Source: an uncultured Flavobacteriaceae bacterium (GTDB taxonomy: Bacteria; Bacteroidota; Bacteroidia; Flavobacteriales; Flavobacteriaceae). From it: a stretch of DNA of 64,000 nt. Below, piece after piece: positions 1 to 64,000 of this stretch. The DNA lies in NCBI GenBank assembly GCA_947497245.1, contig CANMFO010000006.1, positions 124,001 to 188,000 on the forward strand, in the 5' to 3' direction. The notes below the pieces were generated by a model, which was not told the DNA's origin, did not search any database, and saw only the letters and a program-made list of their open reading frames with translations. A program made the translations under genes and the position numbers. Numbering within the stretch: the stretch's first letter is position 1; each line of letters opens with the position of its first letter.

Positions 1-1
1 C

Positions 2-664
2 GGCTATCTACCGGAACACAATCCGCTTTATTTGGATATGTACGTCAAGGAATATTTAGCCTTCAATGCCGGGGTGTACCAAGTAGATAGGCGCCGGATC
101 GCGGAGGTCATCGAAGAAACCGGGCTCGCCCCTGAGGTCCATAAAAGAATCGGACAGCTTTCCAAGGGCTACCGCCAACGTGTGGGTTTGGCCGCGGCCC
201 TCTTGCACGATCCCGATGTGTTGGTATTGGACGAGCCCACCACGGGATTGGATCCCAACCAATTATTGGAAATTCGAAAATTGATCCGGGAAATCGGAAA
301 AGAGAAGACCATTCTGCTCTCCACACACATCATGAAGGAGGTAGAGGCCGTCTGTGACCGGGTTTTGATAATAAACAAAGGGGTATTGGTGGCCGACAAA
401 AAACTCTCGGATCTTCGGACGGCCGAGGAACAGATCATCGAGGTGGAATTCGATTACCGGGTGGAGGACGCTTTCCTAAGACAACTCCCCCATGTCACCG
501 TAGTAAACAACACCTCCGGGTTTGTATATGAGATTACCTTCAGTACCGCTAAGGATATGCGTCCGGTCGTGTTCGATTTCGCACATGACAATCAGCTCAA
601 GACCTTACAGTTGAGCCGAAAGAACAAAAACCTGGAAAGTTTGTTTATGGAACTGACCCACTAA
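2..664 (+). CDS. gldA: Gliding-motility ABC transporter ATP-binding protein GldA (3' part)
   Basis: The frame is open from the window edge, so the N-terminus with the Walker A motif lies outside. What remains begins with GYLPEHNPLYLDMYVKEYL, typical of GldA/CcmA-type ATPases. The ABC signature LSKGYRQR, Walker B VLVLDEP with the following TTGLDP D-loop region, and the H-loop LSTH are all present, so the visible nucleotide-binding domain is intact. A C-terminal stretch of about 100 residues after the H-loop fits the regulatory tail of this subfamily. In Flavobacteria GldA pairs with GldF/GldG and is linked to gliding; paralogous ABC-2 ATPases look alike, so the symbol is likely but not certain. 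The first internal start (TTG at 32) is not the real start. Confidence 0.8.
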   Translation, partial: GYLPEHNPLYLDMYVKEYLAFNAGVYQVDRRRIAEVIEETGLAPEVHKRIGQLSKGYRQRVGLAAALLHDPDVLVLDEPTTGLDPNQLLEIRKLIREIGKEKTILLSTHIMKEVEAVCDRVLIINKGVLVADKKLSDLRTAEEQIIEVEFDYRVEDAFLRQLPHVTVVNNTSGFVYEITFSTAKDMRPVVFDFAHDNQLKTLQLSRKNKNLESLFMELTH

Positions 665-703
665 AAGAAGCATGGAAAAACTGTTCCAACCTTCTTCCAG
701 CCT

Positions 704-3700
704 TTACCCCGAATCTAACAGTTTTTTAAACCGGTCCACGTATCCATTGAATATCAAGATTTCCTGTTCCGCAAAATCGGTGTCCCGGTTGTGGACCAAA
801 AGATCTATGATCCGCTGATAGGCCCGTATCTGGGTTATGATGCCTTCCAAGTTTTCGTTCTGTTCCCATAGGGGCAAGTGGGCATAGTATGCCAGTTGCT
901 CTTGATAAACGGTACGGAGCTTAATGTACAAAGCCCGGGCCTCCATGCCCCCCCCTACCTTATAGTACCCATCGACAAAGGGCTCCAACAGGGCAAAGTA
1001 ACCGAAATGATCCACGGGCATGTTTTGCATAGCGATATCGATCATTTCCCGGGCCCTTTCCGGTTGGTCCTCCATCAGGAGTTTTTCGACCAGTCGGGCG
1101 ATGTTTGCGCGAAAGGAAATACCCTGTCTCCTGGTCTGGGGGTCGTGGTAGATATTCGGATCGCCAGAATTGCCCCAATCCCATTTTTTTACAATGCGAT
1201 ACATCAAGTCCGAATCTATGCGCCCCTTTTCAAAAGCATTGGGGTTCTCTGTCTTGATGGGCACCAACTTGTATACCAGCCCATCCAATTGCAGATAATC
1301 GCCCATCCAGATGTATTCCTCTTCCTCAAAACTACCCCCTGAAAAATATATGGGCCGCTCCCAGTCATTGTTGGCGATAATGTCCAGCATGATCAAGCTG
1401 CTCTTTCTGATCCCATTTTCGGGAAGGTCGATGTCGATATGGTCTACGACCAAAACCGCTTCCGATTCCTTGACCAGACCGCTTTCAATCACTTTTTCCT
1501 TGTTTACCGGAATCCGGATCTTGTTGGTCGGATAAAACACCATGTCCAAATAGCCCTCGGAATAGTTAGAGGTATCCATTCCCTGCTTTTCCAAAAGGCT
1601 CTTGATCTTGGTCTCCGGCCGATCGCTTCCCACCCAATTCATAAAATCCTTGATGTCCCATCGTTTATCCGTGAGGGCGTGGTGATATACAATATCACGG
1701 GAACCATATCGATACAGGTCATGGGTAAGCTGGGAGGGAATCGGTCCACTGTCATGGGCCTTTCGTTTCATTTGATCGATGTACCAGTAAAAATTGAGAT
1801 ACGCCGATATAACAATTCTCGTGTCCGCCCGATACCCCTCTATTTCCTGGGCGTACCAAAGCGGAAAGGTATCGATGTCCCCAATGGTGAACAAAATAGA
1901 TCCGGTGGCTTCCTGAGTGGAATCCAAATACGCCTTGGCCATCGACAGGGCGGTATAGCGATTGGATCGATCGTGATCGTCCCAATTTTGATGGGCCATG
2001 ATTCCTGGAACCGAAAACAGGCAGACCGGCAACAATACGGACAGCAATATTTTGGGGGCGAACCACTTTGTTAGGGCATCGTACATTCCGTAGACCCCTA
2101 GTCCGGCCCAAAGAGCAAAGATATAAAAGGATCCCACTAGGGAATAGTCCCGTTCCCGAGGTTGAAATATGGCCGGATTGGTGTAAAATTGGATCGCCAA
2201 TCCGGTGAACACAAAAAACACGAACAAGACCCAGAACTGCCGTGGATCCTTTCCTATTTGGAACACCAGACCAATGATTCCCAAAAGCAGGGGCAAAAAG
2301 AAATAGGTATTGCGGCCTTTGTTGTTCCGGACCTCCGAAGGAAGGTTTTCCTGGCTGCCCAACCTTAAGCTATCGATGGCCCCAATACCACTGATCCATT
2401 CACCATTGCCATCGAACTTGCCCTGAACATCGTTCTGTTTCCCAACAAAGTTCCACATCAGATAGCGAAAGTACATATAGCCAAATTGAAAATGTACCAT
2501 ATAGCGAATATTGGCCCATAGTGAAGGAGGCTCTACTTCGACATATTCACTTACTCCCTTTAGAAAATCAACGTAGTGTTCTGCCGTAATATTCCCTGCG
2601 GCTTCCTTGGTCCTAAATTGCTGGATCGCAGTTTGCAAACCCTTGTCGGATCGGTAGGATGGCCTGACTTTAAAATCCAATCCACCATAAAATCGGATAT
2701 AGTTCACCGCGTTTTGCGTACTCCACATGCGGGGCAAAAACCCAGTGTGCTTTTTATCCGATCCCAAATGGACATCCTTGTAGTGGTTTACCACGACATA
2801 TTTGCCCAAGGCCTTGTCCCTTTCGTACTTGGGCCGATCATCTTTTCTAGTCCCCCCATCGGAGAACATATCGGAATAATAAGCCCCATAAAATGGGCTG
2901 TCCGAACTTGGATACTGTTCCCTGTTGTAGTAGGCCAACAAGGAACGGGCATCCGATGGATTACCCTCGTTGATGACCACATGTGCGTTTGCACGAATGG
3001 GCAGCATCAGCCAGGAAGAAAAGCCCAGCAGTAGAAAAGTGATTCCCAAGAGTATGGTATTAGCCGCCGTATATCCTTTTTTCCGGGTGTGGCCCAAAGC
3101 AAAATAGAACAAAAGCACTACGAGCAGTCCCGTGACCACACTTCCCCAATTGAACGGCAGTCCGAAAGTATTTACCAAGAACACCTCTCCCCATGCAAAA
3201 AATTTCAACATATAGGTCAATGAAAATTTAAAGACAAGGATCAAAATGGCAACCGCCAATACATTGGCCACCAGGAAGTTTCCCAGGCTGATCGTTTTAT
3301 ACCTTCTAAAATAGTACAACAGCCCAATGGACGGAATCGCCAAAAAGCCCATAAACTGGACGCCAAAGGTCAGTCCGATAACAAAACAGATCAGGACAAA
3401 CCACTTATTGCCCCTGGGATCTCCCAAACGATCCGTCCATTTGATTCCCAACCACAGTAGCAGTGCCATTACAAAACTGGCCATGGAATACACTTCGGTT
3501 TCCGTGGCATTGAACCAAAAACTATCGGAAAAAGTAAAGGTGAGGGCACCCACAAGGCCACTTCCCAAGAGCAAAATGGCCCCTTCATTGGTCAGCTCTC
3601 TATTTTTTTCGTCCAGTTTTCTGGCCAAATTGGTGATGGTCCAAAACAGAAACTGGATGGTAAAGGCACTGGATACTACCGATACATAGTTGACCATTTT

Positions 3701-3931
3701 GGCCACATCCCCCGGATCCTTCGCAAACAGGGCAAAAAAACTGCCGATCATCTGTAACAGGGGTGCTCCAGGGGGGTGCGCAATCTGCAGTTTTGCCGAG
3801 GTGGCAATGTATTCCCCGGCGTCCCAAAAGCTAACCGTTGGCTCTATGGTCATGTCATAGACCAACCATGAAACGCCAAAAACGAACCACCCCAAAAGGA
3901 GGTCCCACCGTTCGAAATTCCTTGCAAACAT
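704..3931 (-). CDS. DUF2723 (TMEM260-like) polytopic membrane glycosyltransferase
   Basis: This is a 1075-residue protein of the DUF2723 family, the bacterial relatives of the eukaryotic protein O-mannosyltransferase TMEM260. The N-terminal half has about a dozen hydrophobic segments. After the first one comes an acidic loop, FWDAGEYIATSAKL, followed by HPPGAPLLQ, the position of the catalytic acidic residue in GT-C folds. A large soluble part follows (from about residue 600), with a helical, TPR-like C-terminus around residues 960-1070. By homology it should transfer a sugar from a polyprenyl-linked donor to exported proteins at the outer face of the inner membrane; donor and acceptor are unknown. 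It converges on gldA and no other glycosylation gene is adjacent. Length is usual for the family in Bacteroidota. Confidence 0.85.
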   Translation of the reverse strand: MFARNFERWDLLLGWFVFGVSWLVYDMTIEPTVSFWDAGEYIATSAKLQIAHPPGAPLLQMIGSFFALFAKDPGDVAKMVNYVSVVSSAFTIQFLFWTITNLARKLDEKNRELTNEGAILLLGSGLVGALTFTFSDSFWFNATETEVYSMASFVMALLLWLGIKWTDRLGDPRGNKWFVLICFVIGLTFGVQFMGFLAIPSIGLLYYFRRYKTISLGNFLVANVLAVAILILVFKFSLTYMLKFFAWGEVFLVNTFGLPFNWGSVVTGLLVVLLFYFALGHTRKKGYTAANTILLGITFLLLGFSSWLMLPIRANAHVVINEGNPSDARSLLAYYNREQYPSSDSPFYGAYYSDMFSDGGTRKDDRPKYERDKALGKYVVVNHYKDVHLGSDKKHTGFLPRMWSTQNAVNYIRFYGGLDFKVRPSYRSDKGLQTAIQQFRTKEAAGNITAEHYVDFLKGVSEYVEVEPPSLWANIRYMVHFQFGYMYFRYLMWNFVGKQNDVQGKFDGNGEWISGIGAIDSLRLGSQENLPSEVRNNKGRNTYFFLPLLLGIIGLVFQIGKDPRQFWVLFVFFVFTGLAIQFYTNPAIFQPRERDYSLVGSFYIFALWAGLGVYGMYDALTKWFAPKILLSVLLPVCLFSVPGIMAHQNWDDHDRSNRYTALSMAKAYLDSTQEATGSILFTIGDIDTFPLWYAQEIEGYRADTRIVISAYLNFYWYIDQMKRKAHDSGPIPSQLTHDLYRYGSRDIVYHHALTDKRWDIKDFMNWVGSDRPETKIKSLLEKQGMDTSNYSEGYLDMVFYPTNKIRIPVNKEKVIESGLVKESEAVLVVDHIDIDLPENGIRKSSLIMLDIIANNDWERPIYFSGGSFEEEEYIWMGDYLQLDGLVYKLVPIKTENPNAFEKGRIDSDLMYRIVKKWDWGNSGDPNIYHDPQTRRQGISFRANIARLVEKLLMEDQPERAREMIDIAMQNMPVDHFGYFALLEPFVDGYYKVGGGMEARALYIKLRTVYQEQLAYYAHLPLWEQNENLEGIITQIRAYQRIIDLLVHNRDTDFAEQEILIFNGYVDRFKKLLDSG

Positions 3932-4017
3932 ATTAGGCCCGATTTTCCTAACAAAGAACCTTTAGAAATAGGGCAATGTGAATTTTACGCAGTGGGATTT
4001 AGGGACTAGTACCGGGA

Positions 4018-5007
4018 CTAAATTTTGCCCTTTTGAAGCAACTCTTGACGGTTGGACACCTGTAATTTGCTATAAATACTTGTGATATGTGTTTTTACAG
4101 TACTCAAACTGATAAAAAGCTCGTTGGCGATCTCTTTGTTCGATTTTCCCGCCAAAATCAGGTTTTGTACGTTTCGTTCTTGTTTGCTCAGGTCAGAAAG
4201 AATAGGCTTCCTCCTTTTTCCTATCACAATAAAACCGACCAATCCAAGAACCAAGGTCCCCAAGAGAATATTGATGGTTTTGCTCAGGGCAAAGTCGCGT
4301 TGGACCTCTTCGATGCTCAAATAGGCCATGTGCTTCTCTAGAAATGCAAAATCCCTTGATGGTAGTCCGCTTTCCCTGAGTTCGGCCAGAAGGGCCAGAT
4401 AGTAGTCCGGGTTTTTGGCGATATCCTGATCCAATAGAGATTTGTCGGCAAGCTGTCTGATGCCGATCAACTTCACGATCAAGATTTGAAGGGAATCCTT
4501 GGTATAGCCCTTTAAAGCTGGAAAATCTCCATGACTCCCTGCTTCGGCCCGTTCCAGGCCCATCTCGAATTCCCTAAGGCGCTTCCACTCTTTGTCCGCA
4601 AGATTGGAGGTGCTGTAAACTGAAAAGGGGGCGTCCCCTCCATCAAAATGCATACTATCCCTATTCGAGAGGATAAAGGGGGTACTTCGTACCAAGGAAT
4701 CGCGCAGGGCCTTTTCCAACCGATGCACATACAATTGGTACACGGCATCCTTGTCGGCAAAATGCTTTTTTTGAAAAGAAAAGGAACCATCGTCGGCAAC
4801 CTGGGACCAGGTCACTTCCTTCCCATACTTGATATTCTCAAGCTGACTTAGATCCAACTTCACCAAATATATCCTTGATGCGTCGGAAGCACCGTCTTCC
4901 CAATCGATATGGCCCGAAATAGCGTTTTGGGCATTCAATACGGTTCCGTAGAACAGTACTGCAAAAAAGATGGTTTTTTTTGTCAAAACAAGGCTCCTTA
5001 GGTTCAC
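4018..5007 (-). CDS. Membrane-anchored LuxR-type regulator with exported N-terminal domain
   Basis: The 329-residue product begins with a signal-like segment (residues 8-26, ending ..VLNAQ). About 210 residues of mostly helical, unrecognised sequence follow, then one transmembrane helix near 245-262 (LLGTLVLGLVGFIVIG). After a basic stop-transfer KRRK comes a LuxR/GerE helix-turn-helix at the C-terminus (SKQERNVQNLILAGKSNKEI, then LSTVKTHI). This topology puts the sensor outside and the DNA-binding domain inside, so it may transmit an envelope signal directly to DNA, like ToxR/CadC-type one-component systems. The neighbouring serine hydrolase gene lies just upstream on the same strand. Ligand and targets are unknown. 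Confidence 0.75.
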   Translation of the reverse strand: MNLRSLVLTKKTIFFAVLFYGTVLNAQNAISGHIDWEDGASDASRIYLVKLDLSQLENIKYGKEVTWSQVADDGSFSFQKKHFADKDAVYQLYVHRLEKALRDSLVRSTPFILSNRDSMHFDGGDAPFSVYSTSNLADKEWKRLREFEMGLERAEAGSHGDFPALKGYTKDSLQILIVKLIGIRQLADKSLLDQDIAKNPDYYLALLAELRESGLPSRDFAFLEKHMAYLSIEEVQRDFALSKTINILLGTLVLGLVGFIVIGKRRKPILSDLSKQERNVQNLILAGKSNKEIANELFISLSTVKTHITSIYSKLQVSNRQELLQKGKI

Positions 5008-5056
5008 CAGTTGAAGTTAATTGATTCTATGGATAATGGCAAATCGCGTTTGCAAA

Positions 5057-6193
5057 CTAGGCGTTTTCGCATGCCCGTAAGAGCCCATCGACCACTACAT
5101 CCAATATCTCCTGAACCTTGGGGTCCGTACAGTTCACCAATAGCACGAACACCATTTGTTGTTCGGGGTACACAAAAAAGTTGGAGTAACCCCCGACCCC
5201 GTTCCCAATATGGCCGTAATAGGGGCGGCCCATTTTATCTTGGCTTACCTGCCAGCCCAATCCATAGTAAGTCGGGTTTCCATGGACCGTTCCCGAAGTG
5301 AGGAATTGGGATAACAGGGCATGGTCCAAAATTTTTCCCTCCAGGTAGGCCTGGCCCAATTTGGCAATGTCTGCTGAGGTCGACAGGTACCCACCCCCGG
5401 CCAATTTGTAAAAATTGTTCACGGGAATCGCTTTGCGAAATCCCAGTTGGTTTTTGGAATAGAAGGTGGCCGTTCTTTCTCTTTGGCCGAACCCAACTGA
5501 AGCTCGACCCCCATCCACGTTCCCAGCACTTAGGGTCCGTTCAAGGTGAAGTTCCGGGGCATAAGTGCTGTCCATTCCCAAGGGATGCAACACTTTTTCC
5601 CTGACATACTTCTCAAAAGGAACCCCACCGGCCTCTTGCATCGCCAAAGAAATCAACACCCAGTCGAAGCTGTTATAGAAATAGTCCGTCCCAGGTTCAA
5701 AAAGCAGGGGGTCCTCTTTGAAAATAGCAATCCCCTCCTTTATCGAATAGGGTTCGTTCAAGCCGTATTCGATGCCCTGGTATCCGCGGATCCCAGCAGT
5801 GTGGCCCGCTAGTTGGCGAATGCTGAAATTGTATTCTTTCCTGGGGTAATACGGCACATAATCGTAAAATGAGGCATCCAGATCGATGGTGCCCTCTGCC
5901 ACCATATGCGCCAAAGCGGTAGCGGCTATGGGCTTTGACACACTTGCCGTCCTGAACAGCGTATGTTCTGGGTCTACGGACCGCCTTGTGTCCAGGTCGG
6001 CGTATCCGTAGCCCTTTTTGAGGATGGTACTCCCTTCTTTGATTACAGTTATGGCCAATCCGGGAACCTTTTGTCCATGTACCAAATCCAACAATAAAGC
6101 CTCTGCCTTGGCCAGACCTTCCAATTCGGGGTCATGGCCCAGTATCCTCTGTCCGGCAAAAAGGTCCTGTAAATATTTTAAGATTGGTTTCAT
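5057..6193 (-). CDS. Serine hydrolase, beta-lactamase class C / LACTB-like
   Basis: A 378-residue penicillin-binding-protein-like serine hydrolase. The nucleophile motif SxxK is seen as SVSK (in FRTASVSKPIAA, about residue 87). The second-motif tyrosine lies in FYNSFDWVL, and a third-motif HIGNGVGG replaces KTG, as in LACTB/EstB-type members. The substrate may be a peptide, ester or D-amino-acid-containing compound and cannot be told from sequence. No clear signal peptide is visible at the chosen start, so it may be cytoplasmic unless the start is wrong. It lies 7 bp downstream of the head-GIN gene on the same strand and is likely co-transcribed with it. Confidence 0.85.
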   Translation of the reverse strand: MKPILKYLQDLFAGQRILGHDPELEGLAKAEALLLDLVHGQKVPGLAITVIKEGSTILKKGYGYADLDTRRSVDPEHTLFRTASVSKPIAATALAHMVAEGTIDLDASFYDYVPYYPRKEYNFSIRQLAGHTAGIRGYQGIEYGLNEPYSIKEGIAIFKEDPLLFEPGTDYFYNSFDWVLISLAMQEAGGVPFEKYVREKVLHPLGMDSTYAPELHLERTLSAGNVDGGRASVGFGQRERTATFYSKNQLGFRKAIPVNNFYKLAGGGYLSTSADIAKLGQAYLEGKILDHALLSQFLTSGTVHGNPTYYGLGWQVSQDKMGRPYYGHIGNGVGGYSNFFVYPEQQMVFVLLVNCTDPKVQEILDVVVDGLLRACENA

Positions 6194-6200
6194 ACGGTCT

Positions 6201-7007
6201 TCATCGGAAGATCAGTTGGCCCTTGTACAATATCTCCACATCGACGGTTTCCGGCCTATTGGCACTGATCACATCGCCCGTACCGCGGATCACTCCGGTA
6301 AGGGCCTGTCGCGGATTGATGAACATGTCGTTCGAGCCTCTGTGGTTGAGATCAACGTTTTCGGCGGCCAGGAGCTCCGCATCGATTCGGGAATCGCCTG
6401 CAGCGATGTTCAAATTGAGGTTCTGTACCGTTCCCTTTAACTTAAAATAGGCAATCCCGTTGACCACCACATCTAAATTCTCGGTGGACACTTCCAAATC
6501 GAAGGAGCCATCGGTGGTTTCCGATTCGGCATTGATAAAACTTTCCGACAACAAGCTCAAGTCCCGGAAAGCCAAAACCCCCACGCCGGTGATGGGCCAA
6601 CCCGTACTGCTCCGTATTTCCGTAATGTTCGGGGCGGTCACATAGACTTTGGTTATGCCATAATCCCGAAAGAAATTGCAGTCATTGGTATCCCGTAACA
6701 ACAGACGATCGCCATCGACCACCGTTGTTACCTCCCCTCTCAAAAATTCACCGGTCTCCACCTCCACCCTTTGCTCATCTCCCTGCTGCAAGACCAAGGA
6801 CACGTTCTCGAAAACCGTAATCTTGGTAAAAGCGGGCAGGGAAACGACATCGCGAACGATCTTGCCCTCATTTTGGAAGCAATCCGGAGCACTTTCGGAG
6901 TTGCAGGCGACCATAAGAACAAAGCAGGACAGGAAAAGCAGCTTTCTTGCCACATTTTTGACATCCGGAAAAAATCCTAAATCTAAAATTCCAAATTCCA
7001 CAATCAT
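6201..7007 (-). CDS. Head-GIN domain (DUF2807) lipoprotein
   Basis: The product matches the putative autotransporter-adhesin head GIN family (DUF2807), a right-handed beta-helix domain common in Bacteroidota. It has a lipobox, LSCFVLMVAC, so the mature protein probably starts at that cysteine. The longest frame (268 residues) puts 18 odd residues before the hydrophobic signal; a GTG at 6953 (VARKLLFLSC...) gives a conventional lipoprotein signal and may be the real start. The body has repeated beta-strand patterns (FTKITVFENVSLVLQQGDEQ; SSTGWPITGVGVL). Its role is unknown, presumably at the cell surface. It precedes the serine hydrolase gene by 7 bp. Confidence 0.8.
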   Translation of the reverse strand: MIVEFGILDLGFFPDVKNVARKLLFLSCFVLMVACNSESAPDCFQNEGKIVRDVVSLPAFTKITVFENVSLVLQQGDEQRVEVETGEFLRGEVTTVVDGDRLLLRDTNDCNFFRDYGITKVYVTAPNITEIRSSTGWPITGVGVLAFRDLSLLSESFINAESETTDGSFDLEVSTENLDVVVNGIAYFKLKGTVQNLNLNIAAGDSRIDAELLAAENVDLNHRGSNDMFINPRQALTGVIRGTGDVISANRPETVDVEILYKGQLIFR

Positions 7008-7081
7008 AGATCGTAATTATTTAAGCCACTTCCCATACCGTCCCGGCCGGGGGTTTCAACCCATTTCGTGCCAAGGTGCCA

Positions 7082-8176
7082 CTAAAACCTGATTCCCGCC
7101 CCAAATTCCACGGCCTCCGCCGCAGCTCCATGCGATTTTAGGGCAATTTCGCCAAACCATTTGTCCCCAAAATAACGTTTGAGACCCATTCTGTTGTACA
7201 CTTTCCCTTCAAAATCGAAGGGGTAATGGACATAATAGCCCAATTGACTGGTCACAGAGAGTTTATTGATAAAAAGTTCGTGTCCCAAGAACAATCCTAC
7301 CCTTTTGTAATCGGTGTCCGCCGAGACATTGTTTTCGGGAAAGGAAATGGACTGGTACCGGATCAGGTCCTTCAAAAAATTACTGAAAAAAACCTCGGCC
7401 CCCAACTGTATGGCACTCCTTCTTCCCACACGCTTATCGACATAGCCCGAAAAAATATAAAAAGGGTATTGGCCACTTCCGATCACATCACTTTCATTGA
7501 TTCCGGTCCGAAAGACCAAATTAAAACGGAAAGGTTCCGTGATTTTTTGTTTTTCCCTATGGATGTATTCCGAATCTTCCTGGTCCAATTGGTATATCAG
7601 GCCCACACTCAGGGCCAGGGTATTGGTAGAGGTATTGGGGGCCCTTACATTAGCGTTGGAATAGTGTACCACGGAGATTCCCGCCTTAAAACCAAGGCCT
7701 TCATAAAGATTGTCTTTATGGAAATTCAACATCAGATAGGTGGAACTCAAGAATCTTGAACCGTAGGCATTGTTCCTAAAATTGTCGTTCTTATCATAAG
7801 GGTTGGTGGTATAGGCGACTCCTTGCCCGATCCTAAATTGCAGATAGCGTTTCAGGAAATAGAAATTGAAGTGTGCATAGAGCCCATAATTCTTACCCAA
7901 GATGGCATTGTTCATATCCTGATAGATAAAGGAAGCCCCCAAATCCGGATAATTGTACCATTGTTGCCATTCCTCCGCACCAAAAGTCTTTCGGTTATAG
8001 CTCAAGATCAGTCCGGACGGGTGTTCCGAAATCAAATGGGAAATATCCGGATTGTGCAAAATAACGGACCCATAGAACGCATTCGCGTCAAAGGTAAACT
8101 TGTTGGGTTCGGTCACTTCTTGCGGAAAGCAGCGACCGACCAAAAACAGCATGGGGAGAAGCAACCTAGGGTTCAT
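7082..8176 (-). CDS. PagL-like lipid A deacylase / acyloxyacyl hydrolase family outer-membrane protein
   Basis: A 364-residue protein with an N-terminal signal (about residues 1-18, ..RCFPQE) and alternating-polarity beta-strand sequence expected of an outer-membrane barrel. Residues around 165-175 contain HYSNAN, which matches the His-x-Ser catalytic motif of PagL lipid A 3-O-deacylases; Bacteroidota members are usually annotated as acyloxyacyl hydrolases and are longer than PagL. The likely role is removal of an acyl chain from lipid A. A conserved aromatic C-terminus (GAGIRF) fits membrane insertion. Family assignment is good; activity is inferred. Confidence 0.75.
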   Translation of the reverse strand: MNPRLLLPMLFLVGRCFPQEVTEPNKFTFDANAFYGSVILHNPDISHLISEHPSGLILSYNRKTFGAEEWQQWYNYPDLGASFIYQDMNNAILGKNYGLYAHFNFYFLKRYLQFRIGQGVAYTTNPYDKNDNFRNNAYGSRFLSSTYLMLNFHKDNLYEGLGFKAGISVVHYSNANVRAPNTSTNTLALSVGLIYQLDQEDSEYIHREKQKITEPFRFNLVFRTGINESDVIGSGQYPFYIFSGYVDKRVGRRSAIQLGAEVFFSNFLKDLIRYQSISFPENNVSADTDYKRVGLFLGHELFINKLSVTSQLGYYVHYPFDFEGKVYNRMGLKRYFGDKWFGEIALKSHGAAAEAVEFGAGIRF

Positions 8177-8259
8177 GGGATGTAAAGGTAAGTTGGAAGT
8201 GCGGAATACCGCGCACGAATTCGAAGTTTTTGGTAAGTGGCCCTACCCTCCATCTTGCT

Positions 8260-8273
8260 CCCTTTGCAAAGGG
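8260..8273. repeat. 14-bp perfect palindrome between metF and the PagL-like gene
   Basis: CCCTTTGCAAAGGG reads the same on both strands. It sits in the spacer after metF on the minus strand. There is no adjacent U-tract, so it is not a normal terminator; it could be a protein-binding site or chance. Confidence 0.4.
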
Positions 8274-8347
8274 GACCGTAAAAAGGGATGTGGGGAAAAA
8301 ATTAAGGTACGCACTTGAAGGCGAGGAATTTCCCCAGAATCCATCTC

Positions 8348-9301
8348 TTAAAAAACACTCTTGGCAATGGCCTGTATATTGTCCGATTTTCCCATGGAAT
8401 AGTAGTGCAATACGGGAACCCCCGCGGCCTTCAGTTCCTTCGATTGCGCAATGGCCCATTCAACCCCGACCTGTCGGACCTCTTTGTTATTGGCACACCG
8501 GTCCACGGCATCGATCAAATCTTGCGGAAGGTCTATTTTAAATACCTGGGGCAATAAGTGCAGATGCCTTTTTACCGCAATCGGCTTGATTCCCGGTATA
8601 ATTGGGACATCGATCCCCATTGCCTTGGCGGCTGCGACGAACTCCAAAAACTTTTGGTTGTCAAAAAACATTTGGGTAACCACATAATCCGCCCCGGCAT
8701 CGACCTTTTCCTTGAGTCGTATCAAGTCCGATTTTAGTGAGGGGGCTTCCAGATGTTTTTCGGGATACCCTGCCACCCCAATGCAGAAATCGGCGCAATT
8801 ATCGGTCTCGATGACCTCATGCAGATATTTTCCACAATTCAGGTTCTGTACCTGTTTAACCAGGTCAATGGCATATGGATGCCCTCCTTGGGTCGGCTCA
8901 AAATATTTTTCCTCCCGCATCGCATCGCCCCGAAGCGCCATAATATTGTCAATGCCCAGGTAGTGGCAATCGACCAGCAGATATTCGGTCTCTTCCTTAG
9001 TAAATCCACCACAAAGTACATGGGGCACGGTATCCACTTCATATTTGTGCTTGATCGAGGCACAGATACCCACCGTTCCCGGCCGCATGCGCGTCAGTTT
9101 TTTGTCCAAAAGTCCATCTCGATCTATGTAGACATACTCCTCGCGTGAAGTCGTTACATCTATGAACGGGGGGTTGAATTCCATCAATGGGTCAATGTTA
9201 TCGTAGAGTTCCTTGATGTTTCGCCCCTTCATGGGCGGAATAATCTCAAACGAAAATAAGGTCTTCCCATCCGCTTTTTTGATATGGTCTGTAATCTTCA
9301 T
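8348..9301 (-). CDS. metF: 5,10-methylenetetrahydrofolate reductase MetF
   Basis: The FAD-dependent enzyme reduces methylene-THF to methyl-THF, the methyl donor used by MetH. The 317-residue product starts MKITDHIKKADGKTLFSFEI; this ATG at 9301 is preceded by AGGA five bases upstream, so the longer in-frame extension to 9394 is rejected. Family marks include the catalytic glutamate in FSFEIIPP, DVTTSREEY, the FAD-binding stretch ALRGDAMREE and the folate-site segment ADYVVTQMFFDN. The length fits bacterial MetF. It is the last gene of the metH operon, 132 bp after the B12-binding half of MetH. Confidence 0.95.
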   Translation of the reverse strand: MKITDHIKKADGKTLFSFEIIPPMKGRNIKELYDNIDPLMEFNPPFIDVTTSREEYVYIDRDGLLDKKLTRMRPGTVGICASIKHKYEVDTVPHVLCGGFTKEETEYLLVDCHYLGIDNIMALRGDAMREEKYFEPTQGGHPYAIDLVKQVQNLNCGKYLHEVIETDNCADFCIGVAGYPEKHLEAPSLKSDLIRLKEKVDAGADYVVTQMFFDNQKFLEFVAAAKAMGIDVPIIPGIKPIAVKRHLHLLPQVFKIDLPQDLIDAVDRCANNKEVRQVGVEWAIAQSKELKAAGVPVLHYYSMGKSDNIQAIAKSVF

Positions 9302-9433
9302 ATTTCCTGAACTGGTTTCGGTATCTGTTTCTATTGTATTTAAGCGGTTTCCCCCTGACTGTTCCTTACATTGGGAAAAGGGCCCGTATAACATTCTCTT
9401 CGATCCATGGAGGCCCCAAACACTGCCTTAAAG

Positions 9434-12160
9434 TCATTCGTCCGCAATATTGGGCGCCAACCACTTGGTGGCCTTGGCCATGGGAATACCCTTCCGTTGG
9501 GCAAAATCGGCCACTTGGTCTTCCTTGATCTTTCCCAGGCCAAAATAACGGGCTTCGGCATTACCAAAATAATACCCGCTTACCGATGCGGCCGGCCACA
9601 TGGCCAAACCTTCGGTTAATTTTACCCCAATCCTTTCCTCGACCTGCAACAGTTCCCAAATCGTCAGTTTTTCCAGATGATCCGGGCAAGCAGGATATCC
9701 GGGAGCGGGACGGATGCCCTTGTACGATTCCCCGATCAAATCCTCGTTGCTCAGATTCTCGTTGGTCGCGTAGCCCCAATGCCCCGTGCGAACCTCCTTG
9801 TGCAGGAATTCTGCAAAGGCCTCGGCCAAACGGTCGGCCAGGGCTTTGATCATAATAGCACTGTAATCATCCAGTTCCTCTTCATATACCTTTGCCAATT
9901 CGGCGGTTCCAAATCCAGTGGTGACACAAAAACAGCCTATATAATCCTGTTTCCCGCTTTCTTTGGGTGCGATGAAGTCAGAAAGGGCATAATCGGCGAC
10001 GCCTTCCCTTCTTTTTAATTGCTGTCGAAGCGTGTGGAAAACAAACTTTTTAGCGGTGCGATCTTCCCCTGCACCCTGGTCGATAACATCGTCAACAATA
10101 ACTTCGATATCGTCATCGTTAATGGTATTGGCCGGAAAAAGACCGAAGATCCCCTGGGCCTTCAACTGTTCCTCCCGAAGTACTTTTTCCAACATTTTCT
10201 GTGCATCGCCAAAAAGTTCCGTAGCCTGTTCACCCACTACTTCGTCCGTTAAAATGGCCGGGTATTTTCCGTGCAGTTCCCAACTTCTGAAAAAGGGTGT
10301 CCAATCGATAAAATCGATCAACTTCTGCAAGTCCATTTCCTCTATGACCTGGATTCCCAATTGCCTTGGCCTTACTATTTCGGAACTGTTCCAATCGATC
10401 TGGAACTTGTTTTTCCGAGCTTCCCTTATCGGTTTGTACTCTTTCTGCTTCCCACGGTTCAAAAACTTATCCCGGAACACCTCGTAATCGGCCTTAATCG
10501 ATTTCTTGTAGCCCGGGGAAGATTCCTTTTGCAGAAGATCGCCCACTACGGTCACTGCCCGGGAGGCATCGTTCACATGTACAACGGCATTGCTGTACTG
10601 GGGATCGATCTTCACGGCCGTATGCGCCTTGCTCGTAGTGGCGCCCCCGATCAACAACGGGACCTCAAAACTCTTGCGCTCCATCTCCTTGGCCAAATGC
10701 ACCATTTCGTCCAATGAGGGCGTTATCAGCCCACTAAGGCCGATGATATCCACTTTGTTTGCGATGGCCTCTGCAATTATCTTTTCAGGTGGCACCATTA
10801 CCCCCAGATCAACAATGTCGTAATTGTTGCACGCCAGTACCACGCTCACGATATTTTTTCCAATGTCATGGACATCGCCCTTCACGGTGGCCATCAAAAT
10901 TTTCCCGGCCCCTTCGGAGTCGCCGACCTGTGGATTGAGGAGTTTCTCCTCTTCGATATAGGGCAACAGGTAGGCCACTGCCTTTTTCATCACCCTGGCG
11001 GACTTCACCACTTGGGGCAAGAACATTTTTCCACTACCGAACAGATCCCCGACAACGTTCATCCCCGTCATCAGATGGCCCTCTATCACCTCGATCGGCT
11101 TATTGGCACCGGCCCTTGCCTCTTCCACGTCTTCCGTGATATATTGGTCGATACCCTTGACCAGAGCCCTTGTGATTCGCTCTTGCAAGGGGTCGTCCCG
11201 CCAGGACAGGTCTACCTTGCTTTCCTTGGCCTTTCCGACCACGCTTTCCGCAAAATCGAGCAAACGTTCCGTGGCGTCCTCCCTTCGGTCGAGGATTACG
11301 TCCTCTACACGTTCCAATAAATCTTTGGGGATATCGTCATAAACTTCCAACATTGTCGGGTTCACGATTCCCATGTTCATACCCGCTTTGATCGCATGGT
11401 ACAAAAAAACGGAGTGCATCGCTTCCCTAACGGGATTGTTGCCCCTAAAGGAAAATGATACATTGCTCACCCCACCGCTAACGCTGCAATGGGGCAGGTT
11501 TTCGCGCACCCACCGAGTGGCATCGATGAAATCCAGGGCATTGCGCCGGTGTTCTTCCATGCCCGTAGCCACGGGAAAGATGTTCAGGTCGAAAATAATG
11601 TCCTCCGGAGAGAAACCGACCTTACCGACCAAAACATCATAAGAACGTTTGGAAATCTCGATTCTTCTATCATAGTTGTCGGCCTGCCCTACCTCATCAA
11701 AGGCCATGACAATGACCGCGGCCCCATATCTCTTGATCAACTTGGCTTGCCTGATGAACTGCTCCTCCCCTTCTTTTAAACTAATGGAATTGACCACACA
11801 TTTTCCCTGTACCACTTGCAGTCCGGCCTCAATGATCTCCCATTTCGAACTGTCGATCATTATGGGTACGCGGGCAATATCGGGCTCGGCAATGACCAGG
11901 TTCAAAAACTTCACCATGGCCTCTTTGCCATCGATCAGTCCATCATCCATATTGATATCGATAATCTGCGCACCGCCCTCCACCTGGTGGCGTGCCACAT
12001 CCAATGCCTCCTCGAACTTTTCCTCCTTGATCAACCGAAGAAACTTCGCCGAACCGGCCACATTGGTCCGTTCGCCCACATTTATAAAATTGCTCTCCGG
12101 GGTAACGACCAGGGGTTCAAGGCCTGATAATTTAAGATATTTGGGTTCAATTTCACTCAT
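9434..12160 (-). CDS. metH: Cobalamin-dependent methionine synthase, folate/B12/activation part (split MetH)
   Basis: This 908-residue protein holds three of the four usual MetH modules. They are a pterin-binding methyl-THF domain (residues about 20-280, [14 protein letters not shown]), the cap plus B12-binding domain with the cobalt-ligand histidine in DVHDIGKN (H431), and the SAM-dependent reactivation domain (about 580-908, [11 protein letters not shown] and [12 protein letters not shown]). The homocysteine-binding module is encoded separately at 12438-13448, so two polypeptides must assemble. The start ATG overlaps the stop of the ABM gene as TAATG, suggesting coupled translation. A cobalamin supply is needed, but no B12 riboswitch is visible here; control is by the SAM-I leader upstream. 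Confidence 0.95.
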
Positions 12161-12437
12161 TATTGATAGTGCAATACTTCTGGAAACGGTTCATAAAAAT
12201 GATGTAACAATTTCTTCCAATCTTGATACTGGGGCGACTGGCGAAAGCCGATCTCGTGATCATCCAAAGTCTCCCATTCTACCAAAAGGATGTATTGATG
12301 GTCATTTTCAACACATTTCTTAAGTTGATGGGAAACATACCCCTTCATGGATGCGATGATCGACGAGGCCCGAACAAAATTTTGCTCGAACGCTTCGGTC
12401 TGCCCTTCCTTGATATGCAGTGCCGCCACTTCCAATA

Positions 12438-12441
<4 letters not shown>
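12160..12441 (-). CDS. ABM-family small monooxygenase-like protein inside the metH operon
   Basis: The 93-residue product has the ferredoxin-like antibiotic biosynthesis monooxygenase (ABM) pattern: [16 protein letters not shown], a central [10 protein letters not shown] strand and [13 protein letters not shown]. Such proteins form dimers and include quinone- and haem-acting enzymes, but many have no known activity. Its start overlaps the stop of the homocysteine-binding metH part (ATGA), and its stop overlaps the start of the B12 part (TAATG), so all three are probably translated as a unit. Whether it has a role in methionine synthesis is unknown. Confidence 0.8.
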
Positions 12442-13448
<1,007 letters not shown>

Positions 13449-13496
13449 ATCAATGTTTAATAGACCCTATCCCAAACCGTCAGGACGCACCGATTC

Positions 13497-13516
13497 TGCC
13501 CAAAAAAGGTTGGGCA
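13497..13516 (-). promoter_or_regulatory. Hairpin in the metH leader, candidate expression platform
   Basis: TGCCCAA and TTGGGCA form a perfect 7-bp stem with a 6-nt loop, between the SAM-I aptamer and the metH start. No run of Ts follows, so it is not a classic terminator. It may be part of the riboswitch expression platform. Confidence 0.4.
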
Positions 13517-13564
13517 ATGTACAGTGGAATATCAAGTAGGGAAGGGAAAACCTAGATTTTTTCG

Positions 13565-13691
13565 GTTATCTGTCCCGAACATATTTCAGGATAGAATGTA
13601 GCACCTTCTTTTTCCCGAGTCGATAGATCTTGGAGTGAAAAAGGGTTGCTAAGGTTTCAAAGGGTCTACTCCCTCCACCTTTCTTGATAAC
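13565..13691 (-). promoter_or_regulatory. SAM-I (S-box) riboswitch upstream of the metH-metF operon
   Basis: Read on the minus strand, the aptamer opens with GTTATCAAGAAAGGTGGAGG, continues through AGACCCTTTGAAACC and TTAGCAACCC, and has AAGGTGCTACATTC near its 3' side, all SAM-I core elements. P1 is closed by GTTATC (13691-13686) with GATAAC (13570-13565). It lies upstream of the split metH genes and metF and should lower their expression when SAM is plentiful. A copy with the same opening lies upstream of metY. Confidence 0.93.
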
Positions 13692-13719
13692 GGCATATCA
13701 GTTTGCTAAAGAACTAGTG

Positions 13720-13750
13720 CAAAGTAACGTCACAGAAGCTTCATAAACAA
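13720..13750 (-). promoter_or_regulatory. Probable promoter of the metH riboswitch transcript
   Basis: On the minus strand a TTG (13750-13748), a 20-bp spacer and TTACTTTG (13727-13720) resemble the Bacteroidota promoter pattern TTG-N19/20-TANNTTTG, with one mismatch in the -7 box. Transcription would begin about 20 nt before the riboswitch aptamer, which fits well. Confidence 0.5.
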
Positions 13751-13785
13751 GGAAAGTGGTTAGTTTTTAAACGGGGGGAGGGCAC

Positions 13786-13823
13786 AAAAAAAACCTCCAG
13801 ACCGAATCGATCGTGGAGGTTTT
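13786..13823 (-). terminator. Rho-independent terminator of the sulfate-assimilation operon
   Basis: AAACCTCCA (13791-13799) pairs with TGGAGGTTT (13814-13822); on the minus strand the stem is followed by eight Ts. It lies 25 bp after the ferredoxin-NADP reductase stop and separates the sulfur operon from the metH transcript. Confidence 0.9.
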
Positions 13824-13847
13824 CCGACTAATTCAAATAAAATAACC

Positions 13848-14909
13848 TTACGCGATACTCTGTACCACTTCTTTTTTTGCTTCTTTCTTACTGCCGTCAA
13901 AGCCTTCAACACCGCCTACCGTGGTGTACTTCATTACGAATCGCTTTCCAGGATTGATCAGTTGGTATGCGTATTGGCACATCACGGCCGCTTCATGGAA
14001 ACCTGATAGGATGAGCTTGAGCTTGCCCTCATAGGTGTTCACATCGCCAATTGCAAAGACCCCCGGAATATTGGTCTGGTAGTCCTTGGCGTTGTTCACT
14101 TTTATGGCGTTTTTTTCAATTTCCAGCCCCCAGTCCCCAATGGGTCCCAGTTTAGGGGAAAGTCCGAACAATGGAATGAAGCTGTCGGTCTCCACATAGG
14201 TTTCCCCTTTATCGGCGTTGTTGTGCTTAATCACCACGGCCTCTAAATGTTCGTCGCCGTATAAGCGGCTTACCTCGGCCTCCGTGAAGAGTTTTATTTT
14301 GCCCATTTTGGCCAGTTCGGCAGCTTTTTCAACGGAATCCAGCGCTCCCCGAAACTCATTTCTCCGGTGCACCAAGGATACTTCCGAGGCCACATCGGCC
14401 AGAAAGATTGCCCAGTCAAGGGCAGAATCCCCCCCTCCGGCGATAACGACCTTTTTATTGCGATATACCTCGGGGTCCTTGACCATATAGGCCACACCTT
14501 TATCCTCAAAATCCTGGATATTGGCAATAGGCGGTTTCCTGGGTTCAAAAGAGCCAAGCCCTCCAGCGATGACCACCACTGGGGCCTGATGTTTCGTACC
14601 TTTGTTGGTGGTGACCACAAATGACCCATCGTCCAACTTATCCAAAGTTTCAGCCCTTTCCCCAAGGGTGAACCCAGGTTCAAACGGCTTGATCTGCTCC
14701 ATTAAATTGCTGACCAGGTCACCTGCCAAAATCTCCGGGAACGCCGGAATATCATAGATCGGTTTTTTGGGGTATATTTCGGAACATTGCCCTCCCGGTT
14801 GCGCCAGCGCATCGATTAAATGGGTCTTCAATTTTAGCAGTCCGGCCTCAAAGACCGTAAACAATCCCGTAGGGCCCGCGCCAATAATCAATATATCAGT
14901 TTTTATCAT
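13848..14909 (-). CDS. Ferredoxin/flavodoxin--NADP reductase, thioredoxin-reductase-like (YumC type)
   Basis: A 353-residue flavoprotein of the thioredoxin-reductase-like FNR group. It has an N-terminal FAD motif (LIIGAGPTGLFTVFEAG), a second Rossmann NADPH motif (VVIAGGGDSALDWA, about residue 157), and a C-terminal FAD contact (GVFAIGDVNTYEGK). It lacks the redox CxxC of true thioredoxin reductases, as expected for YumC. As last gene of the sulfur operon it probably reduces a ferredoxin that feeds the sirohaem sulfite reductase encoded three genes upstream; this link is inferred from position. Confidence 0.88.
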   Translation of the reverse strand: MIKTDILIIGAGPTGLFTVFEAGLLKLKTHLIDALAQPGGQCSEIYPKKPIYDIPAFPEILAGDLVSNLMEQIKPFEPGFTLGERAETLDKLDDGSFVVTTNKGTKHQAPVVVIAGGLGSFEPRKPPIANIQDFEDKGVAYMVKDPEVYRNKKVVIAGGGDSALDWAIFLADVASEVSLVHRRNEFRGALDSVEKAAELAKMGKIKLFTEAEVSRLYGDEHLEAVVIKHNNADKGETYVETDSFIPLFGLSPKLGPIGDWGLEIEKNAIKVNNAKDYQTNIPGVFAIGDVNTYEGKLKLILSGFHEAAVMCQYAYQLINPGKRFVMKYTTVGGVEGFDGSKKEAKKEVVQSIA

Positions 14910-14921
14910 TTTTGAATCGTT

Positions 14922-15500
14922 TTATACTTTTTCAACCAATTTTTGGGTTATTTCGTTCATTTTATCCACTTTTTGCTCAAAATCACCTTTTAGCGTTTTT
15001 CTGTAATCGTTCAGGTTCTGCACCATTTGACTGATATCATCCGGAATCACCTCTTCAAAAAATTGTCGCAACCGCTTGGCCGTGGTGGGAGATTTTCCAT
15101 TGGTGGAAATCGCCACTTTCACGTTCCCTTTGGTCACGATCCCACCCATATAAAAATCACAATAAGGCGGGTTATCGGCCACATTCACTAGCTTGTCCAT
15201 GGCCCGACAATTGTTATAAACCTGTATGTTTACTTCCGGTACGTCGGTTGTGGCAATGACCAGGTGCTTCCCGTGTAAATATTTTTCATGATACCAGTCC
15301 TTTATCAAAGTCACGTCATATTTGGCGGCCAATTCCAAAGTGCCTTTTCTGAACATTGGCGATACCATGGTAATCTTTGCATCCGGACTGGACTTGGTCA
15401 AAAAAGTGAGCTTTTCTTCGGCCACATGTCCTCCACCGACAATCAGCACGTGAAGATTGGCAGTTTTCAGGAATATCGGATATAGCGTATTTCGGTCCAT
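14922..15500 (-). CDS. cysG: Precorrin-2 dehydrogenase / sirohydrochlorin ferrochelatase (Met8/CysG N-terminal type)
   Basis: The 192-residue product corresponds to the CysG-B/Met8 part. It has an NAD-binding motif VLIVGGGHVAEEKL (residues about 14-27) and a helical dimerisation and active-site region containing ISTNGKSPTTAKRLRQF. It should oxidise precorrin-2 and insert iron to make sirohaem for the sulfite reductase. The methylase is a separate protein, CobA, whose stop lies 2 bp before this ATG (TGAACATG). The TTG six bases upstream is less likely. The gene ends 13 bp before the reductase gene. Confidence 0.9.
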   Translation of the reverse strand: MDRNTLYPIFLKTANLHVLIVGGGHVAEEKLTFLTKSSPDAKITMVSPMFRKGTLELAAKYDVTLIKDWYHEKYLHGKHLVIATTDVPEVNIQVYNNCRAMDKLVNVADNPPYCDFYMGGIVTKGNVKVAISTNGKSPTTAKRLRQFFEEVIPDDISQMVQNLNDYRKTLKGDFEQKVDKMNEITQKLVEKV

Positions 15501-15502
15501 GT

Positions 15503-16270
15503 TCAAAAACTCAGTTCTTGATGTGCATATTCATTTTGGATGTCCAAAATCCGTTCCCTATGGCGGACCACCTCACCAATAACGATGGTGGCGGGATTGG
15601 TCAGTTGTAAGCGCTCCACCTCCTCTTCTATAGAGGTGATGGTACCCACGCCCACCTTTTCATTGGCCAGGGTTCCACTTTGAATGATGGCAATGGGCAT
15701 TTCTGATTTCCCCGCCTTTTTGAACCTTTCAACAATCTGGTGCAGTTTGCCCATTCCCATGAGAATGACCACCGTGGCACTCGACTTGGCCGCCAAGGCG
15801 ACATCATCGGATAATTTATGTTCCTTGGTCGTTCCGGTAATGACCCAAAAACTTTGGGCAGATCCCCTTTTCGTAACAGGAATGTGCTGTGCGGCGGGTA
15901 CTGAAAGTGCGGAAGAAATTCCCGGCACCACTGCCACTTTTACACCAAGACGTGCCGCATATTCCATTTCCTCGGCACCTCTCCCGAACACAAATGGATC
16001 ACCGCCTTTCAATCGAACCACATGACCGTGCGATTTGGCCCTGCTTACGATCAGCTGGTTGATCTGTTCCTGTTGGTGGGAATAACATCCCTTGCGTTTC
16101 CCTACAAAAATATGCTCGGCGTTTGGTGCATATTCCAATAGCTCGGGATCGACCAAAGCGTCGTACATGACCACGTCGGCGCATCGCAAGACCTTAAGGG
16201 CCTTGAGCGTAATCAATTCGACATCTCCCGGGCCTGCACCTATAACCGTTAATGTAGGTTGTTTATGCAT
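15503..16270 (-). CDS. cobA: Uroporphyrinogen-III C-methyltransferase (SUMT)
   Basis: It makes precorrin-2 from uroporphyrinogen III with two SAM, the first step to sirohaem. The start MHKQPTLTVIGAGPGDVELI is chosen because the fold begins there; the in-frame extension to 16441 only mirrors the upstream gene. Marks are GAGPGDVELITLKAL, the KGGDPFVFGRGAEE substrate-binding segment and VVPGISSALSVPA. Length (255 residues) fits stand-alone SUMT. Its ATG overlaps the last codons of the sulfite reductase gene by 8 bp, so translation is probably coupled. It is also a SAM consumer inside the SAM-making cluster. Confidence 0.93.
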   Translation of the reverse strand: MHKQPTLTVIGAGPGDVELITLKALKVLRCADVVMYDALVDPELLEYAPNAEHIFVGKRKGCYSHQQEQINQLIVSRAKSHGHVVRLKGGDPFVFGRGAEEMEYAARLGVKVAVVPGISSALSVPAAQHIPVTKRGSAQSFWVITGTTKEHKLSDDVALAAKSSATVVILMGMGKLHQIVERFKKAGKSEMPIAIIQSGTLANEKVGVGTITSIEEEVERLQLTNPATIVIGEVVRHRERILDIQNEYAHQELSF

Positions 16271-18353
16271 GTTCCAATTCCAATTTTCTATACTCTTCCA
16301 CTTGTTGCAAAAAGGCTTTGGCATCTTCCAAGTAGCTTGTTGCAAAGGTTTCGGTAGGATCGTTCTGGTTGAGTTGCAGAACGGTTTTTCCAAAACCGTC
16401 CCCAAGTTCAATTCTTCCGGTTGCAACGAACTTTTCATCAAAATCCTTAATGATACCGGCGTGCGTATTGGTCTTTACATTTTCGGCCGTGAGCATCGCC
16501 TTGGCCGAATTCACCATGGAGGAGTAGGAATGGTAGATACTCGCCGCCCATTTGCCATCCTCAAGGTTCAATTGTGCATTGCCGATCTTTTCCTCGCTTT
16601 CGAACAACAAGGTGGCGATCAGATCGATGACCACCCCGGCGCACTCACCTATACCAATGGCCTTTTTGTATTTTTCCGTATTGCCCCAGTCGATAAAATC
16701 TTCCTGGACCAAATTTTCAATATCGGCAAGGGGTTTAAGGAAATCATAGAAGTAATGCTCTCCTTTTTCCGCATAATATTCAGCAAAACTGGCGCCATTG
16801 CCGTTTTTATCGAAATCGTTCAGGACCAACCGCAGGGCTTCCGGTCCCCTCTTACTGGGCACCTTGATCACCTTGTCGGCGAACCTTCCGTTCCCGTCTC
16901 CAAAATTGCCACCTCCCAACAACACCTGTAGGGCCGGTGCGACCCTTTTGTCCTTGGTACGGATGCTCATTCCCTGAAAACCTATATTGGCCATATTGTG
17001 TTGCCCACAGGCATTCATACAACCGCTTATTTTGATGACCACATCGGGGTTGCTGATATATTGGGGATATTCCGCTTTGATGATCCTTTCGAGCTCTTCC
17101 GCAATACCCGTACTGCTGGAAATACCCAAATTGCAGGTATCCGTGCCCGGACAGGCGGTGATATCCAGTGCTTTGTTATATCCCGCTTCCACAAAGCCCA
17201 ACTTTTTCAACTCGCTATAGAAAAACGGGACCAAGGCTTCCTTTACATAGGGGATCAAAATGTTCTGCCGAAGGGACAAACGGATTTCCCCCGCAGCGTA
17301 TTTTTCGACCAGATCGGCCAACAAACGGGCCTTGTCGGTATAAAAATCCCCCAACAATACCTTAATTCCGATGGCAACATAGCCCAGCTGCCTCTGAGGT
17401 ACCAGATTGGTCGATTTCCATTGCCCAAAATCTTGATCATCATCGATTTCGACCTGTGGTACTTCCACCTCGGCGATCTGCACCCTTGGATACGTTTCCG
17501 CGTCTATGGCGAACGATTCATAGGGAACCGCCCTTTGTTCCGTCAGCAATAAGGCTTTAAAACCATCCAGGCCGATATCTTTCAACAAGAACTTCATGCG
17601 GGCCTTGGCCCTGCTCTTGCGTTCCCCATAGCGGTCAAAAACCCGAATCACGCCCTCCATTAACGGAATGATCTTATCGGTGGCCAAAAAGGAAAACAGG
17701 ACATCGGCGTGTCTGGGCTGTGAACCCAATCCGCCTCCCAGCATAACTTTAAAGCCCCTCTGTCCGTTTTCGATTTTGGCTATAAAGCCCAAATCGTGCA
17801 TATAGGACAGTCCGGTGTCCGCGTCACTTGAGGAAAAGGAGACTTTGAACTTCCGGCCCATCTCCTGTCCTATGGGATTCCGTAGAAAATATTTGAAAAC
17901 GGCATCGGCATAAGGGGATACATCGAAGGGTTCGTCCACATCAATTCCCGCTGTTTCACTTGCCGTAACATTGCGAACGGTGTTCCCACAGGCCTCACGG
18001 AGGGTAACCTCATCTTTTTCCAACTCCGCCCAAAGCTCCGGGGTCCGGTTCAGGTCCACGTAGTGGATCTGAATGTCCTGTCGGGTAGTGATATGAAGGC
18101 GGCCGGTGGAATATTCATCCGCCACATCGGAAATACGCCTTAATTGTCGGGAAGTCACCTTGCCATATGGGAGCTTGATCCGTATCATCTGGACACCTTC
18201 CTGCCGTTGACCGTAAACACCACGGGCCAAGCGGAGGCTCCTGAATTTCTCTTCATCCAGTTTCCCTTCGTTGAACTGACGGATTTTAGCCTCCAGTTCG
18301 AGGATGTCTCTTTCTACAATGGGGTTCTCTATTTCTGTTCTAAAACTTTGCAT
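16263..18353 (-). CDS. Sirohaem/4Fe-4S sulfite (nitrite) reductase with C-terminal helical extension
   Basis: A 696-residue enzyme of the assimilatory nitrite/sulfite reductase family. Two sirohaem/ferredoxin-like half domains are visible, and four cluster-ligand cysteines in ACPGTDTCNLG (C401, C407) and SGCMNACGQ (C445, C449). Sulfite rather than nitrite is inferred from the cys and sirohaem genes around it. Residues from about 565 to 696 form an added helical domain (GIGECAGVVIDLIATLLFES onward) resembling HEPN-type regions, not needed by classical CysI. The gene follows a 138-bp spacer holding the third copy of the CTAT-N3-TTTAATAG element, so it may have its own controlled promoter. Confidence 0.9.
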   Translation of the reverse strand: MQSFRTEIENPIVERDILELEAKIRQFNEGKLDEEKFRSLRLARGVYGQRQEGVQMIRIKLPYGKVTSRQLRRISDVADEYSTGRLHITTRQDIQIHYVDLNRTPELWAELEKDEVTLREACGNTVRNVTASETAGIDVDEPFDVSPYADAVFKYFLRNPIGQEMGRKFKVSFSSSDADTGLSYMHDLGFIAKIENGQRGFKVMLGGGLGSQPRHADVLFSFLATDKIIPLMEGVIRVFDRYGERKSRAKARMKFLLKDIGLDGFKALLLTEQRAVPYESFAIDAETYPRVQIAEVEVPQVEIDDDQDFGQWKSTNLVPQRQLGYVAIGIKVLLGDFYTDKARLLADLVEKYAAGEIRLSLRQNILIPYVKEALVPFFYSELKKLGFVEAGYNKALDITACPGTDTCNLGISSSTGIAEELERIIKAEYPQYISNPDVVIKISGCMNACGQHNMANIGFQGMSIRTKDKRVAPALQVLLGGGNFGDGNGRFADKVIKVPSKRGPEALRLVLNDFDKNGNGASFAEYYAEKGEHYFYDFLKPLADIENLVQEDFIDWGNTEKYKKAIGIGECAGVVIDLIATLLFESEEKIGNAQLNLEDGKWAASIYHSYSSMVNSAKAMLTAENVKTNTHAGIIKDFDEKFVATGRIELGDGFGKTVLQLNQNDPTETFATSYLEDAKAFLQQVEEYRKLELEHA

Positions 18354-18414
18354 ATTTTTTTTTAAAGGGTCTTGTGTCCGGTATCGGGTCCCAAATCATT
18401 TTATTACATTTTTC

Positions 18415-18429
18415 CTATGGGTTTAATAG
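18415..18429. promoter_or_regulatory. Candidate sulfur-regulon operator, site 3 (CTAT-N3-TTTA-ATAG)
   Basis: CTATGGGTTTAATAG keeps all 12 fixed positions of the element seen twice upstream of cysH. Extended arms are CCTAT and ATAGG. It sits 62 bp before the sulfite reductase start in the cysN-sir spacer. Regulator identity (the nearby Rrf2 protein) is inferred. Confidence 0.6.
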
Positions 18430-18463
18430 GCTTAAATTAAGGTCGATTTTATATTCATTGGGT

Positions 18464-18483
18464 AGGTGTCCCTGTGGGACCTT
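18464..18483 (-). promoter_or_regulatory. Stem-loop just after cysN
   Basis: On the minus strand AGGTCCC and GGGACACCT can pair with one bulged base around an ACA loop, 9 bp after the cysN stop. No T-run follows, so it may be a weak attenuator or an RNA-processing/stability element between cysN and sir. Confidence 0.3.
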
Positions 18484-18491
18484 GACATTAT

Positions 18492-19739
18492 TTAATTGAT
18501 AAATCCGGCTCCAACGGTATTGTTCGATTGGGTATCTATGAGTATGAACGAGCCATTGGTTCTGTGATCTTTGAACTTGTCAAAGAAAATGGGTTTGTTC
18601 AGTTTGAAGCGCACCTGGGCAATATCGTTCATGCCCAGACCATCGACTTCCGTATCGATTCCGGAGTAGTCCGGATTGATTTTGTGGTGAATGTTGTCCA
18701 CCTTGGCCAAAACCTTGTTCACCCCATGTTGTACAATATACTTGTTGCCGGGACTTAGTTTTTGGGAATCCATCCATGAGATCGTGGCGGTAAATTGTTT
18801 TTCGATGGCTGGTAGGTCCCCTGCCTTTACCAACATATCGCCCCTGCTCAAATTGATCTCATCTTCCAAGGTGATGGTAACCGATGACCTTCGGGAAGCC
18901 GTTTGGAACTTCTTGTCATAAAAATAAATGTCCTTGATTTTTGATCGGGTGAGGGATGGCAGGGCGACCACTTCGTCCCCCACATTCAACTCCCCTCCGT
19001 ATACCTTCCCGGCAAACCCCCTAAAATCGTGATGTTCCTCGGTTTTTGGCCGAATTACAAATTGTACGGGAAAACGTGGGGTGCCGACGTTATAAATATC
19101 TTTTCGCTCCACTTCTTCGAGATGGTCCAATAGGGTTTCGCCACTGTACCAGGGCATGTTTTGCGATTTGTTGACCACATTGTCCCCTTTAAGGGCACTA
19201 ACGGGTATGAACGTAATTTTTTGCTCTTGGTAATCCCGCTTGCCCATCAATTCCTCAAAATCGCTCTTGATGGCGTTGTACTTTTCTTCGGAAAAATCCA
19301 CCAGGTCCATTTTGTTGATGGCCACTACCACATCCTTGATGCGAAGTAGGTTGTTGATGAAAAAATGTCGGTTGGTCTGTTCAATGACCCCTTTTCTGGC
19401 ATCGATCAAAATAATGGCCACTTGGGAGGTCGAGGCGCCGGTCACCATGTTCCGCGTATATTCCACATGACCTGGTGTATCGGCTATGATATAGCTTTTT
19501 TTGGCGGTCGAGAAATAAATATGCGCCACGTCTATTGTGATTCCCTGCTCGCGTTCGGCAACCAGTCCATCCGTGGCCAAGGAGAAATCGAGATAGTCGT
19601 ATCCCTTTTGCTTGCTGGTTTTCTCTATGGCCTCCAGCTTGTCGGTGGTCAATGATTTTGTATCATATAGCAGCCTACCGATCAAGGTACTCTTTCCATC
19701 GTCGACACTTCCTGCTGTTGCTATTTTTAGTACGTCCAT
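18492..19739 (-). CDS. cysN: Sulfate adenylyltransferase GTPase subunit CysN
   Basis: The GTPase subunit drives APS synthesis with CysD. The start MDVLKIATAGSVDDGKST at 19739 gives a 415-residue protein; the upstream in-frame residues are unrelated. G1 is GSVDDGKST, G3 DTPGHVEY, G4 NKMD, and EF-Tu-like beta-barrel domains follow. It ends where CysN domains end, with no C-terminal APS kinase (CysC) domain fused. It follows cysD with an 80-bp gap and continues the minus-strand cys genes. Confidence 0.95.
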   Translation of the reverse strand: MDVLKIATAGSVDDGKSTLIGRLLYDTKSLTTDKLEAIEKTSKQKGYDYLDFSLATDGLVAEREQGITIDVAHIYFSTAKKSYIIADTPGHVEYTRNMVTGASTSQVAIILIDARKGVIEQTNRHFFINNLLRIKDVVVAINKMDLVDFSEEKYNAIKSDFEELMGKRDYQEQKITFIPVSALKGDNVVNKSQNMPWYSGETLLDHLEEVERKDIYNVGTPRFPVQFVIRPKTEEHHDFRGFAGKVYGGELNVGDEVVALPSLTRSKIKDIYFYDKKFQTASRRSSVTITLEDEINLSRGDMLVKAGDLPAIEKQFTATISWMDSQKLSPGNKYIVQHGVNKVLAKVDNIHHKINPDYSGIDTEVDGLGMNDIAQVRFKLNKPIFFDKFKDHRTNGSFILIDTQSNNTVGAGFIN

Positions 19740-19819
19740 TTTTTCTATTATAGTTAGTAGTTCGAATCCTGTGCTCGACATTGAGACTTTAAATTGTTTG
19801 CCGAACACGCTCCGCCTTA

Positions 19820-20722
19820 CTAGAAATACCCTTGTTGTTTTCTTTTCTCCATGGCCGCTTCGGACCGTTTGTCATCGATACGGGCGCCGCGTTCCGAAAT
19901 GGTGGAATCCCTGATTTCCTGGACCACCGATGCAATATCGGTCGCTTCGGAAAATACGGCAGCGGTACAGCTCATGTCCCCTACCGTCCGGAAGCGTACC
20001 ATTCGTTCCAGTACCTCCTCGTCCTCTTCTTGGTAGACATAGTCGGAATGCGACCAAATCAGGCCATCCCTCAAAAATATTTTTCGCATATGTGCGAAAT
20101 AGATCGAAGGAATTTCAATTTCTTCCGCAGCTATGTACGACCATACATCGAGTTCGGTCCAATTGGAAATAGGGAATACCCTTACGTTCTGGCCAAGTTC
20201 GATCTGGCCATTGAGCATATCGAACAGTTCGGGGCGTTGATTCTTTTCGTCCCATTGTCCAAAATCGTCCCGTACAGAAAAAATGCGTTCCTTGGCCCTG
20301 GCTTTTTCTTCATCCCTTCGGGCCCCTCCGATACACGCATCGAACTTAAATTCCTCGATGGCATCCAGTAGCGTTGTAGTCTGCAGCGCATTTCTACTGG
20401 AATACCTGCCCGATTCTTCTTTTACCTTTCCCTCATCAATGGAATCCTGTACCTTTCTCACAATAAGTTCCAATCCCAGTTCCTCGACCAGGCGATCTCG
20501 AAACTCAATGGTCTCGGGAAAGTTGTGCCCCGTATCGATATGCATTAAAGGAAAGGGAATCTTTGCAGGCCAAAAAGCCTTTTGGGCCAAACGTACCAGG
20601 GTTATGGAATCCTTTCCCCCTGAAAACAGCAAGACCGGTTTTTCAAACTGGGCGGCCACTTCCCTAAAAATATAAATGGCCTCGTTTTCCAGTGCGTTTA
20701 TATGTGATGTATCGTTCTTCAT
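19820..20722 (-). CDS. cysD: Sulfate adenylyltransferase catalytic subunit CysD
   Basis: A 300-residue ATP-sulfurylase small subunit of the PP-loop family. The PP-loop appears as LLFSGGKDSITLVRLA (about residues 31-46), with downstream LMHIDTGHNFPETIEFRD and FDACIGGARRDEEKARAKER. It adenylates sulfate to APS with CysN. The C-terminus EKRKQQGYF is the typical CysD ending. It lies 49 bp after cysH and 80 bp before cysN, all in one direction. Confidence 0.96.
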   Translation of the reverse strand: MKNDTSHINALENEAIYIFREVAAQFEKPVLLFSGGKDSITLVRLAQKAFWPAKIPFPLMHIDTGHNFPETIEFRDRLVEELGLELIVRKVQDSIDEGKVKEESGRYSSRNALQTTTLLDAIEEFKFDACIGGARRDEEKARAKERIFSVRDDFGQWDEKNQRPELFDMLNGQIELGQNVRVFPISNWTELDVWSYIAAEEIEIPSIYFAHMRKIFLRDGLIWSHSDYVYQEEDEEVLERMVRFRTVGDMSCTAAVFSEATDIASVVQEIRDSTISERGARIDDKRSEAAMEKRKQQGYF

Positions 20723-20771
20723 AAAAATCGAGTTCTACAATTAAACCCGCCTTTCGGCAGGTTGGTTCAAA

Positions 20772-21395
20772 TTAGGTGTGCAGCCCACATTCCCTATTAT
20801 CCAATACCTTTGTGGGATCAAAATACTTGTGCTCATTGGGAAGGTTCCTGTCCGTGAGATAGGTATCCAACTGTGTGTCGCTCCAATGATAAAATGGACT
20901 TACCTTCAACACCCCATCCCTACCCAGGCTCAGGATGTCCAAAGAATCGCGAAGAGCGGTCTGTCCCTTCCTCAGATTGGTAAACCAGACATCCGGTTTA
21001 TGAAATTCCATTGCCCTTCGAAAGGGCTCCAATTTTACCTGCTCGGTAAAGGTGGCGTGACGGGGATCTTCTATACCCGGTATTCCCATGACGGCATCTC
21101 TATGGGAAGAGGTTTGTTTGGGCACATACAGGTCGATGTTAAGGCCCAATCTCGAAATCAGTTCCTCAGCGTGCCTGTAGGTGTTGGGCGTATTGTAGCC
21201 CGTATCGCACCAGATGACCGGGATATCCCCTTGCACATCGGTGACCGCATGCAGAATAGCTACTTCATATGGGCGGAAATTGGTCGTCACCACGGCCTTT
21301 TGCGCATTCTTAATGGCCCAGGAAATAATCTCCCCAGGTGGAATGCCCTTCAACTGTGTATTCAGCTTCTGTACTTGTTCCTGTGTAAAACCCAT
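20772..21395 (-). CDS. cysH: (Phospho)adenylyl-sulfate reductase CysH lacking the 4Fe-4S cysteine pairs
   Basis: The start MGFTQEQVQKLNTQL at 21395 gives 207 residues. The PP-loop-like fold is recognisable from IPVIWCDTGYNTPNTYRHAE and the C-terminal catalytic cysteine motif ECGLH. The CC...CxxC motif that binds the 4Fe-4S cluster in APS reductases is absent, so by the usual rule it would use PAPS. No APS kinase gene is in the window and CysN carries none, so the true substrate is open. It follows the DUF2061 gene (stop 21421) with a 25-bp gap. Confidence 0.9.
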   Translation of the reverse strand: MGFTQEQVQKLNTQLKGIPPGEIISWAIKNAQKAVVTTNFRPYEVAILHAVTDVQGDIPVIWCDTGYNTPNTYRHAEELISRLGLNIDLYVPKQTSSHRDAVMGIPGIEDPRHATFTEQVKLEPFRRAMEFHKPDVWFTNLRKGQTALRDSLDILSLGRDGVLKVSPFYHWSDTQLDTYLTDRNLPNEHKYFDPTKVLDNRECGLHT

Positions 21396-21420
21396 AGTAT
21401 TTTTTATTTGTACTCGAGGC

Positions 21421-21684
21421 TCAACGGCCCCAGCCAATTTTGTTCCAAATGCGCTCGTGGAAGAAATACAAAAACATTTTTGTGATAAAGTCCACCGATG
21501 CAATGGATGCCGCCAAAACCACTTTTCCCGTAAGCAAATAGGAAACCAATAGGGTGTCCAGTGTGCCAATAATCCGCCAGCTGATCGCTTTGGCGATGCT
21601 TCGGATCGGTTTTTCCGATTTAATATCGGCCGTATATTTACTTTTGGCCGTTTTTTTGTCTAGGATGAGTTGATCAGTAATCAT
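21421..21684 (-). CDS. DUF2061 small membrane protein heading the cys operon
   Basis: An 87-residue DUF2061 protein. The core is RSIAKAISWRIIGTLDTLLV followed by a second hydrophobic stretch, two short membrane segments joined by a turn. The family is often found with sulfate-assimilation genes in Bacteroidota, but its function is unknown; a role in sulfate uptake or in anchoring the pathway at the membrane is only a guess. It is the first gene after the promoter/operator region and is followed by cysH. Confidence 0.85.
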   Translation of the reverse strand: MITDQLILDKKTAKSKYTADIKSEKPIRSIAKAISWRIIGTLDTLLVSYLLTGKVVLAASIASVDFITKMFLYFFHERIWNKIGWGR

Positions 21685-21701
21685 ATTTTTATTTAATCTA
21701 A

Positions 21702-21726
21702 TTACTCTATCTGTTTAATAGAGTAA
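21702..21726. promoter_or_regulatory. Candidate sulfur-regulon operator, site 1 (9-bp inverted repeat)
   Basis: TTACTCTAT and ATAGAGTAA form a perfect 9-bp inverted repeat around a 7-bp centre. The inner 15 bp (21707-21721) are CTATCTGTTTAATAG. It lies directly downstream of the -7 box of the cys promoter, over the expected transcription start, a classic repressor position. Confidence 0.65.
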
Positions 21727-21727
21727 A

Positions 21728-21766
21728 CAAAAATATCATTATTTTATTATGTATGACGCAAAAAAA
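21728..21766 (-). promoter_or_regulatory. Promoter of the DUF2061-cysHDN operon
   Basis: On the minus strand the -7 box TATTTTTG (21735-21728) matches TANNTTTG exactly. A T-rich TTTG at 21762-21759 lies 23 bp upstream as a possible -33 element, at the long end of the usual spacing. The start site would fall in operator site 1. Confidence 0.55.
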
Positions 21767-21786
21767 CCAAAGAATTTACTTTTATC

Positions 21787-21801
21787 CTATAGATTTAATA
21801 G
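21787..21801. promoter_or_regulatory. Candidate sulfur-regulon operator, site 2
   Basis: CTATAGATTTAATAG lies exactly 80 bp upstream of the matching position of site 1 and shares all 12 fixed bases. The spacing would allow looping or cooperative binding. It lies upstream of the promoter, between it and the Rrf2 gene. Confidence 0.6.
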
Positions 21802-21873
21802 ATTATTAAGATTTCTGGGCAATCTCTGAGAATAATTCATCGTAATCACAGAGGGGTTGGGAAATTAAAAACG

Positions 21874-22284
21874 TCAGGGGATCAAATCTGCAAGGGTGGT
21901 ATTGCGATACACGTCCAGGGCACTGTCCCTGACCTTTAACATGAGCCTATGTACCGAACAGCCCACTTCATCCGGGCAATCGTCGCACTTCTCATAGAAG
22001 TTGAGGCTAACACAGGGCACCATCGCAATGGGTCCTTCCAGGATCCGCATCACATCGGTCATCAGGACCTCCTCGGGGTCCCTTATGAGGTAATAGCCCC
22101 CTCCTTTGCCCTTTTTGGATCCGAGGACCCCTGTTTTTCTGAGACTTAACAAAATACTTTCCAAAAACTTTTGGGAAATGTTCTCGTGCCGCGCAATTTC
22201 AGATATCTGTACAGGTTTGTTCCCTTTTTGGGCGGCCAAATAGGTCAAGGCCTTTAATCCATATTTCGTTTTTTTGGAGAGCAT
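21874..22284 (-). CDS. Rrf2-family transcriptional regulator with four cysteines
   Basis: A 136-residue Rrf2/IscR/CymR-type protein. The winged helix is at the N-terminus (KYGLKALTYLA; EIARHENISQKFLESILLSL; wing with KKGKGGGYYL). Cysteines at 91, 100, 103 and 109 lie where IscR and NsrR bind a cluster, so it may sense iron-sulfur status or a thiol; CymR, the classical cysteine regulator, lacks such a set. It lies just upstream of the cys operon on the same strand and is the natural candidate to bind the CTAT-N3-TTTAATAG sites. Confidence 0.9.
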   Translation of the reverse strand: MLSKKTKYGLKALTYLAAQKGNKPVQISEIARHENISQKFLESILLSLRKTGVLGSKKGKGGGYYLIRDPEEVLMTDVMRILEGPIAMVPCVSLNFYEKCDDCPDEVGCSVHRLMLKVRDSALDVYRNTTLADLIP

Positions 22285-22347
22285 TTAACGAAGATAGCGA
22301 AAATTAACATTTCCCGCTTCCTGAGTTCCCAGACCCATGGCCCTTTG

Positions 22348-22381
22348 CAAAGCTAGCCCAATGCCTGGACAATATCCGCAA
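22348..22381 (-). promoter_or_regulatory. Possible promoter of the Rrf2 gene
   Basis: On the minus strand TAGCTTTG (22355-22348) matches TANNTTTG exactly and overlaps the metZ stop codon; a TTG at 22381-22379 lies 23 bp upstream. This would allow the regulator to be made apart from the met genes. Confidence 0.35.
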
Positions 22382-23519
22382 TGATATCATCAATATGTTC
22401 CAGGCCCACCGAAACGCGCACCATACCATCGGTTATTCCGGTTTCTGCCCGCTCTTCGGCGGTCAACTTGCTATGCGTGGTGGAGGCGGGATGGGTGACA
22501 ATGCTCCTGGAATCGCCCAGATTGGCCGATAGGGACAGCAACTTGATACCATCAAAGAATTTCTGCCCGCCCGCCAGGCCGCCCTTGACCTCAAAGGCCA
22601 CGACACAACCTCCCGCTTTCATCTGCTTTTTGGCCAGGGAATATTTGGGGTGCGATTTCAGGAAGGGATAGCGCACCCAATTCACGTGTTCATGATCTTC
22701 CAAGAACTCCGCCAACCTCATGGCATTTTCGCAATGTCGGTCGATGCGCACGGCCAAGGTCTCCAGACTCTTGGACAGGATCCACGAGTTGAACGGAGAT
22801 AGGGCAGGGCCCGTAATTCGGGCAAACCGGTATATTTTTTCAACCAGTTCCTTGCTCCCCACCGTGATTCCGGCCAAGACCCTGCCCTGACCGTCCATAA
22901 GCTTTGTGCCGGAATGGATGACCAAATCGGCACCGAAGGCTATGGGCTGTTGCAAATAGGGGGAGGCAAAACAGTTGTCGATCACCAAGATCAAATTATT
23001 CTTTTTGGCTATTTTTCCCAGAGCCTCCAGATCCAGAATATCCACTCCTGGATTGGTAGGCGATTCGGCATAGATCAGCTTTGTTCTCGGCGTGATCATT
23101 TTTTCCACCTCCTCCAACCGGTTGATATTAAAATAGGAGTGGCCAATATTCCATCGCGGAAAGAAATTGGTAAAAAGCGTGTGGGTGGAGCCAAAAATAC
23201 TGCGTGCGGAAAGCACGTGGTCGCCACTGTCCAACAGGGCTGCAAAAGTGGAGAACACAGCGGCCATTCCGGAAGCAAAGGCAAATCCATCCTCAGCTCC
23301 CTCCATTTCGCATACCTTGTCAATGAACTCGGAAGAGTTGGGATTGGAATAGCGCGAATAGATATTCCTGTCCTTTTCCTCCGCAAAAGACGCCCGCATG
23401 TCCTCTGCATCGTCGAACACAAAGCTGGAGGTTAGGTAGATCGGAGCGGAATGCTCTAAAAATTGCGAACGCTCGATCTGTGTTCTAATGGCCGCTGTCT
23501 CGAATTTGTTCTTTCCCAT
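22353..23519 (-). CDS. metZ: O-succinylhomoserine/O-acetylhomoserine sulfhydrylase-like PLP enzyme (MetZ type)
   Basis: A 388-residue Cys/Met-metabolism PLP enzyme. The PLP lysine lies in LVIHSGTKLMDGQGRVLAG and other marks include YSRYSNPNSSEF and SHPASTTHSKL. It is shorter than MetY and closest in pattern to MetZ/cystathionine gamma-synthase, which adds sulfide (or cysteine) to activated homoserine. It follows the MetX-AK-HSD fusion with a 58-bp gap. Having both MetZ-like and MetY-like enzymes in one cluster suggests either redundancy or a cystathionine role for one of them. Confidence 0.85.
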   Translation of the reverse strand: MGKNKFETAAIRTQIERSQFLEHSAPIYLTSSFVFDDAEDMRASFAEEKDRNIYSRYSNPNSSEFIDKVCEMEGAEDGFAFASGMAAVFSTFAALLDSGDHVLSARSIFGSTHTLFTNFFPRWNIGHSYFNINRLEEVEKMITPRTKLIYAESPTNPGVDILDLEALGKIAKKNNLILVIDNCFASPYLQQPIAFGADLVIHSGTKLMDGQGRVLAGITVGSKELVEKIYRFARITGPALSPFNSWILSKSLETLAVRIDRHCENAMRLAEFLEDHEHVNWVRYPFLKSHPKYSLAKKQMKAGGCVVAFEVKGGLAGGQKFFDGIKLLSLSANLGDSRSIVTHPASTTHSKLTAEERAETGITDGMVRVSVGLEHIDDIIADIVQALG

Positions 23520-23577
23520 CTAGTAGGCTTTGTCTTTTTTATAGGTTACCAAGTTGTTTTCCATACCGTTATCTCCG

Positions 23578-26500
23578 TCATCCTTTCTCCGCAATCCTCA
23601 AAATATCCCCGAAGACGCCTCTTGCCGTAACCGCTGCCCCTGCCCCCGCCCCTTGGATGACCAGAGGGTTCGCACCATAGGAATCGGTGTAGATCTCAAT
23701 AATGGAATCGGAGCCCTTTACCTGTCCAAGGGCACTCTCCTTGGGCACGGAAACGAGCTTTACATCCAGAATTCCCTTTTCTTTCTGAAGATCGCCATGT
23801 AGGTCGCCCACATAGCGGAGTACCTGACCCGGTTGTTGGTTCTTCTTGATCTGGTTAAACTTGTCATCGAGCACGTCGAGATTATTGAGAAAGAAATCCA
23901 CATCGCCCTTTTGCAGGGCCTCGGGGATAAGGTTTTGTACATTGATATCGGCAAACTCATTGCGCAGATCGAGCTCCCTGGCCAAGATCAATAATTTTCT
24001 TCCCACATCGTTGCCCGAAAGATCCTCCCTTGGGTCGGGTTCGGTAAACCCTTTTTGCATGGCGTCCTTCAGAATGCTGGAAAAAGGTGCATCGACCTCC
24101 GAAAAGGTATTGAATATGTAGCTCAAAGACCCAGAAAACACCCCTTTGATCCTAGTGATGTTCTCTCCCGACAGGTGCAATAGCTTAATGGTGTCGATCA
24201 ATGGCAGGCCCGCCCCCACATTGGTTTCATAGAGGTATTGTTTTTGATGCCTCAGCAGTTCCTCACGCAACAATTGATAATAATCAAAGCCCAGGGTATT
24301 GGCAATCTTGTTGGAAGAAACCAAATCAAATCCCTTCTCCACAAAGTCAAAATAATGGGCCACAAATTCCTCGCTGGCCGTATTGTCGACCAGGATCAGA
24401 TTTTCAAGGTGGTGCTGCCTGGCATAGTTCGCAACGTCGACGACGGTATAGGGTTGGCCACTGGTATTCATGTTCGCTTGCCACTCCTTCCGTATCCCTT
24501 TCTTGTCCAAAAGGACCTTTTTCGAGTTGGCCACCGCGAAAACGTTCAGGTCAATCCCTTGGCGTTTTTCTATGGTCTCCGCAGATTTTAAAATTTGATC
24601 GATCAAAGTACCTCCTACGTTCCCATGGCCGAACACGGCAAGATTGACTTTTTTGCTGATACCGAAAATTTGTCCGTGCATTACGTTCAGGGCCTTGTGC
24701 AGGTCCAGTTTCCGTACCACCAAGCTAACGTTCTTGCCCGAAATCGTATTGTTGAACAACAAGGGAACAATTTGGTTCTTGATCAGGGCATTGTAGGGTT
24801 TGTGGAAGGTGCTGAGGTCCTGGCCCACGATTGAAATGACCGATACGTCATCGACCAAGGTGATCGTGTTGATGTCCTTTGATTGAAAATCGCTACTGAA
24901 TTCCCGTTCCAAAGCCCGTTTCGCATCCTTGGCCCTGTTTCTTTTGACCACCAGTCCGATACCTCTTTCCGAAGACCCCTGGGAAATAATGCTCACACTG
25001 ATGTTGTGCGATTCCAGGGTTCTGAAAATCCGTGCATCGATACCCACTTTTCCCAGAAGTCCCCTACCTTCCAGGTTCACCAAGGACACATCCTCGATGA
25101 CGGAAAGCGATTTGATTCCTTCCTTGCTCGACTTTGCGCTTATCAATGTGCCCGTATTGTCATCGTTATAGGTATTCAAGATCCGCAATGGAATATTTTT
25201 TTCAATTAGGGGGATTATGGTCTTTGCGTGCAAGATGGTCGCCCCAAAATTGGCTAGTTCGTTCGCTTCCGCATAGGACAGGTTTGAAATGCGCTTCGCC
25301 TCTGCGACAAAATCGGGGTTTGCGGTAAAAATGCCGTCCACATGCGTATAGTTCTGCAATTCCTCCGCATCCAGGAAATTCGCCAATAAAGCGGCAGAAT
25401 AATTGCTGCCATTCCTTCCCAAGGTCGTGGTCTGGCCGTCCAATGTCGAGGCGATAAAACCGGTAACCACGGGAACGCAGTCCGATGCAAGTGTCGAAAA
25501 TCGAAGCAGTACCTTCTCCTTTGACATTTCTTCCAACAGTTTGGCATCTCCAAAAGTGTCATCGGTCTTTATGAATTCCCTGGAGTCCAACAACTGGGCC
25601 TGGATCCCTTGACCGATCAACAATTTCGTGATCAATTTGGCCGAGATCAGTTCACCAAAAGCCAGCACTTCATCTTTGATCTTTTTACTGTAATCCCCCA
25701 ACAGGGAAACGCCTTCGAACAGCTTGGCCAGGCCTTTGAACTCATCGGCAAGGTTCACGTTGGCAAAGGTATGTTGTTGGTAGCGCTCAAACTCCTCAAA
25801 GTCTTGGAAGTAATCCTCTCCCTTGGCAGCTTTTTCCAACATGGTCTCCAATTGGTCCGTCGCCCGCTCCCGGGCCGATAGGACGACAGCGATATTCTCG
25901 CCATCCCTTACCTTGGAAACGACGATGTCCAAGACCCTGCCCAGGCCTTCGCCATTGCTCAACGATTTGCCGCCAAATTTGAGTACCTTGATTTTTTGCG
26001 CCTTGCCATTTTGGTTGAAAATCCCATTGAGCAATTTCTGCATTTGCCCAAATTCGATCAGAAAGGCATCATGGCCATGCAGGGAACGCACTTCCCCGTA
26101 GGTCACATTACTGTTGGCCTGTGCCAATCGCTTAAAGGTGTCCTTGTTTTCCTTGGCCGTAAAAAACAGGTCGGAATCCACCCCTATGATATGGATGTTC
26201 GTATCACTATCCTGCAACTTGACAAAATTTTCATCACCATTTCGGGTAACATCGATGGTCTTTAGCAACTGGTTCATCAGTTTATAGGCGGACAGTTGGA
26301 AACGTTCCTGCAGCTTCTTCCCATGGTGCATCAACCAGCTCTCCACGTTAAAGACCTGAAGTTCTTCATTGGTGCTCCGTTTGAAGCGTTCCTTAAAGGA
26401 TTCGGGTGTCCGGTAGCAAAGCATGGCATGCATCCGGGCATCGTGCACCGGTTGTTTGGAATTGACCAGGAACTGCTCTTGTATCTGACAATTGGCGATG

Positions 26501-26964
26501 AGCCAATCGGTCGATTTCCAATCGGACGCGACCGGAATGAGATGTTCCGTAAGTTTCGGGTCAAGAGCTGCCATTTCCCAGGCAATTCCGCCGCCAAGGG
26601 ATCCCCCGATAATAGCGAACAGTCTTTCGATTTTCAACTCTTTCAGACCCAATAAAAATATACGGGCCACATCGCCCGCTACAAAATCCTTGTAGTTGTC
26701 GATGACAAATTTATCGTATCCGTTGCCTGGTATGTTGAAGGACAGAACGGTATAGGCATTGGTATCTATACATTTTCCTTCGCCAATAAGTGAGGACCAC
26801 CAACCTTCCTGTCCCGTAACGTTTGAATTACCGGTAAGGGCGTGGTTGACCAAAACAATGGGTGCGGAATGAAGCGTCTTCCCAAACAATTGATACGAGA
26901 GTTCAATCTCTTGGGAAACACCGCTCAAGGTGGTGTATTCTTTTAGGTGTAGGTGGTGTAGCAT
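23578..26964 (-). CDS. Three-enzyme fusion: homoserine O-acetyltransferase (MetX) - aspartokinase - homoserine dehydrogenase
   Basis: One 1128-residue reading frame carries three activities. Residues 1-320 are a MetX-like alpha/beta hydrolase with nucleophile S122 in GGSLGGG, acid D265 in GVDSD and H298 in LHGHDAFL. From about 325 comes aspartokinase (VLKFGGKSLSNGEG; note K where ThrA usually has T in KFGGTS), then ACT regulatory domains (about 620-770). From about 785 to the end is homoserine dehydrogenase (NLAVFGHGNVGGTLI, KGVFSGSLSYIFNTF). The last 800 residues equal a normal ThrA. The protein would make homoserine and acylate it, committing it to methionine. It lies between metY and metZ. 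Confidence 0.92.
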   Translation of the reverse strand: MLHHLHLKEYTTLSGVSQEIELSYQLFGKTLHSAPIVLVNHALTGNSNVTGQEGWWSSLIGEGKCIDTNAYTVLSFNIPGNGYDKFVIDNYKDFVAGDVARIFLLGLKELKIERLFAIIGGSLGGGIAWEMAALDPKLTEHLIPVASDWKSTDWLIANCQIQEQFLVNSKQPVHDARMHAMLCYRTPESFKERFKRSTNEELQVFNVESWLMHHGKKLQERFQLSAYKLMNQLLKTIDVTRNGDENFVKLQDSDTNIHIIGVDSDLFFTAKENKDTFKRLAQANSNVTYGEVRSLHGHDAFLIEFGQMQKLLNGIFNQNGKAQKIKVLKFGGKSLSNGEGLGRVLDIVVSKVRDGENIAVVLSARERATDQLETMLEKAAKGEDYFQDFEEFERYQQHTFANVNLADEFKGLAKLFEGVSLLGDYSKKIKDEVLAFGELISAKLITKLLIGQGIQAQLLDSREFIKTDDTFGDAKLLEEMSKEKVLLRFSTLASDCVPVVTGFIASTLDGQTTTLGRNGSNYSAALLANFLDAEELQNYTHVDGIFTANPDFVAEAKRISNLSYAEANELANFGATILHAKTIIPLIEKNIPLRILNTYNDDNTGTLISAKSSKEGIKSLSVIEDVSLVNLEGRGLLGKVGIDARIFRTLESHNISVSIISQGSSERGIGLVVKRNRAKDAKRALEREFSSDFQSKDINTITLVDDVSVISIVGQDLSTFHKPYNALIKNQIVPLLFNNTISGKNVSLVVRKLDLHKALNVMHGQIFGISKKVNLAVFGHGNVGGTLIDQILKSAETIEKRQGIDLNVFAVANSKKVLLDKKGIRKEWQANMNTSGQPYTVVDVANYARQHHLENLILVDNTASEEFVAHYFDFVEKGFDLVSSNKIANTLGFDYYQLLREELLRHQKQYLYETNVGAGLPLIDTIKLLHLSGENITRIKGVFSGSLSYIFNTFSEVDAPFSSILKDAMQKGFTEPDPREDLSGNDVGRKLLILARELDLRNEFADINVQNLIPEALQKGDVDFFLNNLDVLDDKFNQIKKNQQPGQVLRYVGDLHGDLQKEKGILDVKLVSVPKESALGQVKGSDSIIEIYTDSYGANPLVIQGAGAGAAVTARGVFGDILRIAEKG

Positions 26965-27064
26965 TTTATAAAATTGCTTTCGAGAATCTAACGGGTTTCG
27001 GTACTTTTCGCATCACATACGTCTTGAACTTCCCAAATCTTGGTCCGCAACGCAATGAACTAAA

Positions 27065-27092
27065 CCACCTCCCGCCCAAGAAGGGGAGGTGG
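27065..27092 (-). promoter_or_regulatory. Strong hairpin between metY and the MetX-ThrA fusion gene
   Basis: CCACCTCCC and GGGAGGTGG form a perfect 9-bp stem with a 10-nt loop, 20 bp after the metY stop. On the minus strand only TTTAG follows, so it is at best a leaky terminator; it may set the ratio of MetY to the downstream fusion protein. Confidence 0.5.
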
Positions 27093-27111
27093 CGTTCCAT
27101 TCGTTTTTCCC

Positions 27112-28404
27112 TTAGGTCAGGACGGATTTATCAATGGTTGCAAAAGCATTGACCAAATCGGTTTTCAAATCTTCCAGATCTTCCAATCCCACCGATAGGC
27201 GAATAAGGTCTTTGGTCACTCCCGTAGACTCCTGTGCCGCATCATCCAGCTGTTGGTGCGTGGTGCTTGCGGGGTGAATGATCAATGATTTGGTGTCGCC
27301 AATATTCGCCAACAAAGAGAACAATTTGGTCTCATCCGCAACCTTTTTGGCCGACTCAAATCCACCTTTTACGCCGAAGGTCACGATGCTGCTTTGCCCT
27401 TTGGGAAGATAGGCATCCGCCTGCGCCTTATAGTTGCTGGATTCCAGGCCTGGATAGTTGACCCAGGTGACTTCGCTTCTTCCTTCCAACCATTTTGCCA
27501 GTGCCAACGCATTTTCACTGTGCTTTTTCATACGCACTTCCAGGGTTTCCAAACCTTGGATGATCTGAAACGCATTGAACGGGCTCAAGGCCGCCCCGAA
27601 GTCGCGCAATCCCTCTATTCTGGCCTTGATAATAAAGGCAATGGGGCCCACGGCCTCATGGTACACCAGTCCGTGGTATCCCGCCGAGGGCTCGGTGAAT
27701 TCCGGGAAATTTCCGTTGGCCCAGTCAAAGGTTCCAGCATCGATAATTGCTCCCCCCAAGGCGGTGCCGTTACCATTGATATACTTGGTCAAGGAGTGGA
27801 TAACAATATTGGCACCATACGCAATTGGATTCAACAATGCCGGTGTGGCCACTGTGTTGTCAACGATAAAAGGGATCTTGGCACTTTTTGCCTCTGACGA
27901 GATCGCCTTCAGGTCCAATACGTCCAACTTGGGATTGCCCAGGGATTCCACGAAGATCGCCCGTGTATTTTCTTGTATTGCCTTTCCAAAGTTGGTGGGG
28001 TCGGACGGATCGACAAAGGTTGTGGTAATGCCCAGTCTGGGAAGGGTGACACTCAACAAGTTGTAAGTCCCTCCGTAAAGGCTGTTCGAAGCGACGATAT
28101 GATCACCGCTCTTGAGCAGCACCATTAGGGTGGTGGCGATGGCGGCCGTTCCGGAAGCGGTCACCAAGCCGGCTACCCCTCCTTCCAGTGCAGCGAGGCG
28201 CTGCTCCAGGATATCATTGGTGGGATTGTTGATCCGCGTGTATATATTGCCAAATTCGGCAAGCCCAAAAAGGTTGGCCGCATGGTCCGAATTGTTGAAT
28301 ACATAGGCCGTGCTCTGATAAATGGGAACCGCCCGGGTTCCTCCGTTTACCGTGGTATCGTGTCCGGCATGCAGTGCATTGGTCGAAAATTTTTGATCAC
28401 TCAT
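27112..28404 (-). CDS. metY: O-acetylhomoserine sulfhydrylase (aminocarboxypropyltransferase) MetY
   Basis: A 430-residue PLP enzyme that joins O-acetylhomoserine and sulfide to give homocysteine. The PLP lysine is in NIVIHSLTKYINGNGTALGG; the MetY-type N-terminus (TNALHAGHDTTVNGGTRAVP) and the long central insert separate it from the shorter MetZ/CGS group. It is the first gene after the second SAM-I riboswitch, which places direct sulfhydrylation under SAM control, next to the homoserine-activating fusion enzyme. Confidence 0.94.
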   Translation of the reverse strand: MSDQKFSTNALHAGHDTTVNGGTRAVPIYQSTAYVFNNSDHAANLFGLAEFGNIYTRINNPTNDILEQRLAALEGGVAGLVTASGTAAIATTLMVLLKSGDHIVASNSLYGGTYNLLSVTLPRLGITTTFVDPSDPTNFGKAIQENTRAIFVESLGNPKLDVLDLKAISSEAKSAKIPFIVDNTVATPALLNPIAYGANIVIHSLTKYINGNGTALGGAIIDAGTFDWANGNFPEFTEPSAGYHGLVYHEAVGPIAFIIKARIEGLRDFGAALSPFNAFQIIQGLETLEVRMKKHSENALALAKWLEGRSEVTWVNYPGLESSNYKAQADAYLPKGQSSIVTFGVKGGFESAKKVADETKLFSLLANIGDTKSLIIHPASTTHQQLDDAAQESTGVTKDLIRLSVGLEDLEDLKTDLVNAFATIDKSVLT

Positions 28405-28438
28405 GATTTCAGGTTTTTTTAATGGTTAAAAATCGATT

Positions 28439-28480
28439 AAAAAAATCCAAACCCCATACTGTCGCCATTGCGACAGGGTA
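28439..28480 (-). promoter_or_regulatory. Terminator-like expression platform of the metY riboswitch
   Basis: On the minus strand CTGTCGC (28476-28470) and GCGACAG (28465-28459) pair around a 4-nt loop; seven Ts follow about 13 nt later (28445-28439). The gap is longer than in a textbook terminator, so control by termination is likely but not proven. Confidence 0.45.
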
Positions 28481-28527
28481 AAATCAAAAAGTTATAAGAA
28501 AGAAAATTACGGAAGTAATTCGTTCGT

Positions 28528-28678
28528 GTTATCTATTCCTGACCGAGCCTCGATAAGGTGCTGAAACAAATTCAGCATCAAGATAGAATTTAGCACCTTC
28601 TTCGTTTCCGGAGCCATCGGGAGAACAAAGGGTTGCTAAGGCTTCAAAGGGTCTATTCCCTCCACCTTTCTTGATAAC
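28528..28678 (-). promoter_or_regulatory. SAM-I (S-box) riboswitch upstream of metY
   Basis: On the minus strand it starts GTTATCAAGAAAGGTGGAGG, then AGACCCTTTGAAGCC, TTAGCAACCC and AAGGTGCTAAATTC, the SAM-I core. P1 is GTTATC (28678-28673) with GATAAC (28533-28528). A long 3' arm stem (TGCTGAA/TTCAGCA) forms P4. It heads the metY - MetX-AK-HSD - metZ genes. Confidence 0.95.
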
Positions 28679-28708
28679 TATTCAATACGTGTTTGAACTT
28701 TTGAAGTA

Positions 28709-28716
28709 CAAATATA
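28709..28716 (-). promoter_or_regulatory. -7 promoter box of the metY riboswitch transcript
   Basis: TATATTTG on the minus strand matches TANNTTTG exactly, about 30 nt before the aptamer. No clear TTG -33 box is seen at the expected distance. Confidence 0.5.
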
Positions 28717-28754
28717 TGCCCGGGAACTTTAAAATCCCTAATTTTTTAGGAAAA

Positions 28755-30011
28755 TTATAGTTTAAAGGCCTTTTTTACCTGCTCTACCATATCCAATTTC
28801 TCCCAAGTAAACAGTTCCACGGTTTTTTCGACCCTCCCATTATACGGGGATTCAAAGACCTTGGTCACGGTTTTGGGTTCCTTCCCCATATGGCCATAGG
28901 CAGCGGATTCCAAATAGATGGGGTTCCTCAATTTCAACCTTTCCTCAATGGCAAATGGCCTCATATCGAACAACTGTTCAACGATTCTTGCAATTTCACC
29001 ATCGGAAAGGTCTACGTTCGCCGTACCGTAGGTGTCCACAAATATGGAGGTCGGTTTTACCACTCCGATCGCATAGCTCACCTGCACCAATATTTCATCG
29101 GAAACTCCGGCAGCCACCAAATTCTTGGCGATATGCCTGGAGGCGTATGCCGCACTTCTATCTACCTTGCTCGGATCCTTTCCACTAAAGGCCCCTCCTC
29201 CATGGGCTCCTTTTCCACCATAGGTATCCACGATGATCTTTCTTCCGGTCAATCCGGTATCGCCGTGGGGACCTCCTATTACAAATTTTCCCGTCGGGTT
29301 GATATGGTAGGTTATCTGGTCGTCGAAAAGTTTTTGGATCCCCTCGGGCAACTGTGCCTTTACCCTTGGAATTAAAATGGAAACGATGTCGCTTTTTATT
29401 TTTGCCAACATGGTATCGTCATTGGCATCGAAAGCATCGTGTTGCGTCGAGACCACTATGGTGTCAATCCGTTTTGGCACATTATCATCGGAGTATTCAA
29501 TGGTAACCTGCGATTTCGCATCGGGCCGCAAATACGGGATTTCGCCATTTTCCCTTCTCAGGTCGGCCAGTACTTGAAGGATCTTGTGCGAAATGTCCAA
29601 AGCTAGTGGCATGTAGTTATCGGTCTCCTTGGTCGCGTAACCGAACATCATTCCCTGGTCTCCCGCTCCCTGATCCTGTTTGGAACCACGATCGACCCCT
29701 TGATTGATATCTTGCGATTGCTCATGGATCAAGGAAATGACCCCGCACGAATCGCCACTGAACTGGTACTCCCCTTTTGTATATCCTATTTGGTTGATCA
29801 CCTTCCTGGCGATGTTCTGCACGTCCAGATACGTACCACTCTTCACCTCACCGGCCAGGACCACCTGTCCCGTGGTGACCAAGGTTTCACATGCGACCTT
29901 ACTTTCTGGATCAAATGCCAAAAAATGATCCAAAAGCGCATCACTGATTTGATCGGCTACCTTGTCGGGATGTCCTTCACTAACAGATTCTGAGGTAAAC
30001 AAATACGACAT
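28755..30011 (-). CDS. metK: S-adenosylmethionine synthetase MetK
   Basis: A 418-residue methionine adenosyltransferase making SAM from methionine and ATP. Recognised by [20 protein letters not shown] at the N-terminus (ATP/Mg site), [11 protein letters not shown] and the phosphate-binding [16 protein letters not shown]; all catalytic segments are intact. It is the end point of the pathway encoded downstream, yet it has no SAM-I leader of its own in the 520 bp upstream. It is separated from the metY transcript by the riboswitch promoter region. Confidence 0.97.
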
Positions 30012-30531
30012 AATTTTCTTGTTTTTAATGAAAGGGGATCTGAAAATAAGGCCTTAAGAAGTATGATATGGGTAATTTTCAATATCAACTGCTTTAGCAT
30101 TTTTGCAATGCTGAACCGGTTCCAGCACATGAGGTTGCAATCAGTCAAATCCTTCCTCTTATGTTACGGCGGCAAAAATAAGAAAATTGTTTTGTCCCGG
30201 AAGTCATTCGGCCAAGATTTGTTCAAAAAACCCAAAACACGACCGATAAAAGTTGGACTGCGCCCATGCGCCGCACCCCGTCCAGAACAAAAAATGAGCT
30301 GGGGCAAGTTTATCCAGGCTTAAATTTCAGGGACCAAGCCACAAACCGATTTTGCCGATTTTTGTTTCCCTTTCGTTTCTTTCCACCAAACCAAGTACGG
30401 CCGGCTCGGGAATTCCGCACTCGCAAAAATTCCCACTGTATTTGACCGTATATTTTTTCCCAAACTCGATATACTTCGTATATTGTATGCCATCGCTTTT
30501 ACCAAAACCAACCTCTAAAAATCGAGCAAAT
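30012..30531. other. 520-bp divergent spacer between metK and the deoxynucleoside kinase gene
   Basis: No convincing gene or known RNA is seen here; the short frames look random. A -7-like TATTTTTG on the minus strand (30180-30173) could start metK with a leader of about 155 nt, but no -33 TTG is at the right distance. AGCATT/AATGCT (30096-30112) can form a small hairpin in that leader. ATATAC-TTC-GTATAT (30469-30483) is a perfect inverted repeat about 50 bp before the kinase start and could be an operator or part of its promoter. Confidence 0.4.
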
Positions 30532-31146
30532 ATGCATATTGCAGTTGCAGGAAATATTGGCGCCGGAAAGACCACATTGACCAAATTGCTTGCTAAGCAC
30601 TACAAATGGGAGGCCCATTTTGAAGATGTAGTGGACAATCCGTATCTCGATGATTTTTACACACAGATGGAACGTTGGAGCTTTAATCTTCAAATCTACT
30701 TTCTGAACCATCGGTACAGGCAAATCCTGAAGATCAGGGAAAGCGGGAAGAACATTATCCAGGACCGGACCATTTATGAGGACGCCTTTATCTTTGCCCC
30801 CAATCTGCATGCCATGGGGTTGATGACCAATAGGGACTTCACCAATTACAAAAGTCTCTTTGAACTGATGGAAAGCTTGGTCCAACCACCCGATCTATTG
30901 ATTTATTTAAGGAGTTCCATTCCCAATTTGGTGAAACAGATCCACAAACGTGGCCGGGAATATGAAAACACTATTTCGATTGATTACTTGAGCCGCTTGA
31001 ATGAGCGCTACGAGGCCTGGGTACACACTTACGAAAAGGGAAATCTCCTGATCATTGACGTGGACCACCTCAATTTTGTGGACAAACCTGAAGATCTGGG
31101 CATCGTCATCAACAAAATTGATGCGGAAATCAACGGATTGTTCTAA
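30532..31146 (+). CDS. Deoxynucleoside kinase (dNK/dGK-dCK family)
   Basis: The ATG at 30532 (MHIAVAGNIGAGKTTLTKLL) gives 204 residues with the P-loop at the very N-terminus, as in the family; the longer frame upstream is not coding. The DRS-like motif is QDRTIYEDAFIF and the lid region is RGREYENTISIDYL. It phosphorylates deoxynucleosides for salvage; substrate choice (dA/dG/dC) is not clear. It is preceded by a poly-purine stretch rather than a clear Shine-Dalgarno, normal for this phylum. Confidence 0.88.
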   Translation: MHIAVAGNIGAGKTTLTKLLAKHYKWEAHFEDVVDNPYLDDFYTQMERWSFNLQIYFLNHRYRQILKIRESGKNIIQDRTIYEDAFIFAPNLHAMGLMTNRDFTNYKSLFELMESLVQPPDLLIYLRSSIPNLVKQIHKRGREYENTISIDYLSRLNERYEAWVHTYEKGNLLIIDVDHLNFVDKPEDLGIVINKIDAEINGLF

Positions 31147-31225
31147 AATCCGCCCATGTCCCCCGAAGAGCGACATGGCCCGTCTCCTCGGAAGAACTTT
31201 CTTAAATACCGGGTGTTCCCGAGGT

Positions 31226-32227
31226 TCAGACCAGGCCCAGGGCCTTGGCATGTTCGGCCAACTGTTCGCTGTCTTCTACAAAGCACACCGGGGTCTTCAT
31301 GGCAGTGTCGAACAGGCTTCTGATCCGTTCCATTCTTTTTCCATGCCCTACATCGCGCAGATAAATGGCCAAAACCCGGCCCGGATATTGTTGATCGATC
31401 TCTTTGTATATATCGGCATCGTGCTCGCCGCTGTCCCCGATCAGCACAAAACGGAGTCTGGGATAGGTTTTTAGTATATTTTCAATCTCATGGGCCTTGT
31501 GCGGCTTTTTTGTTTTACCGCTGCCCAAGATAGCCCCCATACTGCGAAGCAAAACGGGGCCTTTCGGAAAGTGGTTCCTCTGCAGGAAAAACTCCAGGTA
31601 GCGGTATAGGTTCCAGGGACTGTTGCTCACGTAAAAAATGGGATTGGCCATTTTTCCGTCCTTTCCGCGGTGCAATTGATGATAAAGCTCCGCTGCCCCC
31701 TTTAAGGGGATACGTGCCGAGGTGCTTTTGAAAAAGGTATTGAAAAGGGCTTTCCATTTTAAAAATGAGGCCACCCCTGTATGCAAAATGGTATCATCGA
31801 TATCACTGATGACCCCAAAGGTGGAATTGGCGGTGGGAATCAGCATTTGGCCTGAGAAGCGATTGTCCGACTTTATTTCCCTTGTCAAAAAGGCACTGGA
31901 ATAGGACAGTTCATAACGAAGCCAGCCTTCTTCATCGGCAAGGTCTCCTAGATTATCGAGTGGTCTATCAACAAGATAGTACCCATCTTTGTCGGTGGTA
32001 CTTAAGAGGGTCCTGCCATCGGCCAGCTTAAATTCGATGGGCGTATTACGAAGTTCATCCGTCTCAAATCTTTTATAGGTGTTTTTGACCAGGTGAAACC
32101 ATCCTTTTTGGGCGAGATCGATTTCCTCGTCTTCCAAGGTCCTTCCCCGAACGTAAAAATGGCCTTCGGTACCGTAGGTCGGAAAAGTGATGATCTGCAA
32201 CTTGTCTTTCTTGCCGAACAATCCCAT
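31226..32227 (-). CDS. App1-family (DUF2183) phosphatidate-phosphatase-like protein
   Basis: The start MGLFGKKDKLQIITF at 32227 gives 333 residues; sequence before it is not family-like. The HAD-type catalytic motif DxDxT is seen as VISDIDDTILHTG, followed by FYVSNSPWNLY and the KGPVLLRSMG and LIGDSGEHDADIY segments typical of App1 catalytic domains. Yeast App1 is a phosphatidate phosphatase; bacterial relatives are uncharacterised. Probably cytoplasmic. It converges with the kinase gene. Confidence 0.85.
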   Translation of the reverse strand: MGLFGKKDKLQIITFPTYGTEGHFYVRGRTLEDEEIDLAQKGWFHLVKNTYKRFETDELRNTPIEFKLADGRTLLSTTDKDGYYLVDRPLDNLGDLADEEGWLRYELSYSSAFLTREIKSDNRFSGQMLIPTANSTFGVISDIDDTILHTGVASFLKWKALFNTFFKSTSARIPLKGAAELYHQLHRGKDGKMANPIFYVSNSPWNLYRYLEFFLQRNHFPKGPVLLRSMGAILGSGKTKKPHKAHEIENILKTYPRLRFVLIGDSGEHDADIYKEIDQQYPGRVLAIYLRDVGHGKRMERIRSLFDTAMKTPVCFVEDSEQLAEHAKALGLV

Positions 32228-32481
32228 AATACCAAAGATAACGAAATACGAAGTTCCCATGGAAGGGCAAAAAACATGGAGGTCCGTATGTGCCGGGTGC
32301 GTTCCCTCACCCAAACGGCCCGTTCACTCATTGCCACTTTAATCCCATGCCGAAATCCAATAGTTTTAAGAAAACAGCAACGACCGGCCTAAAACGGGCT
32401 ATCGATTCTAGAGCGATAGCGGACTTTTCGCAACAATGTTAAACCCGGCCTGTTCCCAACAGGCCCAAAACTTAAAGAAAA

Positions 32482-33183
32482 ATGGAACTTAAAAAGAATC
32501 CCAAAGCAGATTTGAACAGGAACAGGGGCCTCTATTTTATTTCAGGGCTGGTCCTGGTAATGGCACTGATCTACACCGCCCTGGAATGGAAGACCTATGA
32601 CCAGGTGAACAAATACGACAAAACGTTGAACGTGGAGCCTCCATTGGACGAGGAAGTTCCCCTGATCGTCCTAAAGACGCCGCCCCCTCCACCACCTCCC
32701 GTTACTCCGGAGATCATTGAAATAGCTCCGGACGAAGAAAAAATCATTGAAACGGTAATCGAATCCACCGAACCCGATCGGGAGGAGCCCATTATCGACA
32801 TAGATGAAATAATCAACGTTGAAATCGATGAAGATGTGCCGGTGTCGTTCATAGTGGTGGAGGACGTTCCCGTTTTTCCCGGTTGCAAAAACGCATCGGA
32901 CAAGCGGGCCTGCTTTGAGGCCATGATGCAAAAGCATGTCAAAAGAAATTTTCGCTACCCGGAAATTGCACGGGAAATGGGTGAACAAGGAAGGGTCAGC
33001 GTGATGTTTGTTATTCAAAAAGATGGAAGTATCGGAGATATTAAAATGCGCGGCCCTGCCAAAAGTTTGGAACAAGAAGCCGGAAGAATCATCGGGAAAC
33101 TTCCCAAAATGACCCCGGGGAAACAAAGAGGCAGGCCTGTAAAGGTCCCGTTCAGTCTCCCCATACATTTTGTATTGCAATAG
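32482..33183 (+). CDS. tonB: TonB-family energy transducer
   Basis: A 233-residue inner-membrane-anchored TonB-like protein. It has one N-terminal membrane helix (residues about 17-35), a proline stretch (TPPPPPPPVTPE) and an acidic, IIE/IDE-rich periplasmic linker. The C-terminal TonB domain runs from about residue 130 (VPVFPGCKNASDKRAC) and includes YPEIAREMGEQGRVSVMFVI and PVKVPFSLPIHF. It transmits proton-motive force to outer-membrane TonB-dependent receptors. No exbB/exbD or receptor gene is adjacent. The two cysteines in the PGC...RAC segment are common in Bacteroidota TonB domains. Confidence 0.9.
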   Translation: MELKKNPKADLNRNRGLYFISGLVLVMALIYTALEWKTYDQVNKYDKTLNVEPPLDEEVPLIVLKTPPPPPPPVTPEIIEIAPDEEKIIETVIESTEPDREEPIIDIDEIINVEIDEDVPVSFIVVEDVPVFPGCKNASDKRACFEAMMQKHVKRNFRYPEIAREMGEQGRVSVMFVIQKDGSIGDIKMRGPAKSLEQEAGRIIGKLPKMTPGKQRGRPVKVPFSLPIHFVLQ

Positions 33184-33211
33184 GGGCTCCCTTTGTGCCG
33201 CAATGCCATAA

Positions 33212-33247
33212 AAAAAGGATGTAGCGTTCGACCGCTACATCCTTTTT
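33212..33247. terminator. Bidirectional terminator between tonB and hppA
   Basis: AAAAAGGATGTAGCG and CGCTACATCCTTTTT form a perfect 15-bp hairpin with a 6-nt loop and A/T tails on both sides, ideally placed for the converging tonB and hppA genes. Confidence 0.92.
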
Positions 33248-33267
33248 GATGTTACTAGCTCTTTAGC

Positions 33268-35661
33268 CTATTTTCGGACGTCCACTTTTTCAATGGTCAC
33301 TTTTTTTTTCGCACCATCGGTATGGGTCGTTACCGTGGCACCTTCAAAAGCTTCCAATTGCGCCTTTACTTCGGCCTCGGTTCCCCTGAAGGTTTTTTCC
33401 TCCGTTACCTTTTCCCCGTTTATAACAGTGGTATAGGCCACCACAGCTTCTGCCAGATCCCCATTCTCCACCGTCATCTCGATCGTGGTCTCCTTTGCAT
33501 CCGTATTATCGGCCATGCCTTCCACATTCAAAGCAATACTTGGCGCGATGACCAAGGCCACGACGGACATCAATTTCAAAAGAATGTTCAAAGAAGGGCC
33601 CGAGGTATCCTTGAACGGATCTCCAACGGTATCGCCAACAACGGCGGCCTTATGTGCATCCGAGCCTTTTCGGCCATCCGATTCGATCATTTTTTTGGCA
33701 TTGTCCCATGCCCCACCGGCATTCGATTGGAAAATGGCCATCAACACCCCACAAGTGGTCACCCCGGCCAAAAGACCGCCCAACATTTCAGCACCGCCGA
33801 TAAACCCGACCGCTACGGGCACTGCTATTGCAAGAAGTCCGGGCAATACCATTTCCTTGATGGACGCTGCGGTTGAAATTGCCACACACTTGTCGTACTC
33901 CGCGAGTCCGTCTGCTGCGTCAAAAATCGCCCTGTCGGCATCCGATGCTTTCGACATATCGGAATCGTACTTTCGCATGACTTCCAATGCGGCCTTTAGC
34001 TGTGGAATATCCCTAAACTGGCGACGGACCTCCTCGATCATGGCCATCGCGGCACGACCCACAGCGTTCATGGAAAGCGCCGAAAATACAAAGGGAAGCA
34101 TTCCGCCCACCAACAACCCGGCCATAATAGTGGGTCTGGATACGTCAATCGCCGTAACGTTCGCAATTTTCATAAAGGCAGCAAACAGGGCCAGGGCGGT
34201 AAGCGCGGCCGAGGCAATGGCAAAGCCTTTGCCGATCGCGGCCGTGGTATTTCCTACCGCATCCAATTTATCGGTACGCTCTCGAACTTCCGGAGGTAGT
34301 TCTGCCATTTCGGCAATTCCGCCCGCGTTATCGGAAATGGGTCCGTAAGCATCGACCGCCAATTGGATTCCCGTATTGGCCAACATCCCTACCGCAGCGA
34401 TCGCGATTCCGTACAAGCCCGCAAAATGGTGCGACACTAAAATGGCCGTTGCGATCAAGATGATCGGAATCATGGTCGACATCATTCCCACCCCGAGTCC
34501 GGCAATGATGTTTGTCGCAGCACCCGTCTCCGATTGCCGTACAATAGAACTCACTGGCTTGGTTCCGGTACCTGTATAATATTCTGTTACTTTTCCTACG
34601 GCAAGTCCGGCAACAAGACCGGCAATGGTGGCCCAAAATACCCCCAAGGAAGTATAGGTCGTTCCGGCCTCCACCCATGATCCGGGAAGCATTTGTTGTA
34701 TGATAAAATAAGAAGCGATCAGCATCAGCAGAGCGGAACCGAATTCCCCAATGTTCAGGGCGGTCTGTGGATTTCCACCGTCCTTCACCTTAACAAAGAA
34801 GGTTCCTATGATCGACATGACGATCCCAACGGCGGCAAGCACCAAGGGAAGGTATACGGCACCTAGGCCATCAAACGCGCCTTGAAATTCTGGAAGGCCC
34901 GCGTAAACGGCGCCCAAAACCATTGTACCTATGATAGAACCGACGTACGATTCAAAAAGGTCGGCGCCCATTCCTGCAACATCCCCTACATTATCTCCCA
35001 CGTTATCCGCTATGGTGGCCGGGTTCAAGGGGTGGTCTTCCGGAATACCCGCTTCCACCTTTCCGACCAAATCAGCACCAACATCGGCCGCTTTGGTATA
35101 AATGCCTCCGCCCACACGGGCAAATAGTGCAATGGAGGAAGCTCCCAATGAAAATCCTGAAAGTACGTTCAATACCTCGCCAAGTTCCCAACCTTGTTCG
35201 CTGTACAGCATAAACAGGCCGCTCAATCCCAAAACACCAAGGCCTACCACGCCAAGACCCATGACAGCACCCCCTGCGAAGGCCACTTCCAAAGCTTTTC
35301 CCAAAGACTTCCTTGCCGCATTGGTCGTTCGTACATTGGCTTTGGTCGCTACCCGCATTCCAATAAATCCTGCCAAGGCGGAACAAATGGCCCCTACGAT
35401 AAAGGAAACCGCCACCATACCATTGGAGCCCACCTCGTTACTTCCCTTAAAGAAGAGCAGTACGGCAACGGCCACTACGAACACAGAAAGAATCTTGTAT
35501 TCCGCCTTTAGGAAAGACATGGCCCCATCAGCTATGTTCTTGGCAATTCTGGCCATTTTGGCATCGCCGACTTCCTGCTTGGAGACCCATACGTTTTTGA
35601 TAAATACGAACAGCAGGGCCAAGATCCCAAATGCTGGTAATAATTGAACAATTAATTCCAT
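33268..35661 (-). CDS. hppA: Membrane-bound cation-translocating pyrophosphatase HppA with C-terminal extension
   Basis: A 797-residue polytopic pyrophosphatase that couples PPi hydrolysis to H+ and/or Na+ export. The active-site motif is [12 protein letters not shown], with DNVGDNVGD and [11 protein letters not shown] as further metal/PPi ligands. [10 protein letters not shown] carries alanine where K+-independent enzymes have lysine, so it should be K+-dependent. From about residue 720 an 80-residue charged tail follows the last membrane helix; it is not part of the core family fold and begins [10 protein letters not shown]. The soluble pyrophosphatase gene lies just upstream on the same strand. 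Confidence 0.95.
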
Positions 35662-35722
35662 TTTTGTCGAGTTGTTTTAGGTTTTTTTTAACGGCTGCTA
35701 AAGTAAGAAAATTGCACAGAAT

Positions 35723-35753
35723 AAAAAAAGCCACTTTTGAGGATAAAAGTGGC
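35723..35753 (-). terminator. Terminator after the soluble pyrophosphatase gene
   Basis: GCCACTTTT and AAAAGTGGC pair around a 6-nt loop; on the minus strand seven Ts follow. It lies 20 bp after the ppa stop and separates ppa from hppA, so these are distinct transcripts. Confidence 0.9.
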
Positions 35754-35772
35754 CCTCCTTGGTCGCCATTTC

Positions 35773-36300
35773 CTATATGGTAAAAGTCCGCTTTTTTTTG
35801 TGCTCACTTTCCTCGTAACGCTTTACGCACTGGAGGTAAATTTTTCTGGCTTCCGCAGCATCGCCCCACCCACCGGTATCCACTTTTTTCTCCTCCAGGT
35901 CCTTGTACACCTGAAAAAAATGTTCGATCTCCTTTCGTCTATGCGGATTTAGGTCGCTGATGTCGTTCTTTTGGTTCCAAATGGGGTCGGATACGGGGAC
36001 ACAGATTATTTTTTCATCCGGACCTTTTTCATCGGTCATGTGAAAAACCCCTATGGGCTTTACCTCCATCACCACCATGGGGTATGTGGGCTCCGTACCC
36101 ATGACCAGAACATCCAATGGATCTTGATCCAAGGCCAGGGTCTCCGGCACAAAACCATAATCGCCCGGATACATCATCGATGAAAAAAGGGTTCGGTCGA
36201 ACCGGATCTTGTGCAAGGTGAAATCATACTCATATTTGTTCCTGCTCCCCTTTGGAATTTCGATCAATACGTCAAAAAAAATACTGCTGTCTTTGCTCAT
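35773..36300 (-). CDS. ppa: Soluble inorganic pyrophosphatase (family I)
   Basis: A 175-residue family I pyrophosphatase. The signature is YPGDYGFVPETLALDQDPLDVLVMG, given here in two parts: MYPGDYGFVPET and DQDPLDVLV with its metal-binding aspartates. The N-terminal substrate contacts (EIPKGSRNKYEYD) are present. It hydrolyses PPi in the cytoplasm. The C-terminus is lysine-rich (SEHKKKRTF). The neighbouring hppA recovers energy from the same substrate, so cells have both a wasteful and a conserving route. Confidence 0.95.
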   Translation of the reverse strand: MSKDSSIFFDVLIEIPKGSRNKYEYDFTLHKIRFDRTLFSSMMYPGDYGFVPETLALDQDPLDVLVMGTEPTYPMVVMEVKPIGVFHMTDEKGPDEKIICVPVSDPIWNQKNDISDLNPHRRKEIEHFFQVYKDLEEKKVDTGGWGDAAEARKIYLQCVKRYEESEHKKKRTFTI

Positions 36301-36442
36301 TATCCTATCATTTAATACGCTTATCTTGGTTTAATTGAATCCCTATTGCCCTTCAAGACCAGCTTTTGGGGAATGTCGGTCGGGCCATCCTGCGAAAAAA
36401 ACGGGAACCGCCGTCCTTTCCAGCAATAAAGAATAGATCCCC

Positions 36443-38938
36443 CTAGAAACTAAACCCAAAAGTGCCTGTAATGGCAAAGGGCCTGGCATTGGGACTATCG
36501 AGGTAATTCCCCCTAAAGTTGAAATCGATCCTAAAAATCTTGAAAATATTTCCCACACCTACCGAATATTCATAGTATATCTTATCATTTGGTGAAATCA
36601 GCGGAATATTCGTAGGTCCGTTCAGCGCAATGTTAGTATTCGAAAGATCGCCCCAAACGCCCCGAAGGCCTATTATTTCACGAAGGTTGAGTTTCCTTAA
36701 AAGGGGAATCCTTGAAAAAAGCCTGCCGTTAAAATTGTGTTCCAGGTGCAGGGCGGCGTAGGTATCGGTCACGAATTCATAAAAATCCAAATTGGGAAAG
36801 GTACCATAGGTGGTAAACAGCGTCTGGTTTCCAGGTATGACGTTCAACAATCCCAGGGGCACGTTTCCGAAGGTCTTGCCCAGTTCAACGGTGCTGTACA
36901 ATCGCCCAAAACCGCCTATCTGCCATGGCTGACTGTAGGAGAACTGTAGCTTGTCGTAGTTGAAGTCGCTATCGAGCGTACCTTGGACGCCCCGGGTATA
37001 ATTCAACAGCAAGGTACTATAGGTATCGTTAATGGGCCTTCGCTCCACTCCATAACCAATGGTCTTTTTACCCGGGGTATAGATCAGTAGTGCATTCAGG
37101 TCCAATTGTTTTATTTCCGAAGAAATCCCGGTGGGCGCACCAGGGTCCAAATAGTCCAGGCTAAAATCCTCCGGCAGGGCAGAACTCAAGGTCCGATAAG
37201 TACTCCCCAACCCGATACGCAGGTTCGTAATGGGTTCCATTTCCATAAAAAAGGCACTGAGGTTGATGTCCGTCAGCTTATTGTTGGCACCCACGGTCAA
37301 AACCGAGGAGGAGGCTATGCTCCTTCCCAGAACATCATTGGTCGCCGTTAGGCTCACTCCCAACTGCTCGATATCACGACGGTGCCCCCCGGACACGATC
37401 AACCGACTCTTCTTATCCAGTAAAAACTTCCCGGAAAGTCCGTGCTTGAATTTATGGTCGCTAAAACCATAGGCCATATATCCTTCCAGGCGCCAGGGAT
37501 CGTTCTCGCCAAAATACGTTCGGGCGCCCAAGCGCAGTCGAGGGCCTTCAGCGTCGTTGTACCCAAAAACATCGTAGACACTTCCAATGTCCAGATTCCA
37601 TTTGTCTATCTCAACATAGCCCGAGGCCAGGATACTTACCAGATTGTAATATGTTTTGAACTTGGGCACCGTTTTCAGCGTATCCAACAGTTGGTAGATG
37701 CCCTTTTCATCCTTGTTCAGGTCCTCCAACCGGTTCCTCGCCCAAAAGGTGCTGTCCTTGTTCATGACCGAAGGATCGAAGGGGTTTCTTTCCTCGCGAT
37801 AGAATTCCTTGGGTTTTTCCCGATCGAAGACATAATTGTTGTACACCGTTGTCCGTTTTCCATAGACACCGCGCGACCGCTCCTTTTTCTGAAAGCTGAA
37901 ATCGCTCAGCATATAGTCGCGCTTCAGCAGAAAGATGGAATCGTTGACCACATCGAACTCCTGCTCGATATATATTTCCTTTACCCAGTTGATGTTGGCG
38001 CTCTTGGTGACCTCGAGATTGATGTTCTTGATGGCATAGGTTGAATCGTTGACCCAAAAATCGCCTTTAAAAGTGAGTTCGTTCTTCCGCCTGGGATAGT
38101 ACACAATGTTGTAGCACCATTTGTTATCGATGAAGGCACTGTCGCGCAGGGCATAGTTGTAGGTGTCGATCCCAGTGCGGGACAAGGGGCTCGTAAAGCT
38201 CTTGTCGAAAAACTTAAGATAGTTGTTGTAGATATCGTAATCTTGGTAAAGGTCGTCCACAAAGGCAATGATGGCCTGATTGTTATCGAAACCGGAGTTC
38301 TTGTTTCCCAAGATCACCTCCTTTTCCTGATTGATAAGATTATCACCGTTGACCTTGCTAAAGGTCTCGTTCAGGAAGATGGGGAGGTAGGTCTTTCCCG
38401 TGATCCGCGAGGTGTCCAAGTCCTGGAACACAAATTCGAGCCCTTTAAAAACCTTTCGTTTCATCAAGGCGCTATCGATGGTATTCAGGTCAAACTCTAC
38501 CTTTTCGTACTTGTCATAGGAATACTGTTTGAACTTACGGATCCCGTTTTGACGTTTCTTCGCCCAGATCTTCTTGAGGATCTCCACAGCGGGATTGTTC
38601 TTTTTCGACAGTTTTCCCGAAAAGACCACCACCTCTTTGAGTTGTTCCGTAGACTCCTTTAGTTTCACCCTCATATTATAGGTGACCCTGGAGGTTAGGG
38701 AAATTTCCTGGTCTTCATATCCGATAAAAGAAATGACCAATAGGGGATGGTTCGAATCCGATTCCATGTAAAAACGGCCATCTTCGTTTGTGATGGTCCC
38801 TTCCGTGGAATTCTTAAAAATAACATTGGCAAAGGCCACGGGCTTGTCGAACTCATCGAGCACAATTCCACCAACCTTGGTCTGCGCACTGACGGTAAGG
38901 GCGAAAAGTAGAAAAATCGGAAAAAGAAGGTTTTTCAT
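36443..38938 (-). CDS. DUF5686 outer-membrane protein with carboxypeptidase-like regulatory domain
   Basis: An 831-residue exported protein. ATG at 38938 (MKNLLFPIFLLFALTVSAQ) gives a normal signal peptide; the TTG before it is unlikely. Residues about 22-105 form a CarboxypepD_reg-like beta-sandwich (VGGIVLDEFDKPVAFANVIF, NEDGRFYME). The rest is DUF5686, which in these proteins ends in a C-terminal beta-barrel region rich in alternating strands and finishing with phenylalanine (GTFGFSF). Function is unknown; it is presumed to be an outer-membrane barrel. Length and layout are usual for Flavobacteriia. Confidence 0.85.
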   Translation of the reverse strand: MKNLLFPIFLLFALTVSAQTKVGGIVLDEFDKPVAFANVIFKNSTEGTITNEDGRFYMESDSNHPLLVISFIGYEDQEISLTSRVTYNMRVKLKESTEQLKEVVVFSGKLSKKNNPAVEILKKIWAKKRQNGIRKFKQYSYDKYEKVEFDLNTIDSALMKRKVFKGLEFVFQDLDTSRITGKTYLPIFLNETFSKVNGDNLINQEKEVILGNKNSGFDNNQAIIAFVDDLYQDYDIYNNYLKFFDKSFTSPLSRTGIDTYNYALRDSAFIDNKWCYNIVYYPRRKNELTFKGDFWVNDSTYAIKNINLEVTKSANINWVKEIYIEQEFDVVNDSIFLLKRDYMLSDFSFQKKERSRGVYGKRTTVYNNYVFDREKPKEFYREERNPFDPSVMNKDSTFWARNRLEDLNKDEKGIYQLLDTLKTVPKFKTYYNLVSILASGYVEIDKWNLDIGSVYDVFGYNDAEGPRLRLGARTYFGENDPWRLEGYMAYGFSDHKFKHGLSGKFLLDKKSRLIVSGGHRRDIEQLGVSLTATNDVLGRSIASSSVLTVGANNKLTDINLSAFFMEMEPITNLRIGLGSTYRTLSSALPEDFSLDYLDPGAPTGISSEIKQLDLNALLIYTPGKKTIGYGVERRPINDTYSTLLLNYTRGVQGTLDSDFNYDKLQFSYSQPWQIGGFGRLYSTVELGKTFGNVPLGLLNVIPGNQTLFTTYGTFPNLDFYEFVTDTYAALHLEHNFNGRLFSRIPLLRKLNLREIIGLRGVWGDLSNTNIALNGPTNIPLISPNDKIYYEYSVGVGNIFKIFRIDFNFRGNYLDSPNARPFAITGTFGFSF

Positions 38939-38983
38939 CAAAATAATAGCGTTCCGGGCAACCGGTAATCAAATAACATACCA

Positions 38984-39015
38984 AAAAAAACTTCGCCCAC
39001 TTTTGGTCGGCGAAG
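38984..39015 (-). terminator. Terminator after pdhB
   Basis: CTTCGCC (38991-38997) and GGCGAAG (39009-39015) pair, and on the minus strand a run of Ts follows. It lies 28 bp after the pdhB stop. Confidence 0.85.
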
Positions 39016-39043
39016 CGAAGATACTTTTACAAAAAGGTTATTC

Positions 39044-40021
39044 TTACCTATATAACACTTTCTTAACAGCTTTGACGACATCTTGATGATTGGGAATCCA
39101 TTCTGCCAACAACACCGGAGAATAGGGTGCGGGCGTGTCTGCCGTGTTGATCCGTTGTACGGGTGCGTCCAAATAGTCGAAAGCATGTTCTTGGACATGA
39201 TAGGTGATCTCGGTCGATACATTTCCAAAAGGCCAGGCTTCCTCCAGGACCACCAAGCGGTTCGTTTTTTTTACCGAGGTCAAAATCGCCCCATAATCCA
39301 ATGGCTTAACGGTACGCAGGTCTATAATTTCGCAACTGATGCCCTCTTTCTGCAATTCATCGGCGGCCTTATCGGCTTCTTTGATAATCTTTCCGAAAGA
39401 AACCACGGTCACATCGCTTCCCTCCCGACGGATATCGGCAACCCCCAATGGAATGGTGTACTCCCCCTCGGGCACCTCGCCCTTATCACCGTACATCTGC
39501 TCCGATTCCATAAAAATAACGGGGTCATCATCGCGAATGGCCGATTTCAACAGACCCTTTGCATCTGCCGGATTGGAAGGCACCACTACCTTCAATCCGG
39601 GACAGTTGGCGTACCAACTCTCGAACGCCTGGGAGTGCGTTGCCGCCAACTGCCCGGCAGAGGCCGTAGGCCCCCGGAAAACTATAGGACAGGGAAACTG
39701 TCCGCCGGACATTTGTCTGATCTTTGCAGCATTGTTGATGATCTGATCGATTCCAACCAGCGCAAAATTAAAGGTCATAAATTCTATGATGGGTCTGTTG
39801 CCTGTCATGGTAGATCCAACACCGATTCCAGCGAAGCCCAATTCGGAGATGGGCGTATCGATGACACGGGTATCGCCAAATTCATCGAGCATTCCCTTTG
39901 AAGCTTTGTAGGCACCGTTATATTCCGCTACCTCCTCACCCATCAAGTATATGCTCTCATCCCGTCGCATTTCTTCGGACATGGCTTCCGCTATGGCTTC
40001 CCTAAATTGTATTGTCTTCAT
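39044..40021 (-). CDS. pdhB: Pyruvate dehydrogenase E1 beta subunit
   Basis: The start MKTIQFREAIAEAMSEEMRR at 40021 gives 325 residues, the usual length; the frame upstream is non-coding. Marks are the TPP-site EEVAEYNGAYK, DTPISELGFAGIGVG, and the C-terminal transketolase domain with LEEAWPFGNVSTEI. With PdhA it decarboxylates pyruvate and acetylates the lipoyl groups of PdhC. The partner genes pdhA/pdhC are at the other end of the window (61.9-64 kb), so the complex is encoded at two places. It is divergent from etfBA. Confidence 0.95.
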   Translation of the reverse strand: MKTIQFREAIAEAMSEEMRRDESIYLMGEEVAEYNGAYKASKGMLDEFGDTRVIDTPISELGFAGIGVGSTMTGNRPIIEFMTFNFALVGIDQIINNAAKIRQMSGGQFPCPIVFRGPTASAGQLAATHSQAFESWYANCPGLKVVVPSNPADAKGLLKSAIRDDDPVIFMESEQMYGDKGEVPEGEYTIPLGVADIRREGSDVTVVSFGKIIKEADKAADELQKEGISCEIIDLRTVKPLDYGAILTSVKKTNRLVVLEEAWPFGNVSTEITYHVQEHAFDYLDAPVQRINTADTPAPYSPVLLAEWIPNHQDVVKAVKKVLYR

Positions 40022-40202
40022 ATTTTTATGGTGTACCTTTGGTTCGAATTTGGTTAAAAACGCATGCAAAAATAGGAAATTATATGTCAAATCGTTGGGC
40101 GATGGCTCCAAAAAAAGACACAAAATTTGTTATGCGTGCATAGCAAATTAGTTAAAAATACGTATCTTAGCCGATCAATTAAGGACCATAAATAGCATTT
40201 AA

Positions 40203-40943
40203 ATGAAAATATTAGTTTGTATCAGCAATGTTCCGGATACCACCTCCAAAATCAATTTTACGGATGGCGACACCAAGTTCGATACCAATGGGGTTCAATT
40301 TGTGATCAACCCCAATGATGAATTCGGGCTTACCAGGGCCATGTGGTTCAAGGAAAAACAGGGCGCATCCGTACATGTGGTAACTGTCGGTGAGGCATCT
40401 GTAGAACCCACCATGCGGAAAGCCCTGGCCATTGGAGCGGATGAAGGCATTCGTGTCAATGCGATTCCCACCGACGGATTCTTTGTGGCCCAACAACTGG
40501 CGGAGGTAGTAAAAAAAGGGGGCTACGACCTGATCATTGCCGGAAGGGAATCCATCGACTACAACGGCGGAATGGTCCCCGGAATGTTGGCCACTTTATT
40601 GGACATGAATTATATCAACACCTGTATCGGTCTTGAAGTAGATGGCACCCATGCCACCGCAATTCGTGAAATCGATGGTGGAAAAGAAAAAATCGCCACT
40701 ACTTTACCCTTGGTCATAGGCGGACAAAAAGGTCTGGTCGAGGAAAGCGATCTGCGAATTCCCAATATGAGGGGCATCATGATGGCCCGTCAGAAACAGC
40801 TCAACGTTGTGGAACCCGTACCCGCCACCAATGGGACCACCGATGTGAAATTTGACAAACCTGGTGCGAAAGGGGCCGTGAAATTAGTGGATACCGTGGA
40901 TGAACTGGTTGACTTATTGCACAATGAGGCCAAGGTGATTTAA
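40203..40943 (+). CDS. etfB: Electron transfer flavoprotein beta subunit
   Basis: A 246-residue EtfB. Family features are the N-terminal CISNVPDTTSKINF, IGADEGIRVN, the AMP/FAD-site GRESIDYNGGMVPGMLA and LPLVIGGQKGLVEESDLRIP. With EtfA it carries electrons from acyl-CoA and other dehydrogenases to the quinone pool. etfA follows after 62 bp in the same direction. A -7-like TATCTTAG (one mismatch to TANNTTTG) lies about 35 bp upstream of the start. Confidence 0.95.
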   Translation: MKILVCISNVPDTTSKINFTDGDTKFDTNGVQFVINPNDEFGLTRAMWFKEKQGASVHVVTVGEASVEPTMRKALAIGADEGIRVNAIPTDGFFVAQQLAEVVKKGGYDLIIAGRESIDYNGGMVPGMLATLLDMNYINTCIGLEVDGTHATAIREIDGGKEKIATTLPLVIGGQKGLVEESDLRIPNMRGIMMARQKQLNVVEPVPATNGTTDVKFDKPGAKGAVKLVDTVDELVDLLHNEAKVI

Positions 40944-41005
40944 TGCTGCCTGCATCCAAGTGCCAAATTCTTAATTCCAATTTGTAAAAAACTTAATAAA
41001 ACAAA

Positions 41006-41974
41006 ATGTCAGTATTAGTATATACAGAATCCGAAAACGGGAAGTTCAAAAAAAATGCCTTTGAGGTGGCCTCTTACGCAAGTGAGGTGGCCAGGCAACT
41101 GGGCACTTCGGTCACCGCGATCTCGTTCAACGCCTCCGAGAACGAGGGTCTCGGCACCTATGGGGTGTCCAAAGTGTTGAATGTCACCAACGAACAATTG
41201 GCAAGTTTCAATGCCAAAGCCTACGCCAGCGCCATTGTGGAGGCGGCCGGCAGTGAAAATGCACCGGTAGTGGTGGTAAGTTCCAGTGCGGACACCAAGT
41301 TTCTGGCGCCCATTGTGGCGGCCAGGTTGGGTGCAGGATACGCTCCCAACGTTGTGGCGGCACCAGAAAGCACAAGTCCGTTTACGGTAAAACGAGCAGC
41401 CTTTAGCAACAAAGGTTTTGCCCATACCCAGATCAACTCGGAAATTAAGGTCATCGGAGTCTCCAACAACGCCTATGGGACAGTGGAAAAAGCCGGGACC
41501 CCTTCTGTTGAGGCTTTCAATCCATCATTGGGCGATGCCGATTTCACCACCAAATCCATAGAAGTGGACAAAGTGGTTGGAAAAGCCACAATTGCGGATG
41601 CCGACATCGTAGTATCTGGAGGCCGGGGCCTAAAAGGCCCGGAAAACTGGGGAATGTTGGAAGCGCTCGCCGACGTCCTTGGGGCGGCGACGGCCTGCTC
41701 CAAGCCGGTTTCCGACCTGGGGTGGAGACCGCACGGCGAACATGTGGGGCAAACCGGGAAACCCGTTGCCAGCAATCTATATATCGCCATCGGAATCTCG
41801 GGAGCGATACAGCACTTGGCGGGGGTAAGTTCATCCAAGACCAAAGTGGTCATCAATACTGACCCGGAAGCACCCTTTTTTAAGGCCGCTGACTACGGAA
41901 TCGTGGGCGATGCCTTTGAAATAGTACCGTTACTCACCGAAAAATTAAAGGAATTTAAGGCACAGAACGCTTAA
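41006..41974 (+). CDS. etfA: Electron transfer flavoprotein alpha subunit
   Basis: A 322-residue EtfA. The FAD-binding C-terminal domain shows VVSGGRGLKGPENWG, the redox-site SDLGWRPHGEHVGQTGK and the family's GISGAIQHLAG motif with NTDPEAPFFKAADYGIVGD. The N-terminal domain is the EtfB-like adenine-binding fold. It is the heterodimer partner of the gene 62 bp upstream and is followed by a strong terminator. Confidence 0.96.
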   Translation: MSVLVYTESENGKFKKNAFEVASYASEVARQLGTSVTAISFNASENEGLGTYGVSKVLNVTNEQLASFNAKAYASAIVEAAGSENAPVVVVSSSADTKFLAPIVAARLGAGYAPNVVAAPESTSPFTVKRAAFSNKGFAHTQINSEIKVIGVSNNAYGTVEKAGTPSVEAFNPSLGDADFTTKSIEVDKVVGKATIADADIVVSGGRGLKGPENWGMLEALADVLGAATACSKPVSDLGWRPHGEHVGQTGKPVASNLYIAIGISGAIQHLAGVSSSKTKVVINTDPEAPFFKAADYGIVGDAFEIVPLLTEKLKEFKAQNA

Positions 41975-41999
41975 TTTTGTTAATTTGCACCCCTTATAG

Positions 42000-42048
42000 G
42001 GCTGTTTAAACCACTGGTAAGCCAACTATTTAAACAGCCTTCTTTTTT
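42000..42048 (+). terminator. Terminator after etfA
   Basis: GGCTGTTTAAA (42000-42010) and TTTAAACAGCC (42029-42039) form a perfect 11-bp stem followed by TTCTTTTTT. It ends 10 bp before the next gene, so the bifunctional nuclease gene needs its own start or read-through. Confidence 0.88.
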
Positions 42049-42057
42049 ATTGGGAAT

Positions 42058-42690
42058 ATGAGCTTAGTCAGATTAAAAATAAAGGGGATTTCGTACAGCC
42101 AAACTCAAAATGGTGCATACGCCCTTATTTTGAACGAAGTCGAGGGAGATCGGAAGCTTCCTATAGTCATCGGCGCTTTTGAGGCACAGTCCATTGCCAT
42201 TGCCTTGGAAAAGGAAATAAAGCCACCCCGACCCCTGACGCACGATCTTTTCAAGAACTTTGCGGACCGCTTCGATATAGTGGTCAAGCAGGTCATCATC
42301 CATAAGTTGGTCGATGGGGTGTTCTATTCCAGTATCATCTGTGAACGGGACAAGATCGAGGAGATCATCGATGCCCGGACCAGCGATGCCATAGCACTGG
42401 CCCTCAGGTTCAATGCTCCTATCTTCACCTATAAGACCATCTTGGACAAAGCCGGGATCTTCCTGAAATTCTCTTCCAAGGACAAGGATAGGGACGAGGA
42501 CAATGACGAGAGCATCATGGTCGATGAAATTCTGCAAGAGGGGGAGACCGTTGAGATCGATTCGGGTGCCAGCGACGGCTATACCGAGCTGTCCATTGAC
42601 GAGCTCAACAAAGAGCTCGATAAGGCGGTGGCCAATGAGGACTACGAAAAGGCCGCCAAGCTAAGGGACGAGATCTCCAAACGAAACTAA
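42058..42690 (+). CDS. Bifunctional nuclease (BFN/DUF151) protein with C-terminal UvrB/UvrC motif
   Basis: A 210-residue protein. Residues about 1-135 form the DUF151 bifunctional nuclease domain (KIKGISYSQTQNGAYALIL, LPIVIGAFEAQSIAIALE, RTSDAIALALRFNAPIFT). Residues about 178-210 form a UVR-type helical hairpin (NKELDKAVANEDYEKAAKLR). An acidic linker (DKDRDEDNDES) joins them. Plant BFNs degrade RNA and DNA; bacterial function is not well defined. The UVR tail suggests contact with another protein, as in UvrB-UvrC or Clp partners. It precedes nupC by 22 bp, probably one operon. Confidence 0.85.
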   Translation: MSLVRLKIKGISYSQTQNGAYALILNEVEGDRKLPIVIGAFEAQSIAIALEKEIKPPRPLTHDLFKNFADRFDIVVKQVIIHKLVDGVFYSSIICERDKIEEIIDARTSDAIALALRFNAPIFTYKTILDKAGIFLKFSSKDKDRDEDNDESIMVDEILQEGETVEIDSGASDGYTELSIDELNKELDKAVANEDYEKAAKLRDEISKRN

Positions 42691-42712
42691 CCCACCAACC
42701 CGCAAGCACGTT

Positions 42713-44173
42713 ATGAAGATCAAACCATGGACTCTACTGCTTGCACTTTTTATTGTCCTCCCAATATTCTCCCAAGAAACCGTAGCCGCAGATTCCCTTC
42801 AGACCATGGCCGAATCGGTCACGGTAAATGATTATGCCAAAAGAACGGTGACCGGGCTGATCGACAATGAGGGTTTCTCCCTCAATAGTTTAAGTCGTGG
42901 AGCGCTCGGAATGGCCATATTGGTCCTTATAGCCTTCCTTTTCAGTTCGAATCGCAAAGCCATCAATTGGAAAACCGTGGGAATAGGTCTTTCGCTCCAG
43001 CTCCTGATCGCTATCGGTGTCTTAAAAGTCCGTTTCATCCAATTGCTGTTCGAGACCATTGGAAAGCTTTTTATAGAGATTCTTAATTACACAAAAATTG
43101 GAAGTACGTTTTTGTTCGAGGGCCTTGTTGTCGACACCAATACCTTTGGCTATATTTTTGCCTTCCAGGTATTGCCGACCATCGTCTTTTTTTCGGCCCT
43201 TACCTCACTGTTGTACTATTTGGGCGTCATACAGATCATTGTAAAGGGATTTGCCTGGCTGCTGACCAAAACCTTTGGTATTTCAGGGGCCGAAAGTCTA
43301 TCCGTGGCGGGCAATATCTTCCTGGGGCAGACGGAAGCCCCCTTGCTCATCAAGGCCTATCTGGAACGAATGAACCGATCCGAGATCCTGCTGGTCATGG
43401 TTGGGGGGATGGCCACTGTGGCAGGTGCGGTCCTGGGGGCATATATAGATTTTTTAGGCGGGGACGACGACCTGCTGAAACTTGTTTTTGCAAAACATTT
43501 GTTGGCCGCTTCGGTGATGGCCGCACCGGGGGCCATAGTCATCTCCAAGATGCTCTATCCGCAAACCGAAACCATCAATACCGATGTGCGCGTATCCTCC
43601 GATAAAATTGGGTCCAACGTTTTGGATGCCATCGCCAATGGCACCACAGAGGGACTGAAACTGGCGGTCAATGTCGGGGCGATGCTCCTCGTGTTCATTG
43701 CCATTATAGCCATGATCAACGGAATTTTGGAATTGACGGGCAATATTGGATCCCTCAATGAATGGATTGCCGACAAAACCTCCTATGAAAGACTGTCGCT
43801 TGAAGCCATTTTGGGAACCGTTTTTGCCCCACTTATGTGGTTGATCGGCGTGGCCAAGGAAGATGTAATGCTCATGGGCCAGTTGTTGGGCATCAAACTG
43901 GCGGCAAGTGAATTTGTGGGGTACACCCAACTTGCCGAATTGAAAAGTATGGCAAGCACGCCCCATTTTGCCTATAACAAATCGGTGATCATGGCTACCT
44001 ATATGCTTTGTGGCTTTGCCAATTTTGCCTCCATAGGCATACAGATCGGCGGTATCGGCTCACTCGCCCCCGGGCAGCGCAAAACACTTTCCGAATTTGG
44101 GCTGAAGGCCGTTTTGGGAGGGTCTTTGGCCTCACTGCTTTCGGCGACCATCGCCGGTATGATCTTGGGATAG
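42713..44173 (+). CDS. nupC: NupC-type concentrative nucleoside transporter with N-terminal signal segment
   Basis: A 486-residue membrane protein of the CNT family. Before the transporter core there is a signal-peptide-like start (residues 1-20, ..LPIFSQ) and about 40 polar residues, then roughly ten membrane segments. Core motifs include AESLSVAGNIFLGQTEAPLL and MATYMLCGFANFASIGIQIG, both typical of CNT substrate-binding repeats. It imports nucleosides with Na+ or H+. It is followed by thyA and preceded by the BFN gene; a dNK gene for nucleoside salvage is also in the window. Confidence 0.92.
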   Translation: MKIKPWTLLLALFIVLPIFSQETVAADSLQTMAESVTVNDYAKRTVTGLIDNEGFSLNSLSRGALGMAILVLIAFLFSSNRKAINWKTVGIGLSLQLLIAIGVLKVRFIQLLFETIGKLFIEILNYTKIGSTFLFEGLVVDTNTFGYIFAFQVLPTIVFFSALTSLLYYLGVIQIIVKGFAWLLTKTFGISGAESLSVAGNIFLGQTEAPLLIKAYLERMNRSEILLVMVGGMATVAGAVLGAYIDFLGGDDDLLKLVFAKHLLAASVMAAPGAIVISKMLYPQTETINTDVRVSSDKIGSNVLDAIANGTTEGLKLAVNVGAMLLVFIAIIAMINGILELTGNIGSLNEWIADKTSYERLSLEAILGTVFAPLMWLIGVAKEDVMLMGQLLGIKLAASEFVGYTQLAELKSMASTPHFAYNKSVIMATYMLCGFANFASIGIQIGGIGSLAPGQRKTLSEFGLKAVLGGSLASLLSATIAGMILG

Positions 44174-44266
44174 CCCACGTTGATAACCTTTTGATAAAAT
44201 CCATCTTCAGGGGCTGCTTTTGATCCCACATTTTTCTACCTTGGTCCTCCACAAAACAAGCGTGCC

Positions 44267-45091
44267 ATGCGACAATACCACGACCTTTTAAAACATGTGC
44301 TGGAAAACGGCAACCAAAAAGGGGACCGCACTGGAACGGGTACAATGAGCGTATTTGGACACCAAATGCGGTTTGACCTTAGCGAAGGTTTTCCCATGGT
44401 CACGACCAAAAAATTGCATCTAAAATCAATTGTGCACGAATTGTTGTGGTTCCTAAAAGGAGATACCAATATCGGCTATCTCCAGGAAAACGGTGTACGC
44501 ATCTGGAACGAATGGGCCGATGAAAAAGGGGATCTGGGACCCGTATACGGGCACCAATGGCGTAATTGGAACAACGATGAGATCGATCAGATCAGGGAAG
44601 TTGTCCATTCGTTAAAAAACAACCCGAACAGCCGCCGTATGTTGGTCTCCGCTTGGAACCCCAGTGTGCTTCCGGACACCTCCAGATCATTTTCGGAAAA
44701 CGTATCCAATGGCAAGGCGGCCCTACCCCCGTGCCACGCTTTTTTCCAATTCTATGTGGCCGACCAAAAGTTGTCGTGCCAACTCTACCAGCGAAGCGCC
44801 GACATTTTTTTGGGCGTCCCCTTCAATATCGCTTCCTATGCCCTGTTCACGATGATGATGGCACAGGTATGTGGCTATCAGGCCGGGGAGTTCGTCCACA
44901 CCTTTGGAGATGCCCATATCTACAACAACCATATGGAGCAGGTAGCATTGCAACTGAGCCGGGAACCCAGGCCCCTGCCCAAGATGATGCTCAATCCAGA
45001 AGTGACCGATATCCTCGGTTTTAAATTTGAGGACTTTAGGTTGCTGGACTATGACCCGCACCCCCATATCAAAGGGGTTGTGGCGGTTTGA
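44267..45091 (+). CDS. thyA: Thymidylate synthase ThyA
   Basis: A 274-residue ThyA that methylates dUMP to dTMP with methylene-THF, producing dihydrofolate. The catalytic cysteine is in [15 protein letters not shown]-terminal [18 protein letters not shown] and [20 protein letters not shown] bind phosphate and dUMP. All key residues are present. The dihydrofolate it makes is recycled by FolA, whose gene is about 4.6 kb downstream, with unrelated genes between. Confidence 0.97.
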
Positions 45092-45209
45092 GCCGCGTAG
45101 ACCGGGCCATTTTTCATCTGCTGACGGTCTTAAGGTTTAACATCATGTTAACCAAAAACCAAATCCGCAAAATCATATTTTCCATATCTTTAGGCCATAT
45201 TGATCTGCT

Positions 45210-46370
45210 ATGATTCTTACCGATTCCCTCCTGGATTTTTTCCTGGAAACCCGAAAACATACCGAAACCATCTGCGATCCCCTCGAGATTGAGGATTATG
45301 TGGTTCAGCCCGTGGTGGACGTCTCTCCCCCCAAATGGCATTTGGGCCATACCACCTGGTTTTTTGAAGAATTCATCCTAAGAGATCATGCCGAAGCCTA
45401 TCAACTGTTCGATGACGATTTTTCCTTTGTCTTCAATAGCTATTATGAAACTGTCGGCAAACGGGTCGTGCGGGCAGATCGCGGAAACCTTTCCAGGCCC
45501 TCCGTGCAAAAAGTTTATGAATACAGGGCCCATGTGACCAGCGCGATAAGGGATTTGTTCGGGAAAAACCAAGATCCGGCCTTGTTGGAATTGTTGGAAA
45601 TCGGCATCCATCACGAAAAACAGCATCAGGAACTCTTGCTGACCGATATCAAGTATATCCTGGGCAACAATCCATTATTGCCCATCTATTCGAGCAATTT
45701 TGTGGAGCATCCCATTGAAACGCACCAACAAGATTGGGTATCCATCGAAGCCGGCATTTATGAGATCGGACACGATTCCGATGCCTTTTGCTACGACAAC
45801 GAATTGGGAAGTCACAAAGTTTATTTGCATGCCTATCAGATAGCGAACAAATTGGTCACCAACCAGGATTTTATAGATTTTATTGCGGCCGAGGGGTACC
45901 AAAAATTTAATTTATGGCATGCCGAAGGCTGGGATTGGGTGACCCAGAACAAAATTACGGCTCCCTTGTATTGGCACCAGATCGATGGGGTTTGGCACCA
46001 TTATACCCTAAAAGGGTTGACCAAAGTGAATCTACACGCCCCCTTGACCCACATATCGTATTTTGAGGCCTTTGCCTTTGCCCAGTGGAAAGGATGTCGG
46101 TTGCCCACAGAATTTGAGTGGGAGGCCGCGCAGCAATTTTTTCCCTGGGGCATACGTTGGGAATGGACCGAAAGTGCCTATCTACCCTACCCTGGTTATC
46201 AAAAGGCCGAAGGGGCCCTGGGGGAGTACAACGGCAAATTTATGGTAAACCAAAAAGTGCTCCGCGGGGGTTCCGTGGCCACGTCGACCCGTCATACACG
46301 CCCCACTTACCGCAATTTCTTTCAGACCAATTTAAGATGGCAATTTACCGGATTAAGGTTGGTCAAATAA
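45210..46370 (+). CDS. egtB: Ergothioneine sulfoxide synthase EgtB
   Basis: A 386-residue non-haem iron enzyme joining a thiol to trimethyl-histidine (hercynine) with O2. The N-terminal DinB-like domain carries the iron histidines in WHLGHTTWFFEEF and HHEKQHQE. The C-terminal FGE-sulfatase fold has CRLPTEFEWEAA and ends RGGSVATSTRHTR...RWQFTGLRLV. No egtA or egtC is nearby, so cysteine rather than gamma-glutamylcysteine is the likelier thiol. egtD follows after 16 bp. A -7-like TATCTTTA lies about 20 bp before the start. Confidence 0.92.
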   Translation: MILTDSLLDFFLETRKHTETICDPLEIEDYVVQPVVDVSPPKWHLGHTTWFFEEFILRDHAEAYQLFDDDFSFVFNSYYETVGKRVVRADRGNLSRPSVQKVYEYRAHVTSAIRDLFGKNQDPALLELLEIGIHHEKQHQELLLTDIKYILGNNPLLPIYSSNFVEHPIETHQQDWVSIEAGIYEIGHDSDAFCYDNELGSHKVYLHAYQIANKLVTNQDFIDFIAAEGYQKFNLWHAEGWDWVTQNKITAPLYWHQIDGVWHHYTLKGLTKVNLHAPLTHISYFEAFAFAQWKGCRLPTEFEWEAAQQFFPWGIRWEWTESAYLPYPGYQKAEGALGEYNGKFMVNQKVLRGGSVATSTRHTRPTYRNFFQTNLRWQFTGLRLVK

Positions 46371-46386
46371 TTCCGACATAGCGTAC

Positions 46387-47355
46387 ATGCAACAAACAGA
46401 AACCATTTTCGAAACCCAATTTGAGGAAGAAGTGTATATCGGTCTTACCGATTTCCCCAAGCATTTATCGTCCAAGTATTTTTATGACAAAAGAGGGGAC
46501 AAGCTCTTTCAGGACATCATGGATATGCCCGAGTACTATCTGACGGACGTGGAGTTTGAAATTTTCGAGACCTATAAACAGCAGATAGCCGCCCTGTTCG
46601 TTTCGGGGAATGACAAGTTCAACCTCATCGAGTTGGGTGCGGGCGACGGCAAAAAGACCAAAGTACTTCTAAAGCACCTGGTCGAGCAGAAAATCAGCTT
46701 CACCTACCAACCCATCGACATCAGCCAGAACGTTCTGGACCAGCTGGAAGCGTCTTTACAAGACGAATTGCCACAGGTATCGGTGCAAACCAGGCAAGGT
46801 ACCTATTTTGAGGCCTTGGAAAGGATAAATTCCGATAATGGGGCCAAGAAAATAATATTGTTCCTAGGTTCCAATATCGGAAACCTTCTGCATCCACAAG
46901 CCATTGCATTTCTGCAAAGTGTGCGGGAATCGATGCAGGAGGATGACCTGTTCTTTGTGGGTTTTGACCAGAAGAAGCATCCCCAGACCATTCTGGACGC
47001 CTACAACGACCCAACCGGAATTACGGAGGCCTTCAACAAAAATATTCTGGTTCGCCTGAACAAGGAATTGGACGGAAACTTTGATCTAGATCAATTTCTC
47101 CACTGGGAGGTCTACAATCCAGAAACGGGTACGGCCAAAAGTTATCTGGTTTCCCAAAAACAGCAAACTGTGGTCCTGAACAAACTCGAATTGAGAATCG
47201 ACTTCAAACCCTGGGAGACCATCCATACCGAAATATCGCAAAAATACGACGATGCGACCGTGGCTTGGTTGGCAGCACAATCGGGCCTGAAAGTTAGCCA
47301 CTGGTTTTCCGACCAAGGTAATCTATACAAAAACTATGTGTTCACAAAGGACTGA
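46387..47355 (+). CDS. egtD: L-histidine N-alpha-methyltransferase EgtD
   Basis: A 322-residue SAM-dependent methyltransferase that makes hercynine from histidine and three SAM. The SAM site is IELGAGDGKKTKVLL and the second binding loop FLGSNIGNLL; the N-terminal PKHLSSKYFYDKRGDKLFQD and C-terminal histidine-binding segment (ISQKYDDATVAWLA) are family features. Encoded 16 bp after EgtB, it gives the two core ergothioneine enzymes. It links to the SAM-producing genes 16 kb away only through metabolism. Confidence 0.94.
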   Translation: MQQTETIFETQFEEEVYIGLTDFPKHLSSKYFYDKRGDKLFQDIMDMPEYYLTDVEFEIFETYKQQIAALFVSGNDKFNLIELGAGDGKKTKVLLKHLVEQKISFTYQPIDISQNVLDQLEASLQDELPQVSVQTRQGTYFEALERINSDNGAKKIILFLGSNIGNLLHPQAIAFLQSVRESMQEDDLFFVGFDQKKHPQTILDAYNDPTGITEAFNKNILVRLNKELDGNFDLDQFLHWEVYNPETGTAKSYLVSQKQQTVVLNKLELRIDFKPWETIHTEISQKYDDATVAWLAAQSGLKVSHWFSDQGNLYKNYVFTKD

Positions 47356-47394
47356 ACGGCGCCTTTTTAAACACATGTACAAATATCTTAAAAA

Positions 47395-47676
47395 ATGAAA
47401 GCGATTTGGAACAATACGGTAATTGCCGAGAGCGATGACACCTTGGTAGTGGAGAACAACCACTATTTTCCCGCAGACAGTATAAAAAAGGAATATTTTA
47501 AATCCAGCGACCTGCATAGCACCTGCCCATGGAAAGGGGTGGCATCCTATTATACCCTGGAAGTCAACGGGGAACAAAACCCGGATGCGGCATGGTATTA
47601 CCCTGAGGTAAGTGAATTGGCCAAGGGGATCAAAGGAAGGGTGGCCTTTTGGAAGGGCGTGACCATTGCCGAGTAG
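47395..47676 (+). CDS. DUF427 small protein
   Basis: A 93-residue DUF427 protein with the full family pattern: SDLHSTCPWKGVASYYTLEV, AAWYYPEVSELAKGI and RVAFWKGV. It probably folds as a small beta-tent domain. Function is unknown. It follows egtD by 39 bp in the same direction and ends at a bidirectional terminator, so it is likely transcribed with egtBD. Confidence 0.85.
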   Translation: MKAIWNNTVIAESDDTLVVENNHYFPADSIKKEYFKSSDLHSTCPWKGVASYYTLEVNGEQNPDAAWYYPEVSELAKGIKGRVAFWKGVTIAE

Positions 47677-47680
47677 AAAC

Positions 47681-47714
47681 AAAAAAGCCGGAAGGCCATA
47701 AGCGTTCCGGCTTT
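47681..47714. terminator. Bidirectional terminator between DUF427 and CBM48 genes
   Basis: AAAGCCGGAA (47684-47693) and TTCCGGCTTT (47705-47714) pair around an 11-nt loop, with A-run on one side and T-rich sequence on the other. It ends the egt transcript and the opposing CBM48 gene. Confidence 0.88.
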
Positions 47715-47731
47715 CATTTTGTTAAAACGGA

Positions 47732-48028
47732 TCAAAGCTCCAAAACGGCATTTTCGGCTCCGGCATAATCGTTCCATTGATAACGATCCGCCTGGGCATC
47801 GTTCACGTAGTCCCCGTCGATAATGTACCTGAACTCAAAAGTACTTTCTTTGGGAAGTTCAAAGGTCCCTTTGAAATTTCCGTTCTTCAATTTTTTCAAC
47901 GAACTCCCTTTAGGGTCCCAGTTGTTGAAGTCGCCTACCACGACCACTTTCTTAGCTTCTTCCGCAGGTACCGTGAAAGTTACCTTGCATACTGGTTTTG
48001 TCTTTAGATATTGTTTAGCAATTGACAT
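47732..48028 (-). CDS. Stand-alone CBM48/AMPK-beta-like glycogen-binding domain protein
   Basis: A 98-residue protein consisting only of an early-set (CBM48/AMPK1-CBM) domain: VTFTVPAEEAKKVVVVGDFN, then NWDPKGSSLKKLKNGNFKGT and FEFRYIIDGDYVNDAQADR. The aromatic and charged residues that contact glucan (W in NNWDP, Y/R in the later strand) are present. It may target or regulate glycogen or starch enzymes; no such genes are nearby. The 150 bp upstream of it hold no gene. Confidence 0.85.
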   Translation of the reverse strand: MSIAKQYLKTKPVCKVTFTVPAEEAKKVVVVGDFNNWDPKGSSLKKLKNGNFKGTFELPKESTFEFRYIIDGDYVNDAQADRYQWNDYAGAENAVLEL

Positions 48029-48179
48029 GATTCCTATGTTTTAAATTTTCGGCAAAACTAAGGCAATAAGTTCCTTGTACACAATGATTTAGATCAGTTT
48101 TATCATTTTCGTAATATTTTAATAACAATTTGGGGCGTTACTCAAAATATGCCGCCGCATTTTTGTAAGTGGACAACGG

Positions 48180-49265
48180 CTAGCTCGCTGTTTTTATGAT
48201 TTTTACTATCGCATCGATCTCCTTTTCGGTGTTGTAGAAATGAAAGCTTAGGCGGATGCCCCCTCCCCGTTTGGAACAGACCACATTGTTATCGGAAAGT
48301 TCTTGAAAAAGGGCTTCATCCCCACTGATATTGAAAATCGTACTATGCGTTTTCCTGGCGACCACGACCTCCTCCAAAAGTCCCAGGGCACTGAACTCCT
48401 TCCTGGCCTTTTCGGCCAACCTCTTGTTTTGTTGTTCAATCCTGTCCATACCAATTCCCATCATAAAATCCAAAGAGAACTTCAAGCTGCCAAAAGAGAG
48501 GCAGGATAAATGGCCCGGCTCAAAACGCTTTGCAAAGGGAATGTTGTCTTTTTGGGCGACATCCCCGTTCGCAGCGTTAAACCCAATGGTATTTATCGAA
48601 AATTGATTTTCCAAGCCATCCTTAAGAAGCAGAAAACCGCTGCCATACCCTGCCAAAAGCCATTTATAGGCGCTTGTCCCGAGCACATCAATGGCCGATT
48701 CCCCAAAATTAAAATGGGTCATGCCACAAAACTGTGTGCCGTCGGCCAATACGAGAAGGTCCGGAAACTCTTTTTTTAGGTCATGGAGAAATTCCAGGTC
48801 AATTCGTATTCCGTTTTGCCATTGCACCAAGCTCAGCGCGAGTACTGAAATGTTCTCCATTCGAACCGCTTCCCGAATATCCCCTTCCAAATTTTCGGTG
48901 ATCGGCACATACGAAATTCTAAAAGCCCTATTTTCGAAGGGCCAGTTGACAGAGGGATAATCGTTCTCCAATAGCAGTATGCCGTGCTTTTTGTCCAGCC
49001 CCTCCAAAAGCATGTTCATCCCAGTGGACAGGTTGTTTATCAAAGCCACGTTTTTACTTTCACAAGCAAAAAAAGCCGCAATCGTTTTTCTGGTGTCCGA
49101 AATAAGGGTAAGACTATCGTGCCTCATATCGCTGGCATGTAGCAGAAAGTCCAAATCGTGCTCTTGTCTCCACTCTAAAAAGCTCTCGTAAAATGGCCCA
49201 AAAACCGCGGTATTGGCATAAATGCACTTTCGTAAAACCGGGAATTCCTTTCGTATCTGCTCCAT
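48180..49265 (-). CDS. Class V aminotransferase-fold PLP enzyme, candidate EgtE-like C-S lyase
   Basis: A 361-residue class V PLP enzyme. The PLP lysine is K201 in GTSAYKWLLAGYGSGF, the aspartate to the pyridine nitrogen is D175 in VLADGTQFCG, and the cofactor phosphate contact is NNLSTGMN. Length and fold fit isopenicillin-N-epimerase, cysteine desulfurase or EgtE types. EgtE cleaves hercynylcysteine sulfoxide to ergothioneine and is missing beside egtBD; this gene lies about 0.8 kb away on the other strand, so it is a candidate. The assignment is inference from position and fold only. Confidence 0.75.
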   Translation of the reverse strand: MEQIRKEFPVLRKCIYANTAVFGPFYESFLEWRQEHDLDFLLHASDMRHDSLTLISDTRKTIAAFFACESKNVALINNLSTGMNMLLEGLDKKHGILLLENDYPSVNWPFENRAFRISYVPITENLEGDIREAVRMENISVLALSLVQWQNGIRIDLEFLHDLKKEFPDLLVLADGTQFCGMTHFNFGESAIDVLGTSAYKWLLAGYGSGFLLLKDGLENQFSINTIGFNAANGDVAQKDNIPFAKRFEPGHLSCLSFGSLKFSLDFMMGIGMDRIEQQNKRLAEKARKEFSALGLLEEVVVARKTHSTIFNISGDEALFQELSDNNVVCSKRGGGIRLSFHFYNTEKEIDAIVKIIKTAS

Positions 49266-49295
49266 AGATCAAAACAAGGTAAGGGCGATTTGCCG

Positions 49296-49303
49296 TATCT
49301 TTG
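49296..49303 (+). promoter_or_regulatory. -7 promoter box of the 2TM-folA operon
   Basis: TATCTTTG is an exact TANNTTTG match 22 bp before the 2TM start, typical of short Flavobacterial leaders. No clear -33 TTG is seen. Confidence 0.5.
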
Positions 49304-49325
49304 TGAGATAAAGTTAACCATTCGC

Positions 49326-49715
49326 ATGTTCTCCAAAAATAAAAAAAGGGCAGGTGTGGACCTCGAACAGCACGAACTTCTTGAAAATGCGCAATTTCGC
49401 GTCAAACAAAGGAAACGGCTGTTCGCCCATTTTGTTATTTTTCTGATCGGAAGTGTTTTTTTGGCAGTGGCCAACAAGATATTAAAGTATGGGGAGGCCT
49501 ACGATTGGTTCATTTGGGCGATTGCCTTCTGGGCCTTTTTGTTCGTTATCCACACTTTCAATGTATTCGTCACCCAAAGATTTATGGGAAAGGAATGGGA
49601 ACGGGACCAACGTGAAAAATTGGTGGCCAAACAAAAGCAGCGCATTGCAGAGCTGCAAAAAGAGATCGAGGTTGATTTCCCCTTGTCCAACATCAATAAA
49701 AAAAAAGACCTGTGA
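49326..49715 (+). CDS. 2TM domain-containing small membrane protein
   Basis: From the ATG at 49326 the product is 129 residues with the 2TM pattern: a basic, helical N-terminus (QFRVKQRKRLFAHFVIFLIG), two hydrophobic helices separated by NKILKYGEAYDWF, and a C-terminal coiled, charged tail (KQKQRIAELQKEIEVDF). These proteins are common in Flavobacteria and some histidine kinases carry the same domain; function is unknown. It overlaps the folA start by 4 bp (GTGA), so the two are translated together. Confidence 0.85.
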   Translation: MFSKNKKRAGVDLEQHELLENAQFRVKQRKRLFAHFVIFLIGSVFLAVANKILKYGEAYDWFIWAIAFWAFLFVIHTFNVFVTQRFMGKEWERDQREKLVAKQKQRIAELQKEIEVDFPLSNINKKKDL

Positions 49716-50206
49716 CCATCACCATGATCGCCGCGGCGGCGGAAAACAATGCCTTGGGAAAGGACAACGACTTGCTCTGGCACCTTCCGGACGACTTTAA
49801 ACGCTTTAAAAAGTTGACCACGGGACATACGATCATTATGGGCCGCAAAACCTTTGAGAGCTTACCCAAGCCCTTACCGAACCGAACCCATGTGATCATT
49901 ACCCGCGACCAAAAGTATAAAACCGATTTTGAAGATTGCAGGGTGGTGCATTCCCTCCAAGCGGCCTTGGAATCGGTCAAAAACGAAAAGCTTGTCTTTA
50001 TCATTGGCGGAGGTGAGATATACCGTTTGGGGGAGGCATTTGCCGATTCCATTGAACTGACGCGGGTACATACCCACTTTGAAGATGCCGATACCTTTTT
50101 TCCAGAAATCGATGGGGGGATATGGGAACTGGTGAACGAAGTACACCACCCGAAGGATGAACGGCACGGGTTTGCCTTTACCTACCTGACCTATGTCAGG
50201 AAGTAG
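49712..50206 (+). CDS. folA: Dihydrofolate reductase FolA
   Basis: A 164-residue DHFR reducing dihydrofolate to THF. N-terminal AAAAENNALGKDNDLLWHLP contains the substrate aspartate region (LPDDFKRFK), followed by MGRKTFESLPKPLPNRTHVI and the NADPH loop IIGGGEIYRLG. GTG at 49712, overlapping the 2TM stop as GTGA, gives MTITMIAAAA, the usual N-terminus; ATG at 49724 is the alternative. It complements ThyA at 44.3 kb. Confidence 0.95.
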   Translation: MTITMIAAAAENNALGKDNDLLWHLPDDFKRFKKLTTGHTIIMGRKTFESLPKPLPNRTHVIITRDQKYKTDFEDCRVVHSLQAALESVKNEKLVFIIGGGEIYRLGEAFADSIELTRVHTHFEDADTFFPEIDGGIWELVNEVHHPKDERHGFAFTYLTYVRK

Positions 50207-50243
50207 GCCCGGGATTTGAAAGCCGTTGCGACCGATATGCCGG

Positions 50244-51032
50244 TCAAAAATCCCAATGCGAGATCACAACCGTCGAATCCACTTCGGTAAGAAAACCTTT
50301 CAGTGCGGAAACATGGGTATTGGTGTAAAAAACACTTTTGCCGCTTTCTGTGGATCGGTTCAAAGACCCGTTCCTTTCCAAGACCGCTCTGGTCTGTCGT
50401 GCGACCGCCTCGCCAGAGTCTATTACCCTTATATGCCCGGGAAGCAGTTCATTTAGCAAGGGCATTAGGTAAGGATAATGGGTACAGCCCAGCACCAAAT
50501 GGTCCATTCCGCTTTCAAGCATGGGTTCCAAGTATTTTTTAAGAAGGGTCCTGGCTTCGCTTGACCCTGCCTTTCCAGCTTCGATCAGGGGAACCAATCC
50601 TGTACCTTCCTGCTCGATGACCTTGATTCCATGGGCATGGTTTTCCGAGGTACTGTGGAACAGGCTACTGCCCAAGGTCCCCTTGGTGGCCAAAACCCCG
50701 ACGGTCTTTGACCGGGACTGAAGGGCCGCGGGCTTTATGGCCGGCTCGATTCCGATAAAGGGCACATCGTAATTTTTTCTGAGGTGGTCAATGGCATTGG
50801 TAGTGGCGGTATTGCAGGCCACCACGATCAGTTTACAGGCCCTGTCGAGCAAAAATTCCGTGTTCTTGATACTAAGTTGACGGATGTGTTCCTCCGATTT
50901 TTCCCCATAGGGGGCATATTTGCTATCCGCTAGGTAAATGGTATTCTCGGAGGGCATTAGCCTATGGATTTCCTTCCAAATGGAAGTGCCCCCCACTCCA
51001 GAATCAAAAATACCAATGGGATGGTCGCTCAT
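50244..51032 (-). CDS. murI: Glutamate racemase MurI
   Basis: The start MSDHPIGIFDSGVGGTSIWK gives a 262-residue racemase supplying D-glutamate for peptidoglycan. The two catalytic cysteines are in VACNTATTNA and LGCTHYPYL. Sequence upstream in frame is not family-like. It follows pafA (stop at 51043) with a 10-bp gap on the same strand and converges with folA. Confidence 0.95.
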   Translation of the reverse strand: MSDHPIGIFDSGVGGTSIWKEIHRLMPSENTIYLADSKYAPYGEKSEEHIRQLSIKNTEFLLDRACKLIVVACNTATTNAIDHLRKNYDVPFIGIEPAIKPAALQSRSKTVGVLATKGTLGSSLFHSTSENHAHGIKVIEQEGTGLVPLIEAGKAGSSEARTLLKKYLEPMLESGMDHLVLGCTHYPYLMPLLNELLPGHIRVIDSGEAVARQTRAVLERNGSLNRSTESGKSVFYTNTHVSALKGFLTEVDSTVVISHWDF

Positions 51033-51042
51033 TTTTCTTGTA

Positions 51043-52728
51043 TTACTCCAATACCTCGACGATCGGCTTCCCGGTGGTTCCATTGGGAAAGGCAATCCCC
51101 AACAAACTTGCTAAGGTCGGGGCGATATCGGGTATTTCGGTCCGGGCAACCGTGCTGCCCCTTTTGATTCCCTTACCGTAAAACAAAAGTGGCACATGGG
51201 TATCATAAATATGTGGGGTTCCATGGGAAGTCCCCGTTTCACGATACGATATTGTTCCCGGCTTTAAAACCAGCAAAACATCACCGGAACGTTTCTGGTT
51301 GTACCCGTTTTGTAGAATATAGGGTATTCCCTTGGTGTATTCGTTTTTCATCATCTGGTCTCCCGTATACACCCTATCGACAACCGGATAATCCAATAAC
51401 TCCCTCGCAATGATTTCTTGTACCTCGGCAACCTCCATGTCCAAATTTTCGATGACCTTATGGTCCAGGAAAAGCTGGTAGTTCGAGAAATTTCTCAAAA
51501 TATCGACAGTTCCGAACCTGTACTTGAGAAACTCGTTCAACTTCGGTCGGATGGATTCGAACTTAAAATAGCCCGCGGGTATTTTTCGGTCTCTCAAATA
51601 GGCCGGCACGTCCACGGCGCCATGGTCGGCAGTCAAAAAGACCGTGTATTCCCCCGGACCCACTTTTTGATCCAGCATCTTGAAGAGACGTTCTAGGTCC
51701 ATGTCCAATCTCAAATAGGTATCCTGCACCTCCTTGGAATTTACCCCATACTTATGGCCTACATAATCTGTGCTCGAAAAACTGACCGCCAAAAAATCGG
51801 TTATGGCATCCATACCCAAAGACTCCTTCTGAACCGCTTCCATTGCGAAATCGGTGGTGATGCTATTCCCGTAAGGTGTGGACTTCAAAATTTCAAAATC
51901 GGCATTTTTGTTCACCATATTCGGGGTAGTATGCGGGAAAGTAGGCGTAATTTCCGTTTCGAACAGGCCTTCATAGGCATTGTTGTCGGTCCCACTCTCG
52001 GAATACGTACTGATATCCTTGACGGTCGTCCAGGGCTTTTTATAGCTCTTTATGACGTTGGACCCATTAAAATCCCGTACCCATTTGGGCAGCTGTTGCA
52101 TGTAGTAGCTGCTACTTATCCACTTGCCCTCGTCCTCGCCGTGAAACCAATAGGCCGCATTGGCGGTATGGCCACCGGGAAGTACGGCCCCCCTATCTTT
52201 AAGCGCAATGGCAATGGTCTTTCCCCGCATTTGGTTATGCAGGCGCAATTCATCCGTAATGGTGCTGACGGTCATCCTATGGGGCGACATCTTTCCGGCG
52301 TCGGAGGTCGTACCGACAGATACAAAGGTGGTGTCCGAGGCACAGTACACCTCTGTGCCACTGACCTTATCATACCAGTTGTTGCCGATGATTCCATGTG
52401 TACCCGGGGCGGCACCTGTGTACACCGATGTATGCCCGGGACCAGTGCTGGTCGGCGCATAGTTAAAATGGTTGTTTTTGCAGTTAAAGCCTTCTTCTAC
52501 CAGTCGTTTAAAACCACCATCTCCATAATGGTTCCAAAATCGGGTGATATAGTCGTAGCGCATTTGGTCCACCACAATACCCACGACCAATTTGGGAACG
52601 GTTTTGAGGTTTGTCCTTTGCACGTTGTCCGTTTTGTTCTTGGATTTCCTCTGGGCGTTCGCCTCCAAGGGGTTGAAAAAAGCGATCAACACGGCCAGTA
52701 AAAGTAAAAAGGTATTCTTTTGCATCAT
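51043..52728 (-). CDS. pafA: Phosphate-irrepressible alkaline phosphatase PafA
   Basis: A 561-residue exported phosphomonoesterase of the PafA type described in Flavobacteria. It has a signal peptide (residues about 1-25, ..NPLEANAQ), metal-ligand VVGIVVDQMRYDYITRFW, and the nucleophile threonine in APTSTGPGHTSVYTG (Thr in place of the Ser of PhoA). Further metal ligands are FLTADHGAVDVPAYL and GTSHGTPHIYDTHVPL. It releases phosphate from organic esters in the periplasm, independent of phosphate supply in studied homologues. It lies upstream of murI. Confidence 0.93.
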   Translation of the reverse strand: MMQKNTFLLLLAVLIAFFNPLEANAQRKSKNKTDNVQRTNLKTVPKLVVGIVVDQMRYDYITRFWNHYGDGGFKRLVEEGFNCKNNHFNYAPTSTGPGHTSVYTGAAPGTHGIIGNNWYDKVSGTEVYCASDTTFVSVGTTSDAGKMSPHRMTVSTITDELRLHNQMRGKTIAIALKDRGAVLPGGHTANAAYWFHGEDEGKWISSSYYMQQLPKWVRDFNGSNVIKSYKKPWTTVKDISTYSESGTDNNAYEGLFETEITPTFPHTTPNMVNKNADFEILKSTPYGNSITTDFAMEAVQKESLGMDAITDFLAVSFSSTDYVGHKYGVNSKEVQDTYLRLDMDLERLFKMLDQKVGPGEYTVFLTADHGAVDVPAYLRDRKIPAGYFKFESIRPKLNEFLKYRFGTVDILRNFSNYQLFLDHKVIENLDMEVAEVQEIIARELLDYPVVDRVYTGDQMMKNEYTKGIPYILQNGYNQKRSGDVLLVLKPGTISYRETGTSHGTPHIYDTHVPLLFYGKGIKRGSTVARTEIPDIAPTLASLLGIAFPNGTTGKPIVEVLE

Positions 52729-52837
52729 AAAATTGTTAGAGGTGTAAAAGTAAATAAATTCACCCTTAATATTTTAATTGAGGGTTAAATGATATCCTTT
52801 ATTGTTATTTTTACGCCAAGAAGCCTATTTTTATTTC

Positions 52838-53575
52838 ATGAACCACCTTGCACAGATTGGCAGCTACTTTCTAATGTTGCGGGAAGTCTTCAAAAAACCT
52901 ACCAAATGGCGTATTATGAAGACCCTTATCTTAAAGGAAATCGATGAATTGATCTATGGTTCTTTGGGCATTATCATCTTTATTTCGTTCTTCATTGGGG
53001 CCGTTGTCGCCATTCAGACTGCATTGAACCTTACCAATCCTTTGATTCCCAGGAACCTTATCGGTTTTGCCACGCGGCAGTCGGTCATATTGGAATTTGC
53101 CCCCACCTTTGTTTCCATCATCATGGCCGGGAAAGTCGGTTCCTATATTACTTCGAGCATAGGTACGATGCGCGTTACCGAACAGATCGATGCCCTAGAG
53201 GTAATGGGCGTGAATTCGTTGAATTATCTGGTATTCCCCAAGATTATCGCTATGTTGTTTTATCCCTTCGCCATTGCCATTTCCATGTACGTGGGCATCT
53301 TTGGAGGATGGCTTGCCGGGGTTTTTGGGGGGTTTCTGACCAGTGCGGATTTTGTTACCGGCCTTACCCTGGAGTTTAAACCTTTCCATATTGTATATGC
53401 CTTTATCAAGACCTTGATTTTTGCGTTTGTCATTGCCACAATACCTTCTTTTCACGGCTATTTTATGAAGGGCGGTGCATTGGAGGTCGGCAAGGCCAGC
53501 ACCACTTCCTTTGTATGGACAAGTGTGGTGATCATCATCCTGAATTATATACTAACACAACTATTACTGGGCTAA
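52838..53575 (+). CDS. mlaE: MlaE-family ABC transporter permease
   Basis: The ATG at 52838 (MNHLAQIGSYFLMLREVF) gives 245 residues with five or six membrane segments. The MlaE signature is FAPTFVSIIMAGKVGSYITS with the downstream GTMRVTEQIDALEVMGVN. MlaE is the inner-membrane permease of the lipid-transport system that maintains outer-membrane asymmetry. The stop overlaps the ATPase start (TAATG), so MlaE and MlaF are made together. No MlaD (MCE) gene follows here. Confidence 0.92.
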   Translation: MNHLAQIGSYFLMLREVFKKPTKWRIMKTLILKEIDELIYGSLGIIIFISFFIGAVVAIQTALNLTNPLIPRNLIGFATRQSVILEFAPTFVSIIMAGKVGSYITSSIGTMRVTEQIDALEVMGVNSLNYLVFPKIIAMLFYPFAIAISMYVGIFGGWLAGVFGGFLTSADFVTGLTLEFKPFHIVYAFIKTLIFAFVIATIPSFHGYFMKGGALEVGKASTTSFVWTSVVIIILNYILTQLLLG

Positions 53576-54342
53576 TGATCGAGGTAAGCAACATACACAA
53601 ATCTTTCGGGGATGCACATGTGCTAAAGGGGATTTCCACCCATTTCGATACCGGCAAGACCAATTTGGTCATCGGACAAAGTGGTTCTGGGAAAACGGTG
53701 TTCCTGAAATGCCTCTTAGGGCTTTTCACTCCGGAAGAAGGCAGTATCAGCTACGACGGAAAAATATACTCCGAACTCAGCGGGGACGAGAAACGGGACT
53801 TGAGACAGGAAATGGGCATGGTTTTTCAGGGAAGTGCGCTGTTCGATAGCATGACCGTTGCCGGCAATGTTAAATTTCCCCTGGAAATGTTTACCAAACA
53901 GTCGGTCTCCGAAATGGAAGATCGGGTCGATGTGGTACTAAAGCGGGTCAACTTGATCGATGCCCACCAAAAATATCCCTCTGAAATTTCGGGGGGCATG
54001 CAAAAACGTGTGGCCATCGCCCGTGCCATCGTGATGAACCCCCAGTACCTGTTCTGCGACGAACCCAATTCAGGTCTTGACCCCAAAACGGCGATCTTGA
54101 TCGATAACCTGATCAAGGAAATTACGGAAGAATATGATATCACTACCGTAATCAACACACATGATATGAACTCGGTAATGGAAATCGGGGAGAAGATTAT
54201 TTTTTTAAAAGATGGCCTGAAGGAATGGGAAGGTACCAAAAACGAAATCTTTAAGACCGACAATGAAGCGGTCACCAACTTTGTGTACTCTTCGGAACTC
54301 TTTAAAAAAGTAAGACAGATGTATATCGAAGAGCGGAATTAA
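53575..54342 (+). CDS. mlaF: MlaF-like ABC transporter ATP-binding protein
   Basis: A 255-residue ATPase. Walker A is IGQSGSGKTVFLKC, the Q-loop MVFQGSALFDSM (typical of MlaF), the signature ISGGMQKRVAIA, Walker B LFCDEPNSGLDPK and the H-loop NTHDMNS. The start MIEVSNIHKSFGDAH overlaps the permease stop; the longer frame is the permease gene in another frame. It powers lipid movement with MlaE. It converges with the DUF389 gene, their ends overlapping by 4 bp. Confidence 0.93.
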   Translation: MIEVSNIHKSFGDAHVLKGISTHFDTGKTNLVIGQSGSGKTVFLKCLLGLFTPEEGSISYDGKIYSELSGDEKRDLRQEMGMVFQGSALFDSMTVAGNVKFPLEMFTKQSVSEMEDRVDVVLKRVNLIDAHQKYPSEISGGMQKRVAIARAIVMNPQYLFCDEPNSGLDPKTAILIDNLIKEITEEYDITTVINTHDMNSVMEIGEKIIFLKDGLKEWEGTKNEIFKTDNEAVTNFVYSSELFKKVRQMYIEERN

Positions 54343-55805
54343 TGGCTAGCCATCCGCAATTGGACCGTACTGTCCTTTAACCGAATCTTCAGCCAATCCA
54401 GGATTTTTTTGTTGTCCCCGTTTATTTGGTTTCCTCCCACATTCTTTTTCCACTTGACCTCAAAGATGGACAGTGTATCTATCTTATTGAAATCGGTCCT
54501 GACGGCATTGTCATATTCCAGGGACGCCAAGTTTGCATAATTGGCCCTGGCCTCCCGGCTGATATCGGCAAAAGGAATCTGCTTTGAAACCGCTTTTTTT
54601 AGTTTGGTCACCTCCGATTCCAATAAGGCTATCTTTTCGTCTTTGCCCAAAAGCTGGTTTTTCTGTGATTCGTAAAGTTCATTGACGTACCGTAGTTGAT
54701 CCTGTTCCTGGCTTTTGGAGCCCTGTATGATCCTTAAATCACATTTTTTTAGATGATCGAACTCATTGATCCTCCCCTGCCAGGTTGCAATGACTCCCTC
54801 AGGAATGGCCTCGTTCCCCATGAATACCAGCTCGATCAAAGGATTCACCCCTTTATTGAACTCCAGATCGGACAAATCTTCCAGAAAACGACCATCCTCG
54901 GTAAACTTATAGGGCAGAATGTTCTCTTCGATAAACGTATTGGCATCGGTCTTGAACCGGAATTCTTTGTACACCCCCCAAAAAATATATCCCGAGGGTA
55001 TCATCACTGCCAAGGCGGTAACGGAAACCAAACGGGCGATCAATCTCCGTCGTTTTGAATTGGCATAACGAACCATGGGAAAGCGCAATATTTTGAGTAC
55101 CAGAAAGGTGGCCAAGGCGATAAAAATCGTATTGATGCCGAACAACAGTAACGCTCCGCCCGCATAATTGTAATTTCCGATAGCCAACCCAAATCCTACG
55201 GTGCACAAAGGCGGCATAAGGGCCGTGGCAATGGCCACTCCAAAAATTACACTGGCTATCGTACCCTTTTTGGCACGTGCGATCACCAGGGCCAAGCCGC
55301 CGAAAAAAGCGATCAGTACGTCTCGGATATCGGGCTTTGTCCTGGCCAACAATTCCGAAGATTCATTCTGCAATGGAAAAATATAGAAGAACATGAAGGC
55401 GGTCAGTACGCTCAATATCACCATGACCGCCAAATTCTTGAGCGATCGTCTCAAGGTGTCGATATCATTTATGGCCAAGGACATACCCATACCCAAAATA
55501 GGGCCCATAAGGGGGGATATCAACATGGCACCGATGACCACTGCGGTGGAATTGGCATTCAAGCCCACCGAGGCGATAAAAATGGAGCAGATCAAAATCC
55601 AGGAGGTATGCCCTTTGAAAGGGATATCTGCAATGATCGCTTCCTTGGTCGCCTCCTGGTCCGTATTTTTTCGGATGTCCAATAATTCCGAAAGGAATTT
55701 TTTTGTGCTGCCCAACAGCCCTTGAAAATCTTTCTTTATTTCCTCCTTGCTTTCAATGGGTTCCTGCTCGAGCCCTTCATTTCCTTGATTTGAATGTTCT
55801 TCCAT
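54339..55805 (-). CDS. DUF389 family membrane protein with C-terminal coiled coil
   Basis: A 488-residue DUF389 (TIGR00341-type) protein. Several hydrophobic helices (about 70-280) include the family's ASVGLNANSTAVVIGAMLIS and GMSLAINDIDTLRRSLKNL. After the membrane part a soluble region runs to the C-terminus with a coiled-coil stretch around 395-430 (KNQLLGKDEKIALLESEVTK). Function is unknown. It starts 2 bp after the manC stop, in the SprT-manC-DUF389 operon. Confidence 0.85.
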   Translation of the reverse strand: MEEHSNQGNEGLEQEPIESKEEIKKDFQGLLGSTKKFLSELLDIRKNTDQEATKEAIIADIPFKGHTSWILICSIFIASVGLNANSTAVVIGAMLISPLMGPILGMGMSLAINDIDTLRRSLKNLAVMVILSVLTAFMFFYIFPLQNESSELLARTKPDIRDVLIAFFGGLALVIARAKKGTIASVIFGVAIATALMPPLCTVGFGLAIGNYNYAGGALLLFGINTIFIALATFLVLKILRFPMVRYANSKRRRLIARLVSVTALAVMIPSGYIFWGVYKEFRFKTDANTFIEENILPYKFTEDGRFLEDLSDLEFNKGVNPLIELVFMGNEAIPEGVIATWQGRINEFDHLKKCDLRIIQGSKSQEQDQLRYVNELYESQKNQLLGKDEKIALLESEVTKLKKAVSKQIPFADISREARANYANLASLEYDNAVRTDFNKIDTLSIFEVKWKKNVGGNQINGDNKKILDWLKIRLKDSTVQLRMASH

Positions 55806-55807
55806 AA

Positions 55808-56887
55808 CTAAGCGTGCTTATCACCAAATTGATCCTTTACTTTTGCCAAAATCTGTTTGATGTCCTGTTCCTTTGCTTTCGGGCAAATCAGCAAAACCTC
55901 CTTCCTGTCCACCACAATATAATCCTCCAGGCCATCCACGACTATGATCTTGTCCTTCGGGCCGCGAACCATATTTCCCTTTGCGCCCAGCGAGACCACC
56001 TCACTGTTCACTATGGCATTGCCACTTTCGTCCTTGTCCAACTTATCGTATAGCGAGCCCCAGGTCCCCAGGTCGTTCCAATCGAAGGTCGCGGGTAATA
56101 CAAATATGGATTTCGAATTTTCCAAAATGGCATAGTCGATGGAGATATTTTCCGCTTTGGGGTAGTTTTCCTTGATAAAATCGGATTCATCCGCGGTATT
56201 ATAGTACAAAAGCCCCGATTCGAAAAGGGCAAATTGTGTAGGTTGATACCTTTTAAAAGCATTTACAATGGTGTCCACACCCCATATAAAGATACCCGCA
56301 TTCCACAAAAAATTGCCTTGGTCCAAGAATTCCTTGGCCATTTCGTAGTTAGGTTTCTCCCGGAATTGCCTTACTTTTTTTAGCCTCCCATCGTCTTCTT
56401 TTTCATACTCGATATACCCAAAACCAGTATTGGGAAAGGTTGGGGTTATGCCCAGGGTACAGAGCACTTCCTCTTTTTCGCATCTTTCAAAACAGAGGGT
56501 CACGTCTTTTGCAAAAGCGGCCTCATCCTCTATCCAATGATCACTGGGCGCCACGATCATTACTCCATTGGGGTTCATTTTCTGTATTTTCAGCGCCGCA
56601 TACAAAATACAGGGGGCGGTATTGCGCATGGCGGGTTCCAAAACCACCTGCTCCTGTTTGACCAATGGCAGTTGTTCCAAAACCAAATCGTTATAGCGCT
56701 CATTGGTCAGGATCAGTATATTTTCAATGGGAACAAACTGCTCAAGCCGCTTAAAGGTCTTTTGGATCAAAGTATCCCCCGTTCCCAACATATCATGGAA
56801 CTGTTTTGGATTTTCAGAGGTGCTGATCGGCCAAAAACGAGATCCCACGCCCCCGGCCATCAAAACGGCATAATAGTTTTTGTTCAT
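55808..56887 (-). CDS. manC: Mannose-1-phosphate guanylyltransferase
   Basis: A 359-residue GDP-mannose pyrophosphorylase. The nucleotide-binding motif is MAGGVGSRFWPISTSENPKQ and the sugar-binding motif RQFREKPNYEMAKEFL; SDHWIEDEAAF and NAGIFIWGVD are further family marks. The C-terminal isomerase domain of long ManC is absent, so it is monofunctional. ATG at 56887 is preferred over an upstream TTG. It supplies GDP-mannose for glycans and perhaps for protein mannosylation. Its start overlaps the SprT stop region. Confidence 0.93.
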   Translation of the reverse strand: MNKNYYAVLMAGGVGSRFWPISTSENPKQFHDMLGTGDTLIQKTFKRLEQFVPIENILILTNERYNDLVLEQLPLVKQEQVVLEPAMRNTAPCILYAALKIQKMNPNGVMIVAPSDHWIEDEAAFAKDVTLCFERCEKEEVLCTLGITPTFPNTGFGYIEYEKEDDGRLKKVRQFREKPNYEMAKEFLDQGNFLWNAGIFIWGVDTIVNAFKRYQPTQFALFESGLLYYNTADESDFIKENYPKAENISIDYAILENSKSIFVLPATFDWNDLGTWGSLYDKLDKDESGNAIVNSEVVSLGAKGNMVRGPKDKIIVVDGLEDYIVVDRKEVLLICPKAKEQDIKQILAKVKDQFGDKHA

Positions 56888-56889
56888 TA

Positions 56890-57489
56890 TCAATCTTTTA
56901 TTAACTCCACTTCCGCGTTGGGCTGAAACAAATAGAGCTTGCCTGTTGCCATATCAACACATTCGTACCTTTTTACCCGCCTGTTCCCTTTTTTGAAAAG
57001 CTTGCCATTATATATCCGGAAGACACTTCCCAAAGGCAATTCAAAAACAAAGTTCTTATAGGTGGGCCCATCAAACTGTTTCAAAGCTATGGATAAATTG
57101 GCATCCGTGCTGCTACTGGCCTTCGGGTTTCTGAAATGTTTTGCCAAAAGGGGCAAAAGTTTCGACGGGAAGACTTCGGGCCGCAGAAAGGGCAGCATCA
57201 AATGCTGGAAGGTGCGTTTCCATTCCAGTCCGTGCGGTTTTATGCGACGCCCATATTTTTCAAAGGCCACCAAATGTGCGATCTCGTGCACCAAAGTAAT
57301 CAAAAACCGGTATTTGTTTAAAGTGGCATTGACCGTAATCTGGTGCCTTCCGTCGGGCATCCTTCGATAATCCCCGTGTCGGGTGACCCGCTCATTTACA
57401 ATTTTCAGGTGCACTCCCGCTTGCCTTATCAATTCGAGGCATGGTCCCACCGATCTTTCGGGAAGGTATTTTTGTAGGATAGTGTCCAT
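56890..57489 (-). CDS. SprT-like zinc metalloprotease domain protein
   Basis: A 199-residue SprT-like protein. The zinc motif HExxH is LVHEIAHLVAFEKYG and the third ligand probably lies in PHGLEWKRTFQHLM. ATG at 57489 is preferred to the GTG six bases before. The C-terminal part (residues about 130-199) has a short beta-rich segment ending in a Zn-ribbon-like position without cysteines. SPRTN-type relatives cleave DNA-bound proteins, but bacterial function is unproven. First gene of the manC-DUF389 operon. Confidence 0.82.
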   Translation of the reverse strand: MDTILQKYLPERSVGPCLELIRQAGVHLKIVNERVTRHGDYRRMPDGRHQITVNATLNKYRFLITLVHEIAHLVAFEKYGRRIKPHGLEWKRTFQHLMLPFLRPEVFPSKLLPLLAKHFRNPKASSSTDANLSIALKQFDGPTYKNFVFELPLGSVFRIYNGKLFKKGNRRVKRYECVDMATGKLYLFQPNAEVELIKD

Positions 57490-57664
57490 TGACACAAAAA
57501 TAGTTTATTTGTGCGTACACCTAAAACCGCATTCCACGGTTTGGCTAGGATCCGTTGATCAAGTCGGGGTCGGTTCACTCAGTAAAATCGCACATTCCCT
57601 AAATCGGGGTTTGATATTCGAAGCATCGGCATTAGCTTTATACCGCACAAAGCAGGAAACCGAT

Positions 57665-59566
57665 ATGTCGCTATCCACAATCAGGAAAACCACGGTACTA
57701 TTACTACTCCTATCCGCGTTCGCGCCATGGCTCGGCGCCCAGACTTTTTTAAGCGAGCTGTCGAGCGAGTTGGATTTTCAACGATTGGAAGGAGTGCCTT
57801 TGGTCCAAAAATACGGACAGGTAAGTGCGGTTAAAATAGTTTACGATATCCGGTCGGAGAAACTGTATTTCATAAATGCCAAAAACTATAAGTACCACTA
57901 TGGGTTTTGCCAACGGTATTTGGGTTACGGAGCGGAACTCGCCTACTTCAATGAACACAACTACAGGAACAGTCCGGAGCGCAAATACCTCCTGGCCAAC
58001 TTGAACCATTTTGGGGGCGGGAATTTTTACGTACTGGAAATCGCGGCATCGGATACCATGGAAAATGCATCGATCGTCAGGCTCTTCCAAAGGGTCTTCC
58101 AAAGTACCTTTATCAAAAATGATCTTAAATTTTTGCTGAACAGTGCCAGGCTTCGAACCGCTGGGGAAACTTTGAAAACGGAAATCCCTGTTATGAGCCC
58201 ATCCGAAATCTACAAAAATCTGGACTATCAGCCCATTGGCAAACACAAGGGTCGCGGGTATTTACGGATCATCACCGACTTTGAAAGGGAAAAGCGGGGA
58301 TTGGCCCCGACCGATATTATCGTACTGGACGAAACACCTTTGTTTCTGCCAGAGGTGGCAGGGATTATCATATCGGAATTTCAGACCCCATTGAGCCATT
58401 TGACCATTCTGGGTCAAAATAGAAAGATTCCCATAGCGGCGTTCAAAAATGCATTTTCCGACAAGCGTTTGACGGATTTGGACGGAGCGTTTGTCCGGCT
58501 TGAGGTAAAAGACCGTACTTTTTCGATAACCCGGGCCAAACACAGGGTGGGCAAGAAACGACGGCCGCGTAAAATAAAATTGAAATACGACCTATCCGTG
58601 GACAGCTTGATCGGTATCGAACATTTGGACAAGAAGTCATATCAATATGTTGGCAACAAGGCTTCCAATTTGGGCATGCTCTATCAATTGGGCAAGAACG
58701 CTGCGTTCAAGGTACCGGAGGGCGCCTTTGCCATTCCGTTCTTTTTTTATCAAGAGCACCTACAACGCGCCGGTAACCATGGTACCATCGGCCGTCTCTT
58801 GGCAAACAGGGAAGAAATGGACAACGACTCCCTTCGCACCTATTTGAAAGAAGTACGGAAGTCCATCCGGAAAACGCCCATAGACCGGACGCTGGATTCG
58901 CTGGTACGGTATAAAATAATCCAGCAGGGGCACTTCACGCGAATGCGTTTTCGTTCCTCGACCAATGCCGAGGATACCAAAGGCTTCTCCGGTGCGGGCC
59001 TGTACAGCTCAAAAACTGCAGCACTGGGGCATCCGAGGAAAACCGTGGAAAAGGCCATAAAGAAAGTCTGGGCCAGTCTTTGGTCGTACGAGGCCTTTAT
59101 GGAACGGGAATACTTCAATATTCCCCATGCCGCGGTGTATATGGGCATATTGGTACATCGTTCCTTTCCCAATGAAGCGGTAAACGGAGTGGCCATCACT
59201 AAAAACCTATATCGAAAAAAGGGATTGGGTTTTGTGGTAAATGCCCAGCTGGGCGACGAAAATGTGGTAAATCCCGAACCTGGTACGGTCAGCGACCAAT
59301 TTATTTGTTATCCCCGATCGGCGGCAGACCTATACAAAAACACCATTGATATCATCACCACTTCGAGCCTTAACCATGGGGAACTGGTCATGTCCCCAGT
59401 CGAGATCCAACAACTTGCCGACCAATTGGAGTTGGTAAAGACATACTTCCATAAAAAAAGATATCCTTCCAGAAACTATTTGGACCTTGGAATCGATGTG
59501 GAATTTAAGTTGGACGGACCCAACAGGGACCTCTATATCAAACAGGCCAGAATTTACAATGATTGA
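57665..59566 (+). CDS. Exported PEP-synthase/PPDK-like protein with reversed domain order
   Basis: The ATG at 57665 starts a clear signal peptide (MSLSTIRKTTVLLLLLSAFA, cleavage near LGAQ) of a 633-residue protein. Residues about 215-300 resemble the phosphohistidine swivel domain of PEP synthase: GIIISEFQTPLSHLTILG with H245. The region from about 315 to the end resembles the PPDK ATP-grasp domain, with KASNLGMLYQLG, RSSTNAEDTKGFSGAGLYSS (430 onward), VMGI-like YMGILVHRSF and a C-terminal LYIKQARIY. In PEP synthase the ATP-grasp part comes first and a TIM barrel follows; here the order is swapped and the barrel is missing. Location outside the cytoplasm makes ATP use puzzling. Confidence 0.8.
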   Translation: MSLSTIRKTTVLLLLLSAFAPWLGAQTFLSELSSELDFQRLEGVPLVQKYGQVSAVKIVYDIRSEKLYFINAKNYKYHYGFCQRYLGYGAELAYFNEHNYRNSPERKYLLANLNHFGGGNFYVLEIAASDTMENASIVRLFQRVFQSTFIKNDLKFLLNSARLRTAGETLKTEIPVMSPSEIYKNLDYQPIGKHKGRGYLRIITDFEREKRGLAPTDIIVLDETPLFLPEVAGIIISEFQTPLSHLTILGQNRKIPIAAFKNAFSDKRLTDLDGAFVRLEVKDRTFSITRAKHRVGKKRRPRKIKLKYDLSVDSLIGIEHLDKKSYQYVGNKASNLGMLYQLGKNAAFKVPEGAFAIPFFFYQEHLQRAGNHGTIGRLLANREEMDNDSLRTYLKEVRKSIRKTPIDRTLDSLVRYKIIQQGHFTRMRFRSSTNAEDTKGFSGAGLYSSKTAALGHPRKTVEKAIKKVWASLWSYEAFMEREYFNIPHAAVYMGILVHRSFPNEAVNGVAITKNLYRKKGLGFVVNAQLGDENVVNPEPGTVSDQFICYPRSAADLYKNTIDIITTSSLNHGELVMSPVEIQQLADQLELVKTYFHKKRYPSRNYLDLGIDVEFKLDGPNRDLYIKQARIYND

Positions 59567-59780
59567 TTCCACGTTTGAAGAGCTTTTGGAACGATCTTGT
59601 TCATGCGTTCCCTTCTTTTCCACCCATCGACACAGGTAATGGCCCGTCCGGCGTTGACCGTCACAGGCTCCTCCAACGTACGGGGCACGGTTCGCTCCCT
59701 TTAGTCCCTGGGAAAAGGGTCTTGGCCCAGGGGCTTTGGTTCAAGTTCCGTTTTGGATGAAAAAACGGATGATCAGGTTT
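59567..59780. other. Spacer between the PPDK-like gene and the SDR-side unknown gene
   Basis: No gene, RNA or clear terminator is seen in these 214 bp. Short frames on both strands look like chance. Confidence 0.4.
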
Positions 59781-60083
59781 TCACAAGGTTTTTCGGAAGC
59801 TTTGAAGGGCGTACACCAGCATCCCCAGGCCGTTTGCCAGGGCCATCGCACTATAATGGGGAATGGCGAACAATCCTTCGTAAATGTGGCCTACCACCTT
59901 TCCGTATTCCTTGACGCAGGCCTTTCCAATATAGGACATCCGCCACCAATGCCGCGTTGGCCTTCCTGCTTTTCCATCTTTATAAACTTCAACGCCCGTT
60001 ATATGAACGCACATCAAATGATGCCGCAAAGTACAGCGGTCTACCATTTGTGTCCCCTTTTCAAATTGATCCTTGTCGTACAT
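59781..60083 (-). CDS. Hypothetical 100-residue protein downstream of the SDR gene
   Basis: I do not recognise this product. The frame has coding-like third positions and begins MYDKDQFEKGTQMVDRCTLR with an ATG at 60083, 48 bp after the SDR stop, so it could be the last gene of the M28-SDR operon. The sequence is rich in His, Tyr and Met and has a mildly hydrophobic C-terminal half (YSAMALANGLGMLVYALQSF). An upstream TTG start at 60122 would add 13 residues. The overlapping plus-strand frame at 59736-60158 looks less like coding sequence. Confidence 0.4.
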   Translation of the reverse strand: MYDKDQFEKGTQMVDRCTLRHHLMCVHITGVEVYKDGKAGRPTRHWWRMSYIGKACVKEYGKVVGHIYEGLFAIPHYSAMALANGLGMLVYALQSFRKTL

Positions 60084-60131
60084 CCGATCTCGTTGAATCC
60101 ATTGCTTCGGTCTGCGGTCCAAAAGTGGCGC

Positions 60132-60812
60132 CTAGGGCGTACTATTGGAGACCTGTAGCAACTTCCCGTTGTAGAATTTGTTTCCTGTCAAGGCAAAATC
60201 TTTGATATAGTTTGCCATTTCCAATGCTGTTGTTGGCGCTTGGTAGCCCGGAAAGGCCTCTTCCAACATTTCCGTCTGCACCGCCCCCAGGGCAAGTACA
60301 TTGAACGATGGTCCCGTTTCCTTAAATTCCTCTGCCCACAACTCGGTCAACGTAATGACCGCCCCTTTGCTGGAACTATAGGCCGAGAGGCCCGGAAATT
60401 TTGTGCTGCCCTGCACCCCACCCATGGAACTGATGGTCAGCACATGTCCCTTTTTGGGCATTTTGGGCAATACCGCTTTGGTGATGGCCGCTACGCCGAA
60501 TACATTTACCTTATAGACCTCCTCGAATGCCTCCAGATCGGTCTCCAGAAAAGGCATGTTCAGTAATTTCCCGGCGTTGTTGATCAGGATGTCCACTTTT
60601 TCCCAATGGCCGTCCAAAAAGACCAGGAGTTGCCCAAGGTCTCGAGGATTGGACAAATCGAAGGGAAAACTGGAAATATTTTGATGTTTCAAACTCCGAA
60701 TGGGGCCATCATTTCGGGATAGGGCCAACACTTGATGTCCCGCGTCCGCAAATAGCTTAGCCAGTTCAAAACCGATGCCCCTGCTCGAGCCTGTAATGAT
60801 CACGTTGGCCAT
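60132..60812 (-). CDS. Short-chain dehydrogenase/reductase
   Basis: A 226-residue classical SDR with the cofactor motif IITGSSRGIGFELA, NNAG in ILINNAGKLLNMPF, catalytic serine in LTISSMGG and the YxxxK motif in SAYSSSKGA. The small size and R/D pattern after beta-2 (LSRNDG) do not settle NAD versus NADP. Substrate unknown. Its ATG overlaps the stop of the M28 peptidase gene (TAATG), so the two are co-expressed. Confidence 0.9.
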   Translation of the reverse strand: MANVIITGSSRGIGFELAKLFADAGHQVLALSRNDGPIRSLKHQNISSFPFDLSNPRDLGQLLVFLDGHWEKVDILINNAGKLLNMPFLETDLEAFEEVYKVNVFGVAAITKAVLPKMPKKGHVLTISSMGGVQGSTKFPGLSAYSSSKGAVITLTELWAEEFKETGPSFNVLALGAVQTEMLEEAFPGYQAPTTALEMANYIKDFALTGNKFYNGKLLQVSNSTP

Positions 60813-61768
60813 TATGGATTGTACTTGATTTCCTTTTCAGGGGCATTGGCAATTTTCTCGATAACCGGAATGAATTTGTTCACCACGACGGCCATATGAT
60901 CAAAATCCAGAAGCTCCGCTTCATCCCCCACTTTGTGATAATGTCCAAAATTGGTGAAATCAAAAGTAGAGAAGGTCTGGGAAGGCACATTGAATGTGGT
61001 GTGGAAGGGATAGTTGTCGGAACGTTTGAACAGATTGAACTCCTTGGCCTTGGGCAGAAAACCGACCAGTTCTTCCCCAGCATATCCGTTGCACACTTCA
61101 GCCAAATTTGACAGTTCATACCCCGTGGCGTATACCAAATGTGGTTGGTCTACCAAAGGCACACCGACCATTTCATAATTGAGGACGAGATAGAGATCGA
61201 CCCCTCGATCCTTTAATTTTTTGGCCAAATGTTCCGAACCCAGGAGTCCCTTTTCCTCGGCACTGAAGAGCGCGAAAACGATACTTCGCTTATTGGTCCT
61301 CGCATTCCCAAAATACCGTGCCAATTCCAATACCGTTGTCGTACCTGCCGCATTATCGTTGGCCCCATTGGCTATTGAATCGCCATTTTCCGCTGCGACT
61401 ATTCCAATATGGTCGTAATGCGCACCGATGATGATGAGTTCGTCCTTGAGCTTGGGATCCACGCCTTCGACGAATCCGACCATATTGTAGGCCGGCTTTT
61501 CGAAATTGGAAAGCGTATCCCTATAGGTCGAAAAGTAAGGTGCAATGGCATTGTCCCTGAAGACCGTTTCGATAAAATCCGCAGCTTTGGCGATGCCCTC
61601 GCTTCCCGAATCGCGCCCCTGTAATTCGTCCGAAGCTAAAAAACTAAGGATGTCGCCCACGCTTCCTGCATTTGACAATGGGGGCGACCCGGTATCATTT
61701 TGCTTAAACTGGGTAGATCCACATCCGATCAACAAGGCCAAGGCGAAAAATGGCAGTACTTTTTTCAT
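60812..61768 (-). CDS. M28-family zinc aminopeptidase lipoprotein
   Basis: The ATG at 61768 gives MKKVLPFFALALLIGCGSTQ, a lipoprotein signal with lipobox LIGC; the longer frame to 61939 is rejected. The 318-residue product has the M28 metal ligands in GAHYDHIG, NGANDNAAGTTTVLELARYF and FSAEEKGLLGSEHLA, and a later histidine in FGHYHKVGD. The usual aspartate in the NxDM motif is glutamate here (LNYEMVG), which also can bind zinc. It probably releases N-terminal amino acids from peptides at the envelope. Confidence 0.9.
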   Translation of the reverse strand: MKKVLPFFALALLIGCGSTQFKQNDTGSPPLSNAGSVGDILSFLASDELQGRDSGSEGIAKAADFIETVFRDNAIAPYFSTYRDTLSNFEKPAYNMVGFVEGVDPKLKDELIIIGAHYDHIGIVAAENGDSIANGANDNAAGTTTVLELARYFGNARTNKRSIVFALFSAEEKGLLGSEHLAKKLKDRGVDLYLVLNYEMVGVPLVDQPHLVYATGYELSNLAEVCNGYAGEELVGFLPKAKEFNLFKRSDNYPFHTTFNVPSQTFSTFDFTNFGHYHKVGDEAELLDFDHMAVVVNKFIPVIEKIANAPEKEIKYNP

Positions 61769-61798
61769 TTCTTTGGTGGTATTGTAACGTTTAAAGAT

Positions 61799-61831
61799 AA
61801 AAAAAGCATCCCGAATTCTAGGGGATGCTTT
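61799..61831 (-). terminator. Terminator after pdhC
   Basis: AGCATCCC (61805-61812) and GGGATGCT (61822-61829) pair; on the minus strand seven Ts follow. It lies 35 bp after the pdhC stop and insulates the M28-SDR operon. Confidence 0.9.
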
Positions 61832-61865
61832 GCTATATGTTTTGGATCGGTACGCAAGCGAAAAA

Positions 61866-63521
61866 TTACGCCAGCATGGTAACCGGATTCTCGAGATACG
61901 CTCTAAGTGTCTGAAGAAACTGTGCTCCAGTAGCCCCATCGACCGTTCTGTGGTCGCATGCCAAGGAAAGCTTCATGGTATTGCCCACTACGATTTCCCC
62001 ATTTTTGACCACCGGTTTTTGGACGATGGCCCCAACAGACAAAATTGCCGAATTGGGCTGATTGATGATCGAGGTGAATTCCAATATTCCGAACATGCCC
62101 AAGTTGGAAACGGTAAACGTACTGCCCTCCATTTCGGCAGGGGTCAATTTTTTGTTCCTCGCCCTTCCCGCCAGATCCTTTACCGAAGCACCTATTTGTG
62201 TCAGGCTCATTTGGTCCGCAAATTTCAACACGGGAACTACCAATCCATCTTCCACGGCCACGGCCACGCCAACATGAATATGCTGGTTGTAACGCGTAGT
62301 ATCGCCATTCCATGTGGTGTTCACCTGCGGATGTTTTTTCAGGGCCATCGCACAGGCCTTGACCACCATATCGTTGAAAGAAACCTTGGTGTCCGGCAAA
62401 TTGTTGATCTGCACCCTGGAAGCCATGGCATTGTCCATATCGACCTCAATGGTCAGGTAATAATGCGGTGCCGTGAATTTGGATTCTGCCAGACGCTTGG
62501 CAATGGTCTTGCGCATTTGGGAGTTTTTGACCTCCTCGCTGCCCTCTGTACCTACTGGAAGGCCCACTGGAGCGGTAGTGACCGTGCCGGAATCCAGTAT
62601 TTGCCCCGTTGCCGGAGCGTCCGAACCTGCCGTGGCCGCAGCTTGCGAAGGTCGATAATTCTCCACATCCTTTTTTACGATCCTGCCGTGATCTCCCGTT
62701 CCGGTGACCTCCGCCAGATCGATTCCCTTGTCGGAAGCGATCCTTTTTGCAAGGGGGGATGCGAATATTCGTTGGCCATCGGCAACCGCCTTAGTAGCGA
62801 TTGCACTATCTTTTGGAGCTTCCGGCCTTTTGGCTTCCGTCGTGGAACCAACCGCGGTCGCCTGTGCGGGCCTGGCACTCAGTACCGCATCGACATCGGT
62901 GCCAGCGGGACCGATTACGGCCAATACCGCATCCACTGGAGAGGATTCCCCTTCCTGGATTCCTATATAGAGCAGGGTTCCGGAGTAAAAGGATTCGAAC
63001 TCCATGGTCGCCTTGTCCGTTTCGATTTCCGCAAGGATGTCCCCTTCTTCAACCTGGTCTCCCACTTTTTTCAGCCAAGTAGCCACAGTACCCTCTTCCA
63101 TGGTATCGCTCAAGCGGGGCATTTTTATCACCTCGACACCTTCAGGTATTTCCTGAGCCGGGCTTGCGCTGCTTTTTTCCGTGACCTCTGCCGGGGAGGA
63201 ATCCGCAACGGCTTCATTGGAAACTGCATTTTCTGACGTTTGTTCGGCGGTCGCACCATTCAATAAGCCTGAAATATCTTCCCCTTCCTGGCCTATAATG
63301 GCCAGAAGGGAATCCACTGGAGCGCCATCCCCTTCGGCTATGCCTATATGCAGCAGCGTACCCTCATGGAACGATTCAAACTCCATGGTCGCCTTGTCCG
63401 TTTCGATTTCCGCAAGGATGTCCCCTTCTTCAACCTTATCGCCCACTTGTTTCAACCATTTGGCCACGGTACCCTCTTCCATGGTATCGCTCAAGCGGGG
63501 CATATTTATTACTTCTGCCAT
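61866..63521 (-). CDS. pdhC: Pyruvate dehydrogenase E2 (dihydrolipoamide acetyltransferase) with two lipoyl domains
   Basis: A 551-residue E2. Two N-terminal lipoyl domains (about residues 1-80 and 130-210) each carry the lipoyl lysine in ETDKATMEFES; an Ala/Glu/Thr-rich linker joins them. A peripheral-subunit-binding domain follows (RIFASPLAKRIASDKGIDLA), then the catalytic core with the active-site motif ACDHRTVDGATGAQF. It transfers acetyl from PdhAB to CoA. The DNA of the two lipoyl domains contains identical blocks of 58 and 35 bp. pdhA lies 4 bp upstream in the same operon. Confidence 0.95.
   Translation of the reverse strand: MAEVINMPRLSDTMEEGTVAKWLKQVGDKVEEGDILAEIETDKATMEFESFHEGTLLHIGIAEGDGAPVDSLLAIIGQEGEDISGLLNGATAEQTSENAVSNEAVADSSPAEVTEKSSASPAQEIPEGVEVIKMPRLSDTMEEGTVATWLKKVGDQVEEGDILAEIETDKATMEFESFYSGTLLYIGIQEGESSPVDAVLAVIGPAGTDVDAVLSARPAQATAVGSTTEAKRPEAPKDSAIATKAVADGQRIFASPLAKRIASDKGIDLAEVTGTGDHGRIVKKDVENYRPSQAAATAGSDAPATGQILDSGTVTTAPVGLPVGTEGSEEVKNSQMRKTIAKRLAESKFTAPHYYLTIEVDMDNAMASRVQINNLPDTKVSFNDMVVKACAMALKKHPQVNTTWNGDTTRYNQHIHVGVAVAVEDGLVVPVLKFADQMSLTQIGASVKDLAGRARNKKLTPAEMEGSTFTVSNLGMFGILEFTSIINQPNSAILSVGAIVQKPVVKNGEIVVGNTMKLSLACDHRTVDGATGAQFLQTLRAYLENPVTMLA
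62998..63055 (-). repeat. 58-bp direct repeat, copy in the second lipoyl domain of pdhC
   Basis: Identical, base for base, to 63379-63436 (offset 381 bp). It covers the lipoylation site of the second lipoyl domain. A further 35-bp identical block is at 63088-63122 and 63469-63503. Confidence 0.9.
63379..63436 (-). repeat. 58-bp direct repeat, copy in the first lipoyl domain of pdhC
   Basis: Partner of 62998-63055. Identity at silent positions suggests recent duplication or gene conversion between the two lipoyl domains. Confidence 0.9.
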
Positions 63522-63525
63522 CTAC

Positions 63526-64000
63526 TTATAATTTATGTGGTACAAAGGGAAAATCTTCCTGCTCGTATACCATATCATATAATTGTTGGGTGGGTGGGTA
63601 GTCCGACTCCTCTGCGAACTTTTCGCATTCGCTGACCCGATCTTTCACCCGTTTGTCTATTGCCTTAATTTCTTCTTCTGAGGCGTAGTCCTTTTCTTTG
63701 ATAACATCCAAAACCTGGGTAATGGGATCAATCTTCTTATATTCCTCCACTTCCGCCTTTGTCCGGTAATGCTGGGCATCCGACATGGAGTGTCCCCTGT
63801 ACCGGTAGGTTTTCATTTCCAGGAAAGTCGGCCCGCCGCCACTTCTGGCCCGTTCAATAGCCTTGCTCATTTCCTTGGCCACAGACACGGGATCCATTCC
63901 ATCGACCGGTCCACAGGGCATTTCGTACCCCAAGCCCAGCTTCCATATTTCCGTGGAATAGGAGGTACGGGCCACCGAGGTCCCCATGGCATATCCGTTG
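63526..64000 (-). CDS. pdhA: Pyruvate dehydrogenase E1 alpha subunit (3' part)
   Basis: The frame is open to the window end, so the N-terminal part with most of the TPP site is outside. Visible are NGYAMGTSVARTSYS, a conserved E1-alpha segment, GMDPVSVAKEMSKAIERARS, and EMKTYRYRGHSMSDAQHYRT, the phosphorylation-loop region typical of E1 alpha. With PdhB it decarboxylates pyruvate. It precedes pdhC by 4 bp and the two are surely co-transcribed. Confidence 0.93.
   Translation of the reverse strand, partial: NGYAMGTSVARTSYSTEIWKLGLGYEMPCGPVDGMDPVSVAKEMSKAIERARSGGGPTFLEMKTYRYRGHSMSDAQHYRTKAEVEEYKKIDPITQVLDVIKEKDYASEEEIKAIDKRVKDRVSECEKFAEESDYPPTQQLYDMVYEQEDFPFVPHKL

Follow-up and report, generated by a model that had tools for sequence, protein, structure and literature searches.

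The window, a stretch of 64,000 nucleotides from an uncultured Flavobacteriaceae bacterium, carries a cluster of sulfate assimilation genes with three short repeats and a neighbouring regulator gene. The features are as follows:

13848..14909, minus strand: fpr-like flavoprotein reductase in the syntenic block, named from sequence and synteny
14922..15506, minus strand: siroheme synthase-like NAD-binding protein (family search)
15503..16270, minus strand: cobA-like tetrapyrrole methylase (siroheme; family search)
16263..18353, minus strand: nitrite/sulfite reductase-family protein downstream of O3, taken as sulfite reductase (sir) from context
18410..18434, minus strand: candidate operator O3 in the spacer between cysN and sir, TAAGCCTATTAAACCCATAGGAAAA; E 0.0043 (positions 2-25), 3 mismatches
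18492..19739, minus strand: cysN, sulfate adenylyltransferase large subunit (family search)
19820..20722, minus strand: cysD, sulfate adenylyltransferase small subunit (family search)
20772..21395, minus strand: cysH-like (P)APS reductase, above the Pfam cut-off and below the equivalog cut-offs of the family models
21421..21684, minus strand: DUF2061 membrane protein (family search), whose gene opens the putative regulated unit
21702..21726, minus strand: candidate operator O1 (near site), 25 bp, TTACTCTATTAAACAGATAGAGTAA; model E 0.0104 in its own genome, 0 pattern mismatches
21728..21735, minus strand: -7 promoter box TATTTTTG (consensus TANNTTTG), one base between the box end and O1
21782..21806, minus strand: candidate operator O2 (far site), ATAATCTATTAAATCTATAGGATAA; E 8.0e-5, 1 mismatch, exactly 80 bp upstream of O1
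21874..22284, minus strand: Rrf2-family regulator with four invariant cysteines, the candidate binding protein (family models, ortholog alignment, predicted fold)

The initial annotation had described three copies of a 15-mer in spacers of this cluster, and this description was confirmed in coordinates and sequence: the cores of O1, O2, and O3 share all 12 fixed bases and lie between the annotated ORFs. O1 and O2 are placed upstream of DUF2061-cysH-cysD-cysN, 80 bp apart from start to start, and the sulfite reductase gene starts 61 bp downstream of O3. O1 is a perfect 9-bp inverted repeat, TTACTCTAT-N7-ATAGAGTAA, just after the -7 box, again as had been described; no exact TANNTTTG box was found near O3. 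A riboswitch or other RNA element at O1–O3 was rejected because no Rfam family reached its gathering score there. The Rfam elements that did so in the window, two SAM-I and one SAM-II, are away from the sites.

We found the 15-mer to be the core of a larger 25-bp palindrome, WTAYYCTAYTAAnnnnATAGRRTAW. The genome search proposed in the initial annotation, using the 15-mer with up to one mismatch, gave 30 matches versus 51 for the reversed control; the 15-mer is therefore not enriched genome-wide and alone defines no regulon. Five exact copies exist, and the two besides O1–O3 are both inside ORFs, as are 20 of the 25 one-mismatch places according to the ORF picker, so that five one-mismatch places and the three window sites are outside ORFs. 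The bare half-sites YYCTA-N9-TAGRR, which only O1 among the window sites fits exactly, were also rejected as a specific motif (24 places in the genome, 96 in the control). In a scan of the genome with the full 25-bp pattern, O1 and O2 were the only places with fewer than 3 mismatches. O3 ties at 3 mismatches with four other places (six matches for the reversed control) and is therefore not unique by this count. The weighted model was trained on 45 of the 46 distinct sites, with O1, O2, and O3 among them and the weak sir-spacer site of L067 omitted from its alignment. With this model, these three were the only places at E ≤ 1 in the 5.25-Mb genome (150 of 1929 first-look candidates scored), and O3 ranked second. 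Confidence is lowest for O3, and the case for an operator rests on O1 and O2. Across 118 distinct sites, the core bases are nearly invariant (C6 in 117, T7 in 118, A8 in 118, T18 in 118, A19 in 114, and G20 in 118), and the consensus has the two 5-bp half-sites and 9-bp spacer of an Rrf2-type operator.

The motif is conserved in relatives upstream of cys genes, as the initial annotation had expected. The 200 bp preceding the first cys gene (DUF2061 or cysH) contain a site of at least 16 bits at 69 of the 71 named loci that carry Rrf2 and a cys gene, and 15 of 16 further loci with both cys genes in a genome with Rrf2 also carry a site. Rrf2 itself is present in 36 of 39 genomes with cysD versus 68 of 257 others. 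In 962 kb, 130 matches of at least 20 bits were counted on both strands versus 1, 0, and 1 for three column-shuffled matrices. Common ancestry makes these counts non-independent, and the training genomes include those of at least four named loci (G004, L178; G034, L194; G015, L201; G032, L250). The same-family sample comprised 16 of the 41 relatives with Rrf2, with G010 examined at an earlier stage; in G271, from the same family, the stretch lacks a cys gene and has a weak site only. Among Rrf2 loci at 50–56% identity, L270 (with cysD and cysN) and L271 have no site of at least 12 bits near Rrf2, and the best sites near Rrf2 score 13.7 in L272 (17.1 further away) and 13.9 in L273.

The position of the sites relative to the promoter is also conserved. 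Where a -7 box TANNTTTG was present, the near site starts one base past it at 59 of 70 named loci. Two sites were found in 36 named promoters, with spacings of 80 bp in 30, 79–81 bp in five, and 69 bp in one; the 80-bp pair forms a conserved two-site promoter. In this count L083, L087, and L088 were scored as without a hit; L087 and L088 have weak sites, and the L083 site, one mismatch from the consensus, was missed probably because the DUF2061 start is misplaced. The stretches of L082 and L086 lack DUF2061, cysH, and cysD. An exact TANNTTTG box was found near none of the 14 sir-spacer sites examined. The single 69-bp spacing is about one helical turn less than 80 bp.

The neighbouring regulator belongs to the Rrf2 superfamily (PF02082, 129.4 bits, cut-off 30; TIGR00738, 114.8 bits, cut-off 73.3) and fell short of the equivalog cut-offs for CymR (NCBIfam NF047409, 87.3 bits versus 195) and IscR (TIGR02010, 71 bits versus 207.55). 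Its AlphaFold2 model (mean pLDDT 84.3) contains the winged helix and long dimerisation helix of the superfamily, and the best solved match in Foldseek was Bacillus subtilis CymR (2y75, TM about 0.8). CymR senses OAS/cysteine in a complex with CysK. The predicted fold resembles CymR of B. subtilis and Staphylococcus aureus and, in its winged helix and in the loop with cysteines that precedes the long dimer helix, IscR, NsrR, and RsrR. The four loop cysteines noted in the initial annotation, C-X8-C-X2-C-X5-C, are unchanged in every one of the 22 orthologs aligned; residues 91–98 of this loop have pLDDT values below 50. The Fe-S ligands of IscR are C-X5-C-X5-C-X2-H. The spacing X8-X2-X5 differs from this X5-X5-X2-His pattern, and the His of C-X2-H is replaced by Asn or Lys in several orthologs. 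The putative targets, sulfate assimilation genes, also differ from those of IscR, NsrR, and RsrR. General autoregulation of rrf2 was rejected because only G011 among 29 relative loci has a 15-mer directly upstream of rrf2.

In relatives, the regulon appears from sequence to contain also a 1-Cys peroxiredoxin, the operator covering the -7 box of its gene. Of 16 peroxiredoxin promoters, 7 have an exact TANNTTTG at operator positions 10–17 and 7 more have it with one base different. We scanned 23 of 30 peroxiredoxin loci (at least 63% identity), leaving out seven paralogs of at most 48%; of the 22 genomes that have both Rrf2 and the peroxiredoxin, 6 lack a site before the gene, and the site in the window genome has decayed (9.1 bits). 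Among the matches listed, 12 model matches outside the cys cluster were inspected. Those in G019 (C26 and C42), G023, G006, and G013 are inside ORFs and were excluded as regulon members; neither the intergenic match of G019 C36 nor the partial match of G008 C174, near a gene resembling crcB by eye, was accepted. Weak model matches mean little because genomes without an Rrf2 ortholog also yield them: among the matches listed, G047 has 21, G051 11, and G013 8 at E ≤ 1, with 0.003 the lowest E in such genomes.

We consider it probable that the Rrf2-family protein (21874-22284) uses the repeats as its operators and represses sulfate assimilation in the manner of CymR, which in Firmicutes is the master repressor of cysteine metabolism according to the available part of PMC2940859. 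The initial annotation had proposed an Rrf2 operator that defines a sulfur regulon. This proposal is supported by the conservation of the motif, its promoter-locked position, its absence from three genomes with similar cys genes and no Rrf2 ortholog, its retention at loci away from Rrf2, and its Rrf2-type geometry; its 15-bp extent was too short, and a regulon cannot be defined by the 15-mer alone. An Rrf2 dimer would bind the 25-bp palindrome with the consensus core YYCTA-N9-TAGRR. Since only one base separates O1 from the -7 box upstream of it, O1 would cover the predicted transcription start, and protein on O1 would block RNA polymerase at the DUF2061-cysHDN promoter. A second dimer on O2, 80 bp upstream, would probably strengthen repression through a phase-dependent contact, and the part of the cluster with sulfite reductase may be controlled from O3. 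Probable signals are low cysteine or sulfide, or a metal or Fe-S centre at the four cysteines being oxidised or lost; such a signal would remove the Rrf2 protein and turn on sulfate assimilation and, in relatives, the 1-Cys peroxiredoxin.

A different transcription factor might bind a real operator, with Rrf2 as a mere syntenic neighbour. Rrf2 is away from the sites in G020, G012, and G321, where the site is still with DUF2061, and eight named loci that carry Rrf2 but lack cys genes (from Aquimarina, Tenacibaculum, and Lutibacter) have no site of at least 16 bits in the stretch scanned. The motif is, however, absent from all three genomes with similar cys genes and no Rrf2 ortholog (best scores -3.9 in G173, -3.7 in G052, and -2.5 in G059; G030 was left out for a contig edge). 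G052 and G059 are from other families, so that evolutionary distance may explain the missing motif there, but G173 is from the same family. Moreover, G028, whose Rrf2 is 48% identical, has a one-mismatch site in the divergent Rrf2/DUF2061 spacer, and the same 5-N9-5 geometry and a site length of 23 bp are reported for Rrf2 proteins: TGTAA-N9-TTACA for SifR/HypR/SaiR and 23 bp for NsrR (available parts of PMC9218516 and PMC9338935, respectively). We therefore regard another binding factor as quite unlikely.

It is also rather unlikely that Rrf2 is an activator or dual regulator, with O2 recruiting RNA polymerase and O1 as an auxiliary or repressor site. IscR and similar Rrf2 proteins can activate transcription, and O2, centred roughly 70–75 bases upstream of the predicted start, keeps a constant distance to the promoter and is conserved about as well as O1. 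Most one-site promoters nevertheless retain O1, downstream of the -7 box, and in L258–L260 and L084 a -7 box follows closely downstream of the site, which at the peroxiredoxin gene overlies the box; such positions suit a repressor. These placements also bear on the reading of the repeats as core-promoter or RNA-leader elements, or as products of shared ancestry, with no protein repressor. O1 touches the -7 box at the predicted transcript start, as such an element might, but the promoter lies downstream of O2, the element precedes the box in L258–L260 and is within it at the peroxiredoxin gene, the DNA between O1 and O2 is mostly poorly conserved, and Rfam gave no family at the sites. This reading is highly improbable.

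For the repression by Rrf2 that we favour, the peroxiredoxin link and the fixed 80-bp pair suggest a thiol/redox sensor and an unusual promoter architecture. We propose only tentatively that a four-cysteine Rrf2 sensor of thiol/redox or Fe-S status might jointly control sulfate assimilation and the 1-Cys peroxiredoxin, and that operators 80 bp apart might hold two dimers and RNA polymerase in a phase-locked repression complex. B. subtilis CymR differs from a protein with four invariant loop cysteines in that it binds no Fe-S cluster (available part of PMC9338935). In S. aureus, stress genes are apparently indirect CymR targets without a binding motif (available part of PMC2869319), whereas the peroxiredoxin gene of the relatives carries the operator. 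The half-site sequence of SifR/HypR/SaiR differs from YYCTA-N9-TAGRR, and we found no tandem pair like the 80-bp one described in the available part of PMC9218516. Among the matches listed, a literature search gave no account of this flavobacterial regulon or of a sulfate assimilation regulator in Flavobacteriaceae. With a specific candidate protein, a putative operator of 25 bp, its listed targets, and natural losses in some genomes, the question can now be put to a direct test.

The three 15-bp repeats (coding, minus-strand sequences CTATTAAANNNATAG) lay exactly where the initial annotation had placed them, and its 12 fixed bases, 80-bp spacing, 9-bp inverted repeat, TANNTTTG box (the -7 promoter box), and adjoining four-cysteine Rrf2 gene were all correct. 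The sites and genes concerned are as follows.

21702–21726, minus strand: O1, near operator-like site upstream of DUF2061-cysH-cysD-cysN
21782–21806, minus strand: O2, far site upstream of the same genes
18410–18434, minus strand: O3, third site, in the cysN-sir spacer
21874–22284, minus strand: Rrf2-family regulator, candidate binding protein
21421–21684, minus strand: DUF2061
16263–18353, minus strand: putative sulfite reductase (sir)

Clear Rrf2 orthologs (48–90% identity) were found in 29 relatives when 60 genomes, including the window genome, were searched; 43 of the 60 had some Rrf2 match when weaker paralogs were counted. We examined the DNA around all 29 orthologs in stretches of up to 20 kb. 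Two sites preceded DUF2061 in 12 close relatives, and the third was frequent in the sir spacer of close relatives. The alignment of 50 hand-picked sites (46 distinct) gave the 25-bp palindrome WTAYYCTAYTAAnnnnATAGRRTAW, and a sequence-only model was built from 45 of the 46 distinct sites.

In the 5.25-Mb window genome (window, C6:124001–188000), the exact 15-mer had five matches, and the two besides the three repeats were both within ORFs. The search with one mismatch that the initial annotation had proposed gave 30 matches vs 51 for the reversed pattern and thus no enrichment. At E ≤1, with 150 of 1929 first-look candidates scored, the weighted model returned solely the three window sites (E of 8e-5, 0.0043, and 0.0104), whose scores are non-independent because these sites were among the training sites; the next-best match was partial (E 2.84). 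The model was noisy elsewhere, with 21, 11, and 8 matches at E ≤1 in G047, G051, and G013, respectively, all without an Rrf2 ortholog. In a full genome scan with the 25-bp pattern, O1 had no mismatches, O2 had one, and O3 and four other places had three, and the reversed-pattern control gave six matches. These counts indicate that O1 and O2 are unique in the genome; the case for the putative O3 comes from its score in the weighted model and its recurrence in relatives. Bare half-sites were unspecific (24 places).

The best 80 named loci from a scan with an Rrf2 alignment are all related by descent, and at least four come from genomes that had also supplied training sites. DUF2061 or cysH was present in the stretch at 71 of these loci, 69 of which had a site of ≥16 bits within 200 bp upstream of that gene. 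The exceptions were L221, whose site of 13.3 bits was 7 bp upstream, and L229, with an 80-bp pair whose nearer member lay 208 bp upstream. Matches of ≥20 bits in 962 kb (both strands) numbered 130; three matrices with shuffled columns gave 1, 0, and 1. In a set of 16 loci that carry both cys genes and come from genomes with an Rrf2 ortholog, 15 had a site of ≥16 bits near the start of the cys genes; L270, from another family (Rrf2 56% identical), had none near its cys genes. The site was still present where Rrf2 was not adjacent (7 kb away in G020, approximately 180 kb in G321, and on another contig in G012). No site or a weak one was found beside Rrf2 in L271, L272, and L273 (50–55% identity, stretches without cys genes), and Aquimarina, Tenacibaculum, and Lutibacter loci with an Rrf2 ortholog had neither cys genes nor a site of ≥16 bits in the stretch examined (loci of this kind: L228, L233, L240, L246, L248, L249, L252, and L253).

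Three genomes with a related cysD (78–88%) and no Rrf2 ortholog (G173, G052, and G059; G030 was left out) gave best scores upstream of DUF2061 of only -3.9, -3.7, and -2.5; G173 is the sole same-family control, so G052 and G059 are weaker ones. Upstream of 7926 in L254, G173 retains a TACATTTG box, after which comes a stretch that by eye resembles half an operator. Across 296 genomes of the order, Rrf2 (E ≤1e-25) occurred in 36 of 39 cysD genomes (E ≤1e-130) vs 68 of 257 others (Fisher p 1.6e-15, without adjustment for shared ancestry). The half-site spacing of the consensus is the same as that reported for SifR/HypR in the available text of PMC9218516.

The gap between the end of TANNTTTG and the near site was exactly one base in 59 of the 70 named promoters with the box. 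The spacing in the 36 two-site named promoters was 80 bp in 30, 79 in two, 81 in three, and 69 in one; among 28 further loci, including the window, it was 80 in 13, and 115 and 260 in two distant genomes. The 69-bp spacing, 11 bp or about one helical turn less, is a single case met twice (L264 and L177 are apparently one contig). Because the DNA between the sites was little conserved for the most part, promoter boxes excepted (35 distinct two-site promoters with a spacing of 80), the O1–O2 spacing itself seems to be constrained. Single sites lay four or five bases downstream of the box in some genomes and three bases upstream of a box in L258–L260 and L084. These positions would suit a repressor, and repression through the putative O1 is the reading with the best positional support. 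A second Rrf2 dimer would probably bind at O2 and would need to keep a constant angular orientation relative to the promoter. An exact TANNTTTG was absent from the 70 bases preceding and the 60 following each of the 14 sir-spacer sites examined, so O3 may act as a roadblock to readthrough or belong to a different promoter form.

An operator-like site also occurred upstream of a 1-Cys peroxiredoxin (PF10417 and AhpC-TSA matches) in relatives. Among 23 orthologs at ≥63% identity, from 30 loci fetched, 11 had a site of ≥16 bits, five a weaker one, and seven none, one of the latter (G025) being without an Rrf2 ortholog. The site covered the -7 box, with TANNTTTG at site positions 10–17 exact in 7 of 16 and one base off in 7 more. 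The window genome's own site (9.1 bits, among the five weaker) precedes G000:C2:1036692–1037327 (L142) and resembles a decayed operator, with both arms altered symmetrically (CTA to CCA and TAG to TGG). Further sites lay upstream of an fpr-ferredoxin pair in a Nonlabens locus (24.7 bits, genes named by eye) and at a second DUF2061-cysDN locus in G023 (23.3 bits). Cysteine/sulfide or the redox state would fit this target list as candidate signals.

The regulator is an Rrf2 family member. Among solved structures, it is closest to T. potens IscR and CymR in sequence and to CymR in fold; it scored below both the CymR and IscR equivalog cut-offs. The four cysteines were invariant in 22 of 22 sequences and throughout a 28-row set, the two sets overlapping in the window protein. 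The cysteine-bearing loop was predicted with low confidence, so any metal or Fe-S site is putative. CymR has a similar physiological role in Firmicutes, whereas its sequence class, cysteines, and reported targets differ, as far as the available text of PMC2940859, PMC9338935, and PMC2869319 describes them. The literature searched, with most subscription journals outside the search, held no account of this regulon.

DUF2061 occurs in relatives beside the assimilatory cysHDN and also beside another cysDN locus that is more divergent (L170, L171, L172, and L173), which suggests that it takes part in handling sulfate or sulfite. The putative sulfite reductase has a C-terminal extension whose residues 582–649 matched Pfam HEPN (26.5 bits against a cut-off of 22). 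The adjoining methionine genes contain two SAM-I and one SAM-II riboswitches:

13563–13693, minus strand: SAM riboswitch
28526–28680, minus strand: SAM riboswitch
30084–30164, minus strand: SAM riboswitch

One cluster thus combines both riboswitch classes with putative Rrf2 operators.
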